DNA from: a virus
IMG/VR virus record: IMGVR_UViG_3300020451_001396
Span: 1 to 49,801 of that record
Reading direction: 5' to 3' (one strand)
Length of the DNA stretch: 49,801 bases
Made by a program: the position numbers and the translations under genes. The notes below the pieces were generated by a model. It was given only the letters and a program-made list of their open reading frames with translations. It made no database searches and was not told where the DNA came from. Positions 1-49,801 of this stretch are shown in pieces (position 1 is the stretch's first letter; each line of letters starts with the position of its first letter).

Positions 1-89
1 GGAGGCGGTGGAGGTGGAGGAGGAGGAGGAGGTGGAGGAGGAGGAGGTGGCGGTGGAGGAGGCGGAGGAGGTGGCGGTGGAGGAGGTGG
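1..89. repeat. GGN triplet microsatellite encoding polyproline
   Basis: Uninterrupted NGG triplets on the plus strand read as CCN proline codons in frame on the minus strand. The run continues past the window edge, so its full length is unknown. Confidence 0.9.
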
Positions 90-278
90 CGAACTATAAT
101 TACAATCTGTAACCGTAGCGCAACTATTATAGGCATCAACTCCGCCGCCGCACCAATCGATATATTCAGATCCTAGTAGATCACACTCAAATTCAGTAGA
201 AACATCAAAACAAGCGACAGGTCCACATTCATCATCTACATCTGGATTAATTAAGACTCGGATACAACAAGCTCCCAT
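1..278 (-). CDS. Cys-rich protein with polyproline tail, C-terminus cut by window edge
   Basis: The start is the ATG at 278, with GGAG ten bases upstream. About 62 residues precede a proline run: a Cys-rich head beginning MGACCIRVLINPD, with Cys at roughly 4, 5, 18, 22, 30, 43, 51 and 58. This is followed by at least 29 consecutive prolines (89 bases of CCN codons) running off the window. I do not recognise the head. The position, next to fibre-like virion genes, and the rigid polyproline linker suggest a tail-fibre or baseplate-associated protein whose functional domain lies outside the window. It is probably expressed from the promoter at 334-363. Confidence 0.7.
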   Translation of the reverse strand, partial: MGACCIRVLINPDVDDECGPVACFDVSTEFECDLLGSEYIDWCGGGVDAYNSCATVTDCNYSSPPPPPPPPPPPPPPPPPPPPPPPPPPPPP

Positions 279-333
279 TACTTGTTTCTCCGAATAGGTC
301 GATTATTTATTTTAAATATTTTCATATTTTGCA

Positions 334-363
334 ATTATATCCTATAAAGTAAGCAGTATGCAA
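334..363 (-). promoter_or_regulatory. Leftward sigma70-like promoter
   Basis: On the minus strand TTGCAT (358-363) and a perfect TATAAT (334-339) are separated by 18 bp. They lie in the 111-bp gap upstream of the gene starting at 278, the only sizeable gap in this part of the leftward block. The -35 shares the TTGCA core with other candidate promoters in the window. Seen by eye only. Confidence 0.55.
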
Positions 364-389
364 ATATGACTATATTACAACAACCATAA

Positions 390-1547
390 TTATGCAGATC
401 CACAACCACTACACACGACCGTCAAATAATCAGTGCTTACAGCTTGTGTCTGTCTGTGAGTAAGCTCAATCTTTAATACGGTATCTGTATTTTGCATGAG
501 ATTGAAAAGGGCGTTTATTTGTCCTCCAGCAATATTTGGATTATTAACAATTTCTCCATCAGCGCTTCTGATCATTGGTGTGCTATAATATTTACCAAAA
601 CCTACCGTTCCGCTAGGCGGAGTAATATGTAAAGGTTTGAGGGAATCGCTTATAAATCTATAATCGTATTTATCTCCTAATCTAGCGTCTTTCACATCAA
701 CCACTATATTATGATTTTCTTGACAACACTCCTCTGTCAAAGCAAGCAGTGGACTATCAACGAATCTAACTGTAGCATAAGGATCACATTCGGGCAAACA
801 ATCTATACAATGAATTTTAAAAATATCTTCATCATGCAAACCAATATAGCTTTTAGGACTAATTTTGGCTTTGACTATTGTATAAACGTTAAAGTCGTCT
901 GTATGGCATGGATGATAGTTCATATCTTCATAAATTTTATAATTTAATAAATTTTCTTGACTTAGGTTACCTGTTTCTTTAGAGAAAGAAATTTCTACAG
1001 GTATTTCTACCTTCTCTTTAGCCGCAACAAATTCTCCAGAGATAGGACTAGCATAAGTTGGCCAATTAGATAAAGAAGAACTGAAATCAAATTGATATGT
1101 TTCTCCACAAGTCAACCCACTTGCGCAAACTAACATAAATTGTTTATTATTGCTTTTGCCTACTAAATTAACATCGTTTAATGGTTCTATAGACACAGTA
1201 GAACATGATTTTAAATCGCATCCAACTATTTGCCCGCCTATATCAGGTAAAGTTATAGGAAGCACAGATTGGCTTCTCATTACAAAATAGTAAGATTCTC
1301 CAGGTTCAAGAGTTGTTAACGTTGAATTTGTATTAGAAATTCTTTTGCTTGAATTTGCAGCATCTACAGTTGTATAAAAAACAGGAATTGACCCATCGGG
1401 AAGTTGAGAGCCATGAATAGTCAATACATTATCTATTAGTCTGTTCCAATGCAAAATATCATTTTCTAATGATGGAGCAGCCATTAAGTCTAGTGCTTCT
1501 TGGCCTTCATATCTGTGTTGTGAATATTGACTAGTAATTTCGCTCAT
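390..1547 (-). CDS. Putative virion (tail/baseplate) beta-rich protein, 385 aa
   Basis: The ATG at 1547 is preceded by AAAAGG at proper spacing. The protein is rich in beta-forming residues and has Cys pairs (CIDCLPEC near residue 245, EECC near 275, CSGC at the C-terminus). There is no signal peptide or membrane segment. I do not recognise a family. It follows the 753-aa repeat protein and the 1,934-aa fibre in the leftward block, so a structural role as a tail-tip or fibre accessory protein is inferred from position only. It shares Cys-rich beta character with the 192-aa and 753-aa neighbours. Confidence 0.6.
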   Translation of the reverse strand: MSEITSQYSQHRYEGQEALDLMAAPSLENDILHWNRLIDNVLTIHGSQLPDGSIPVFYTTVDAANSSKRISNTNSTLTTLEPGESYYFVMRSQSVLPITLPDIGGQIVGCDLKSCSTVSIEPLNDVNLVGKSNNKQFMLVCASGLTCGETYQFDFSSSLSNWPTYASPISGEFVAAKEKVEIPVEISFSKETGNLSQENLLNYKIYEDMNYHPCHTDDFNVYTIVKAKISPKSYIGLHDEDIFKIHCIDCLPECDPYATVRFVDSPLLALTEECCQENHNIVVDVKDARLGDKYDYRFISDSLKPLHITPPSGTVGFGKYYSTPMIRSADGEIVNNPNIAGGQINALFNLMQNTDTVLKIELTHRQTQAVSTDYLTVVCSGCGSA

Positions 1548-1592
1548 TGAAAAACCTTTTAAATTAGTGACATTAATATATTACACCATCAA

Positions 1593-3854
1593 CTAAGCTG
1601 TTCCTGATGTTCGTATACCATCTCCATTAGAATTATTTGCTCTAACATTTACCGACCAACTAGCAAATTCATCAAACGAAATATCTATACTATAATTAAA
1701 CTGGGATAAAGTATTCTGTTGTGTGACATAAGAGGAGTCTGTGGTCTTTTTGTATTCTATATAATAGCCTGTTAATGCAGTAGTACCATTATACAACGGA
1801 GCTGACCAGGATACATTTAAGAGTTGTTCTATATCATCTCTTTCTATTGTTAAGTTTTGTACAGCTCCAGGTATGGCTGGATCTTGAGTAGCACTAGGAG
1901 TGACCGTTGGTGTCGCCGTAACAGTAGGAGTTATTGTGGGGGTAATACTAGGAGTAACACTTATCGTTGGAGTTACGGTAAGAGTAGGTGTGACACTAGA
2001 GGTAATGGTAGGAGTAGCAGTTACAGTTGTAGTAGGAGTAACAGTAGCTGTAAGAGAAGGGGTCACAGTAGGAGTAATACTAATCGTTGGTGTTACACTA
2101 ATTGTAGGAGTAACGGTTGGCGTTACGCTAATTGTAGGAGTAAGGCTAGGCGTAACACTAATTGTTGGAGTAACGCTAGGTGTCACACTAATCGTAGGTG
2201 TAAGTGTAGGGGTTATACTAGGCGTGAGACTAGGAGTAGCAGTCAATGTAGGAGTGACGCTACTTGTAACAGTTACAGTAGGCGTTACCGTAGGAGTTAC
2301 GGAAACGGTCGGCGTTATACTTGGAGTTACTGTAGGGGTAGGAGTTGGTGTTGGTGTAGGCTGATATTGTTTAGCAAAAACCAGTTTATCCATACCTCCC
2401 ATATATCCATAGCCTAAAGCATAATAGCTTAAAAATTTATCAGCAATACCTTCTTTAACAGATACTTCTATAAGACCTCTAATAAAATTATAGTCACCAG
2501 CTACAGACTGAGGCACATAATTACCTGGAGAGGAATCGGCTTCTACTCTTCCAGGAATTGTAATCGAATTACCCGGAACTCCAGAATAAGATATTTTATC
2601 TTCATATCCCTTATTTAATATCGCAATAGACAATGCATTATCACCAGTATCAAATCTGTAAGTACCTGTAGAATATACAATAAAATTATTATCAGAATAA
2701 TCTACTCCATCAAAGGTTAAGAACTCGTCAGATATGGGAACGTTATATTCTGGATCGTCATTATCTATATTGCTATAACTTACAGTATTAGATACTGAGT
2801 CTTGACTATAAGACAATAGATGTTGAGCAAAATAACTCCCACTTACATGCACCATATTATCAGATATCACACCAGAGAAACTTTTGTTATTAGCATTAAT
2901 AGTAATATGGTCTTCACTATTATAAATATTTTTAAGATATATAAGTTCTGCAATTTTTTGTTGAGAATCTACCGCAATACGCTTAACCATAGACACAGCA
3001 GGTATTTCTGCAATCCCTCTATCTCTAGGTGGATTTTCTTCTTCTCCATTTTCAGTATTTAGAGGAAGAAGTTCTCCAAGCTCCTCTCCCGGATCGATAA
3101 ACGGATCGTTTGATGCTGAATTATCATCGGAATCTGTACCATCTACGCTTGAAAATCTAAGAGGTAATATGCCATTATTTTTCCTGCTAACTACAGCAAA
3201 TAATTCATCATTATTAATTGATCCATCGAGTAAGTGCAAAGAAATCACATTATGGTCATTATGAATAAATTTCCACATGTTGCGTTTATTTAAAGTTATT
3301 TCAGAAGGTAGTTGATTATCGGCAATAGCCTTCTGACAATCTCTAACATTTTCATCTCCAATAACAATAATTTGATAATCGTTGTATACAACATCTCCTG
3401 CTGGGCTTTTAATTGTTAATTTAAGCAATATCTGTGCGCCAAATTCATAATTTGATTTAATTTGAACTACAGTTTGCGGTGTGAAAAATACCGGCTTGTA
3501 AACGGTATAAGCGTCAGGTATAATTGTAACATTGGTATTTTTAGGATAGGCGTCAGCTACAGAAAACTCTAATATAACAAATCTACTATCAGCCAGCTCG
3601 AATGTAGGTTCTCTTTTGATAAAAACTTCTTCTTCTATTTCTTCTTCTTCCTCTTCTCCGTCCTCATTAATATTAACAACCGTCCTAGTTTCAGTAACAG
3701 GTTCGCCTGCGTCATCTAATAGATTAACCATAGTTGTTGGACGGGCATCTATTTCAGTAAAAGATACGGGAATGCCACAACCACCTTCTGCTAATGTAAA
3801 GACGTTTTTAGGTACTTTTGGTTCTTCTGTCTCTTCTAAATCATGTTCAGACAT
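1593..3854 (-). CDS. Tail fibre/baseplate-like protein with Thr-Pro-rich linker and C-terminal fibronectin III domain
   Basis: The 753-aa protein begins at an ATG that shares one base with the stop of the upstream gene (TAATG), so translation is probably coupled. Residues 1-495 are a beta-rich region with a short acidic stretch (EEEEEIEEE) near residue 75. Residues about 497-657 are a Thr-Pro repeat (units like TPTISVTP). Residues about 660-753 look like a fibronectin type III domain (PGAVQNLTI, VSWSAP, YYIEYK, VRANNSNGDG). Such PT linkers plus FnIII are common in exposed phage fibre and baseplate proteins and typically give extended stalks and weak carbohydrate contact. The exact role is not known. 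Confidence 0.7.
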   Translation of the reverse strand: MSEHDLEETEEPKVPKNVFTLAEGGCGIPVSFTEIDARPTTMVNLLDDAGEPVTETRTVVNINEDGEEEEEEIEEEVFIKREPTFELADSRFVILEFSVADAYPKNTNVTIIPDAYTVYKPVFFTPQTVVQIKSNYEFGAQILLKLTIKSPAGDVVYNDYQIIVIGDENVRDCQKAIADNQLPSEITLNKRNMWKFIHNDHNVISLHLLDGSINNDELFAVVSRKNNGILPLRFSSVDGTDSDDNSASNDPFIDPGEELGELLPLNTENGEEENPPRDRGIAEIPAVSMVKRIAVDSQQKIAELIYLKNIYNSEDHITINANNKSFSGVISDNMVHVSGSYFAQHLLSYSQDSVSNTVSYSNIDNDDPEYNVPISDEFLTFDGVDYSDNNFIVYSTGTYRFDTGDNALSIAILNKGYEDKISYSGVPGNSITIPGRVEADSSPGNYVPQSVAGDYNFIRGLIEVSVKEGIADKFLSYYALGYGYMGGMDKLVFAKQYQPTPTPTPTPTVTPSITPTVSVTPTVTPTVTVTSSVTPTLTATPSLTPSITPTLTPTISVTPSVTPTISVTPSLTPTISVTPTVTPTISVTPTISITPTVTPSLTATVTPTTTVTATPTITSSVTPTLTVTPTISVTPSITPTITPTVTATPTVTPSATQDPAIPGAVQNLTIERDDIEQLLNVSWSAPLYNGTTALTGYYIEYKKTTDSSYVTQQNTLSQFNYSIDISFDEFASWSVNVRANNSNGDGIRTSGTA
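1890..2365. repeat. Coding minisatellite encoding the Thr-Pro/Val linker
   Basis: Irregular tandem units such as GGAGTAACACTAAT repeat across about 475 bp and encode alternating TP, TV, TI and SV residues. The unit boundaries are degenerate. Because the units are repetitive, the reverse strand is also open over this span. Confidence 0.8.
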
Positions 3855-4432
3855 TAAGCATTATCCTCCACTGACTCTGCTGGTGTATTACCGCCACAAT
3901 CCTTACACTTAATACTTAGTACTTTTTCTGTTAATACCTCATTATCTACTTCTGCAGAAAATTTAAAAACACTTATAGCAGAAGCTTCTTTATTTACATT
4001 AATGTTGATAGGAATAGTAACAGATTTTAATTGTTGTTCGTTGGGTGTATTTTCTCCAACTATATACATCTTGTCTTTACTCGCTTCTATATCGGTAACT
4101 GCATTATTGGCAGTTAGTTCTACCATGTTGTATTTATAATTCGTAACTCTATCTAAACCAGACATTTCAACCAACACAGTATCCCCATAACAACAAAATT
4201 CTGATACGTCACTAAATTCTACGTCTGGTATAGCGTCTTCATTTCCACAAACAACTTTACCAGCAAATTCAATCACAGATTGTTTTACTACAGCCTTTTT
4301 GTTTTCATCGTAAGATGCTTGGACAATATACATCTTACCAGTTTTAGAATTTAATACTATTTCTCCCACTTGTATTTCATCTTTAGCTGGAGCTTTAACG
4401 GTAGTAACGTCTCTTCTGTGTCTAATTGGCAT
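3854..4432 (-). CDS. Small virion-associated hypothetical protein, 192 aa
   Basis: The ATG at 4432 has AGGAAA upstream. The basic N-terminus (MPIRHRRD) is followed by beta-rich sequence with Cys residues near 78, 100, 101 and a C-terminal CKDC pair. No signal peptide or membrane span is visible. The gene sits 20 bp downstream of the giant fibre gene and is coupled by a TAATG overlap to the 753-aa protein. Position suggests a fibre or baseplate accessory protein. I do not recognise the family. Confidence 0.6.
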   Translation of the reverse strand: MPIRHRRDVTTVKAPAKDEIQVGEIVLNSKTGKMYIVQASYDENKKAVVKQSVIEFAGKVVCGNEDAIPDVEFSDVSEFCCYGDTVLVEMSGLDRVTNYKYNMVELTANNAVTDIEASKDKMYIVGENTPNEQQLKSVTIPININVNKEASAISVFKFSAEVDNEVLTEKVLSIKCKDCGGNTPAESVEDNA

Positions 4433-4452
4433 AATGAAAATTTCCTATATGT

Positions 4453-7400
4453 TTATTGTGAGGTTGGAGTTGAAGTCTCTTCATCTTCTTCTTCTTCTAA
4501 TTGCGTACCGCATCGACCACTAAATACTAATTCTCCAAAATCATATTCGTCTTCAGGAGGCTCAACAGGAACAACAAGCACAGGATCGGTGCCTAAAGAT
4601 ATTTTTTCTGTAATCGTACCATTACCAGAATTATTAACCGCAAATATTTGTACTACAATATGCGGTTCTGTAGTGATATAGCCTAACTCTTGCAGAGCGT
4701 ATGAAAAACTAGCAGTTTCGGGATCCAATGTAAGGGCATTTGCATCTAATGCTATTCTTCGACTCGATACAAATCCCACATCATTTTGTCTTCTATACTG
4801 TATAATATATTGAGTAATTGCTGATGCTCCAATATTATTTGGTGCTGTCCAGCTTATATTGATTCTATCATCTGTTTCTGTAATAGCACTTCTATTTAAT
4901 GTCAAAGTAGCAACACTATCAGGAACATTGCTAGTAGGGGTAAGTCCGTCACTACTTAGTGAATACTGACCTTGACCAATAGAATTTACAGCAGCAACTC
5001 GGAAAATATATCTTTGATCATTTACTAGTCCTGTAATCAATAAACTATTGTCATTTGTAACTGTGTCGGGCACAGTAGTCCATATAACACCGTCATTTAA
5101 GCTATATTCAACGACATAATCTATAATCTGTGATCTGCCATCATCTCTAGGACTTGTCCATCTTAAAAATACGGAGCTATTACCTACAGAACCATTAACA
5201 TTTAATGGAGGTCCTGGAACACTAGGAGGTAGTGTAGGTGCAATACTAATAATCTTGCCCAATACATCAACCGTTAGTGTAGCTCCAGGTATGTAATCAT
5301 TATCGTGCATGCCTGACAAATATATGTGATCTGTAATAATACCGCTTGAATATGTATACTGATTAACTGAAAGATCTGCAACAACATCTAAAGTAGGAAA
5401 ACCAGACGGTTCAGAGTCTATGCTTTTTGACAAAGACGTTATAACATAAGGCTCTGTAGTATTAATAGTAACTTTACCTATTTGGTCCAAATCAAATCCC
5501 GTTGGAATAGTATTCAAAGAATCTATAAATCCACTATTAAACACACCTGTTGCATTACCGCTAGCGGCATTTGGAACATTAGCATCAATTTTAAATACTG
5601 GTGTCAATCCGCTAGGTAATAATCCGTTTGCAGGATCTGCATCGTGCAACTCAGGAACATATCTGTTATATAATGTTGAAGTACGACCGTAAACAGCAAA
5701 GTCAATATTTTCACCAACAGCATTAAAATGAGTATGCTCCATGGGTCTAGTACTAAGAATATTTTTAGAACTAGGTCTAAAGCTAAATAAAGCCTGTTCA
5801 TCATCAAGAGCAAAAATATCAGATCCAGAACAATTAAATCCACTAACAGCAGGAGGATCTTGAGCAAAAAGACCGTAACCTAAACCATTTGTTAAAGTTG
5901 CAGATCTAGTAATAGAATACATAATACCTGTAAACATAGGTTCAGATTCACCTGATGTTCCATCTGTTGCATTTGCTAAAATCTTTGGACATACATGTGT
6001 AAATATAGCATCATCATCATCCGGGTCTGTAAAAAACATCGGAGGATGATCAATATAAAGAGCATCAGGCCCATCAAAAGGTCCTGATAGATTCTGTGCC
6101 AGTTTGACATACTCTACTTCAAAATCTCCAGTGTGCATAATAGCAACAGTGTCACCAAATTTATATTCAGTAGGTAAGTCCTCGTCTATGTCTGGTAATC
6201 CGCTAGCTACTCCGCCTATTAAACCTCCAACAGTTTCTGGGTCTACAAATTTAATTCGTTTACCAGCAACATTAACTTCAACTAATCTTTTTTCAAATCT
6301 GTCATAGGTTAATCCTTCTGATTCTAAATATTTATTTAATTCAAATCTTAAAGGCCCAGATCCTTGATGTACTAAGAGCGAACCCTTTAAGCTATCAGAA
6401 TCTTGACCGACTTTAAGATTGGCAGCATCACTAACATGTAATAGTGTTTTTACTTCTATGTTATCGTCATTATATACTAAATTATTGTATGTTTTGATAT
6501 ACTGTAAATTATTTAAATATAAAGGACTTAAACCAGAAATATCCACTCCAGTAAATAGTATAGATTTATCGTCATCTACATAAGAAAGTTCTTCTACGCC
6601 AGAAGCTAAAGCAGAACCTGCCTTCATTAAAAATCCACCACTAGTACCAGCGACAAAATCCCTAATATTACCTTCTGGATCAGAAATTTGAAAATCTTCA
6701 GTAACTAAAGTAGTTAACTGCAACCCGCTCATTTGTACTAAGCCGGTAGAAATAATTTTAATTTCTCCATTAGCAGCAATAGTTACTTGGTCTGGAGCAA
6801 AACCTGTTCTATAATCACCAGCATATTTATTGCCAACAGCATCAATTTGTAAAGTAGGATTAGGACCAATAGTTAATCTGCCATGAGCAGAATCAACCAA
6901 TGATAAGGAATCAAAACCCGTAGTAGCATCAGCTAATATAGACACATCACTGTCGGAATTATTATGCAATTGAATAATTTTATTGCCATTAGCAGATGTA
7001 ACGTCTAAGCCTGAAGAAAGCAACGTCCCGCTAACAGCCATGTCTCCACTAACAAAGGTATCTCCTCCAACACTTAGTACCATGCCAGAAGGAGGCTCTT
7101 CTATGTTGATTAATACAGTATTAGCAACTGTAGCTTGTTCTTTATCGGCTTTAAAATAAGCAGATTTGTACCACTCATGCATATTTGGTATATAGTATTT
7201 AGCTAGTCTGCTTTTATTAATTATATATGTACTGCCCGCATCAAGTGTGATGTTATATGCTCCAAACTCGGTGATATTAGCTGGGTCTTCAGTTAATTCT
7301 GATCCACTAGGAGCACCATTGTGCAACCAATTGGAAAATCTCAGAGAGCTCATATAACTAACAAATGTTACCGGCTTGTCCGATTGGCCAGATTTTACAA

Positions 7401-10257
7401 CATATGTAAATGGAACAGTCCCACTCTTAAGAATGCCTCCTGTGTCATCCGTTTCCATATTCGAGTTAAAAATACCAAAAACATCTGTACCTGTAGCAAC
7501 GGCATTTAGAAAACCAGCATATTGAGCATTTGTAACTTCATGCTTGCCTATTCTATACAAATGAGAAACAGAGCCCAAATCGGGCTGTGATACCTGAGAA
7601 TAGGTGTTTGAAGATCTGTCATAAACATTTATGCTTGTCTCGTCTGAAATATTTTTAGGATTGCCAATACCAATAAAATCAAATTCTGCTACTCCAGTTA
7701 CATAAAAATTATCCACTAAACCATAAGTACTAGCTAATCTGAAACCTACTCCAGATGCTACTCCTGTAGAATGTAATTGCTCAAAAGCATTGAATAAATT
7801 ACCTGTAGTAGTAATACTACCACCAGCAACATATCTATTATCGGTGCTTCTGTGTTCACTGATATTATTTGCTATAAATTCAGCAGCATTGCCATTCTGA
7901 TCAAAAGTTCCGTAACTAGAAGGTTGACCATTAGTGCCTATAGTAGATAACAGTCCCGACCATCTTCCTGCGGCAGCATAGTCGTAATTCGCTGTATTAT
8001 GTCGTATTCCTGGACCATTTCCATTGCCTGAAGATATCAATCCTCTTAAAGGAACAAGATCCTCTACAGTTGCATAATCGTAATATTCCCCAGTAGTCAC
8101 AACGTTGCCTGAAAAACCACTTGGTCTGATGTCTAATGCTGGAATTTCTGCATCTGTATTGACTGTAAAACGAATTGGTTTTTTAGAGTCATTAAATATT
8201 GTTTCTCCATTAGGTCTAGTGCTTAAAACAATAGCAGTAGAATCATTTATTGATGATCTTTCTGGATCAACATATTTTTGTAATGTTAATATAAAACCCT
8301 TGCTGATAGAATGTACTCTTAAACCAGTAGTAGTACTAGGTGTTATTTGATCAGCAGTTACCATACTAAGAATTTCATCACCAGCATTTTTAATCATACT
8401 AACTACAGTTGTATACATCGGTGTTGGAACAGCATTTTCTATAGCTATCTGATCTCCAACACTAAACTCTTCTTGATCAGGTAAATCATCTAAATCAAAA
8501 AGTATCTGAGACAAACATCCTTCAGCTGGCCTTCTAGGATAAGCAGAATAGACTATATCACTATTGGTTTGAAATAAATCACTGACTTTTACTTCTGTCT
8601 CAACTAAACCTCCTGATGCAGTAGTTAGCAACCTGCCAGATTGAGCACTAATAATATTAAATCTGTTGTCTGTTGCATTAGCAGCTGAAACGTTACCACT
8701 AGAGTCTATGACTAGTAAATTACCACTAGCTAAATTAACGGTTTTTAAAGTATCTACAGACAACTCATTAGAAACATAAGCATTAAAAAAGTTAACACTA
8801 CTGTCAGGATTTCCTGTATATGATACGAAATCAATATTGTCTCCAGAAAATCTAATGTTTTCGCCTAATACGCCGACACTAGTTCCATTTAAATTAAGCG
8901 CAGACTGATTAGCTAATGTGGAAATTCTGGTTTCATTTGAATTAGTAATAAAAGTATTAACTAAACTACTACCACTAGCAACAGAAAAAGTTATTTGACC
9001 ACTTTCTGAACCATCTGTATAATCTAATACCTTACTAGCAATCTTACCATAATTAGTTTTGCTTTGAGTAGAATCTTTTGAAGAAAAAGTAAGAGTGCCT
9101 ATATCAGTATTATCTTCAATAATTTGTGTTGCTGGAGCATGATAGAGAGTTATATCTGCAGGATTACACGTTGTTCTATTTTCTATTCTTAATCCCTCAT
9201 CACAAGCAAAATTTACAAAATGAGCAAGTGTTTGAGGTCTTGATCCGGTAGGAATATTAATACCTAATCTACCATCATAAGAAAAGAAAAGATTACGACT
9301 TCCAGATTGATTACCAAAAAAGATAACATCTCCGCTGGAAGGTACTGAATATCCTGAAGGCATATTTAAGCCGACACTACCATCTGAACTAAATTGAAAG
9401 GTTTTATCAATACCAGTACCATGAATAATAAAATTACCACTATTAGAATATTGCTTATTAAAAATAGTATCCTGAGTAACATTACCACTAGTAGGCAATA
9501 CGGTATTGGCGGAAGACTCTGAATCAGAGCCAAATAACAATTTATTATTTGTGCCAAAAAATACATTAGAGCCACTAAATGTAGTGGCGTCTGCTTTATA
9601 TTGTAATTCTCCTGTTTCTCCACCAGGATCAGATTGTGCAGAATAGTTGAGTGATGAAAAGCTATTGCTTTTGTCGGAAACGGGTTCTTGAAGTAATACC
9701 CATTCTTTACCTGTTGAAGCTACTGTGGCATATCTACCAAGCCCCTCTAAAGTATAAAGCAATTTGTCTTCAGAATAAACTTTTAACTTTCCTAATTTAT
9801 TATTTATTAATTTAAAATCTACTATTAATGAAGGATTAGTTTTAGGACAAGGTAATTGTGCAGATATCTTGCCTTTTGTAGTATCCACTATATATATAGT
9901 ACGAACATTATCAACATTAAAGTCTTTATCTTTAACTATAACATTATTAAATGCTGTATTAAAATTATATTCATTAGCAAAAATATAGAATTCACCATCA
10001 TTAATATCTATTGCATTGCCATCAGAGCTAGAGTTAATTATTTTTTCTCTAACAAGATAGTAAGTATCTCCAGCCTTAAGCTGTGCAATACCTACTTCAT
10101 ATTGTTTAGATCCACTATGTCTAATTAAATAGGGAACATAAGCATTAACATGCTCAGCTTTAAATCCTTGATAATTAGACAAAACATTTTTTAATATAAT
10201 GTCTGTTTTAGTATTACATTGATATCCTATATTTTCAAAAACGTGAACATTATTCAT
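4453..10257 (-). CDS. Giant tail fibre/receptor-binding protein with half-swapped FGE-sulfatase domain and two FnIII domains
   Basis: The 1,934-aa protein has an ATG at 10257 with AAGG upstream. Long stretches resemble fibre shafts, with many short SGN-type beta units (residues about 200-740 and 1040-1670). Residues about 745-1036 carry both halves of a SUMF1/FGE-sulfatase domain in reversed order. The usual C-terminal half (YGTFDQNGNAAEF, then GFRLAS) comes first. The usual N-terminal half (GNPKN, IGKHEVTNAQYAGFLNAV, PVTFVSYM, FSNWLHNG, EWYKSAYF) follows. Residues about 1678-1890 are two fibronectin III domains, and the C-terminus is acidic (EEEEDEE). The FGE fold (C-type-lectin-like) is a known ligand-display fold in phage and DGR target proteins. 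Receptor binding is inferred; no catalytic Cys is evident. Confidence 0.75.
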   Translation of the reverse strand: MNNVHVFENIGYQCNTKTDIILKNVLSNYQGFKAEHVNAYVPYLIRHSGSKQYEVGIAQLKAGDTYYLVREKIINSSSDGNAIDINDGEFYIFANEYNFNTAFNNVIVKDKDFNVDNVRTIYIVDTTKGKISAQLPCPKTNPSLIVDFKLINNKLGKLKVYSEDKLLYTLEGLGRYATVASTGKEWVLLQEPVSDKSNSFSSLNYSAQSDPGGETGELQYKADATTFSGSNVFFGTNNKLLFGSDSESSANTVLPTSGNVTQDTIFNKQYSNSGNFIIHGTGIDKTFQFSSDGSVGLNMPSGYSVPSSGDVIFFGNQSGSRNLFFSYDGRLGINIPTGSRPQTLAHFVNFACDEGLRIENRTTCNPADITLYHAPATQIIEDNTDIGTLTFSSKDSTQSKTNYGKIASKVLDYTDGSESGQITFSVASGSSLVNTFITNSNETRISTLANQSALNLNGTSVGVLGENIRFSGDNIDFVSYTGNPDSSVNFFNAYVSNELSVDTLKTVNLASGNLLVIDSSGNVSAANATDNRFNIISAQSGRLLTTASGGLVETEVKVSDLFQTNSDIVYSAYPRRPAEGCLSQILFDLDDLPDQEEFSVGDQIAIENAVPTPMYTTVVSMIKNAGDEILSMVTADQITPSTTTGLRVHSISKGFILTLQKYVDPERSSINDSTAIVLSTRPNGETIFNDSKKPIRFTVNTDAEIPALDIRPSGFSGNVVTTGEYYDYATVEDLVPLRGLISSGNGNGPGIRHNTANYDYAAAGRWSGLLSTIGTNGQPSSYGTFDQNGNAAEFIANNISEHRSTDNRYVAGGSITTTGNLFNAFEQLHSTGVASGVGFRLASTYGLVDNFYVTGVAEFDFIGIGNPKNISDETSINVYDRSSNTYSQVSQPDLGSVSHLYRIGKHEVTNAQYAGFLNAVATGTDVFGIFNSNMETDDTGGILKSGTVPFTYVVKSGQSDKPVTFVSYMSSLRFSNWLHNGAPSGSELTEDPANITEFGAYNITLDAGSTYIINKSRLAKYYIPNMHEWYKSAYFKADKEQATVANTVLINIEEPPSGMVLSVGGDTFVSGDMAVSGTLLSSGLDVTSANGNKIIQLHNNSDSDVSILADATTGFDSLSLVDSAHGRLTIGPNPTLQIDAVGNKYAGDYRTGFAPDQVTIAANGEIKIISTGLVQMSGLQLTTLVTEDFQISDPEGNIRDFVAGTSGGFLMKAGSALASGVEELSYVDDDKSILFTGVDISGLSPLYLNNLQYIKTYNNLVYNDDNIEVKTLLHVSDAANLKVGQDSDSLKGSLLVHQGSGPLRFELNKYLESEGLTYDRFEKRLVEVNVAGKRIKFVDPETVGGLIGGVASGLPDIDEDLPTEYKFGDTVAIMHTGDFEVEYVKLAQNLSGPFDGPDALYIDHPPMFFTDPDDDDAIFTHVCPKILANATDGTSGESEPMFTGIMYSITRSATLTNGLGYGLFAQDPPAVSGFNCSGSDIFALDDEQALFSFRPSSKNILSTRPMEHTHFNAVGENIDFAVYGRTSTLYNRYVPELHDADPANGLLPSGLTPVFKIDANVPNAASGNATGVFNSGFIDSLNTIPTGFDLDQIGKVTINTTEPYVITSLSKSIDSEPSGFPTLDVVADLSVNQYTYSSGIITDHIYLSGMHDNDYIPGATLTVDVLGKIISIAPTLPPSVPGPPLNVNGSVGNSSVFLRWTSPRDDGRSQIIDYVVEYSLNDGVIWTTVPDTVTNDNSLLITGLVNDQRYIFRVAAVNSIGQGQYSLSSDGLTPTSNVPDSVATLTLNRSAITETDDRINISWTAPNNIGASAITQYIIQYRRQNDVGFVSSRRIALDANALTLDPETASFSYALQELGYITTEPHIVVQIFAVNNSGNGTITEKISLGTDPVLVVPVEPPEDEYDFGELVFSGRCGTQLEEEEDEETSTPTSQ

Positions 10258-10266
10258 TTACGTACC

Positions 10267-13200
10267 TTATGCTATAAATGCGGAATTGTTAGGAGATGGT
10301 AGTCCAAGCGATCCTTCGTTTTTAGTATTAAGATCATTAAACTGTCGATTAGTTGATTCTGTAGATTGTGCTACGCTACTATTTAATAAATTATCAGAAA
10401 AACCACTTAAAGTATCTGGTATTCCATCTACTCTAACATTTTGTGCAACAGCGACACTGTCTGGTATGTTCGTAGCTGCTTCATTGACGGATTGTGCTGT
10501 TGATAAGAATGAGTTGGATGCTTGTGCAATTTGAGTAACAACACTGTTCATATTTTCGGTACCACCAGATATAGCTTGATTTAGTTGAGCTACCATAGTT
10601 TTAAATTCTTCTAATCCTTGGATCTGACTATTTACTGATACACCATTATTACTAGCTCCACCTGCTAATCCTCCATTTTGAAGATATTGTGGTTGACCAG
10701 CTACCCCTCCCTTGGCTAAATGATTAACCATATTATTATGGCTACTGTATCCATTGTTTATCGCCCTTAAAACAGGTAAGAATTTACTAGTAGAGTTTCT
10801 GTTAACAACAAATTCTCCAGGAGTTAGCATAGCTGGAACTGTGTCTGTGCCCCTAGATTGGAAAGGTATTAAAGCCCCATTGTTTGCATATATTGGACCT
10901 CCACGAGATTTTCTTTGAACTGGAATATTGGAGCCTTTCTTTAACAGTTCATCAACATTGACGTTTTCAAAAGTTTTTACTGCATCAGCTATATCTTGTG
11001 GCATACTTGCCACTGTTTTAAGAGCATCGATCGTACTTAACACAGGTGAAGCAGCAATCGCTCCCTCTACAACTTCCTCTCCTCCAAGTCCACCATAGTT
11101 CGCAGCCGCTGTAAGACCGTATTCAGCATGCTTCTTATAAGAGTATCCAACCAAGCCCTGGTCTCCCACCTCGTCGGGGAGGGCTGTAGTCATTTTACGA
11201 GTTAAAAGGCTGTCTCCAGCACCAGCATTAACTGTCTGTTGTTGCGGCAAAGTAACAGGATTTTGATTGGCTGAGACAGTAACACCCGGAGCTGATCCTG
11301 CTTGTCGCATCGTTTCATCTCCAGCCAAAATAGCATCTATTTTACTTTGATTCAATTGCTGTGCTGGGGTTAGATCATCAAGAGGTACTTTTCTAATCGT
11401 TCCGTCTTTCATTTTGACCCTTGCTGTAGGAGCTTCATAATTAAGATCGCCAGGCTTAGGTCTATAATTAGGATTAATAGGTCCTGCATTACTAGAACTT
11501 GTCATTTTAGATGGATCAAAAACACTATCAGCTTCAGCCGCAGCTATCTGTGATGGATCTAAAGTGTCTGGGAGTGGTGCATTTCGATCTATTCTCGTCC
11601 CCGTCATCAAGCCTTCACCATCAACGCCAGGTTTAGGTTTGGCTCCTTTCATAGCTTTTCTAGCAGATGTTGACATTCTGCCAAACATGTCAGCCGCAAT
11701 ATGACCAACACCACTAGCAAATCCGCCGATTATAGTATCCAACACGACATTTCCAACAGATTCTGTTAACGATTTACTTTCAGAAACTCCAGCAGCTTCT
11801 TCGACTACAGAAGTGACACCACTGGTGAGTGCGCCGCTTGCCATAGAACTACCTAAGGTACCACGAGTAAGCATCTGACCGAGAACCGGCACGTTAGAAA
11901 GCAGATTACCAGATGCGGCACGGGTACCTGAAAATAAACTAGATGCTCCCACAGTAAACATAGCACCAACAGCTTGAATAGCTGTCTCTACAGTTCGTTT
12001 TGTAGCCTGTATACCCTGCATAGTACTATCATACATTTGTTGATTTTCGGCCTGAGTATAAACTCCGGCTCTTTCAGTACCTGTCATAGTTCTCTGAGTC
12101 TGGCCGCGTGGCTGTTCATCAAATTTTGTAAAATCAAACTTATGACCACTCTTGCTTGCCGCATAAGTATAGTTTTCACCCAGCACTTTACGATCATAGC
12201 CGCTATCTATAACTTTCTGAGTACCTTCTCTAGCCATCTTAAGATTGGCTAATTCTTGATCTAGTATTTTCCTCTTTAGTTCATAGTTGCGAGTGTCGTC
12301 ACCTATAACTTGATTATAGGTCCAATCAAACCACCCTTCTTGATCATGTAGCTGCTGATTACTTCTAATCTCTGCTTCTTTACTAGCTATCTTGTCATCA
12401 AGTATGTTCTTTTGCTCATCTACGTTTCTTCTTATGCTTGCATTTTCTCCTCTTCTTTTGTCTTCTGCTTCTGCTTTTTTAATTCTTTCAGCAGCTGCTT
12501 GTCTTTCTTTCTGTTCTATTCTTGCTGTTTCTCTAGCGTCTGCTTTTTGTTGAGCTACTATTTTGTCATTTTTGGCTTTTTTCTCAGCTGCTTCTTTTTG
12601 AGCTACCTCTTTTTCAATATTCATAGCTTCTTTAGCAGCATTATTCTGCTCAGCTTGAACATCTTTATTTTTCATAGCCAGCATACCCATAATCGGATTT
12701 ACTGGGCCCATTGGTTTTTCTTGCTGCTCTCCTTGCTTCTCTTTTATTCTGGTTGCACGATCTTCCCAATACTTGTCTCTAGCATTCGTATAATTTTGTG
12801 GATAATCTTTCATAGCTTCTTGACTAGCCAACATTGGATCCATACCTTGATTAATAAGAGCCCGTCTGTCTTTAAGATATTGACTTCTAGCAGCTTGTGA
12901 TCCCTTTCTGTGGCCTGCTTTAACGGAAGTAATTCCACCGCCGCCACCCTGTACGCCTTGAATAGTCTGATCCCTAGCTACCATTCTGTTATAAAGACCA
13001 GCTTGCTGTGGGGTAAAACCAAAAGCCTTAACATAATCGGCGTCTACCTTAGCAGCAGCTTCTTCTGGATTCATACCTTGATTAATAGCTTGTGCAATAT
13101 CCTTTTCTCTCCTTTCCATAACTTCGCTAATAGTAACACCATCTCTAAAGTCTCTATCTCTAGCAAGTGCGAAATTTCTATTACCTCCAATATCTCCAAG

Positions 13201-16200
13201 AACCTCTCTATTCTTTTCTCTCTTCGCTAATAACTCATTAATCCTCTTTAATTTTGGATTGTCATTAAATGGAACTTTATTGCCTTCAATATCTTTACCA
13301 TTATTAAGTTTTTTAATCTCTTCATTAATTTTTTGGTTGTCGTTTTTAGCAGCTTTAAACGCTTCAAGATCTCCCTTAAAGCCATCCTCTATATAGTCTC
13401 CAAGTTCAGAGTTTATGGGGCCAAACAATTCCAAATTATCATAATATTGTTCATTTCTCAATACATTTAGTGGAGATATATTCTTGTTATATCTTGCCAT
13501 GTTCTTGCTCATCTTATTGATGTAATCTTTAGCCTTAGGATCAGTTAAAGATTGATTAGCCATAAATTCAGCAAAAGTTATAACACCATCATTATTAGTA
13601 TCATTTAATCCACTAGCATCTTCTGTTCCTATAGTAATCACACCATCTTTATTAGTATCTCTTTGAGCAAATCCACCACCTCTAAGATAAAGTACTTTAC
13701 CTCCATTAGAGTAGCCAGTAACCTTTCCTCCATTAATAGATTGTAACAGTCCCATATTTTTCTGTGCTGCTTTTCTGTTTACTACAAACTCACCAGGAGT
13801 TAACATAGCAGGAACAGTATCGGTACCTTGAGGTCTAAAGACTGATCCTCCAGCAGCGAGTGCTTGCGTTCTTCTAGCTGGGTTTTGAGCGTCTGCTCTT
13901 CTATTTGCCGGAGCGGTCCTGCCCTCACCACCCGCTATATTAGCATTAAGTGTATCTATGCTGGCTTTAAGATTATCTTGACTAAGAACTAATGCTTCAT
14001 TTGCTGCACCGCTGGCAATCTTTGCAAGCTCTTTATTTGCTTCTATTTGTGTTGCTGCGGCATTATTATATGTGTTAATAAGATTTTGCATTACCGGATC
14101 GGATGTGGGGTCAGCAATTTCTTGTGTAGCTTGGTTTAATATATCCTGTCCTAATGCTCCTAATCCAGCTTCTGAACCCATTTGACCAAGTATTGCTGAT
14201 TCTTGTCTTGCTATTTCATCTCTAGCGGCTTGTGCAGAGCCCAACGTTCCTTCTAATCTCTTTTGTCTTACATCTCTAGTATCTTGTAAGAACTTTAAGT
14301 CTTTGGCACGAGTTTCAGCTGCTACACCCTGAGAAGCTTGGCGCACACTACCTGTTTGTTTAAGCAGCTCAAAGAATCTTTTGCGTTCATTTGCGCCTGC
14401 TTGTGGAATAAATCCATTAAGTCTTTGGTTGGCTCTAACAAGAGCTTCATCCATAGCTCTAAGTTCATCTGGTCCAGAACTTACTAATGTTTCTGCAAAC
14501 TTTCTATTAGCCTCTTGTAATCTTTTTCTGTCGTTAACTTCTGCTAAAGCAGCCTCAGCAGCAGCACTAGCCGATTCAGCTAATTTTTCTAAAGCAGACC
14601 TGTTATTACTAAGCTCAGTATTTACTTGTATAAGCTCAACTTGCATATCTGAAAGGTTTTCAGCTGAGTTTGAGGCTTCACCCAAACCTGCTTCTAATTC
14701 TTTAGCTCTCGTTGATAACCTTTGCATGTTTTCTGCAATACCAGCTGGGTCTGTAGGCCCTCCAGTTAATGCTGCTGTATTCTGGGCCTCTCTTTGAATT
14801 AGTTCTTGAACAGATGGACCAAAACCAGTTAAAGCCTTTAGAATACTGTCGGAAGCAGCGTTTTGAGCGTCAATAGCCGCCTGCTCATATTTTAATGCTT
14901 CATTTTGTAACTTAGCTGCTTCTTGAAGATTCTTAGCAAACTGATTTAAAGCATTAACTCTAGCTTCTGAGAACGATTTAGCTAATTCAACAGCTTTGTC
15001 TCTAGTCTCATCGAAACCTTTTCTTAAATCAGCAAGAGCTTCGTCTATAATCGCTCGACGTTTATTAGGATCCCTAGCTTCTGGTCCAGTTAATTTATCA
15101 GCAACAACAGCGGCTGTTGCATCAGCTTGTTGCTGCAGATTATCCGCGGCATTTACTGCTCCAGCAGCTCTTAATTCGTCTGCTAATCCTTTGATATTTG
15201 AGCGAATCTCTGCCGTAACTGTAGACGTAGGCGTACCTGGAGATAACTTATTAGCAGCATCTGTAAAGCTTTTCTCTATTATTGCGGGATCGAACGTTGA
15301 TATGGCAGCGACCTCACCAGCTTGCTGTCTTCCTAATGCTGGAGTTAAATTGCTGGCTAATCTTCTTCTTGTTGCGTTTCTTTCTTCGCCAGTATAAGCG
15401 TTAGGATTTTCAACAACATTAGCAGCCCTGCTTCTAATTTCTGGAACGCTAGCTTCTCCCTTAGCGCGAGCAATTATGCTATTAAGAGAGTCTTGTCTAG
15501 CACTATTTTCTAGATCTATTCTATTAATTGATTGTTGTACAACAGTATTTAGTCTCGCAAAACTAGTAGCTAATTTTACCTGCAGTCTATTTAATGCTTC
15601 TTGTGCCCTAGCAGCTTGTTCTGTTTTATCTTTTAACGCTATAGCGCCATCAGCAGCAAGTAAATCATTTTTAACTCTTTCTCTGTTGGCATTTAATGCT
15701 GCCGTACTTAATGTTCTACCTTGTTGAACTGCAAGCATTAATTGTTCTTGATAGGTCTTGTCTGCAGCAAGAGCAGAGTCAATTAAATTGTCTAATGCTT
15801 TAGCTTCTTCTGACCCTGGAGCAGCTGCTTTTATACTATCTAAGGTTTGACCCTTAGCAAATTGTTGGAACACTACGTTTTGAGCATTCTTAAATGCTTC
15901 ACTATTAGCATCAACCAGTTCTTTAGCAGCTGCTGTTACCCTATCTTTATTGTTGGCTGTAGCTTCTTCTATGCTGTCTACAAAAAATGGTACAATAGTT
16001 GCGCCTAATTCTCTAAGTGTGCCGTCAATTCCAGTAGTAGATTGTTGCTCAAATGCTACCTGAGAACCTGTTGCAATGCTTAAATCTCGACCAGCAGAAA
16101 TCTGATCAGCAATTGCTTTGTTTACTTCTTGGAAATTTATATCACTCGCACTTTTGGAAAACTTTTCCATAGCTTGAGCAGCTTTATCTGTGGCTGTATC

Positions 16201-19143
16201 TAACTTGGTTTGAGCGGCTTTTTTAGCTAGTTCAATTTGTTTTTTAACATAACTATTATATGCAAAAATACCAGCACCAAGCAAAGCAAGAGCAGCCACA
16301 ACCGCAGCAGCGCCCACAGCAAAAGGAAGCAAAGGAACAAGCATACCCGCTAATCCAGCTGCTACGCCAGGACTAACAGCGGCTATTGCTCCCCAAACAA
16401 CTGGGATTGTGGCAGAAACGCCTTGTACTAAAGCTATAGTTGTAGCCAAGCTAGAAGCGGCACCAGCCAAACCTGCCCCAAGTGCTGTTCCAGTAGAATC
16501 TGCAGCGGCACTCAGTGTTGCTAAGGCAGCAGCAGCATAAAAACCAGCTTCTCCAGTTATAGCCTCTCCCATTTTGCTAGCAGAGCTTTGACCTCTTCCT
16601 CTTTTTGCAGCTTCTGTTCTAACAGTTCTTAATTTTTCCTCTAATGCAATTACTTTTTGCATATCTGCACTGCTTTTAGCAGAAGACTTGGCTAGTTTAA
16701 GGTTGGCTTTAGCCTGTTTAATAGAAGACTGTAATTGTTTGTTGTCAACAGTACCTTTGGTCGTTAATGTTTTTAATAATTGGTCAGCAGCAAAACCGTT
16801 GGCAACAAAAGCACTTTCTAATTCTCTTAAAGTATCCACACTAGTTTTACTTAACGTGAAATCTCCACCCTGACCACTAACCGCTAAGCCTCCTCTATTA
16901 AATCCAACAACCCCGCCCTTGTTGAAACCTTGAGGTCGAGTATTCATCTTTCTCAAGTTGCCGTATCCAACAGCTTTAGCGCTTTTTGCATTCACTACAA
17001 ATTCACCAGGAGTAAGCATTGCTGGGACGGTATCTTGAACACTACCTCCAAGAGCAGACTTTTTCGTTCTCGGCTTACGACGCTTACCTTTTGTTGCTTT
17101 TTCTCCACTTCCCGTATATGGAACTCCAAGACCTTGTGCAATTAACATGTTACCAAATTTTGTATCAGTATACATATATCTATTATATTTTTCTGTACCA
17201 GCAGCAGCTAATGCAGCTTTAGTATTAAATAATTTTGTAACATCTTTACCCTTAGGATAATAATTAGCAGCCAGTGCTTTGCCTTTTGCTCCTAGATCTC
17301 TTTCTTTTTTATTTCCTTTGTATAGTTCATAGGCGTCATAGCCAGCTAATCGAGTCGCAGAAGTATTAAAAGATTTACCTGTTGGCACAACATCAATATT
17401 TATAGTATCTCCATCTATAACCTTTTGTACGGTAGCTTTAGCAATACCCCCCTGACCAAACTTATTCATCCTATGTAATTTTTCTGTTCCAAGTGCTTTT
17501 GCGGAACTTTTTCTAAGAACGAACTCACCAGGAGTAAGCATTGCCGGAACGCTATCCGTATTACCACTACCAGGAACCGTACCTCCTCTAGCAAACCCTT
17601 GTGTTCTTTTTAAACCTCCTCCAAAACCTTTAGCAAACTGACCTATGGCGGACGCACCTCTAGCGGCGGTAAGTAATCCAAGTATAGGTATAATACCTTT
17701 AACAGCATCTGCTACTTTAATTAAAGCGCTAGCTAAACTTAATGCTCCGCTAATAAGACTTTTGAAACTGCTAGTACCAGCTACATCTCTAACAAGTTTT
17801 AAAAACTCTTCTCGAACTTTTGCAAATTGAATAGCGAGTGCTTGCTGGGCTTTGGCATTACTATCAGCTAAAGAACCTTGTCCCTGTTGAGCTACTTTCA
17901 ATGCTTCTTGGGCTGTCGCAAACTGACCGATAAGAGGAATAACCTTACCAATTTGTCTAAAACCACCAAGCTCTTCAACAATCTTACTAAAACGAATATC
18001 TCTAGGGTCTAAACTACCTAATCCTTCACTTAACAATTTAACAGCTTTGAATGCTCCAACAAACTTACCTTCAGCATCTTGCAGATTAACTCCGAATTCT
18101 TTAAGAGCATCAATGGTAGTTTCTCGTTGCAGTCTGGTAAAAATTGTTCTCAAACCAGTAGCGATAGTTTCTGCGCCTTCACGAGTCGTAGCACGAACAC
18201 TAGTAAACACAGCAATAAACTGATTCAAAGCGTCTGTACCTTCGCTAACTCCTCTACTAGCAGCAGCAAACACACCACCAGCACGCTGGATAGCAGCAAT
18301 AATATCACTAGATTCAACAGCGAAACGAGCAGCAACAGCATTAATACTACCCAAAGCACCTTCTAACTGTCCAGCATTAATACTAAACTGCCTAAGTAAA
18401 GCGATACTGCCTTCCACAGTATCGTTCAGATTATTAAACGTAGGAGCAACATCTGTTAAAGCAAGTGCTTTCAAAGCTTTTTGTACATCACGGATACTAA
18501 ATCCAGCCTGAGTTAAAGTAACAGAAATTTCTGCGAGACTAGAACTGGAAACACCTATACCGGTTGCTAGTTCTCCAATTGTACCCTGTAAGCCTTTAAG
18601 ATTACTGACAGTTTGTCCACTCACTTGCGCTATTCTTACTAACTGTCTGTCAAACTTAACAAAGTCACTTAGAGCAGTATTTATAGCATTATTCACTCCA
18701 TATATAACACTAGTAACACTAGCAAATGCAGTAAATCTTCTAATCGCTAAAGCAGACTGTCTTCCAAATTCTTCTATCTCTCCTCTAGCTATTTTAAGAT
18801 TTTTAAAAGTTGTCGCAGAATTTTTACCTAGTTGTTGTGTAGCTTTGCTAACAGCTTGCACTTTTACTGCAACATTTCCTGTGCCAATACTATTAATTGT
18901 TTTTGCAAATTGACTAACTGCTGAAGTAGCTCTAGTCGCAGTACTAGAAACTTTATTTAAAGAAGCATTAATCGCTATTAATTTTTTATTTGCGCTTTGT
19001 AATGTTTTAACGGTAGCCGGATTAATATTTAGATTAACATCAGCTTTTAGGCCATTAAGCTGTTTCTGTATACCGGCAACAACCTTCTTGACATTGCCTG
19101 GGCCTTGTAGATTGATTTGAGCTGTTAAATTAAATCCTGCCAT
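10267..19143 (-). CDS. Tail tape measure protein with embedded staphylococcal-nuclease domain and EF-hand pair
   Basis: The 2,958-aa protein sits between the chaperone-position genes and the fibres. It sets tail length and is expected to be ejected toward the host envelope. The N-terminal 480 residues match a TP901-type tape-measure core (coiled coil, then FDRQLVRIAQVSG and GSINAVAARFAVESSD). Four copies of a DTVPAMLTPGEFVVN-type motif occur near residues 529, 703, 1773 and 2765. Between the first two, about 565-690, lies an SNase-like domain: VIDGDTI, RLAGYDAYE and KYNRYMY preserve the Asp, Arg, Asp/Glu and second Arg positions of the family. Hydrophobic segments occur at about 862-965 and 2383-2490. 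Two EF-hand-like loops (DTNKDGVIT, DTNNDGVITFAEF) lie at about 1825-1857. A long Lys/Glu/Ala coiled coil covers about 2130-2330. ATG at 19143 with AGGG upstream. Confidence 0.92.
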   Translation of the reverse strand: MAGFNLTAQINLQGPGNVKKVVAGIQKQLNGLKADVNLNINPATVKTLQSANKKLIAINASLNKVSSTATRATSAVSQFAKTINSIGTGNVAVKVQAVSKATQQLGKNSATTFKNLKIARGEIEEFGRQSALAIRRFTAFASVTSVIYGVNNAINTALSDFVKFDRQLVRIAQVSGQTVSNLKGLQGTIGELATGIGVSSSSLAEISVTLTQAGFSIRDVQKALKALALTDVAPTFNNLNDTVEGSIALLRQFSINAGQLEGALGSINAVAARFAVESSDIIAAIQRAGGVFAAASRGVSEGTDALNQFIAVFTSVRATTREGAETIATGLRTIFTRLQRETTIDALKEFGVNLQDAEGKFVGAFKAVKLLSEGLGSLDPRDIRFSKIVEELGGFRQIGKVIPLIGQFATAQEALKVAQQGQGSLADSNAKAQQALAIQFAKVREEFLKLVRDVAGTSSFKSLISGALSLASALIKVADAVKGIIPILGLLTAARGASAIGQFAKGFGGGLKRTQGFARGGTVPGSGNTDSVPAMLTPGEFVLRKSSAKALGTEKLHRMNKFGQGGIAKATVQKVIDGDTINIDVVPTGKSFNTSATRLAGYDAYELYKGNKKERDLGAKGKALAANYYPKGKDVTKLFNTKAALAAAGTEKYNRYMYTDTKFGNMLIAQGLGVPYTGSGEKATKGKRRKPRTKKSALGGSVQDTVPAMLTPGEFVVNAKSAKAVGYGNLRKMNTRPQGFNKGGVVGFNRGGLAVSGQGGDFTLSKTSVDTLRELESAFVANGFAADQLLKTLTTKGTVDNKQLQSSIKQAKANLKLAKSSAKSSADMQKVIALEEKLRTVRTEAAKRGRGQSSASKMGEAITGEAGFYAAAALATLSAAADSTGTALGAGLAGAASSLATTIALVQGVSATIPVVWGAIAAVSPGVAAGLAGMLVPLLPFAVGAAAVVAALALLGAGIFAYNSYVKKQIELAKKAAQTKLDTATDKAAQAMEKFSKSASDINFQEVNKAIADQISAGRDLSIATGSQVAFEQQSTTGIDGTLRELGATIVPFFVDSIEEATANNKDRVTAAAKELVDANSEAFKNAQNVVFQQFAKGQTLDSIKAAAPGSEEAKALDNLIDSALAADKTYQEQLMLAVQQGRTLSTAALNANRERVKNDLLAADGAIALKDKTEQAARAQEALNRLQVKLATSFARLNTVVQQSINRIDLENSARQDSLNSIIARAKGEASVPEIRSRAANVVENPNAYTGEERNATRRRLASNLTPALGRQQAGEVAAISTFDPAIIEKSFTDAANKLSPGTPTSTVTAEIRSNIKGLADELRAAGAVNAADNLQQQADATAAVVADKLTGPEARDPNKRRAIIDEALADLRKGFDETRDKAVELAKSFSEARVNALNQFAKNLQEAAKLQNEALKYEQAAIDAQNAASDSILKALTGFGPSVQELIQREAQNTAALTGGPTDPAGIAENMQRLSTRAKELEAGLGEASNSAENLSDMQVELIQVNTELSNNRSALEKLAESASAAAEAALAEVNDRKRLQEANRKFAETLVSSGPDELRAMDEALVRANQRLNGFIPQAGANERKRFFELLKQTGSVRQASQGVAAETRAKDLKFLQDTRDVRQKRLEGTLGSAQAARDEIARQESAILGQMGSEAGLGALGQDILNQATQEIADPTSDPVMQNLINTYNNAAATQIEANKELAKIASGAANEALVLSQDNLKASIDTLNANIAGGEGRTAPANRRADAQNPARRTQALAAGGSVFRPQGTDTVPAMLTPGEFVVNRKAAQKNMGLLQSINGGKVTGYSNGGKVLYLRGGGFAQRDTNKDGVITIGTEDASGLNDTNNDGVITFAEFMANQSLTDPKAKDYINKMSKNMARYNKNISPLNVLRNEQYYDNLELFGPINSELGDYIEDGFKGDLEAFKAAKNDNQKINEEIKKLNNGKDIEGNKVPFNDNPKLKRINELLAKREKNREVLGDIGGNRNFALARDRDFRDGVTISEVMERREKDIAQAINQGMNPEEAAAKVDADYVKAFGFTPQQAGLYNRMVARDQTIQGVQGGGGGITSVKAGHRKGSQAARSQYLKDRRALINQGMDPMLASQEAMKDYPQNYTNARDKYWEDRATRIKEKQGEQQEKPMGPVNPIMGMLAMKNKDVQAEQNNAAKEAMNIEKEVAQKEAAEKKAKNDKIVAQQKADARETARIEQKERQAAAERIKKAEAEDKRRGENASIRRNVDEQKNILDDKIASKEAEIRSNQQLHDQEGWFDWTYNQVIGDDTRNYELKRKILDQELANLKMAREGTQKVIDSGYDRKVLGENYTYAASKSGHKFDFTKFDEQPRGQTQRTMTGTERAGVYTQAENQQMYDSTMQGIQATKRTVETAIQAVGAMFTVGASSLFSGTRAASGNLLSNVPVLGQMLTRGTLGSSMASGALTSGVTSVVEEAAGVSESKSLTESVGNVVLDTIIGGFASGVGHIAADMFGRMSTSARKAMKGAKPKPGVDGEGLMTGTRIDRNAPLPDTLDPSQIAAAEADSVFDPSKMTSSSNAGPINPNYRPKPGDLNYEAPTARVKMKDGTIRKVPLDDLTPAQQLNQSKIDAILAGDETMRQAGSAPGVTVSANQNPVTLPQQQTVNAGAGDSLLTRKMTTALPDEVGDQGLVGYSYKKHAEYGLTAAANYGGLGGEEVVEGAIAASPVLSTIDALKTVASMPQDIADAVKTFENVNVDELLKKGSNIPVQRKSRGGPIYANNGALIPFQSRGTDTVPAMLTPGEFVVNRNSTSKFLPVLRAINNGYSSHNNMVNHLAKGGVAGQPQYLQNGGLAGGASNNGVSVNSQIQGLEEFKTMVAQLNQAISGGTENMNSVVTQIAQASNSFLSTAQSVNEAATNIPDSVAVAQNVRVDGIPDTLSGFSDNLLNSSVAQSTESTNRQFNDLNTKNEGSLGLPSPNNSAFIA

Positions 19144-19163
19144 TTTATTACCCTATTAAATAA

Positions 19164-19200
19164 ATAGCTCTCCAGCCCCACACAAGAGCAAGAGAGCTAT
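19164..19200 (-). other. 9-bp stem-loop between chaperone-position gene and tape measure gene
   Basis: ATAGCTCTC and GAGAGCTAT form a perfect 9-bp inverted repeat with a 19-nt loop in the 82-bp gap before the tape measure start. No strong U-tract follows on the minus strand, so it is not a clear terminator. It could be an attenuator, an mRNA processing site or a stability element. Confidence 0.6.
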
Positions 19201-19225
19201 ATTATAAAGGAGACCAACCCAAATA

Positions 19226-20107
19226 TTACTCAGCTTTGGCTTTTCTAGGCTTTTTGGCAACTTTTGCTTTTGGTTTTGCTTTTGGCTTTGACTCTTCTGC
19301 TGTTTCTTCATCAAGCACAACAGGTTTGCCATTGTCATCCAAAAATGGTTCAAATTCTGCAACATATTCTCCTTCTGAGTCCACTTTGTTACCATATTTA
19401 TCTACAAAATTACCAGACTTGTCGATATATCTGCCTTCTTCATCTACCAATCGCCCGTCTACGTCTATTAAACGACCTTCTTTATTAACATATCTTAATC
19501 GATCATCAACAAATTTATATTTTTTCAAAAATTTATTTTCTGGCAAGTTTGATTCATAGTCATTATCTAGACCATACATCATATTAGCCAAATGTTGCGC
19601 ACCCAATAAAGCAACCGGGTCGGATGCTCTATTTAAATAATCTTCCATATTATTAAAATATTTCTTATTATTATCTTCTTTATACACCACGCAAGCAGAT
19701 ACTAGGTAATTAAATCTAGCATTATCAGCTTGTCCTTCAGCACTATGATTATCTAAACTAGTACGAACACTGATGAGATCTCTCATGTCTTCTCTAAGTT
19801 TTTTGATATGCACAGCTAAGTCACGAGCTTGTTTGATGCTAAAACCGCCTTTGGCGAGCCTTGCTTCTCCCTCGCTGATCTCTTTTTGTAGGGTGTCGAA
19901 CTTTAATTGTTTCTCATCATCCCATAAACCTTGCTCAGTAAGAAGGTCATCAAGTCTTGCTCTAACTACTGCTTTACTTTTAATAGCATCAGTGAAAGCC
20001 TGATTGTATATTTTTTGTCCTTCTCGCTGATCGTCTAAAGAAGGATTCCGAACAATGAATTCTTTGTCTTCACCCTCTACTTCACATGTAAAACCTTTAG
20101 TATTCAT
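19226..20107 (-). CDS. Tail assembly chaperone-position protein with heptapeptide repeats
   Basis: The start chosen is the ATG at 20107, because GGAG lies nine bases upstream. An ATG two codons earlier (20113) is too close to the Shine-Dalgarno. The 293-aa product has an alpha-helical N-terminal 190 residues. It then has about eight tandem 7-residue units of the form xxVDxxG (RLIDVDG, RLVDEEG, RYIDKSG, NFVDKYG) at about residues 197-250, and a Lys/Ala-rich basic tail (KPKAKPKAKVAKKPRKAK). Lying directly upstream of the tape measure, it occupies the usual place of the tail assembly chaperone that binds and protects the tape measure. That role is inferred from synteny; I do not recognise the repeat family. 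Confidence 0.6.
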   Translation of the reverse strand: MNTKGFTCEVEGEDKEFIVRNPSLDDQREGQKIYNQAFTDAIKSKAVVRARLDDLLTEQGLWDDEKQLKFDTLQKEISEGEARLAKGGFSIKQARDLAVHIKKLREDMRDLISVRTSLDNHSAEGQADNARFNYLVSACVVYKEDNNKKYFNNMEDYLNRASDPVALLGAQHLANMMYGLDNDYESNLPENKFLKKYKFVDDRLRYVNKEGRLIDVDGRLVDEEGRYIDKSGNFVDKYGNKVDSEGEYVAEFEPFLDDNGKPVVLDEETAEESKPKAKPKAKVAKKPRKAKAE

Positions 20108-20396
20108 AACCATCTTCTCCTTTATCTTTAAACTTAAAATTGTATTTTTGTGTAACTTGGTTAGGGTATAAAAAGCTTTTTAGCTGTTTAGCCGCAGACC
20201 TTGCTTGATGATTTCCGTTGTTGAGGATTTCGTCTCTAATATCCTGCCAAAGTTCATAATAGTATTTTTTTCTGTCTTCATCTTTTTCGTTTTCCCACAA
20301 GTGAGAAAAACCCTTTTCAAAATGAGCTATGCTTCCTATCATGGTCGTTTTAAATCTTTTATCTAGATCGTACAATAATTGTTGTTTATCATTCAT
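20097..20396 (-). CDS. Small conserved-looking tail-region protein, 99 aa
   Basis: The ATG at 20396 overlaps the upstream stop as ATGA, so it is translationally coupled. Its 3' end overlaps the next gene by 11 bp. The protein is charged and helical, with a KRFKTTMIGSIAHFEKGF segment followed by an aromatic LWENE...YYYELW stretch and ILNNGNHQARSA. It has no membrane span. Located just before the chaperone-position gene, it could be one half of a two-gene chaperone pair, but the function is not established. Confidence 0.6.
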   Translation of the reverse strand: MNDKQQLLYDLDKRFKTTMIGSIAHFEKGFSHLWENEKDEDRKKYYYELWQDIRDEILNNGNHQARSAAKQLKSFLYPNQVTQKYNFKFKDKGEDGYEY

Positions 20397-21469
20397 CTTT
20401 TATTAATCCTTTGGTTTTCTGCTCTTTGGTTCATTATTTCCATTTGAACATCTGGTAGTTGTGACTCTTCTATTTCTTTTCCTTTATTCTCTTTTAAAAA
20501 TCCCATTTTTTGTTTAAATCTTGCTTTTGCAATAGGATCATTTAAATCCATAATCTCTTCTGCAGACTGATTTTCGTTTGCCATTAAAAATATTTCTTGA
20601 GCATTGTTGGATTTATTTTTATTATCAAATTTACTATTCTTCTTATCAAACTCTGCTTGTTTCTTTTCTCTGTCTCTTTTCTTTTTCTGATATATAAACC
20701 AGCCATCAAGCAAATCATCGTCTTCAAAAACAGAATCCTCCGGAGAATCAGGATGCTCGTAAACATTATCGTACATTCTACTAAAATTTACTAAAGACCT
20801 TTGATCATCGGTCCAATCCGAAGCGGGACCAGACAATACATTTTCTTTATTAGCATTCCAATATGTTTTCCAGATATTACTGCGAGCCAATACTCTAATA
20901 TCATTTACAGATACAGATCTTTTATAAACTTCTTGTACCAAGTTGTTAAATGTCGTGTATTCCTGACCTCTTTTAGCATAAATGTCTTCTGTCTCAAATA
21001 TTTTTTTATCGTTTTCATATAAAGTATTACAAATAATATATTCACTTTTTGCTGATTCCGCAAAACCTTCTAGTGTATTATTTCTGAAATTGTTTTTAAT
21101 TCCTAAAAAGTGATTTAAAGTACCTCTAGTAGATGCTAAGGTTTTTCTTATCAATTTAGATACATCAGGACGTTTTATGCTCTCGTAAAGTTTTAATTTA
21201 TTATCCTCTATCTTCTTCTCTAGTGATTGAATCGTCTTGTCTGTGTCTTTTTCCCATATTCCTAATTTTATCATCACTCTTGACATGTTCGCTTCTCTAA
21301 TCCAGTCACTGTACTTTTCATCATTTATTATCTTATTGTAAAGTATTCCTGATTTATATTTAAGAGTATGGTCCGGTGCCTTGAGAATATATTCTTTATC
21401 TTTAAAATAAAAAATTAAAATTCCAGACAGTATTTGATTTAATAAGTGATCTATCCTATCATTATTCAT
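20393..21469 (-). CDS. Hypothetical tail-region protein, 358 aa
   Basis: The ATG at 21469 lies inside the end of a 50-aa upstream gene, and the stop forms ATGA with the next gene. The protein is strongly charged and helical: a coiled-coil-like stretch at about 80-110 (IQSLEKKIEDNKLKLYES) and a Lys/Asn-rich segment at about 260-290 (QKKKRDREKKQAEFDKK). I do not recognise a domain. Its place in a coupled run with the chaperone-position genes suggests an assembly factor rather than a bulk structural protein. Confidence 0.55.
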   Translation of the reverse strand: MNNDRIDHLLNQILSGILIFYFKDKEYILKAPDHTLKYKSGILYNKIINDEKYSDWIREANMSRVMIKLGIWEKDTDKTIQSLEKKIEDNKLKLYESIKRPDVSKLIRKTLASTRGTLNHFLGIKNNFRNNTLEGFAESAKSEYIICNTLYENDKKIFETEDIYAKRGQEYTTFNNLVQEVYKRSVSVNDIRVLARSNIWKTYWNANKENVLSGPASDWTDDQRSLVNFSRMYDNVYEHPDSPEDSVFEDDDLLDGWFIYQKKKRDREKKQAEFDKKNSKFDNKNKSNNAQEIFLMANENQSAEEIMDLNDPIAKARFKQKMGFLKENKGKEIEESQLPDVQMEIMNQRAENQRINKR

Positions 21470-21614
21470 TTAAAGAATTTTGTTGCTTATTTTTTAATTC
21501 CTGTATTTGTTCGTCTTTTTCTTGAATCCTATTTTGTAGAAGCTCTACAACCTTTTGGGAATTAAGAGCTTCCACATATAGTTTACCTATAATTGTAAAT
21601 AATTGTTCGTCCAT
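21462..21614 (-). CDS. Coiled-coil miniprotein, 50 aa
   Basis: The ATG at 21614 is preceded by GAGG five bases upstream. The stop overlaps the next start by eight bases (ATGAATAA). The sequence begins MDEQLFTIIGKLY and its second half is an amphipathic, heptad-like helix (VVELLQNRIQEKDEQIQELK). Good signal, tight overlap and codon content support a real gene. It resembles the very short coiled-coil proteins often found between tail tube and chaperone genes; the function is unknown. Confidence 0.6.
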   Translation of the reverse strand: MDEQLFTIIGKLYVEALNSQKVVELLQNRIQEKDEQIQELKNKQQNSLNE

Positions 21615-21643
21615 TTATCCTCAGTCCCTAATCTATTGTCCTA

Positions 21644-22789
21644 TTAGTGAATAGGTGGAGTACCTCCAACAGAACGACATAGGTCGCCGTTTTCAAATTC
21701 TCCATCTGCACTTATTTTGAAACTATTGAAATTCCTAAAACTGTAACTAAGATTTACATTATCACCACCAGCATCACCACCACCGTAGTTAACACTAGTG
21801 ATTTTATTCTTGTTACCTAAATCAAATACGAGAGATCCACTAGCCGTACAAACCTTAATACTGATACTTTGGTCAGTAAGCTGAGTGAAATCACTAGTAC
21901 AAGCATCTGCTCCCTTGAAGTCATCAGCATCTAGGAAATCGCCTTCTGAAGCAACAACTTCGAATTCAGACGTAACTTCCGTCGGGAACGTAATATAACG
22001 ATAATAAGGATCAAAACGTCCGAGCTGTCTAATTTCTTCTCTACCTAAATCGCAACTAATAGTAACATTTTGAAAATAAGGAGCTTCACCATTTGGAGCA
22101 TTAATACCTCCACGAGGTGAGCTAGCAGTCCCTGTTGGGAAAACAGAACTAGCCATATCAATATTCATTCGTCTAGCAGTAAATACTGAACTTCTCAAAT
22201 TGCTGTTACTATCCTGCTTGAAAACATCACGACTATCAGCACTATTGCCAAAAGTGCTACCTGCTGTGTTCCATGTTTTGTGATTACCTACAAGAGTAAT
22301 ATCTTCTGTAAAATTGTCGTCAACACCGAAAGTATATGTAAAACTAGAGAGATACATACCGCTCATAGCAATATAGTTATCAGGTGTTCCAAATGCCGAA
22401 TCAGCAGTATCAGGATAAAGACCGATTTGAACATTAACTCTATTGTTACCTACTGCAGTTAATCCGCTACCGTCTACACCACTGAAATATGAATCATTTG
22501 CACTATTGCCATCCATGCACATAAAATATAAGGGAGGACTACCGTCAAATACCTTTGTCATACTCACTTCAACATCAGGCAAATCTTCTGGCTGATCGTA
22601 AACTTCTAATTGTCCAATACTAAAGACTTCTGTAAGATTAAAGTTGGTTGTAATTCCTAATGACTGAACACCTCTGGGAGTGTAAAACGTTGGGTCACTT
22701 GAGCCACCCTTTGGATTATCACCCGTAGTATCGCACGGATTTAAGTTAATGAGTTGTGTGGCGTAAAAAATTCTATTGTTGGTTGGCAT
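21644..22789 (-). CDS. Putative major tail tube protein
   Basis: The 381-aa protein starts at an ATG at 22789 with a strong GGGAG site. It has a beta-rich composition, with VQSLGITTNFNLTEVFSIGQLE and DLPDVEVSMTKVFDG near the N-terminus, a pattern I associate with tail tube proteins of long-tailed phages. It lies between tail-completion genes and the chaperone/tape measure genes, the usual tail tube position. The strong ribosome binding site fits a high-copy protein. No sheath gene accompanies it, which supports a non-contractile tail. A minor tail protein is the main alternative. Confidence 0.6.
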   Translation of the reverse strand: MPTNNRIFYATQLINLNPCDTTGDNPKGGSSDPTFYTPRGVQSLGITTNFNLTEVFSIGQLEVYDQPEDLPDVEVSMTKVFDGSPPLYFMCMDGNSANDSYFSGVDGSGLTAVGNNRVNVQIGLYPDTADSAFGTPDNYIAMSGMYLSSFTYTFGVDDNFTEDITLVGNHKTWNTAGSTFGNSADSRDVFKQDSNSNLRSSVFTARRMNIDMASSVFPTGTASSPRGGINAPNGEAPYFQNVTISCDLGREEIRQLGRFDPYYRYITFPTEVTSEFEVVASEGDFLDADDFKGADACTSDFTQLTDQSISIKVCTASGSLVFDLGNKNKITSVNYGGGDAGGDNVNLSYSFRNFNSFKISADGEFENGDLCRSVGGTPPIH

Positions 22790-22849
22790 TGGTATCTCCC
22801 ATTATGAATTTGTAGGTACTTAGTTTTAAAATACACCAACCCTATTTTA

Positions 22850-23755
22850 TTAGGGGAAAATTTCTATAGTCCAACGGACAATATTGTGATAAATGCTATT
22901 AATTGTATTAAACTCGGTAATTGTCGCATTTTTAATAAAGGCTTTTCTATCTATATACTGATTATCCTCTAATAATAAATTATAATTTATTCGATTATTA
23001 TTAAGCAATCCCTTGTAATCAAAAGGATATACACCATTTCTTACAACTTTATCTATGTCATATAGCTGAAAATGCTTATCTTTTTGCAACATTAGAGCAT
23101 TGGCCAAATTATTTCTTTGGACGCTATTTTTAGCTAAAACATGAAACAAAACATCTTGAATAAATGTATTTCTGCCATTTCCTAGCTCAAATGGTTTTTG
23201 GTCTGTTCTGTTTGTCATCTCTATTAATATAGCTGGTAACTCTACCTGATTAGCAGCCAATGACTCATCATTGATTTCAAGCCCTCTGCTTTCACTGGAC
23301 TTATACGTTTGAACATATCTATAGGAATATTCTACATGAACATCACTAGTTTTGCTGACAGGATTATCAAACAAAACCCTTCCATTGTCATAATCTAAAG
23401 AGTATGTATAAGCTCCAAATCCACTTGGTCCAGTAAGAAAATTGTCATTTAAATAAATCCCACTAATTTCTATAGGAGAAGAACCGCTGTAAGAAACACC
23501 AGTTTCGTATACCCAATTTTTCTTTTCTGCTTCCCATACAGTATTATTGGTGTTGCTAGGATCTGCAGCAACATTAAGTTTATGATATTGTGTACCTGCT
23601 ATACCACTAGTAGGTATATTGACATTTACAAAACCTCCAATATTAACAAAAGACCAATCTAAAAAACTTTTTAAATTATCTTCTAATGACGATAAAGGCT
23701 GTCTGTCTCCTATAGAGAATATGCCTTTAAATCCAGCGTTATATTCTTGTGTCAT
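22850..23755 (-). CDS. Putative tail completion/neck protein, 301 aa
   Basis: The ATG at 23755 lies nine bases after the preceding gene. The sequence is beta-rich in the first half (SGSSPIEISGIYLNDNF, YSLDYDNGRVLFDNP). The second half has an ELPAILIEM strand and helical segments, and ends with a hydrophobic VRWTIEIFP. There is no membrane span. It lies immediately before the tail tube gene among neck genes, so a tail-terminator or connector role is likely but inferred from order only. Confidence 0.55.
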   Translation of the reverse strand: MTQEYNAGFKGIFSIGDRQPLSSLEDNLKSFLDWSFVNIGGFVNVNIPTSGIAGTQYHKLNVAADPSNTNNTVWEAEKKNWVYETGVSYSGSSPIEISGIYLNDNFLTGPSGFGAYTYSLDYDNGRVLFDNPVSKTSDVHVEYSYRYVQTYKSSESRGLEINDESLAANQVELPAILIEMTNRTDQKPFELGNGRNTFIQDVLFHVLAKNSVQRNNLANALMLQKDKHFQLYDIDKVVRNGVYPFDYKGLLNNNRINYNLLLEDNQYIDRKAFIKNATITEFNTINSIYHNIVRWTIEIFP

Positions 23756-23764
23756 GTAATTTGC

Positions 23765-24400
23765 CTATTTAATATGTCTGCTTAAAATATTAGGAATTTC
23801 GTCTTCTATCGAAGATAATGCCCTTGTAATCCAATTATCTTCAATTGTCCCTATATATGTTGGTGGAACTCTCCAATTACCAGATTTACTAGGAACCATA
23901 ATTGCCTGACCTGTACGACTAAAAGGAGTTTGCTTAAAGACTATTCTATGTTCCATTATAATCGGCTCGTTACCTCTTAATAGTAACCAGCTAAGCCAAG
24001 GTAAGCTTTCTCCCTTTTCTGTTAATTGATTAGCCTCGCTAGAGGATAGGATGTCTTCAAGATCATTTTGGGCCAAGATGCTGAAAATTAACTGCGCAGA
24101 AATCTTATTGGCAGAAGCTTCAACAGATTGAGTGGTAACATATATTGATTCTACAAATCTATCTACCAAAATATCTACTGCTGCAACATCTGACAAACCA
24201 AAATTGTATCTGAGTTCTCCACCTTTTAATGATCCATACTCAGGCTGAGATCTAATCGACGCAGCTAACTTGGTTCTTAGGTCTTTTTGTATTTTGGGCT
24301 GAGCCTTGTTTAAGATTGCCCCTACTTCTTTTGAAATGCTTTTTAATACTTGAGAAGCTACTTTGCCAGCAGATTCTAATATGGATAATCCAAATTTCAT
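23765..24400 (-). CDS. Putative head-tail joining protein, 211 aa
   Basis: The ATG at 24400 forms ATGA with the upstream stop. Residues 1-60 are an amphipathic helix (ESAGKVASQVLKSISKEV). The C-terminal part carries SRTGQAIMVPSKSGNWRVPP followed by GTIEDNWITRAL. This pattern, a basic helical start and a Gly/Trp-rich end, is like neck or tail-completion proteins of HK97-like phages. I cannot assign the exact family. Confidence 0.5.
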   Translation of the reverse strand: MKFGLSILESAGKVASQVLKSISKEVGAILNKAQPKIQKDLRTKLAASIRSQPEYGSLKGGELRYNFGLSDVAAVDILVDRFVESIYVTTQSVEASANKISAQLIFSILAQNDLEDILSSSEANQLTEKGESLPWLSWLLLRGNEPIIMEHRIVFKQTPFSRTGQAIMVPSKSGNWRVPPTYIGTIEDNWITRALSSIEDEIPNILSRHIK

Positions 24401-24921
24401 AACGATCTACTCCAAAGAGTTGTAATATATTTATGTTCACCAAGACCGCAGGGCTTAGGATCTCCAGCTCTTGAATATTCATAAGAGCCATAAGAAGATA
24501 TATTATTATCAACGATAATTGAATCGGCTTTAATAATTTTACCAATCAAAGGAATTTTACATATACTTTGAACAGCCCCGGAAGGAATATCTATGCTATT
24601 GCCTCCGTCCCAATTCAAAAAATATTTACTATCAAAAATAATAGCTAAATTAATAATTTCGTTTGTGCTAGAACCTCCAGTAACAGTGCCTTCGCCTTTA
24701 CAAACGGGACATATACTGCCTGTTGGAAAAGATATGGGCCCGCTTCCATTATACTTATGACCAGATAATCTAGATATAGGATCAAAAACACAATTAGGAC
24801 AAACAGTATCTTTAGCGATATCTGAATATTTGAATGTGCAAGGAACAACCAATCCATTATCCGCTAATAGACTGTCTATAGAATTGGCGTAAAGTTTTTT
24901 TAGTTCAGTAAAATCAATCAT
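24397..24921 (-). CDS. Putative neck protein with four-Cys zinc-binding motif, 174 aa
   Basis: The start at 24921 follows the previous stop by two bases. Two Cys pairs, CPNC (residue about 41) and CPVC followed by KGEGTV (residue about 71), are about 30 residues apart and look like one zinc site. The rest is beta-rich. The gene sits in the connector cluster and overlaps the next gene by ATGA, so a structural joining role is inferred. The motif also resembles the DnaJ-type CxxCxGxG repeat, but only one unit is present. Confidence 0.55.
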   Translation of the reverse strand: MIDFTELKKLYANSIDSLLADNGLVVPCTFKYSDIAKDTVCPNCVFDPISRLSGHKYNGSGPISFPTGSICPVCKGEGTVTGGSSTNEIINLAIIFDSKYFLNWDGGNSIDIPSGAVQSICKIPLIGKIIKADSIIVDNNISSYGSYEYSRAGDPKPCGLGEHKYITTLWSRSL

Positions 24922-24923
24922 GG

Positions 24924-25130
24924 TTAATTCTTTAAAGTAGAAACAACAGACGCGTCTGTATTCTCTTGTGCAAATATTTTGGTGTCAATTACAGATCTGC
25001 CTAACTCAGGAATAGCTTGTTGTCTAACAGTCACAACATTATTGATATAGTCAAAACGAGCAACAAATAAACTATTTTTAATTACAGTACTATTAAAAAA
25101 ATTTAAAAGATTTCTAACTAATTTTGGCAC
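24924..25130 (-). CDS. Small connector-region protein, 68 aa, GTG start
   Basis: The start is a GTG at 25130 that shares its first base with the TAG stop of the upstream gene (TAGTG). AGGAG lies seven bases upstream of that GTG, which decides the start over longer alternatives. The product begins VPKLVRNLLNFF and has a mixed alpha/beta pattern with no membrane span or known domain. Tight coupling within the neck cluster suggests a virion assembly role. Confidence 0.6.
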   Translation of the reverse strand: MPKLVRNLLNFFNSTVIKNSLFVARFDYINNVVTVRQQAIPELGRSVIDTKIFAQENTDASVVSTLKN

Positions 25131-26128
25131 TATATAACTCCTGTATATGTAATAATTAAATTCCAATTAGTTATCACACCAGAACCTATTCTGTCGTTAT
25201 CATTAGCATACAAAGTAAACGCACCAGTAATGTGATGGTCTGGACCTTCAAACAATAGCTGATCAAAATTAGGTCTTAAATTATTGCTGCCAAATTTTGT
25301 AATGTCTGTTTTATCATCAATTTGACAGGCGCTATTACTTGATACATCATTTAAAAAAGTATTAGCTGGAGCGCTATTTGAGAATACCCAACTAAAACCG
25401 TTGGTGTCCGTAGATGGATCGTAGTTTGAAATTTTATTATTGCTAGAAAGCAGTACCATGTCTCCAGACGGAGGCTCTAAAATAAATGTTAAATCTTGAG
25501 GACTGTCGTGCTTTAATCCATTAATAGCAATTTCAATTTTTTGCATAGTTTGCCTACTATTAACTCCAGAAATAGTACCAGAATTATTAGTATTATCCTG
25601 TATAGTTATAGCATTCCCATTATATACTCTGGAATAAATATCCAAATCTAAACACGCTACAGCATTAGTACATCTATCTCCATCAAGATCGACATTACCT
25701 TGAACAACATTGCCCGGTGTGCTGCTGCCAGAATCTGAATCATCTGGTGCGGGTTCATCTAAAAATGTATTAAAATTCTTTTTAATTACACTTATGGTAC
25801 CAGTAGATATTCTGGTATTTAAAGCACAACTATCTAATACTGTTGGTTCAAAATCTAAATCATACAAATAATTATCAAATGTAAGATCTTGAGTATAACA
25901 TGCTGGTAATTCTATTATAATTTCTCCAACCCCACCGGATTTAACGTATCCATTAGGCTGGCCTCTTAAGAATTCAATTATTGGTTGAGGAACTGGGTCT
26001 ATCGCCTGAAATCTAAAGCCTACTTTACCTTCAGAAATGTCTATAGGAGCACCATTTACGTCTTGGTAAAAGAAACTTATTTTAAAATCTGAACCTTGTT
26101 CTATAGTAAAATTATGAGTTACTGACAT
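25130..26128 (-). CDS. Virion protein: paralogous N-terminal domain plus P-domain-like C-terminus
   Basis: The 332-aa protein starts at an ATG at 26128. Residues 1-120 (FTIEQGSDFKISFFYQD, PIDISEG) align with the 136-aa protein at 30799-31209 (FEIEQGSSFRVSWIYKD, VIDIS), so they are paralogues. Residues about 120-150 are an Asp/Ser/Pro linker. Residues about 185-332 resemble a proprotein-convertase P domain: GLKHDSPQDLTFILEPPSGD near the start, a strand GAFTLYANDNDRIGSGVITN near the end, and a final WNLIITY. P domains are jelly-roll folds usually found beside secreted proteases; here it is probably a surface decoration or binding module. Confidence 0.6.
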   Translation of the reverse strand: MSVTHNFTIEQGSDFKISFFYQDVNGAPIDISEGKVGFRFQAIDPVPQPIIEFLRGQPNGYVKSGGVGEIIIELPACYTQDLTFDNYLYDLDFEPTVLDSCALNTRISTGTISVIKKNFNTFLDEPAPDDSDSGSSTPGNVVQGNVDLDGDRCTNAVACLDLDIYSRVYNGNAITIQDNTNNSGTISGVNSRQTMQKIEIAINGLKHDSPQDLTFILEPPSGDMVLLSSNNKISNYDPSTDTNGFSWVFSNSAPANTFLNDVSSNSACQIDDKTDITKFGSNNLRPNFDQLLFEGPDHHITGAFTLYANDNDRIGSGVITNWNLIITYTGVI

Positions 26129-26140
26129 AAAAACATCCTA

Positions 26141-26671
26141 TTAAGAATATAATGATCGATCTCTATGGCCCGTACCATCTGAATGGTAACGAGAGTCGGG
26201 GGTAAATTTGTTGCCAACAAAAGGACTAAGCACTGCTCTAACATATTTAATATTGCCAATTTCATGTTCCATTTTTAATTTTTCATACATCCCACAAGGA
26301 CCAACCTCAAGCAAGGTTTGATAACCTTTCAAATTACCTGCTACTGCTATATTGGCAGAACCTAAAGATGTTCTAACTCCTTCTGCAGCGGCTTTTGTTC
26401 TGAAGGTACTTTGATCTAAAAAGCATGCGGCTCTCAAAGATAAGAATCCAATAAACTCTTCATCTCTAGTAGATAAGGTCGTTGGGTCCGGAGTAATACT
26501 TAGATTATTTAAATCAATAGTATATTCGTTATTAAAATTCATTTCTCTGTTTACATATTGAGCTGCTACAACCAAAGTTTGCTGCAATCTATCATCCGTA
26601 TAAGTTGGCGTCACATCTAAATCATTAATTAAGGTTCTAACAATAATTGGTAATTCTATTTGCCAAGACAT
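26141..26671 (-). CDS. Putative head-tail adaptor (neck) protein, 176 aa
   Basis: The ATG at 26671 starts a helical protein with features of phage head-tail connectors: IVRTLINDLDVTPTYTDDRL near the N-terminus and LRAACFLDQSTFRTKAA near residue 85. A GPCGMYEKLK segment and a conserved-looking LSPFVGNKF near the C-terminus follow. It lies in the gene run between fibre genes and the tail tube. Assignment rests on overall pattern and position. Confidence 0.55.
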   Translation of the reverse strand: MSWQIELPIIVRTLINDLDVTPTYTDDRLQQTLVVAAQYVNREMNFNNEYTIDLNNLSITPDPTTLSTRDEEFIGFLSLRAACFLDQSTFRTKAAAEGVRTSLGSANIAVAGNLKGYQTLLEVGPCGMYEKLKMEHEIGNIKYVRAVLSPFVGNKFTPDSRYHSDGTGHRDRSLYS

Positions 26672-26721
26672 ATGGGCACCTATTTTTAGTTAAAAAAAGT
26701 AAAATACAAAATAGTATACAC

Positions 26722-27654
26722 CTAAGAAAAATGGTTGTTATTAATAAAAGAGTTTTTACCTATTGGTACATAATATTGCTCTTCAGAGCCTGCTACATTT
26801 AGCCACTTTATTTTCATAAAATGCTTGTTTTTATTATAGGTTTTACCATAAATATTAGCCTGATCTAAACAATATATGTCGTTATTTGGCAGTGTCCTAA
26901 ATCGTAAAGTTCTTCTATTCTTATCTGGATTTAATATTTTGAATCCTGTTGGAGCTGCATATAAGAATTTATAATCATAAAGTCCACCAATATAACCAAA
27001 AATACGTTCCAAAGAATGGCAGTAAGTGCTTTCTAGGCTGTCGTCTACTTTGCCTGTCTCTTTTCTCAAAAGATTTAAAATAACATCTTGATTATGAAGC
27101 AATAATTTTTGATACAAAGACGTATTGCCTCCAAACATATTTCCGCCAGTAAATTTCTTAGATTTCTGTGTTATTTTAGGACAGCATATAAGTTTTAAAA
27201 TATCTTTAATCTTATCGTGATTTTTCCCCTCATCATTTAAATATGTAAAAGCCCTACAAGAAAGATAGCCCGCACCAGACTTTAATGTGTCTACATTTCT
27301 TATAAAAGTAGTCCTGTCCCCTATAAAAGTATCTAATAAAATTTTTCTCCAATTACATTGATTATTAGTTCCCCATACGCTTGTTTTAGAATGCAGCTTA
27401 AAGAAATATGGAGTTGTTATAGAAGAAAGCTCAGATAAAAAAGAATAAACATCAACGCCTATATTAGGATAATAAGTAATACTTTCAACACTTTTTAAAG
27501 AAGAGAAAAGTTGCACGGCATTCTTATTTTCTTGATCTTCACACAAACATAAACGAATTTTAACTAAGTCTTGTATTGGCTTAAGTAGATCATAAAATTC
27601 TTGAGCTAAGTCTGTATGATATAGCCATAATATTACTGTTGTGTCTTTATTCAT
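26722..27654 (-). CDS. RgpF-like putative glycosyltransferase
   Basis: The 310-aa protein resembles the rhamnan synthesis protein F family. The N-terminal VILWLYHTDLAQEF strand, YPNIGVDVYSFL at about 62-73, the FKLHSKTSVWG motif at about 84-94 (compare KIHTKKS in the family), a NWRKILLDTFIG segment and SLERIFGYIGG near 220 are visible. RgpF proteins act in cell-surface polysaccharide synthesis. The gene is embedded between virion genes with gaps of 4 and 50 bp, so it is co-transcribed with structural genes. It may glycosylate virion or host-surface components. Substrate and activity are inferred. Confidence 0.6.
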   Translation of the reverse strand: MNKDTTVILWLYHTDLAQEFYDLLKPIQDLVKIRLCLCEDQENKNAVQLFSSLKSVESITYYPNIGVDVYSFLSELSSITTPYFFKLHSKTSVWGTNNQCNWRKILLDTFIGDRTTFIRNVDTLKSGAGYLSCRAFTYLNDEGKNHDKIKDILKLICCPKITQKSKKFTGGNMFGGNTSLYQKLLLHNQDVILNLLRKETGKVDDSLESTYCHSLERIFGYIGGLYDYKFLYAAPTGFKILNPDKNRRTLRFRTLPNNDIYCLDQANIYGKTYNKNKHFMKIKWLNVAGSEEQYYVPIGKNSFINNNHFS

Positions 27655-27658
27655 CCTA

Positions 27659-27970
27659 TTATGATATAATGTTTTTGTCTTTTCCTATTTTTGCAACATA
27701 TGTGATCAAAGAGCTCATAGCAGAAGCTAAATCCGCATCTGTAGCTGATTCTGATAACATATCCTCTATTCTAATCCATTCTCCCCCATTAGGATCTAAT
27801 TCTGCAACGCCATTGAACATACCGTATTTATGCATTTTTACCTCACCTATTACTTCACCATTAGGGTCCGGAGCTTTAATAGCCACCTCTTCTACCCAGA
27901 CTCTATCGTAAGTCTTTTCTGGAATTACAGTAGGTTCTTTAGCATTTAAAATTGGTAAAAAATCGGACAT
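27659..27970 (-). CDS. Small fibre-region protein, 103 aa
   Basis: The ATG at 27970 has an AGGAGA site. The sequence is acidic, with beta-like segments (VWVEEVAIKAPDPNGEVIGEV) and a helical C-terminus (ESATDADLASAMSSLITYV). It lies between a tail-fibre gene and the RgpF-like gene. No family recognised; a fibre chaperone or attachment protein is possible. Confidence 0.55.
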   Translation of the reverse strand: MSDFLPILNAKEPTVIPEKTYDRVWVEEVAIKAPDPNGEVIGEVKMHKYGMFNGVAELDPNGGEWIRIEDMLSESATDADLASAMSSLITYVAKIGKDKNIIS

Positions 27971-28007
27971 TTTATCATCTCCTGTTTTTAGTTTTATTTT
28001 ATTCTTA

Positions 28008-29753
28008 TCACCATGTTGAAAGAGCAGATCTCTTCCACGTATTAGTTGCTACGCATACATATACGTAATCTGAGTCCCAAACAATCTCTCCTTTATTACC
28101 GGCAGCACTTGCTGAAGCTGGGGTATGATCATCTCTAATTCTAATACCGCTTGAGTTTATATCCAGTTTTTGGCTAGGAGAATTTGTGTTAATACCAACA
28201 TTACCACCAAAATAATTTTTAGCAGCAGTATTGTCTTGATAAACACCATATTCATTTGTCGGAGTTGTTCCACCAAGACCAGCGTCACCTAAATATAGCC
28301 CATAGTGATTTGTTATAGTATTGTTTGTTCCTTGAAAATAAGGAATAGTTTTAATGTCATATGCATTTGTAACAGTAACACCAGAAGCAGCACTGTTAAT
28401 AGATGGGTTACATCGAAAAGCTGCTACCTCAGCTAAAGTATTGGTACCATCTGTAGAATAAATAACAGGAACAGCATTAACTCCTATACAATATCCACCA
28501 TCAGTAGTTGATGCGCTCAAATATTTTTCTGCTCTACTATTAAGACCTACATGATAATAGGTTCCATCAGTAGTAGAATAAGCTCTGCCTAGAGAATTAA
28601 TGGTTCTAGAATATGTACTATTTGTTTTGTTTACCTCATAAATATGTAATTTAGAACCAACACTTCCGTCGCTACTGTTTCCAATTCTGACTGCGTCTAA
28701 AGAAGCATCGCAGAATAATAGATTTTCATCAGCATCGCCTTCTACTCTAAAATCGTAGTTACCACCGTCATCATTTATAATGACGTTACCGCCATCAAAA
28801 GCAGTAGAACCACCTTTAACTCTAAATTTATGAGAGCCGGGACTTGCAGTGCCAACAGCAACATTGCCACCGCCATAAGCTAATAATACATCATCATTTG
28901 TAAAGTAATTTAAAGCACAGCTATTTCCTAAACCAGCACTGTCCATTATTAACCAGTTATTACTAGTTCCTTCTGCTAATCCTTCAGCTTTAATACTAGC
29001 TTGATATGGATGTCTACCGATTAGTAAAGTAGAGCCACTTGGAGAAGCTGTGGGTATCATTACAGATTGACCACTAGCGAAAATCTGTTGACCAGAAGCT
29101 GCTGTTAATGTTGTATTACCATCAACGTCAAAAATTATTCTTTCATTGTTTGGTTCAAACGCTCCATTAGCTCCTATAATATTTGTAGTCTCTTTACCTT
29201 GATAGAATTTGACAGGCACACCTGACTCTCTACTGCCAATTAAAATTGTGTCTCGTAAACCTGTCTGAGCAACGCCGCTATTGCAATATTGTGCGCTGAA
29301 AACATTAACATTATCTTGATTACGAACTAAAAATCCTGCAAAGCTATAATCTAAATCTGTCTGTGACAGTATTGTTCCTTCGCTATTTGTTGCGTGTATA
29401 TGAAATTTAGTTAGTGGGGTGTTTGTACCAACACCGACCCTGTCTGTACTAGCATCAGCATAAATCAAATTACTATCACTATCGCCTTTTACCTGAAAAT
29501 CAATATTATTTTCATTAGCGTTTATAATATTAATACTACCAGATGCTACAAAACCATCTATAGACGTATCAAGACCACTATTGACAGGACTTAAGGAGCT
29601 CCAGGGAGTAGTTCCATCTCCTACCTTTAAAATATTATTGACCGAATCAAATCCTGGTTCACCAGCAGCAAGCACGGCGCCATTTGGGTTATTTATAGCA
29701 AGCCATTCTGTCTGATTGCCTCTACGGAAGCGTATTAAGCTGTCTCTGGCCAT
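28008..29753 (-). CDS. Tail fibre protein with Mtd-like N-terminus
   Basis: The 581-aa protein begins with the RFRRG...EW...AGEPGFDSV...LKVGDGTTPWSSL pattern (residues 7-53) of the Major tropism determinant N-terminal domain family, a virion attachment module. The middle is composed of short beta units with repeated VGVGTNTPLTKFHI-type motifs. The end has a GEIVWDSDYVYVCVATNTW motif found at the tip of many fibres. It lies just downstream of a paralogue at 29789-30559. Likely a receptor-binding or decorating fibre; the receptor is unknown. Confidence 0.8.
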   Translation of the reverse strand: MARDSLIRFRRGNQTEWLAINNPNGAVLAAGEPGFDSVNNILKVGDGTTPWSSLSPVNSGLDTSIDGFVASGSINIINANENNIDFQVKGDSDSNLIYADASTDRVGVGTNTPLTKFHIHATNSEGTILSQTDLDYSFAGFLVRNQDNVNVFSAQYCNSGVAQTGLRDTILIGSRESGVPVKFYQGKETTNIIGANGAFEPNNERIIFDVDGNTTLTAASGQQIFASGQSVMIPTASPSGSTLLIGRHPYQASIKAEGLAEGTSNNWLIMDSAGLGNSCALNYFTNDDVLLAYGGGNVAVGTASPGSHKFRVKGGSTAFDGGNVIINDDGGNYDFRVEGDADENLLFCDASLDAVRIGNSSDGSVGSKLHIYEVNKTNSTYSRTINSLGRAYSTTDGTYYHVGLNSRAEKYLSASTTDGGYCIGVNAVPVIYSTDGTNTLAEVAAFRCNPSINSAASGVTVTNAYDIKTIPYFQGTNNTITNHYGLYLGDAGLGGTTPTNEYGVYQDNTAAKNYFGGNVGINTNSPSQKLDINSSGIRIRDDHTPASASAAGNKGEIVWDSDYVYVCVATNTWKRSALSTW

Positions 29754-29788
29754 TTATTTAATTCCACGTAAATTTACTCTATAAAATA

Positions 29789-30559
29789 TTATGGGGTTCC
29801 ACCATCGATTGTAATACCACTAATATTAGTTAGCGTTTCTCCTAGATTAACAGAGGTTGTTCCTAGCGTAACAAAGCCATTAGAAACAGTATCAGCATTG
29901 CCTGTTAGATCTCCAATATAATTTCCTGTAGTATGTATATTGCCACCAGTAAATTCCCATCTATTATTTGAATCATTCCATAATAGACTTTGATGATCTA
30001 CTCCGTCATAAACACGAAAACCACCAACACTTAATCCGCTGGTATTAACAGTAATAATATTATCTCCAATATTAACTTCTGTACTATTTACTGTAGTGGT
30101 TGTGCCATGTACAGTTAAATCTCCACCTAAAGTCATATTATTGATATTAGCAATATTCCTGCTACTATCTAGAACCAACGCTTTACTAGCTTCTGCTGTA
30201 CCAGCAGAGGATAAATCTAAATAATTAATCTCAGCAGCTGTACTAGTAACTCCATTAATTTGATCAGGTTCTATTCCACTAACTGCTATACTTAACGTCC
30301 CAGCAGTATCATCATACGCTGTACTAATACCACTAACTCCTACAGCTAATCCATTAACTATATCTTCAACTTCATCTTCAGTCAATCCTATGTATGCTAA
30401 TGAAGCCCATGAGGTAGTTCCATCACCAACTTTTAACTTTTTAAGAGTGCTATCTAGACCTAATTCCCCAGCCGATAAAACAGGACCATTCGGGCTATTA
30501 ACAGCTGTCCACTCACTTGTGGTACCTCTTCTTAATCTAATAGTTGTATTAACGGGCAT
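29789..30559 (-). CDS. Tail fibre protein with Mtd-like N-terminus, 256 aa
   Basis: Residues 6-55 (TIRLRRGTTSEWTAVNSP, AGELGLDS, LKVGDGTTSWASL) match the same Mtd-type N-terminal module as the 581-aa neighbour. The rest has fibre-type motifs (TAAEINYLDLSSAG, LGGDLTVHGTTTTVNST) and ends ITIDGGTP. The adjacent 74-aa protein ends YTIDCGTP, suggesting a shared tail-end motif. It probably assembles with the 581-aa fibre. Confidence 0.8.
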   Translation of the reverse strand: MPVNTTIRLRRGTTSEWTAVNSPNGPVLSAGELGLDSTLKKLKVGDGTTSWASLAYIGLTEDEVEDIVNGLAVGVSGISTAYDDTAGTLSIAVSGIEPDQINGVTSTAAEINYLDLSSAGTAEASKALVLDSSRNIANINNMTLGGDLTVHGTTTTVNSTEVNIGDNIITVNTSGLSVGGFRVYDGVDHQSLLWNDSNNRWEFTGGNIHTTGNYIGDLTGNADTVSNGFVTLGTTSVNLGETLTNISGITIDGGTP

Positions 30560-30574
30560 GATTTACTTTCTTAA

Positions 30575-30799
30575 CTATGGAGTTCCACAATCTATAGTAT
30601 AACTATCTATATAATTACTAATAAAGCTGTTTAATCCTACAACATCATTAGCATTAGCAGTCTGTATAACCTCTTTGATTACTTCAACATTATTTGCACT
30701 AGAAAGCTCTACTGTTACAGAATTACTTGATGATGCAGTAGATGTCTCAATTTGTACGGTATAGGAGTCGTTATTAATTTCAATAGTCTTATCACTCAT
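30575..30799 (-). CDS. Small fibre-region protein, 74 aa
   Basis: The ATG at 30799 shares one base with the stop of the upstream gene (TAATG). A longer reading from a TTG is less likely. The sequence MSDKTIEINNDSY is followed by Ser/Val-rich strands and ends DCGTP, like the end of the next gene's product. Function unknown; possibly a fibre accessory. Confidence 0.6.
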   Translation of the reverse strand: MSDKTIEINNDSYTVQIETSTASSSNSVTVELSSANNVEVIKEVIQTANANDVVGLNSFISNYIDSYTIDCGTP

Positions 30800-31209
30800 T
30801 ATGTGCAATCCAATGCTGTGCTAGATTTACTAAATCGTTTGTTGACAGTAACAGTACCATATAAAAGCCTAGTAGTAAATTTACCACCACCAGACCCACT
30901 GGCATAATGGTCTGTATCAGATTGTAATTCTAAATCATATTTAGCATTTGTAAAATCAAAAGCATTAGTTATGCTTGAGGGAAATTCTAGAGTTAGTTTT
31001 CCAGCAGCTCCATCCAGTGTGAATTTATAAAGAGTATAATCAACATTGGTAGTAGAGTATATTGATACAGTGTTGGTGTTGGTTTTCCATGTTAGTCTAC
31101 CACACCAATTGCTGATATCTATAACTGCGCCGTTGCTGTCCTTATATATCCACGATACTCTAAATGAAGATCCTTGTTCTATCTCAAAATCATATTGTGC
31201 TGCGCTCAT
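30799..31209 (-). CDS. Small beta virion protein, paralogue of N-terminal half of the 332-aa protein
   Basis: The ATG at 31209 has AGAGG at five-base spacing; an upstream GTG at 31215 overlaps that site and is rejected. The 136-aa product has YDFEIEQGSSFRVSWIYKDS and VIDIS near the N-terminus, the same pattern as residues 1-40 of the protein at 25130-26128. It is the first gene after the capsid terminator and may be driven by the AT-rich element at 31245-31252. It is probably a structural beta domain of unknown location. Confidence 0.6.
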   Translation of the reverse strand: MSAAQYDFEIEQGSSFRVSWIYKDSNGAVIDISNWCGRLTWKTNTNTVSIYSTTNVDYTLYKFTLDGAAGKLTLEFPSSITNAFDFTNAKYDLELQSDTDHYASGSGGGKFTTRLLYGTVTVNKRFSKSSTALDCT

Positions 31210-31244
31210 AGACACCTCTATAGAATGCTTAGTGCGTTACTACG

Positions 31245-31252
31245 TATTTATG
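31245..31252 (-). promoter_or_regulatory. Possible late-type promoter element
   Basis: CATAAATA on the minus strand differs by one base from the T4 late consensus TATAAATA. It sits 36 bp upstream of the gene starting at 31209 and just after the capsid terminator. The window encodes a sigma-region-2-like protein, so a phage-specific promoter is plausible, but one motif is weak evidence. Confidence 0.3.
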
Positions 31253-31267
31253 TATACACTATAAAAG

Positions 31268-31300
31268 CAAAAAGGGCCAGCTAAACGCTAGCCCTTTTCT
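31268..31300 (-). terminator. Intrinsic terminator after the major capsid gene
   Basis: On the minus strand an 8-bp GC-rich stem with one G-U pair (GGGCTAGC / GCTGGCCC) and a 5-nt loop is followed by TTTTT. A-rich sequence precedes it, so it could work in both directions. It lies 28 bp after the capsid stop codon. Confidence 0.85.
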
Positions 31301-31328
31301 TTGAAAAAGTTAACAAGCAATAAACTTA

Positions 31329-32342
31329 TTATAGAGAACCGAGGAGAACTCTACGATTATCTAGAACGGCGAAGCCAACTTCTGCCCATCCGTAGAAGCC
31401 TGCTCTCTTCTGACGATGAAGTGTTTCATCTTCGAAGATTTGAACTTCTTGACGTACTGGCATGATGAAGCTGTCATTCTTTCTAAGATCAAGACCAACA
31501 ACAACTTCGGTATCACTACCTCCCATTGTTGCGTTTAAAGTATCGGTGTAGTAGTTTTGATACTCTTGACCGACACCCAATTCGTCAAGATCATGAAGAT
31601 TAACACCGAAAACTCTATTGACACTACCATCGGCAGCGGTATAGATTTCTCTACGTGTAATTTCATCAACCTGATCAACATTCCAGTTTCTGAGATCTTC
31701 CATAGCTTCAGGAGAAACATATAGATCTGTTAACTGGCCTCTGTTATTCGAAGCTGAGTTCCCGCCACCATTACGACGCATGACAGTCTTCATAAGACTA
31801 ACAAGACGCTTTGTGAACTGACCAGCGTCAGCATCACTGTCGAAGGTTACGATATTACGATCAACACCGGCAGCAAGCAATGTATGCCAGCCATCGTCAT
31901 TCATCTTCTTGGTGAACTGGCTTTCGAGAACTTCCATGGCACGACCAACGACATCCCAACGGGCGTCACGAGCATACTTTAAAAGATAATCGATGCTAGC
32001 ACCAACGTCATAAGTAGGAACCATGACGTAATCGCCTTCAACATGACGTTCTGGAATACGTCCATGATTAGGGATTGTATAAGCAACGAAATCTCTTTCG
32101 GAGCCTGGTGAAAGGAAATCAAGTGGAAATTCTGGAGTAGCACCAGGAGCAAGATTAATTGCTTCAAAGATACCTTCAAGAATATCACCACTTACAACAC
32201 CTTGTCTGAGCGGAAGCTCAAGAGCTTTAGCAAATTCGGCGTTAGCGTTTAAGGATTCTTCTCTGTTAGCAGAACCAGAACGTTTTAAAAGCTCTGTTAG
32301 TTCAGGAGAAGGAGTAAACTTTTTGACATTTTCTTCTGACAT
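31329..32342 (-). CDS. Major capsid protein (HK97-fold)
   Basis: The 337-aa protein starts at an ATG at 32342 preceded by a strong CGGAG site, as expected for the most abundant virion protein. Position is canonical: portal, protease/scaffold, decoration, capsid. HK97-like signs include a helical N-terminal arm and a spine-helix-like region (LLKYARDARWDVVGRAMEVLESQF at about 118-141). RGQLTDLYVSPEAMEDLRNW at about 204-223 matches the P-domain beta/alpha pattern seen in capsid proteins. The gene is directly followed by the terminator at 31268-31300. Confidence 0.85.
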   Translation of the reverse strand: MSEENVKKFTPSPELTELLKRSGSANREESLNANAEFAKALELPLRQGVVSGDILEGIFEAINLAPGATPEFPLDFLSPGSERDFVAYTIPNHGRIPERHVEGDYVMVPTYDVGASIDYLLKYARDARWDVVGRAMEVLESQFTKKMNDDGWHTLLAAGVDRNIVTFDSDADAGQFTKRLVSLMKTVMRRNGGGNSASNNRGQLTDLYVSPEAMEDLRNWNVDQVDEITRREIYTAADGSVNRVFGVNLHDLDELGVGQEYQNYYTDTLNATMGGSDTEVVVGLDLRKNDSFIMPVRQEVQIFEDETLHRQKRAGFYGWAEVGFAVLDNRRVLLGSL

Positions 32343-32372
32343 TTTTTATTTCTCCGTTTGTAGGTTATTGAA

Positions 32373-32825
32373 TTAGACGATGTTGATTGCAACTTTTGCA
32401 AAACCATCAGCATCTTTAGAGCTTAAAAACGTACCAATCTTAACTGTTCCGGTTGCTTGTGAATCACTGATTTGACCACTATTAGCGGTATAGGCAGCGT
32501 CACCAGCAGTCGGAGTTCCACTGATATCATCAGTAGTCACTTGACCAACTCTTAAGAGAGCAACTTTACTACCAAGAGACACTTCGTCTTTATGGAAGTT
32601 AATGTGCTGTCTGGTTAAATCAATATCAACCACATCATTTAATAGAACACCTACAGGTGCTACACCACTTGCATCAGCATTGTAAGCAACAACAGCAGCG
32701 CTGTTATCCATTGCTACACCACTAGCGCCAGTGACCATGCCTGCTACACCACCTCTGGTTTCAGCAGTATTCATGAAAAATGAAAGATCTACTAACGTTT
32801 CGATACGATCAGGTTTTAGGGCCAT
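32373..32825 (-). CDS. Putative capsid decoration/cement protein
   Basis: The 150-aa product, preceded by an ACGGAGAA site, is Ala/Gly/Val-rich. Its end, TVKIGTFLSSKDADGFAKVAINIV, resembles capsid cement or DUF2190-like small head proteins. Placement directly upstream of the capsid gene fits. A strong ribosome binding site and compact beta composition suggest a high-copy head surface protein. Confidence 0.6.
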   Translation of the reverse strand: MALKPDRIETLVDLSFFMNTAETRGGVAGMVTGASGVAMDNSAAVVAYNADASGVAPVGVLLNDVVDIDLTRQHINFHKDEVSLGSKVALLRVGQVTTDDISGTPTAGDAAYTANSGQISDSQATGTVKIGTFLSSKDADGFAKVAINIV

Positions 32826-32848
32826 TTTATTTCTCCGTTTTAATAGGT

Positions 32849-33634
32849 TTATTTCTTGCCTAGTCTATGAAACACAAAATCTACCAGAGCTGCTCTAGTA
32901 CTTTCAGCTTCTGATTCTTCTTCACCACCAACTGCCAAAGTCACTTCTTCTTCAACTTCAACTTCATCAAGAATTTCTGATGCTTCGGAAGTGCCTTCTT
33001 CGCTATCTGTAGCTTCTTCTGTAGTTTCTTCAGTGTCAGATTCAGAGCTTTCTGTTGTTTCAGCAACCGGCTCCTCTGCAGACTCTTGATTTTGTGTTGA
33101 AACTTTACTTAACGTTGCTACAATACTTTCAAATTGTTCATCTGATAAAGATTCGAACTGCTTAGTGGTTGCATCGGCATCTTCTTCAGATAAACCAGCT
33201 TCTACTAAACTGCCCATTCTCTTCTTGTACATTTCAGCCATCATTCTTTCTTCTTCTTTTTCTCTATATGTGGCTAGTAACTCTTCTTTTTCTGCTAACT
33301 TCTTTTCGTACATAGCAGAAATTTCTTCTTCTTTGTTCTTCATCTCTGCGCAATGATCTGCTACAAGCTTTTCTGTAGCTTCCTTGAGCTTCTCTTCATG
33401 ACTAGCTTCAAGCTCTGTTGTTGCGCCTGCATGATCAGCTTCGATCTTTACTTTCATTTCTTCACAAGTCTTAGCTGCTTCAGCCTGAGCTGCTTCATGC
33501 TCTTGAGTGGCCGATTCTGCGGCTGAAGCTGTTTCTTGAATTTGTTTTTCAAGAGCTTCTACCTTCTCAGTAAGTTCTTTATTAACAGTTTCGAGTTCAG
33601 AGGGTTGCTCTGTTGCTGTTGCATTTTCGGCCAT
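32849..33634 (-). CDS. Nested scaffold protein from an internal start
   Basis: An in-frame ATG at 33634 (codon 272 of the fusion) is preceded by CGGAGAA nine bases upstream, the same sequence used by the decoration and capsid genes. It would give a free 261-aa scaffold (MAENATATEQPSELE onward) made in excess of the protease fusion, as phage lambda does with C and Nu3. The coiled coil is complete in this product. The existence of the shorter protein is inferred from the signal. Confidence 0.55.
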   Translation of the reverse strand: MAENATATEQPSELETVNKELTEKVEALEKQIQETASAAESATQEHEAAQAEAAKTCEEMKVKIEADHAGATTELEASHEEKLKEATEKLVADHCAEMKNKEEEISAMYEKKLAEKEELLATYREKEEERMMAEMYKKRMGSLVEAGLSEEDADATTKQFESLSDEQFESIVATLSKVSTQNQESAEEPVAETTESSESDTEETTEEATDSEEGTSEASEILDEVEVEEEVTLAVGGEEESEAESTRAALVDFVFHRLGKK

Positions 33635-34447
33635 AATATCGTTCTCCGTATAATGTGAATCGGTTTGATTATCAAATACACCTATTTTTTTATTTTCTTC
33701 ATTTTTTTCTGTATCAATATTGTTCTTTGTAAATATTATACTATCAGCATTTGCTGGTTTGTCAACAAAACCTTTCCCGCTAAAAGTTATATTTCTAAGA
33801 ACTCTACCAATTTTATGATTCTCAAATTCTCCCTTACCCCCATAACTTCTGAGGTATTTAGTCAAATAAGCAGTATCATAATTTCTATTTAAAACCTTGT
33901 ATTCTCCAGTACTTTGATTAATTAATCCATAATCAAAATCACTGAAAAAACACTCCATACTAACATACTTAGTACCATCTTCAATTTCTTTAATTAGTTG
34001 TTGGCTTCTAGCTTTTAATTCAGGATCTGTAAATGCTTTGTAAACTACAGAAGCAGTCATGATATGAAATTTATCAGGCAGATCACTAACTTTAGTATCT
34101 TCTGGTAAAACCTCACCTGATTCATCAACAGGCCAGTTAGAAACAATATGACCAATTATTGTATTTTCATCATGTTCTAAGTTTGTTGGTTTGTCTTCAG
34201 GAGTATTTTTTGCTGCCCATACTTCCGCCTTATCAAATATGTCGTCATTTTTATTCCAGTTACTGCTAACCAGAATCGACTGAACATAATATAAATCCTT
34301 ATCAGAATATGCTGCTACGCTTTTTGTTTTTTTATTCCCAATGCTTTCTACATTTGTAGGCTCAATACAAGTAGCATAGGAAATAGAACCTTTGCAAAGC
34401 ATTTCTACAGAAATACCATCTTCTTTTTCTTGATCGTATATAACCAT
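32849..34447 (-). CDS. Prohead maturation protease fused to scaffold
   Basis: The 532-aa protein starts at an ATG sharing a base with the portal stop (TAATG). Residues 1-240 look like a phage prohead protease: SAATYSDK-like N-terminal strands, VQSILVSSNWNKNDDIFD, a His in NLEHDENTIIGHI (about residue 93), and Ser in KYVSMECFF (about 165), consistent with a His/Ser herpesvirus-type protease fold. Residues about 270-532 are a Glu/Lys/Ala-rich coiled coil with an acidic end, typical of scaffold. Such fusions let the protease remove its own scaffold. Residue assignment of the catalytic pair is inferred. Confidence 0.7.
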   Translation of the reverse strand: MVIYDQEKEDGISVEMLCKGSISYATCIEPTNVESIGNKKTKSVAAYSDKDLYYVQSILVSSNWNKNDDIFDKAEVWAAKNTPEDKPTNLEHDENTIIGHIVSNWPVDESGEVLPEDTKVSDLPDKFHIMTASVVYKAFTDPELKARSQQLIKEIEDGTKYVSMECFFSDFDYGLINQSTGEYKVLNRNYDTAYLTKYLRSYGGKGEFENHKIGRVLRNITFSGKGFVDKPANADSIIFTKNNIDTEKNEENKKIGVFDNQTDSHYTENDIMAENATATEQPSELETVNKELTEKVEALEKQIQETASAAESATQEHEAAQAEAAKTCEEMKVKIEADHAGATTELEASHEEKLKEATEKLVADHCAEMKNKEEEISAMYEKKLAEKEELLATYREKEEERMMAEMYKKRMGSLVEAGLSEEDADATTKQFESLSDEQFESIVATLSKVSTQNQESAEEPVAETTESSESDTEETTEEATDSEEGTSEASEILDEVEVEEEVTLAVGGEEESEAESTRAALVDFVFHRLGKK

Positions 34448-36633
34448 TATTGTTTCTCCGGAGTTGAACCAATTTCTCTATACACCAAACTATAAAATAT
34501 AGCTTTAGCCTGCTTTTGATCATCAATAGACATTTCGCTGTTTATCTTGGCCTGTAAATCATATTGCCACTTTTTATACAATGACATAGAGGAGTTAATA
34601 TTTGGAGTATTAATTTTCGACAAGCATTCCTTAACTAGTTCACTACTAATCTTAGTATAAGGATCAATCGAAAACAGTACTTTTGTTTTAATACTATCTA
34701 ATTCTTCATATTCTTGACTAGACAAACTTCTAAGATTTTTCTTTTTATAAAACTGCAAAAGTATAGGATTTAAAGACTTAGCAATTTCATCTTGAGCTTT
34801 TGTAGCCCATAACATCAAGCCAGCACCTGTCTGTGGTCTAAATGTTTTTTCTTTGCGTTTTTCAGAATCTTTTGAATTTTTAGGTCTGCCCTGTCCAGGA
34901 ACTCCAGTAACCGCAGGTTCTTTTTTAGGAGTAAGTTCTTCCTTTATCTCTACTATATTCTTTTCCCCTTCTTTCTTAGGAAGTAAGTCTAATCCTACTT
35001 CGCTTGGGGTGGCTAAACCTAATTGTAAAGCAATCTTCTTCAAGGAGGAATCAAACGTATTATCTGAAAACGGTCCAGTTTTTTGTGGCATCTTTTTATT
35101 CTTACGAGACTTACTTTCTCTTTTTACTCTAGTCTTTTCCATGTCATCACTAAATCCAAAACGGGTTTTAAGAACCTCTTCAGAAATTATATTTCTATCA
35201 GCAAGCTGAATCAATAGTGACTTTTCTGACTCTTCATTACTTAAATCCATTTTATCAAATTCTATAGTAGCTGGAGATGAAAATCCCATAGCCTTTTGTA
35301 CAATACGAATTTCATTTTCCCAAAATTTTGCTAAAACATCTCTTCCATATTGTAGTCTTTGAGTTAATGTTTTTAAACTAATAAAGTTATTAGTAGTACC
35401 TGCTGCGCCATATGTTCCAGTAAGAGTTGGAGGAATACCTAGTCCAGCATATACGCTGTTAAGATGAGGAGTATATTTACCCTCCCCTAAAAATTGATGA
35501 ACACTAGTTCTGCTTTCTAGTAATTCAATATCTGGACCCCAAACTAAATCCATTGTTCCTCCACCAACATTATTTCCAAGAATCTGCGCTAATTTAGCCG
35601 TAGCGCTTTTAGTAGGAGCAATTCTATGTTCTAAATTACCCAACTTAAAAATACGAATATTGGAAATGGCTCCATCTAAAGCTGCCATATCTGCTAGCTT
35701 TAATTTCTCAATAACTGTAATGTCATCCATGATTGCATATATCATAGGATAAGCCCAGCTCTGCCAATCATCTTTTTTGTAATGATATACCAAAGTAGTT
35801 TCTGGATCTAAAGGATATTTTTGTTTAGCTTTAGCTGCTTGAATAATGGCTTGAGGTAAATTACTAACTATTTCTTTCGCGCTTTCCGTTTTAGGATTAT
35901 TAATCATCTTTCTTAAAGAAGCTGGAAGCGTTAATTCATATTTTTTATTTCTGACAAATGAAGCGGCTGCTCCACCAGAAACATCCACATACATAGGATC
36001 TATGAATGTATAAATCCAAGGAATTTCTCTGGCCTTTACTTCAGAATCTAAAGATAAAAGATTAATATCTGCTGATGCGTTGGCAGCATACATTTGTTGG
36101 ATAGATTTAGTACTTAATTTTCCAGCCTGTCTATTTATGACAATATTGCCACTCTTATACAGGTTATTTAAAAATCTCTCACTTCTATCTTTGCCATTAA
36201 TTCTTCTAAACCACTCCTGATAAAATCTTTCTGTTTTCTTTACTTTATGAACAAGTCTAATCCCCTGACTTGCAAAATCTCCCATAAGATCAATAACGTT
36301 TTTGACTAAACCCACCCTTTGATAAATATCATCGGTTTTACCTAAAATGTTTTTAATCTTCGTAGGAACTTTTTCGTGTTCCCTAAAATAGTCATAATCA
36401 CTACGAGTTAAACCAGGTCTACCATCTGTTGATGTATCTAGTCCAGAGAAGTCTGAACGAAATCTACCAGCCTTAGCAGAATGAACCATGCCATATTCTT
36501 CTAAAGCTTCGCCAGAAGCTTTCATAGCTTTTTCTCTGCTAGTAGCGTCGTTATCCCAGAAAACATACGCTTCCTCTGGTTCAGGTTTAGCGTCTTTGAT
36601 TACGTCGTTCTGATTTTTGTCTTTGTCTGTCAT
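34447..36633 (-). CDS. Portal protein
   Basis: The 728-aa protein lies between terminase and protease/scaffold, the canonical position. It has portal-like features: N-terminal helices, a wing-region stretch EIPWIYTFIDPMYVDVSG at about 203-220, a crown-type helical segment LKTLTQRLQYGRDVLAKFW near 427, and AGLGIPPTLTGTYG near 405. The Lys-rich C-terminal part contains a GRPKNSKD stretch. The start ATG at 36633 has no clear Shine-Dalgarno; a TATAAT lies only five bases upstream. The stop overlaps the next start (TAATG). Confidence 0.85.
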   Translation of the reverse strand: MTDKDKNQNDVIKDAKPEPEEAYVFWDNDATSREKAMKASGEALEEYGMVHSAKAGRFRSDFSGLDTSTDGRPGLTRSDYDYFREHEKVPTKIKNILGKTDDIYQRVGLVKNVIDLMGDFASQGIRLVHKVKKTERFYQEWFRRINGKDRSERFLNNLYKSGNIVINRQAGKLSTKSIQQMYAANASADINLLSLDSEVKAREIPWIYTFIDPMYVDVSGGAAASFVRNKKYELTLPASLRKMINNPKTESAKEIVSNLPQAIIQAAKAKQKYPLDPETTLVYHYKKDDWQSWAYPMIYAIMDDITVIEKLKLADMAALDGAISNIRIFKLGNLEHRIAPTKSATAKLAQILGNNVGGGTMDLVWGPDIELLESRTSVHQFLGEGKYTPHLNSVYAGLGIPPTLTGTYGAAGTTNNFISLKTLTQRLQYGRDVLAKFWENEIRIVQKAMGFSSPATIEFDKMDLSNEESEKSLLIQLADRNIISEEVLKTRFGFSDDMEKTRVKRESKSRKNKKMPQKTGPFSDNTFDSSLKKIALQLGLATPSEVGLDLLPKKEGEKNIVEIKEELTPKKEPAVTGVPGQGRPKNSKDSEKRKEKTFRPQTGAGLMLWATKAQDEIAKSLNPILLQFYKKKNLRSLSSQEYEELDSIKTKVLFSIDPYTKISSELVKECLSKINTPNINSSMSLYKKWQYDLQAKINSEMSIDDQKQAKAIFYSLVYREIGSTPEKQ

Positions 36634-36638
36634 AATTT

Positions 36639-36667
36639 ATTATAATAAGATTCTAATGGTATTGCAA
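36639..36667 (-). promoter_or_regulatory. Candidate promoter before portal gene
   Basis: TTGCAA (36662-36667) and a perfect TATAAT (36639-36644) are 17 bp apart, ending five bases before the portal ATG. If used, the transcript would start within or next to the start codon. AT-rich chance similarity cannot be excluded. Confidence 0.45.
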
Positions 36668-36676
36668 TACGATTGA

Positions 36677-38704
36677 TTATTTTCTATATACACCAAGATA
36701 AATATCTTCGCTATTTACTGACGAAGTAAACCATTCTGGTCCTTTATACATATCTCCACTTTGCTTGCCTATATCTCTAAGATTTCCTCCAATATTATCA
36801 AACTTAGGAGTATTTTCTGGACGCTTAACAGTTCTAGACATCATATTAGCTATTAATAAAGAACTGTATCTATCTTTTCTTAGTCTTCCCTTCTTACCAT
36901 TTTGCAGCTTAACTTCTGGAGTATCCCATCTATCTCTAGCATTAGGTCCTGTACTAGTTTGTGTCATTACTATGGTAGTTAATTCATTTTTTAATTCTTC
37001 TATCTCTAAAATACAGTCGCTAGTATTATCATATAAGTTCTCTAGAGAAGAGTCAATAACATTTGTGCCTTCTTTTTCCAAAGCTAAGCCTAATGTTAAG
37101 TTATCAAATCTAGGAAATAATAGAACTTTATCTTCTAAGTCTTTTCTTAATCCGTGATTGGCTTGTGCTATCCAATCAGCCTTGGCAAACTGTACCATAT
37201 CTAAAATATGCAAACCTGCTTGATCGTCCGTGTCTTTTCTTTTCTTTGGGTCTATAATGGGTAGTATTAAATTTTCTCCATCTTGTAGATTGTTGGGATC
37301 GTGCAAAGCTTCTTCTATAGCAATTCCTCCTCCTTGAGCATCTAATCCTATTAGTGTGGCTGGAAAAACTTTCATTAGATTACGTATCTTCCTAGCACAA
37401 AAACTATAGTAGTCATATTCTTCTACTAACCCTGTTTTTTGTCGATCTTTAAAATTTACCCTATTGGTAGTCCATACATAAACTATTCGGCTGTGTGTGG
37501 GATGAATCTCTAATACCACAATACTGAAATTATCTTTTTCCGACGCTGGGTCAATTCCATATACATATTGCCTATCTGATTTTCCTTGCGTGACTGCATC
37601 GAAAACTATTTTTTCTTCATTAATCGTTATAGGGTTTTCATCATTTGCAACACATGCTTCTATCAAACTTCTTTTAAAGAATCCGTCACTATCACTTACA
37701 AAACAAGCAGCATACTCCATATTATATATTCCTGTATGAATAGTAGCCTTGGCTCTTGCAACTTGTTTGTCGTCCATAAACCCCTTAGGTATCAGCTCGT
37801 ACGGCACTCTAATAATACTATAGTCTCTCCAGTTAAAATTTTCAGGGACTTCCCCCTTAAAAATTTCTTCCAGTTTATGCGTATCTCCACCTGTTTCAAT
37901 GATAGATTTGTACCTTTTCCAATACTGGGCAAAATGCTTAAAACCATAATCTGCTGTTCCTGTGATAATAGCTTGATTGCTTTTTGTATTCGATAGATTT
38001 TCAAGATCTTCATTCCAAACTCCAGCTTCTATCATAGCTTTCTTTTTGGCTTGAAATTTTACATTCTCAATAGGAGTAGCACTAACAGCAGCAAAACCAG
38101 CAACAACAGTCTCATAAATATCAGGAGATATAGAAGCAAATTCGTCAGCAATAATAATATGTGCTCTTAGACCTCTGATTTTACTACCGTCACCCATAGG
38201 TACAGCAATAGTCCAACTGTCTCCTAATCTAATAGTACATCTGTCTACGTCTCTTCTAGGGCCATCTTCATTACCGCTAAAAATACTACGAAGTATTGGG
38301 CTATTTCTCCATATCGTTTCCATGTACTCAAATATAATTTTACTCTGTCTAAAAGCAGCACCAACTACTACGATCTTAGTACCAGGATTAAATGTACATT
38401 TTAATATACAATAGAGACTCATTAAAAAAGACTTACCAAATCCACGACTAGCTACAAACATAGGAAATGGACGAAGCCAGAATTCTTGCAAGATTGCAAC
38501 CTGAATAGGATGAAGCTGAATATTAAATAATAACTTAACAGTAGAAGCTAAATAATCAGGATCTCTAACCAATCTCATGAGATGCACATCTGGTTTCTCT
38601 ATATCATCCTTGGTCCTATTGATCATAGGATTATGGTCTATCTTGATTTGATCAAGATTGCCTAGACCTAACCACGCATCATCATAAGTTGAATTATCAG
38701 CCAT
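36677..38704 (-). CDS. terL: Terminase large subunit
   Basis: The 675-aa DNA-packaging motor has a Walker A-like ASRGFGKSF at residues about 83-91 and a Walker B IIIADEF at about 180-186. A SNQAIITGTADYG coupling-type motif lies near 245. RNase-H-like nuclease motifs follow: YGIDPASEKD near 381, LIGLDAQGGG near 445 and a later acidic helix (DCILEIEEL). Length fits the family with an N-terminal extension. The start at 38704 overlaps the upstream gene by eight bases. It acts with the likely small subunit at 40984-41805 and the portal. Confidence 0.92.
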   Translation of the reverse strand: MADNSTYDDAWLGLGNLDQIKIDHNPMINRTKDDIEKPDVHLMRLVRDPDYLASTVKLLFNIQLHPIQVAILQEFWLRPFPMFVASRGFGKSFLMSLYCILKCTFNPGTKIVVVGAAFRQSKIIFEYMETIWRNSPILRSIFSGNEDGPRRDVDRCTIRLGDSWTIAVPMGDGSKIRGLRAHIIIADEFASISPDIYETVVAGFAAVSATPIENVKFQAKKKAMIEAGVWNEDLENLSNTKSNQAIITGTADYGFKHFAQYWKRYKSIIETGGDTHKLEEIFKGEVPENFNWRDYSIIRVPYELIPKGFMDDKQVARAKATIHTGIYNMEYAACFVSDSDGFFKRSLIEACVANDENPITINEEKIVFDAVTQGKSDRQYVYGIDPASEKDNFSIVVLEIHPTHSRIVYVWTTNRVNFKDRQKTGLVEEYDYYSFCARKIRNLMKVFPATLIGLDAQGGGIAIEEALHDPNNLQDGENLILPIIDPKKRKDTDDQAGLHILDMVQFAKADWIAQANHGLRKDLEDKVLLFPRFDNLTLGLALEKEGTNVIDSSLENLYDNTSDCILEIEELKNELTTIVMTQTSTGPNARDRWDTPEVKLQNGKKGRLRKDRYSSLLIANMMSRTVKRPENTPKFDNIGGNLRDIGKQSGDMYKGPEWFTSSVNSEDIYLGVYRK

Positions 38705-39281
38705 TCTTTTGTTCTTTAGCTAGTAATCTACGAGATCTATTAATAGCTCTTTGAACCATTAACTTAGCAACAGATCTAATAAAAGGAAGTTTTCTTTTAT
38801 CACTTTCTTCCTGTAACCAATTTAAAATGGTACCCATATTTTCTTCGCACCATTCTGGACCGTTAGTATTCATTTCAATTGCATGTCGTCTACAACTACA
38901 ATTGGGAGTACTCTTAATACCCATAGCACTAATCATTCCAGATAAAATAGATCCTGCACCATTTGGTACAGATTCTAGTGTGGGAGGAAACAACCCTTCT
39001 AGAAAAGATTTGGGATCAGGTCCAATCATTTCTCTGACCTTTTGGCTCATTGCAGACAAAGACCTATTATCTCCCAGAGCATCATAATCTTCACCCCCAT
39101 AAAGGGTTAGATGATTTTGAAACCCCTGAATCTGAGCACCTAATATTTTATTAGATTCTTGGTCATAAAATACCACAGACAAATCTTGGGCTATGAATGG
39201 TTCTGGTGTTACCACCTTGTTAGTCCTCTGGTCAGTGTATGCTGGTCGTTGTATACTAACCGGATTTTCAAGTCTTATCAT
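38697..39281 (-). CDS. Cys-motif protein upstream of terL, 194 aa
   Basis: The ATG at 39281 has AGGAG eight bases upstream; a GTG at 39287 is too close to it. Residues about 128-150 carry NCSCRRHAIEMN and PEWCEENMGTILNWL, a C-x-C plus WC arrangement I associate with small putative zinc or DNA-binding phage proteins. The C-terminus is basic (RAINRSRRLLAKEQK). Direct coupling to terL suggests a role in packaging, but the function is unknown. Confidence 0.55.
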   Translation of the reverse strand: MIRLENPVSIQRPAYTDQRTNKVVTPEPFIAQDLSVVFYDQESNKILGAQIQGFQNHLTLYGGEDYDALGDNRSLSAMSQKVREMIGPDPKSFLEGLFPPTLESVPNGAGSILSGMISAMGIKSTPNCSCRRHAIEMNTNGPEWCEENMGTILNWLQEESDKRKLPFIRSVAKLMVQRAINRSRRLLAKEQKNG

Positions 39282-39753
39282 TATCACTTCTCCTGTTTTT
39301 ATCTATATAGTAAACCCTTTTAAAAATTTGTTCTGCTAGGTGTTCAGCATTTCTGTGATTGTCACATAGCAGTACATTAATATTATAATTCAAATTTAAC
39401 TCAAGTAAATTCTTAATTATATAATTCGGTCGAATTTTGATTTTATTCCACATCCTCTTAGGAATATTAGAACCTATGGGGTAATTTAATATATCTGTCA
39501 GGCCAAACTCTAGTAATATAAAAGGAAATTCAATTTCAGATAATCTTCCTACCCAATCTTTAAATCGTTTTTCTGTTATGTTATTAGCAAATTCATTTAC
39601 GCTTTTTTTGCGTTCTATAGTCACTATTTTTTCTAATCCCTCAACAGTATAGTCTCCGGTATCTACCTTGCTAACTGCCGTAGCGTAGTGTTTAAAATGC
39701 CAGGGTTGTTGCTCTCTAGTGTCAACTATTATTTTAAATTCATTTTCTTCCAT
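39268..39753 (-). CDS. ERCC4/XPF-type nuclease domain protein
   Basis: The 161-aa protein carries the hallmark motifs of the ERCC4 nuclease fold: IIVDTREQQPW at residues 8-18, DTGDYTV near 32, and the catalytic-type IERKKS near 46, then RLSEIEFPFILLEFG. These resemble the active site of XPF/MUS81-type structure-specific nucleases. It overlaps both neighbours by a few bases and follows an HNH nuclease. A role in resolving branched DNA before packaging, or in recombination, is plausible. Confidence 0.8.
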   Translation of the reverse strand: MEENEFKIIVDTREQQPWHFKHYATAVSKVDTGDYTVEGLEKIVTIERKKSVNEFANNITEKRFKDWVGRLSEIEFPFILLEFGLTDILNYPIGSNIPKRMWNKIKIRPNYIIKNLLELNLNYNINVLLCDNHRNAEHLAEQIFKRVYYIDKNRRSDNDKT

Positions 39754-40009
39754 GGTTGTCGGCTACTATTTTAAAGAAAACAGCTTCATAAAGATGTTCT
39801 ACACCTTTAATCATGTCGTGGTGAGCTCTACATAATGTTATTCCATTATTAGTATCATATCTTAAGCCAGGACACTGTGCCCAGGTTTTTATGTGGTGAA
39901 CGTTTAACTTCTTCTTACTATTACATCCATGCCATTGGCATTTTCTTTTGTCCCTTGCTAAAACTTTTCTACGAAAATCTTTATACAAAGGATCTTGAAA
40001 GTTTCTCAT
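39740..40009 (-). CDS. HNH endonuclease
   Basis: The 89-aa protein has the HNH core: CQWHGC, LNVHHIKTWAQCPGLRYD, NNGITLCRAHHD. The two Cys pairs and the HH doublet are intact, with a basic N-terminus (DFRRKVLARDKRK). Its position near terL fits the known partnership of HNH proteins with terminase (as with HK97 gp74). The start overlaps the end of gmd by 29 bp. Confidence 0.85.
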   Translation of the reverse strand: MRNFQDPLYKDFRRKVLARDKRKCQWHGCNSKKKLNVHHIKTWAQCPGLRYDTNNGITLCRAHHDMIKGVEHLYEAVFFKIVADNHGRK

Positions 40010-40991
40010 CGCTATACAGCCTAATGTCTGATGTTACCATTTCTTTAACTAATTTATTAAATGTTATCTGTGGGGTCCAACCTAATTCTTTTTTGGCTTT
40101 ACTTGCATCACCCAGCAAATAATCTACTTCTGCTGGACGATATAGGTCAGGATCTATCTCTAGATGGTCTTGATAATTTAACCCTACAGAATCAAAAGAT
40201 GCTTGCAAGAAATCTTTAACGCTATGCGTCTCACCTGTTGCTATTACATAATCTTGAGCTTTTTCTTGATTTAACATCATCCTCATGGCTTCTACGTGGT
40301 CTTTAGCGTGTCCCCAATCTCTACAAGAGTCTATATTACCAAGTTTCAATTTACCATCTACTTTTCCGTTAATTAACTGACCTATATATTTAGTAATTTT
40401 TCTAGTTACAAAATTTTCACCTCGTTTCGGACTTTCATGATTAAATAAAATTCCACTACAGGCGTATAGGCCATAACTTTCTCTATATAGTTTTACCATT
40501 TGATGTGCAGCAACTTTAGCTACAGCATAAGGACTTTGTGGAGAAAAATCGGTATTCTCGTTCTGATACTTTTTGTCATCTTTTAATGTATAATTAGAAC
40601 CAAACATTTCGCTAGTACTAGCTTGATAGAATTTAATCGATGTGAAAGTATTTCTAATTGCCTCCAATATATTTACGACACCATAAGTATTAATACAAAA
40701 AGTTGTACTTGGTTGATTAAAACTAGTTCCTACATGACTTTGTGCTGCTAAATTATAAAATTCATCAGGCTCGTGCTTCAATATGGCATTGGTGATACTA
40801 GAAGGATCAGTCAAATCAAATTCTTGTAATTCGAAGAAAGGATGTCCTATTAAATCTTGTATTCTTGTGAAGTTGTTAGTACTGCTACGGCGATGTAAGC
40901 CTACTACATAATATCCTCTAGATAATAAGGAATTAGACAAATAGCTTCCATCTTGACCCGTAATACCTGTGACACATGCGACTTTATTCAT
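39981..40991 (-). CDS. gmd: GDP-mannose 4,6-dehydratase
   Basis: This enzyme converts GDP-mannose to GDP-4-keto-6-deoxymannose. The 336-aa sequence shows the NADP-binding GITGQDGSYL motif, catalytic STSEMFG and SPYAVAK (Tyr-x3-Lys), and substrate-loop ESPKRGENFVTRKI. Full length suggests an active enzyme. The start chosen is the ATG at 40991, because AGAGG sits 12 bases upstream; an ATG at 41003 abuts it. It overlaps the terminase-like gene by eight bases. GDP-L-fucose synthase, the next pathway step, is on the other strand at 42927. Confidence 0.93.
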   Translation of the reverse strand: MNKVACVTGITGQDGSYLSNSLLSRGYYVVGLHRRSSTNNFTRIQDLIGHPFFELQEFDLTDPSSITNAILKHEPDEFYNLAAQSHVGTSFNQPSTTFCINTYGVVNILEAIRNTFTSIKFYQASTSEMFGSNYTLKDDKKYQNENTDFSPQSPYAVAKVAAHQMVKLYRESYGLYACSGILFNHESPKRGENFVTRKITKYIGQLINGKVDGKLKLGNIDSCRDWGHAKDHVEAMRMMLNQEKAQDYVIATGETHSVKDFLQASFDSVGLNYQDHLEIDPDLYRPAEVDYLLGDASKAKKELGWTPQITFNKLVKEMVTSDIRLYSDEKLSRSFV

Positions 40992-41805
40992 TATTTGATA
41001 CATCCTCTGGAGTTAAGAAAGGTCTGTCCACAACACCATCTTCATATTCGTGATATTCTGCTAATTCTTGTCTTGATTTTTCCGTAGCGTGTTTTAAGAT
41101 TTCCATTTCCTTGCCTTCTCTTTCACGAATCTGCTCATCTTCTAACATTCGGATTAATCCTATCCAGCTACTTTTGCCATCTTCAATTCTTTTGATTCTT
41201 TGTTCTCTGGTTGCTTTAAGGTCTTTACTGATCTTTTGTTGCTCGTTTAAAAGTTTTGTATATTCGTTTGTATAATTAGCTATACTGTTTCTAGCAAAAC
41301 TTAATTGTGTCTCTAGATTCGTCAATCTTGGGATATCTCTTTGGTCTTCCGGTAAAGAATATTCGTCATCTACTCTTTTTTGTAATTTTTCGGTTTCCTT
41401 AATATGCCTTTTACGTTCTTTCATGCTTCTGTTAATTAAAATATCTATTGTAATAAACTGCTTAATCTGTAATTCCTCTGCTGGTAAAACATCTTCTCTA
41501 AACTGTTTTATTAAGTTTATCCAGGTGTTTTCAAAATATTCTAATTCCCCACTAGATTCATCGAATTGTTTCTTAATTTCGTTCCAGAAAGACTTAGCAT
41601 GTAGCTTTTGTCTAATGGTTTCATAATCCTTAGCATCTTCCGAATTGGCAAATATATTATTCTCTTCAATATATCTTTTAATCGGTGCTGTACTTCTATT
41701 TAGGTGCTCCGACATAGAATCTATATCTAGAATACCATAATTGTCCCTAATAAACTTTTCTTCTTCTAGGCTTAATTTCCCTCGTTTTTTTGGAGATTTA
41801 TTCAT
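40984..41805 (-). CDS. Probable small terminase subunit (HTH plus coiled coil)
   Basis: The 273-aa protein begins with a basic segment (KSPKKRGKLSLEEEKFI) and an HTH-like fold (IDSMSEHLNRSTAPIKRYIEE). Long helices follow (FWNEIKKQF, KRHIKETEKLQKRV, LETQLSFARNSIANYTNEYTKL). N-terminal DNA binding plus oligomerising coiled coil is typical of small terminases, and it lies four kilobases upstream of terL with only nuclease and gmd genes between. Other DNA-binding phage proteins would look similar. Confidence 0.5.
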   Translation of the reverse strand: MNKSPKKRGKLSLEEEKFIRDNYGILDIDSMSEHLNRSTAPIKRYIEENNIFANSEDAKDYETIRQKLHAKSFWNEIKKQFDESSGELEYFENTWINLIKQFREDVLPAEELQIKQFITIDILINRSMKERKRHIKETEKLQKRVDDEYSLPEDQRDIPRLTNLETQLSFARNSIANYTNEYTKLLNEQQKISKDLKATREQRIKRIEDGKSSWIGLIRMLEDEQIREREGKEMEILKHATEKSRQELAEYHEYEDGVVDRPFLTPEDVSNNE

Positions 41806-41809
41806 AATG

Positions 41810-42550
41810 TCATCTTTGATTGTAGTCGTTTAATAATGTTAATATGTGTGCTTTAAGCTTATCAAACTTATCTTTATTCACTTTCGTTCCGTGCTTTAAT
41901 TTTAAATAAGACTCTCTAAATTCCGACTCTATATTCGCATCCAAAAACTCAACTATCTCCTTATCTCCTGCAACATCTGAACCAAACTTACTAGAAAAAT
42001 ACTCTTGATCGTTTTCTATATAAGACGGTTGCATAATGTTCTTTTTATTTTCGTTCCTTTTAAACCAATTATTATATAGATGACAATCTATTTTGTTAGT
42101 AAATTCTAAACATCCACTTTTACTATTCTCTAAGTTTTTATCATGAAACTTGCAGCCTATACAAGGACTATCCGGACGCTGATAATTGTTTCTTTTGAAA
42201 TTAAATAATCTATTCCGCACGTGAGTCCATAAGAAGTTTTCTAATGGCCTTTTGCCATCATATCGATCTAAAGCCTCTAGTGCAAAAATAGATGCTTGTT
42301 GTTTCATATCCTCTGTGCTATGATAACCAAAACGAAACTTGTGAATAAGCTTCTTCGTAATCTTATCTAGTACTTCTAAAAATTCAGATTCAAGAACTTT
42401 TGGTCTCTTATTTACTTTTTTCTTTTTAGGTGCTAGTTTCTTACGGGTCGCTTTTTTCTTGGTTTGTTTGACTGGGCTCTTCTTCGTCTTGCTCTTCTTG
42501 GTTTTCTTTTTGCTTGTTTTCTTCTTTTTCTTGGTCATGTAATAATTCAT
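41810..42550 (-). CDS. Sigma-factor-like protein with Cys cluster
   Basis: The first 50 residues are extremely Lys-rich. Residues about 60-125 resemble sigma-70 region 2: EDMKQQASIFALEALDRYDG, then FLWTHVRNRLFNFKRNN, the core-binding and -10-recognition helices. A Cys cluster follows (SPCIGCKF, GCLEF, KIDCHLY), probably zinc binding. As the distal part of the leader of the leftward block, it could direct late transcription, like gp55 of T4. The ATG at 42550 (or 42538) has no good Shine-Dalgarno and lies within the upstream ORF, so coupled translation is likely. Confidence 0.6.
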   Translation of the reverse strand: MNYYMTKKKKKTSKKKTKKSKTKKSPVKQTKKKATRKKLAPKKKKVNKRPKVLESEFLEVLDKITKKLIHKFRFGYHSTEDMKQQASIFALEALDRYDGKRPLENFLWTHVRNRLFNFKRNNYQRPDSPCIGCKFHDKNLENSKSGCLEFTNKIDCHLYNNWFKRNENKKNIMQPSYIENDQEYFSSKFGSDVAGDKEIVEFLDANIESEFRESYLKLKHGTKVNKDKFDKLKAHILTLLNDYNQR

Positions 42551-42650
42551 CTATGGATTTACAATGTTCAGGCTCAAGCTCAGGATGTAATTCTAAGTCT
42601 TCTGAAGCCGTTACTTTTAAAGTTGAAGAAACTAATTTAGGTCTGTTCAT
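42441..42650 (-). CDS. Small acidic protein overlapping the sigma-like gene
   Basis: The 69-aa ORF starts at an ATG at 42650 with AAGGAAA upstream and begins MNRPKLVSSTLKV. Its C-terminal half (EKEENKQKENQEEQDEEEP) is read from the same bases that encode the Lys-rich N-terminus of the sigma-like protein in another frame. The overlap is about 110 bp. It is the first leftward gene from the divergent region. Function unknown; possibly a leader ORF promoting coupled translation. Confidence 0.45.
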   Translation of the reverse strand: MNRPKLVSSTLKVTASEDLELHPELEPEHCKSIDELLHDQEKEENKQKENQEEQDEEEPSQTNQEKSDP

Positions 42651-42658
42651 GATTTTCC

Positions 42659-42686
42659 TTGCATAAAAAAATAATTTCTCTATGAT
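42659..42686 (+). promoter_or_regulatory. Rightward promoter candidate
   Basis: TTGCAT (42659-42664), 16 bp, TATGAT (42681-42686). The start codon at 42730 is 44 bp downstream. It overlaps a leftward candidate, so the two could be co-regulated. Confidence 0.4.
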
Positions 42687-42687
42687 A

Positions 42688-42715
42688 ATAGTAGATAAAC
42701 GGCCAATTAAGTCAA
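42688..42715 (-). promoter_or_regulatory. Leftward promoter candidate for the late block
   Basis: On the minus strand TTGACT (42710-42715) and TACTAT (42688-42693) are 16 bp apart. A second TTGACT lies at 42715-42720. It faces the 42650 start. Confidence 0.35.
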
Positions 42716-42729
42716 GTCAAGGTAGAAAT

Positions 42730-42930
42730 ATGGTATATAAAAAATGGTCCGATAGCGAGCTATCTTATATAAAACACCATTATCTAAAATATTCTGATAA
42801 AATTATTGCTAAAAACCTAAGCGAAATGACTGGACAGCAAATTACTTCTAGCATGGTAAGAAGGCAAAGACGCAATCTAAAGATAGAAAAATCTAAAGGA
42901 AGACCTAAAATGAAAAGGAACATAGAATGA
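42730..42930 (+). CDS. Small HTH (Myb/SANT-like) DNA-binding protein, 66 aa
   Basis: The start is the ATG at 42730 with AAGG seven bases upstream; the longer reading from 42682 has no such site. The sequence YKKWSDSELSYIKHHY then KIIAKNLSEMTGQQITSSMVRRQRRNL has a helix-turn-helix look with an SANT-like WSDSEL start. The C-terminus is basic with a GRPK motif. Its stop overlaps the fucose synthase start (ATGA). It may regulate the divergent promoters. Confidence 0.6.
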   Translation: MVYKKWSDSELSYIKHHYLKYSDKIIAKNLSEMTGQQITSSMVRRQRRNLKIEKSKGRPKMKRNIE

Positions 42931-43850
42931 ATAATATGGTATTATTAACAGGAGGTAATGGCTTTTTAGGCTCTAACGTAGCTAAAGAACTCATTGATTC
43001 TGGATATAAAGTATTTATTCCTAGGAGTGGGCAATTTGATTTGAGAAAAAAGTCTAATGTAGAAAATCTATTTAGTGTTATTCAACCCAATATTATTGTT
43101 CATTTAGCAGCAAAGGTGGGTGGAATTGGTGCTAATAAAGAAAATCCAGGGTCTTTTTTCTATGATAATATTATGATGGGTGTTAATCTAGTAGAATGTA
43201 GTAGAGAGTATAAGGTAGACAAATTTGTTCATGTAGGGACTGTGTGTAGTTATCCTAAGAACTGTTCTGTTCCTTTTAAAGAAGATGATTTGTGGAATGG
43301 ATTTCCAGAAGAGACCAACGCTCCTTATGGTATAGCCAAAAAAGCAATTATTACTATGTTGGAGGGATATAAGCAACAATACGGATTAAATAGTAATGTG
43401 TTGCTTCCTGTGAATCTATATGGTCCTGGGGATAATTTTGATGAAAATACTAGTCATGTTATCCCAGCCATTATTAAGAAGGTTAGGGATGCTCAGATAA
43501 AAGGGGAAAATGAGATAGTTTGTTGGGGAAGTGGAAAAGCTAGTAGGGAATTTTTATATGTAAAGGATGCTGCTAAGGGTATATGTGCATCTGTTAATAG
43601 TGATTTTAATGATCCATTGCCTATTAATTTGGGGGGTGGTGGAGAGATTACTATAAAAAGATTAGTTACCATTATATGTGAACATATGAGTTTTGCAGGA
43701 AAAGTGATATGGGATGATAGTAAACCAGATGGACAAATGAGAAGGTGTTTGGATGTTTCTCGGTGTAAAGATTTGTTGAATTGGGAAGCGAATACAGATT
43801 TTATTACGGGAATTAGAGAGACAATTGGATGGTATAAGACACATCAGTAG
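42927..43850 (+). CDS. fcl: GDP-L-fucose synthase
   Basis: This enzyme (GDP-4-keto-6-deoxymannose epimerase/reductase) makes GDP-L-fucose from the Gmd product. The 307-aa sequence has the LTGGNGFLGSNV nucleotide fold, HLAAKVGGIGANKENP, VGTVCSYPKNC with a Ser, APYGIAKKA (catalytic Tyr and Lys) and PVNLYGPGDNFD. Length and motifs are complete. It is coupled by ATGA to the HTH gene and 8 bp from glmS. Also called wcaG. Confidence 0.95.
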   Translation: MNNMVLLTGGNGFLGSNVAKELIDSGYKVFIPRSGQFDLRKKSNVENLFSVIQPNIIVHLAAKVGGIGANKENPGSFFYDNIMMGVNLVECSREYKVDKFVHVGTVCSYPKNCSVPFKEDDLWNGFPEETNAPYGIAKKAIITMLEGYKQQYGLNSNVLLPVNLYGPGDNFDENTSHVIPAIIKKVRDAQIKGENEIVCWGSGKASREFLYVKDAAKGICASVNSDFNDPLPINLGGGGEITIKRLVTIICEHMSFAGKVIWDDSKPDGQMRRCLDVSRCKDLLNWEANTDFITGIRETIGWYKTHQ

Positions 43851-43858
43851 GAGAGAAT

Positions 43859-45721
43859 ATGTGTGGGATAATAGCATATAAAGGTGGTGGTAGTGCTATA
43901 TTAAAAACTATCTTAGCGATGGAAAAACTAGAATACAGAGGGTATGATAGTACTGGTATAGCATATATAGAAGATAAGTCAATTAAGTTAGCAAAACAGG
44001 CTGGATGCGTTTCTGATTTAATGCATAAAGTTACATTAAGACCTGGTTCTAGATTGTGTATTGGTCATACTCGTTGGGCTACTCACGGTGGACCTTCTAA
44101 AAGAAATGCTCATCCTCATTTGACCAAAGATAACAGATTAGCTATAGTTCATAATGGTATTATAGAAAATTATGTTACTTTGAAGAAAGAGTTGAAGGAT
44201 AAAGGGTATGATTTTCTCTCAGAAACAGATACAGAGATTTTATTATATTTAATTTATGATCATTTTATGAATGATGGAGTAGACTTATACGGAGCTGTTA
44301 AGTTAGCATTGAGCAGAGTAGTGGGGGCTTATGCTTTTATTATTATAGATAGACATAAAGATGATGAAATAATATGTGCGAAAAAAGGAAGTCCTTTAGT
44401 TATAGGAATAGATAAAACAAAAAGGGATCACTATGTGGCGTCTGATACTTGTGCGTTTCCTGGTAATGTAAATGATGTAATTTATATTGAAGATGATACA
44501 ATTGTAAAAATTAATAATAGTATTGAAACATATGATATTACTAGAAATCAAATATCAAATCATGTAATCAAAAAAATTAAACAGGATTGGTTGAAAGCAG
44601 AAAAAGGTAAGTATGATTATTTTATGCAGAAAGAAATATATGAGCAACCTGTCAGTATAGGCAATTGCTTGGCTGGTAGGCTGGATGGATATAGAGTTGT
44701 TTTGGGGGGATTATTAGATAATAAAAAAGCTTTTAAGAAAGCTAATCATATTACTATTATTGCATGTGGTACAAGCTATAATGCTGGTTTATTAGGCAAA
44801 TATTATATAGAAGAGTTTACAAATAAAAAAGTTAGTGTGGAATATGCTAGTGAATTTAGATACAGGAAAATAAATAATATACACAAGAATGATATTGTGA
44901 TAGGTATCAGTCAATCTGGTGAAACTGCAGACACTATTGCTGCATTGAAGATGGCGAAACAGAAGGGGTGTAAGATTATTGGTATGTGTAATAATGTTAA
45001 CTCGTCTATTAGTAGACTAACAGATGGGGGAATTTATATTAAGGCTGGTTTAGAAGTAGGGGTTGCTAGTACTAAAGCTTTTAATAATCAGGTACTATCA
45101 TTGTTATTAATGGCTATGTGGATAGATCAGCAGCAAGAGGACTGGATTACTCATGCAGAGTTAAGGAAATATATAATTGGAGACATTAGTAAAATTGAAA
45201 ATAAAATTATAGCAACATTAAAGAACGATAAGCAAATTAAAAAGATAGCTAGGAAATATAAAAGCTATGAGAAATTTTTATTCATAGGAAGACAATACAA
45301 TTATCCTGTGGCTATAGAAGGTGCTCTTAAAATGAAAGAGTTATGTTATAATTATGCAGAAGGTTATGCTGCTGCCGAATTGAAACATGGTCCATTAGCT
45401 TTAGTAGATAATAAAACTGCAGCCGTAATTATTAATAATGATGTAAAACAACAAATCAAAATGAATTCTACAGTACAGGAAATAAAAAGTAGGGGAGGCA
45501 AAATTATAAATATTGATTATGCTAAGGCTACTGATGATGATATTCTTATAGAGCCAAATAGAATTATAGATGATAATATAATTATACCAAATATATGTTC
45601 ATGTCTAAGTCCAATGCTGGCAGTAATACCTTTGCAGTTGTTAGCGTATCATAGTGCAGTACTGAGAGGTAAAAATGTTGATAGACCAAGAAATTTAGCC
45701 AAAAGCGTAACAGTTGAATGA
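43859..45721 (+). CDS. glmS: Glutamine-fructose-6-phosphate aminotransferase
   Basis: This enzyme makes glucosamine-6-phosphate from fructose-6-phosphate and glutamine. The 620-aa sequence starts MCGIIAY, giving an N-terminal Cys nucleophile after Met removal. It has GHTRWATHG, HNGIIENY and SETDTE in the glutaminase domain. It has two SIS sugar domains (IIACGTSYNAG near 300, GISQSGETADT near 349, LKHGPLALV near 510) and the canonical DRPRNLAKSVTVE end. AGGAGA precedes the start. Its stop overlaps the acetyltransferase start (ATGA). Confidence 0.97.
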   Translation: MCGIIAYKGGGSAILKTILAMEKLEYRGYDSTGIAYIEDKSIKLAKQAGCVSDLMHKVTLRPGSRLCIGHTRWATHGGPSKRNAHPHLTKDNRLAIVHNGIIENYVTLKKELKDKGYDFLSETDTEILLYLIYDHFMNDGVDLYGAVKLALSRVVGAYAFIIIDRHKDDEIICAKKGSPLVIGIDKTKRDHYVASDTCAFPGNVNDVIYIEDDTIVKINNSIETYDITRNQISNHVIKKIKQDWLKAEKGKYDYFMQKEIYEQPVSIGNCLAGRLDGYRVVLGGLLDNKKAFKKANHITIIACGTSYNAGLLGKYYIEEFTNKKVSVEYASEFRYRKINNIHKNDIVIGISQSGETADTIAALKMAKQKGCKIIGMCNNVNSSISRLTDGGIYIKAGLEVGVASTKAFNNQVLSLLLMAMWIDQQQEDWITHAELRKYIIGDISKIENKIIATLKNDKQIKKIARKYKSYEKFLFIGRQYNYPVAIEGALKMKELCYNYAEGYAAAELKHGPLALVDNKTAAVIINNDVKQQIKMNSTVQEIKSRGGKIINIDYAKATDDDILIEPNRIIDDNIIIPNICSCLSPMLAVIPLQLLAYHSAVLRGKNVDRPRNLAKSVTVE

Positions 45722-46179
45722 GAGTATTAGAAATACAAGAAAAATATTTAAGTCAATACCTAGAGTGCGTGGGGGATTTAAATAGTAAAGGTGTAAGTAA
45801 GGCAGATTTAAACCAGGCTAAAGATATTTTATATAATCGTCCGGAAAATATAGTTACATTAATTGGGATAGTAGATGAAAGATTGGTCGCTACATGTACT
45901 TTGCTTTTAGAAGATAAATTAAGATATAATCAGAGGTCATGTCATATTGAGGATGTTGCAGTTGTAAGAGATAGTAGGGGAAAGGGATATGGAAAAGAGA
46001 TTTTAAAATATGCAATTGAATATGCGAAGAAAAGTGAGAAATGTTATAAAATAATGTTGACATGTAAGAATCATCTGGTACAATACTATAGTGACTCAGG
46101 TTTCAAAACTACAGACAATAATATGGTGATTTATGTTAAAGACAATGATGACAATGTTGATAATGATTTGTGCAAGTGA
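45718..46179 (+). CDS. GNA1-like glucosamine-6-phosphate N-acetyltransferase
   Basis: The 153-aa GNAT protein has the GNA1 signature: ATCTLLLEDKLRYNQRSCHI and EDVAVVRDSRGKGYGKEIL (acetyl-CoA-binding RxxGxG), then CYKIMLTC and YYSDSGFKTTDNNMVIY. GNA1 acetylates glucosamine-6-phosphate, the direct GlmS product, giving GlcNAc-6-phosphate. This is the eukaryotic order, in contrast to the bacterial GlmM then GlmU order. The ATGA overlap with glmS strongly supports that function. A different acetyl-acceptor remains possible. Confidence 0.8.
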   Translation: MRVLEIQEKYLSQYLECVGDLNSKGVSKADLNQAKDILYNRPENIVTLIGIVDERLVATCTLLLEDKLRYNQRSCHIEDVAVVRDSRGKGYGKEILKYAIEYAKKSEKCYKIMLTCKNHLVQYYSDSGFKTTDNNMVIYVKDNDDNVDNDLCK

Positions 46180-46504
46180 AGTTTATTCTTGGGAGACACT
46201 GGGAGGATTCGGTGCCGGAGGAATGAATGGTGGGGGATTTGGTGATCCTGTCGCTAATGATTACGCTGGTATAGAGAGAAGAATAAATTTTCAAACAGGA
46301 TTGATGATAGGGTACAATGCGGAACAGGCAATGAAATATGCTCAAAGAATGGGGCGTATGGACGCTTTACGAAACAGGAAGTATGCGCAAAAAAGCAGTG
46401 ATTCAAAGTATCGTGCAAAACATGATCCTTTTCTTAAGGAAGCACAGGAACAGGTAAGATCTACGTGGCCTATGGTCATAGTTCCATGGCATACTACTAA
46501 ATAA
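46133..46504 (+). CDS. Small Gly-rich, possibly secreted protein, 123 aa
   Basis: The ORF overlaps the end of the acetyltransferase by 47 bp and is the last gene of this operon. The start at 46133 (GGTG upstream) gives an N-terminal hydrophobic stretch, MLKTMMTMLIMICASEVYS, resembling a signal peptide. A Gly-rich segment (GGFGAGGMNGGGFGDP) and a basic helical part follow. The nearby ATG codons at 46145 and 46148 are alternative starts. No family recognised. Confidence 0.5.
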   Translation: MLKTMMTMLIMICASEVYSWETLGGFGAGGMNGGGFGDPVANDYAGIERRINFQTGLMIGYNAEQAMKYAQRMGRMDALRNRKYAQKSSDSKYRAKHDPFLKEAQEQVRSTWPMVIVPWHTTK

Positions 46505-46571
46505 AGTGGTCAATAAACTGGCCAATATTTACAGTGTGTCCCTACTGTTTATGCACTCCCCCCGCAAATTT

Positions 46572-46685
46572 CCCCCCGGCAGAGGGGTATAAACTAAAAT
46601 GAAAAAACCCCCTAAGCGAAGGGGGTAGCCCATTATTCTAAGCTAGCCGGTACTATCACCCCCCTACCCCCCTACAGAGGTGTAT
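46572..46685. repeat. C-rich imperfect direct repeat pair
   Basis: CCCCCC-gg-CAGAGG-g-GTAT at 46572-46590 recurs as CCCCCC-ta-CAGAGG-t-GTAT at 46667-46685, 16 of 19 positions identical and 95 bp apart. Confidence 0.7.
46602..46625 (-). terminator. Intrinsic terminator facing left
   Basis: On the minus strand CCCCCT/AGGGGG with a 6-nt loop is followed by TTTTTT. No comparable T-tract exists for rightward transcription, so it would stop transcripts entering the sugar operon from the right. Confidence 0.75.
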
Positions 46686-46692
46686 CATACGT

Positions 46693-46782
46693 GTGAAAAT
46701 ATGTCACAATAATGTGACACGTATTTCACGGGTAAAACATACTATTCACAACAATGTGACAAAATGTGTCACAATAATGTGA
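46693..46782. promoter_or_regulatory. Cluster of three dyad operator-like sites
   Basis: TCACAATAATGTGA (centred 46710.5), TCACAACAATGTGA (46746-46759) and TCACAATAATGTGA (46769-46782) share one 14-bp dyad. The first is extended to TGTCACAATAATGTGACA and flanked by GTGAAAATA and TATTTCAC arms. Sites two and three form a larger inverted arrangement. Regulator or initiator binding is inferred. Confidence 0.7.
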
Positions 46783-46851
46783 ATCATGCCATAATGACAC
46801 TAAGAAAAGTTTATAAGTATAGGCAAAAAAATTTTTTCCGAATGGCATGAT
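46783..46851. repeat. 10-bp inverted repeat around an A/T tract
   Basis: ATCATGCCAT (46783-46792) and ATGGCATGAT (46842-46851) are perfectly complementary, 49 bp apart, enclosing an A7T6 tract. Confidence 0.7.
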
Positions 46852-46894
46852 AATTGCACTATATATATATCATAAAGAGGAAAAAGTTTTCTTC

Positions 46895-46937
46895 TTGCAA
46901 TTAAAGTTTACTATGGTAAAATTCCGATATAGTAAAC
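46895..46937 (+). promoter_or_regulatory. Rightward promoter with operator over the -10
   Basis: TTGCAA (46895-46900), 16 bp, TAAAAT (46917-46922). GTTTACTAT (46906-46914) and ATAGTAAAC (46929-46937) form a perfect 9-bp dyad centred on the -10. It would drive the gene at 46967. Confidence 0.5.
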
Positions 46938-46966
46938 AGGACATTACACTTTGAAAGGTTTTAATT

Positions 46967-47146
46967 ATGTCAAACAATTTTGAAATTTGCTACACTTCAG
47001 ATTGCTGCGGAGCATACGTTCACTCGGACGCTCAAATTTGCCCTACATGCTACGAACATTGTGAAGTGATTGAGGATTGCACGGTCTACGAAGATTCGGA
47101 CGCCGCACACTTTGATTCGATGCTAGATTTTCACGGGGCGGGCTAG
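46967..47146 (+). CDS. Small Cys-rich zinc-ribbon-like protein, 59 aa
   Basis: The ATG at 46967 has GAAAGG upstream. The product MSNNFEICYTSDCCGAYVH continues with CPTCYEHCE and an acidic end. Cys pairs at about 13-14 and 25/28 suggest a zinc ribbon. It is the first gene after the control region, hence probably early. It was found by reading the sequence and is too short for a family assignment. Confidence 0.65.
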   Translation: MSNNFEICYTSDCCGAYVHSDAQICPTCYEHCEVIEDCTVYEDSDAAHFDSMLDFHGAG

Positions 47147-47204
47147 TATTGTCCGGATCCATTTGGTACACTTGAAAAATCGCCACTACTTGGGAGTCAA
47201 AAAA

Positions 47205-47747
47205 ATGTTACAGTTCACCGAATCAGATTATAAAAAAGCAGCTAGTTTTTTGCAGGTCGACGAGCCAACCTACACTCCACAAAAAAATATTTTAAGTTAT
47301 AGCTATTCTAAGATATCGACGACCCACGATAAGGGCAAAGTAGGCGAGCATCTATTGTGCAATAAATTAAGGTCAGAATATGGTCTTGATGCTGTTCAAG
47401 TCGGGGGATGCGGCCGTCCAGACATCGAAATCAGATTGTCAAACGGTAGCGTGAAACGTGCAGAATGCAAAACGTCGATGCTAAACTCAAATGGTAAATA
47501 CAAGTTTTACAAAGTCAATCCAAACAATTTTGACATGCTGTTTTTCTGCTATGTTCACCCTACAAAATTTATGATCGTCCAGACAATCAAGAAGGCTGAT
47601 TTTCTCGCTTGGACTGAAATCGGTGGACGGGGCGGCAAGCCAGCAAAACGTAATGAGTACGGCTACAATATCGAAATGAGTCAGGATTTTACCAACGACA
47701 AGGGGCTGGACGGAAACATCTGGAGCGAAGGGGGGTGGACAAGCTAA
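47205..47747 (+). CDS. PD-(D/E)XK nuclease-like protein, 180 aa
   Basis: The ATG at 47205 has GGGAG at seven-base spacing; a TTG 14 codons upstream is rejected. HDKGKVGEHLL then VGGCGRPDIEIRL and RAECKTS form the Glu ... Pro-Asp ... Glu-x-Lys pattern of PD-(D/E)XK nucleases. The C-terminal half contains FDMLFFCYVHPTKF. It could be a Holliday-junction-type or restriction-like enzyme. Higher GC than the sugar genes. Confidence 0.65.
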   Translation: MLQFTESDYKKAASFLQVDEPTYTPQKNILSYSYSKISTTHDKGKVGEHLLCNKLRSEYGLDAVQVGGCGRPDIEIRLSNGSVKRAECKTSMLNSNGKYKFYKVNPNNFDMLFFCYVHPTKFMIVQTIKKADFLAWTEIGGRGGKPAKRNEYGYNIEMSQDFTNDKGLDGNIWSEGGWTS

Positions 47748-47793
47748 AGTCTAGATGGTAGAATGTCGATATACTTTTAACAGGAGAAAATAA

Positions 47794-47964
47794 ATGAGTC
47801 ACAACAATTGCATCATGCCAGAAGTCAGGAATAATGTTTGGGTCGTGTATGACCTGGACGGCAACAAGATCGGAGAAGTCGGAGCAATGTCGGAGACTGA
47901 GGCTAGACAAAAGGTAGCCCAGCATGTTATGATACCTTTCAGACTTTCACACATTGAGGAGTAA
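47794..47964 (+). CDS. Hypothetical small protein, 56 aa
   Basis: The ATG at 47794 is preceded by an AGGAGAAAATAA site. MSHNNCIMPEVRN is followed by VWVVYDLDGNKIGEVGAMSE, which looks like a small beta hairpin then helix. Good ribosome binding site and coding composition support it. Function unknown. Confidence 0.65.
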   Translation: MSHNNCIMPEVRNNVWVVYDLDGNKIGEVGAMSETEARQKVAQHVMIPFRLSHIEE

Positions 47965-47968
47965 TACA

Positions 47969-48322
47969 TTGAAAACTAAATGCAACCCACTGAAACTAAA
48001 CGAAACAATATTCTTAGCCAAATCACTAGATGAGGGTCGATATGTTAAGCGGTACTTTTTTAGTAACGGACTCGGAGCAAGTGTCGTGTGCCATGATGGT
48101 AGCTATGGTGGTCATGCAGGGTATTTTGAGGTGGCGATTCTAAAGTATAAGCACGGCGCCGACCCTGAGCAAACAAGTGAGCTCATCTATGACACGCCGA
48201 TCAATAAGGCTCTCGGTTGTGTAGATGTTATTGGGTGGCTTGACTTTCACGAAGTAGCTGATATACTACAGCAGATCAGGAATTTTAACACAGGAGATTA
48301 CAACTACAATGAACGAACTTAG
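47969..48322 (+). CDS. Hypothetical protein, 117 aa, TTG start
   Basis: A perfect AGGAG (47957-47961) lies seven bases before TTG at 47969, which fixes the start. The sequence MKTKCNPLKLNETIFLAK leads to GLGASVVCHDGSYGGHAGYFEV, a compact alpha/beta protein. No family or motif recognised. The end overlaps the next gene by 14 bases. Confidence 0.65.
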   Translation: MKTKCNPLKLNETIFLAKSLDEGRYVKRYFFSNGLGASVVCHDGSYGGHAGYFEVAILKYKHGADPEQTSELIYDTPINKALGCVDVIGWLDFHEVADILQQIRNFNTGDYNYNERT

Positions 48323-48467
48323 AGAACAAAACCTTTACGATATACTCGACAAGCTATCAACCAGATTAGTGCAACTATACTATGTATCTTGTTGGGAGAC
48401 AGATGATAAGGACGGCATGAGAGTTTCAGGAAACATACTTTATACGAGGAACTTCTTTAATGAATAA
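48309..48467 (+). CDS. Hypothetical small protein, 52 aa
   Basis: The ATG at 48309 overlaps the end of the upstream gene, and its stop overlaps the next start (ATGAATAA). MNELREQNLYDILDKLSTRL looks helical; a CWETDDKDG turn follows. The overlaps support a real gene. Function unknown. Confidence 0.55.
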   Translation: MNELREQNLYDILDKLSTRLVQLYYVSCWETDDKDGMRVSGNILYTRNFFNE

Positions 48468-48552
48468 GAATGATGGCGAACTATTTTGTATCTTGTTGTT
48501 TTTAGCTGTTACAGTTACAATGGTATTCTTAGAAAGGTTCAGTCAGTTATGA
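48460..48552 (+). CDS. Single-span membrane miniprotein, 30 aa
   Basis: MNKNDGELF is followed by one hydrophobic span (ILLFLAVTVTMVFL) and a short charged tail. It overlaps both neighbours (ATGAATAA at its start, ATGA at its end), which supports translation. Very short; a host-membrane effector or lysis accessory is possible but unproven. Confidence 0.5.
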   Translation: MNKNDGELFCILLFLAVTVTMVFLERFSQL

Positions 48553-48839
48553 GTACAGAAAAGCTAATGAGAAAATATCCTATCCTATCGGCGGCTTGGG
48601 ATGAATGCACGATGATATGGAAAGGTGTTGAGCAGGATGGTACAGTTCATAAGTTTAATAGAAAGGCTATGAGCAAGATTGTAAAGAGTGAACAGGTAAA
48701 GGTCGATGATAGATATATTGGTGGGAATGATAGTATGGTTGATCCAGTAGGAAAGCCAGGGAGTGAGGAAAGAATAGTTGCACTGGCTGAAAGATATGCT
48801 AGACTTACAGAAACAGAAACATCACCATTTGGAGAATAA
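48549..48839 (+). CDS. Hypothetical protein, 96 aa
   Basis: The start at 48549 is ATGA-coupled to the miniprotein upstream. MSTEKLMRKYPILSAAWDEC is followed by a basic helix (FNRKAMSKIVKSEQ) and a helical end (ERIVALAERYARL). No family recognised. Confidence 0.65.
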   Translation: MSTEKLMRKYPILSAAWDECTMIWKGVEQDGTVHKFNRKAMSKIVKSEQVKVDDRYIGGNDSMVDPVGKPGSEERIVALAERYARLTETETSPFGE

Positions 48840-48841
48840 TC

Positions 48842-49153
48842 ATGGCAAAGGTAATGCAAATAAGTTCACTGGAAGATATGTCGGCATCACTAATTGAAGA
48901 ACTGCCAACACTAACAGAGGAACTAATACAAGCACACGTATTTGAATATACTTTCGAGGGAGACGATGGGGAAATTTTAGTCGAAGAAGAAAAGATCGAA
49001 CAGGCATTAGAGGAATTAGCAACTATGGAAGTTGGTTTGGTAACAGCTTCATTATGTGCTAGAGATGAATTAGAATGTGCTTTCGATGATGAAAAGAACG
49101 AATTTGTTTTTTGGAATAAGAAAGAGGAAGAAAATGATTCAACCATGGATTGA
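48842..49153 (+). CDS. Acidic hypothetical protein, 103 aa
   Basis: The ATG at 48842 has GGAG upstream. The protein is strongly acidic (EELPTLTEEL, EGDDGEILVEEEKIEQALEE) and might mimic DNA or bind a basic partner; that is speculation from composition. Its end overlaps the next miniprotein by 20 bases. Confidence 0.65.
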   Translation: MAKVMQISSLEDMSASLIEELPTLTEELIQAHVFEYTFEGDDGEILVEEEKIEQALEELATMEVGLVTASLCARDELECAFDDEKNEFVFWNKKEEENDSTMD

Positions 49154-49250
49154 CCTGGAGCCAGTCATGCAGCAATACGGCCCTATCGTTTCGATGGGGT
49201 ACGTGTTGTTGTTTGCTTATATGTTCACCCGGCTTTTGTTTAAGATATAA
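49134..49250 (+). CDS. Single-span membrane miniprotein, 38 aa
   Basis: The ATG at 49134 has AGAGGAAG upstream. MIQPWIDLEPVMQQYGP leads to a span (IVSMGYVLLFAYMFTRLLF) and KI end. Good ribosome binding site. A membrane effector is plausible; the family is unknown. Confidence 0.55.
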   Translation: MIQPWIDLEPVMQQYGPIVSMGYVLLFAYMFTRLLFKI

Positions 49251-49278
49251 AAGTGATCCCTTTTGTAATGGTGTTTGT

Positions 49279-49297
49279 ACCGCCTTAACCAGGCGGT
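49279..49297 (+). other. 7-bp hairpin in a 164-bp gap
   Basis: ACCGCCT and AGGCGGT pair around a 5-nt loop. No T-tract follows in either direction, so it is not a convincing terminator. The rest of the gap (49251-49414) is AT-rich with a TATATATATA run near 49378; I see no gene in it. Confidence 0.5.
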
Positions 49298-49414
49298 TGA
49301 TATTAATGATACAGCCAGCGAAAAGCAATACCAAAATTTTCTTTTTTTATGTAAAGTTATTAAGCCAGCAATCCGATAATATATATATAAGGAAAGAATA
49401 ACCCACGGAGAAAA

Positions 49415-49573
49415 ATGATGTTGACAATCTACACTATATTTGGGATGATGGTAGGATTCGAGGGATATGATAACGGCAAAGTTTACTTTGGAGTTTATAC
49501 CCCTAATTGTGAGTATGGATACGTGATTACGCCGGAGGAAATTTACTTGGACACAATCTACGAAAAAAGGTAA
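49415..49573 (+). CDS. Hypothetical small protein, 52 aa
   Basis: The ATG at 49415 has CGGAGAAA upstream. MMLTIYTIFGMMVGFEGYDN is followed by YFGVYTPNCEYGYVITPEE, an apparently compact beta protein with a hydrophobic start. No family recognised. Confidence 0.6.
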   Translation: MMLTIYTIFGMMVGFEGYDNGKVYFGVYTPNCEYGYVITPEEIYLDTIYEKR

Positions 49574-49582
49574 AGATTGTGC

Positions 49583-49610
49583 TTGACAATGCCGATAATG
49601 ACTGTATACT
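49583..49610 (+). promoter_or_regulatory. Strong sigma70-type promoter
   Basis: A perfect TTGACA (49583-49588), 16 bp, TATACT (49605-49610). The next start codon is at 49645, 34 bp downstream. This is the closest match to the bacterial consensus in the window and suggests early transcription by host polymerase. Confidence 0.75.
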
Positions 49611-49644
49611 TGGAATATAACAACAACCACTTGGAGACTTAATT

Positions 49645-49801
49645 ATGACACCTGCTGAAAACATCTACCGATCAGATGCTGACATGGTGGACGGGCTTGT
49701 TGACGTTGAACAGTTCGCAGAAGATTTCACGAATGATAGCATTGGCACGCTACGTGATATGATGGAAGACGACCAGTATGATGACGGACAGCCTGACCTT
49801 A
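49645..49801 (+). CDS. Hypothetical acidic protein, C-terminus cut by window edge
   Basis: The ATG at 49645 has GGAG upstream. The visible 52 residues (MTPAENIYRSDADMVDGLVD, then MMEDDQYDDGQPD) are acidic. It follows the strong promoter at 49583-49610. The rest lies outside the window, so no assignment is possible. Confidence 0.65.
   Translation, partial: MTPAENIYRSDADMVDGLVDVEQFAEDFTNDSIGTLRDMMEDDQYDDGQPDL

Follow-up and report, generated by a model that had tools for sequence, protein, structure and literature searches.

The giant tail-fibre-like open reading frame (ORF) of the window, as we call the whole 49,801-nucleotide stretch of viral DNA analysed here, carries an FGE-sulfatase domain with its two halves in exchanged order. 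Our explanation, to which we assign a probability of about 0.85, is that the domain is a genuine circular permutant, which was probably produced by duplication, trimming and re-cutting and which most likely forms a non-enzymatic adhesion bead in the fibre.

The two halves of the domain are exchanged in the fibre protein

The fibre ORF, which has two fn3 domains close to its C-terminus, adjoins the tape-measure gene and lies directly downstream of it (Table 1). The PF03781 profile (FGE-sulfatase/SUMF1, C-type-lectin fold) matched this ORF with a whole-domain E value of 1.3e-9, in two pieces and in swapped order. Profile positions 149-254 were aligned with window positions 7998-7732 and profile positions 35-111 with 7563-7288, both on the minus strand and in the same ORF, so that the canonical N-to-C order of the family was not met. 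When isolated, the window domain scored 38.6 bits (cut-off, 23.3), with both halves above chance. A preliminary description made from the sequence alone had proposed that FGE-sulfatase halves were swapped in a giant fibre; its residues, coordinates and motifs proved to be right, and the matches in canonical order that would have refuted it did not occur. A colinear C-N-K profile made from relatives only gave a single match, at 7998-7132 (E = 3e-57). Furthermore, profiles of permuted domains matched solved FGE-fold structures with the halves exchanged; in 5aoh, query positions 31-94 corresponded to chain residues 199-263 and query positions 179-263 to chain residues 78-163.

We divided the domain into four segments that form a ring, N-K-Y-C, and ran one HMM per segment over the examined loci. 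The segment motifs are NFVxVGD..AYxLxG (N), YxIPxxxEWYKAAYY (K), YWxYATQSD..GNG (Y) and ANFN..GFRLAS (C). An extra beta hairpin is predicted inside the N segment of the window, at approximately 7635-7585, and one other permuted domain (L105, G048) has an insertion of about 100 residues in its N segment.

Table 1. Coordinates of the permuted domain, its segments and the surrounding tail genes in the window.
Feature	Position	Strand	Evidence or remark
Giant tail-fibre-like ORF, 1934 aa, no stops	4453..10257	-	carries the permuted domain
Whole permuted FGE-sulfatase-fold domain, Y-C-N-K, residues 723-1036	7150..8091	-	
Segment Y (YYDYAT...GNGNGP), degenerate in the window	7999..8091	-	7.6 bits, 2/2000 shuffles
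Canonical C-terminal half (TANYDY ... YGTFDQNGNAAEF ... GFRLAS), now first	7729..7998	-	profile 149-254; segment E 9e-13
Junction linker, old C-terminus to old N-terminus	7681..7728	-	~16 residues in the window
Canonical N-terminal segment (DFIGIGNPKN ... IGKHEVTNAQYAGFLNAV ... FSNWLHNG), now second	7246..7680	-	profile 35-111; segment E 2e-29
Segment K (YYIPNMHEWYKSAYF), closes the permuted domain	7153..7203	-	segment E 2e-4
Tail tape-measure protein, 2958 aa	10267..19143	-	phrog_28 1.9e-12, PF10145 4.7e-20

In a canonical chain, segment Y follows EWYKAAYY and precedes the ANY motif. The window has a degenerate copy of this segment (GEYYDYAT...GNGNGP) upstream of ANY, and no better place for it was found in the entire ORF. 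The corresponding segment of the 48%-identical homologue of the fibre (L109) scored 16.3 bits, which was reached by 0/2000 shuffles; that of the G048 homologue was not significant (131/2000 shuffles). Since neither the window nor L109 has a Y segment after K, both are read as Y-C-N-K. The window domain is therefore cut after EWYKSAYFK, some 30 residues ahead of the ANY loop, which moves its start from 8025 to about 8091. The cut had originally been placed in the loop before ANY, which is correct for most relatives but, on the evidence of segment Y, is about 30 residues too late here.

Nearly all phage relatives are permuted and the bacterial relatives examined are canonical

Neither the window domain nor the N-terminus of the fibre, used as single-sequence queries against viral contigs, gave any match, and tblastn searches of 50,697 named phage records were likewise negative. 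Relatives were therefore reached through the terminase and then by profile. The terminase search gave 80 related loci; PF03781 was present in 9 of 50 terminase-related phage records, and C preceded N wherever both halves were found. Profiles of permuted domains identified 253 viral relatives, from which 77 loci on 68 IMG/VR contigs were examined, and 473 relatives in bacterial genomes, from which 79 loci were examined.

The phage relatives were C-N-K-Y almost without exception (CNKY in 67 ORFs, CNKYCNKY in 10, plus longer arrays), with a C-to-N junction that nearly always measured 8-22 residues and, in most relatives, 8-14. The bacterial ORFs read NKYC (53), NKC (16), tandem NKYCNKYC (14) and similar, and in the 79 examined loci those that began with C were fragments only. 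Among 394 genomes, about 200 from each of Planctomycetota and Verrucomicrobiota, none gave a colinear full-length permuted match; phages, as positive controls for the same profile, scored as high as 389 bits across positions 1-283, and the window scored 188.6 bits across positions 2-258. In one Methylococcaceae genome the match to the colinear profile spanned a tandem junction. The permuted form is thus widespread in large aquatic phages, and none was found among the bacteria searched. Relatives in both orders, which had been suggested as a check, were sought and found, with one intact domain in each order, as is required of a circular permutant.

The window comes from a linear contig of metagenomic origin, in which an assembly chimera or a frameshift could in principle exchange two halves. 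This is already refuted, because dozens of contigs assembled from different metagenomes show that order, and its probability is negligible. The order is also kept, within an identical layout, in the nearest whole-fibre homologue, which lies on another contig (G002) and is 48% identical across 1920 residues; it is consequently no accident of assembly.

The permuted chain is predicted to form a single domain

AlphaFold2 (AF2) modelling of the window domain on 73 permuted rows gave a single domain (pLDDT 81.6, pTM 0.84), of which residues 1-35, where most of segment Y lies, were unreliable (confidence below 50). Two unrelated folds, the outcome named beforehand as refuting a permutation, were not obtained. 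A Foldseek search of PDB and BFVD with this model returned no significant match, and the sole sensible one was to CarF (5aoh; 71 columns, probability 0.21). Foldseek alignments are sequential, so the missing match is partly expected; it is not proof, however, and each half could have matched. Because nothing usable came from the search with the permuted model, a canonical control was run. The model of a canonical phage relative (L278) on 70 canonical rows (pLDDT 95.6, pTM 0.93) matched TvpA (2y3c, top match, E = 1e-11), CarF, PvdO and FGE. When the permuted and canonical secondary structures were compared residue by residue, agreement was 86% in the rotated register, against 34-48% when shifted, and 73% when only structured positions were counted. 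The claim of a circular permutation is therefore supported by profile order, by relatives in both orders and by a single-domain model with rotated secondary structure.

An improbable alternative is that the region consists of two adjacent truncated canonical domains, a C-terminal followed by an N-terminal fragment, left by the decay of a tandem array and not folding as one. Tandem arrays do exist in bacteria and phages, and the lack of a significant Foldseek match is compatible with such fragments. A stand-alone phage ORF of 315 aa (L085/L119), however, comprises one permuted C-N-K-Y domain and nothing else, which excludes truncated tandem copies as its reading. The unit also recurs in 68 contigs with a nearly fixed junction length, is modelled as one domain with matching secondary structure, and is under purifying selection (dN/dS 0.07-0.31 across four close pairs).

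Tail fibres are usually oligomeric, and oligomers were not covered by the analysis, so halves from neighbouring chains of a trimeric fibre might instead pair and rebuild canonical domains. We hold this to be just as improbable: the monomer prediction already closes the fold, and a junction of 8-14 residues is as short as expected if all it must do is bridge close termini. That the old termini lie close in space in the canonical fold, as a circular permutant presupposes, is an inference with which both the short junction and the canonical domains found inserted in a loop are consistent.

All four rotations of the ring occur

One phage ORF (L181/L283, in G087) has the order K-Y-C-N. In another phage (L278, G051) a permuted domain is succeeded by a canonical N-K-Y-C domain (CNKY+NKYC), which shares up to 78% identity with Planctomycetota proteins, and in a third (L277, G053) a canonical domain is nested in a loop of a permuted one, at residues ~1014-1290 of a 3063-aa ORF. 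L285 and L286 are likely to be two further canonical phage copies. Together with C-N-K-Y and Y-C-N-K, these orders mean that all four rotations of the ring exist. Short "viral" contigs encoding canonical FGE proteins (L288-L303 and similar) were not counted as canonical phage copies, as their proteins end in PEP-CTERM-type signals and the contigs are probably misfiled bacterial DNA.

Origin of the permuted form

For a tree of 95 domains, N+K and C were aligned independently of each other, which kept segment order from influencing it. In this joint tree the permuted and canonical domains were split by one change, on a branch with an SH-aLRT support of 93. Both canonical phage copies fell inside the bacteria, and the window, G002 and G048 formed one clade (96). 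The trees of N only and C only, which were less resolved, required 4 and 2 changes, respectively; a single origin is accordingly favoured but not proven, and the permuted form probably goes back to a single event in the ancestry of large aquatic tailed phages.

Tandem duplication and loss, the route put forward in the preliminary description, has indirect support only. Bacterial tandem FGE arrays (Methylococcaceae, Verrucomicrobiota and Planctomycetota; for example L202, L209 and L225) have C-to-N junctions of 6-18 residues, some of which resemble the phage junction (SVNPSNSADYE in the bacterial array L202, SLNPLNFS in the phage L119), and their internal unit reads C-N; as a whole, however, such an array begins with N and ends with C and consists of canonical domains. 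These intermediates are bacterial and are not direct ancestors. Among the phage copies the junction is common but the cut points differ. From these observations we infer a route in which a bacterial domain would have been duplicated in tandem (N-C-N-C) and then trimmed at its outer parts, leaving C-N once the leading N part and the trailing C part were lost. A short linker now joins the old termini, and the chain opens anew in the loop region that follows the EWYKAAYY helix; later re-cutting could have given the C-N-K-Y, Y-C-N-K and K-Y-C-N versions.

Function of the domain

FGE depends on a pair of copper-binding cysteines located in C2, a stretch of its C-terminal half. The window domain does not meet this requirement, since its C2 stretch contains no cysteine; C2 is likewise cysteine-free in 52/73 permuted domains, and two cysteines are present in only 3/73. 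Homology to FGE, CarF and EgtB-type proteins leaves room for an active formylglycine-generating or related oxidising enzyme, carried for catalysis and not for binding, but the scarcity of cysteines and the embedding of the domain in fibres, often in many copies (ten in G066), make this very unlikely.

C2 was the most variable stretch, at 2.84 bits (N, 1.57; K, 0.90), and corresponds to the part that varies in the DGR lectin-fold proteins TvpA and Mtd. A DGR reverse transcriptase was found in 0/43 domain-bearing phage records, which may be fragments, and the explanation of the domain as a DGR target was dropped on this ground. Within the long tail fibre the domain most likely serves for adhesion, as a non-enzymatic bead formed by a single chain, although there are no binding data. 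From the fibre context and the variable C2 we lean towards a binding function, in which C2 would contact a glycan or protein of the host surface. The moved termini may present the lectin-like face differently, as had been supposed at the outset; this remains an inference.

Other features of the window were recorded. Residues 567-695 of the tape-measure protein match the PHROG endonuclease family phrog_452 (8.5e-9), perhaps an inserted nuclease or intein-type domain. A 581-aa protein at 28008-29753(-) opens with Mtd_N, the N-terminal domain of the major tropism determinant (E = 2e-11), and is likely to be a second receptor-binding protein of the tail region. Sugar metabolism genes at 39981-41003(-) and 42927-45721(+) encode a GDP-mannose 4,6-dehydratase-like protein, an NAD-dependent epimerase and a SIS/glutamine amidotransferase protein resembling GlmS.

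Discussion

The phage domain shares with the PF03781 family (FGE, SUMF2, PvdO, CarF, CalU17 and the C-terminal domain of EgtB) the match of both halves to the profile and to solved members, and the same predicted elements; it differs in that it is rotated, its old termini are joined and the cysteine pair is not conserved. TvpA of Treponema denticola, the top structural match of the canonical phage relative, resembles it also in where variability lies, but is canonical in order and a DGR variable protein; Mtd of phage BPP-1 shares the phage adhesin setting. FGE-fold DGR targets are known, including one ORF with three tandem paralogues (PMC3521204). The circularly permuted DNA methyltransferases of jumbo phages, natural permutants explained by duplication and loss of the ends, represent the same kind of rearrangement in a different fold, and the survey that describes them (PMC7824862) states that jumbo phages yielded no FGS (FGE) domains. 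We found no description of a permuted FGE/SUMF1 domain in the literature covered; as this did not extend to subscription journals and preprints, novelty is provisional.

A wider reading, on which the balance is even, is that these domains constitute a phage-specific class of lectin-fold adhesins that occurs in all four rotations, has been re-opened repeatedly and expands by copy number and not by DGR. On that reading the chain would have been re-opened elsewhere again and again because a bead is suited to in-line insertion in a long fibre when its two chain ends lie away from the old base.

Natural circular permutation is usually known from isolated protein pairs; in the present case a single fold occurs in all four rotations, an unusually clear natural example of a protein fold that has been re-cut and re-joined. 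As arrays, permuted units and nested canonical copies occur together, the duplication-and-trimming model and the tolerance of the fold to re-cutting can be examined directly. The finding also points to an overlooked class of putative phage adhesins: order-dependent domain scores split each domain into two weak half-hits, and the jumbo-phage survey listed none.
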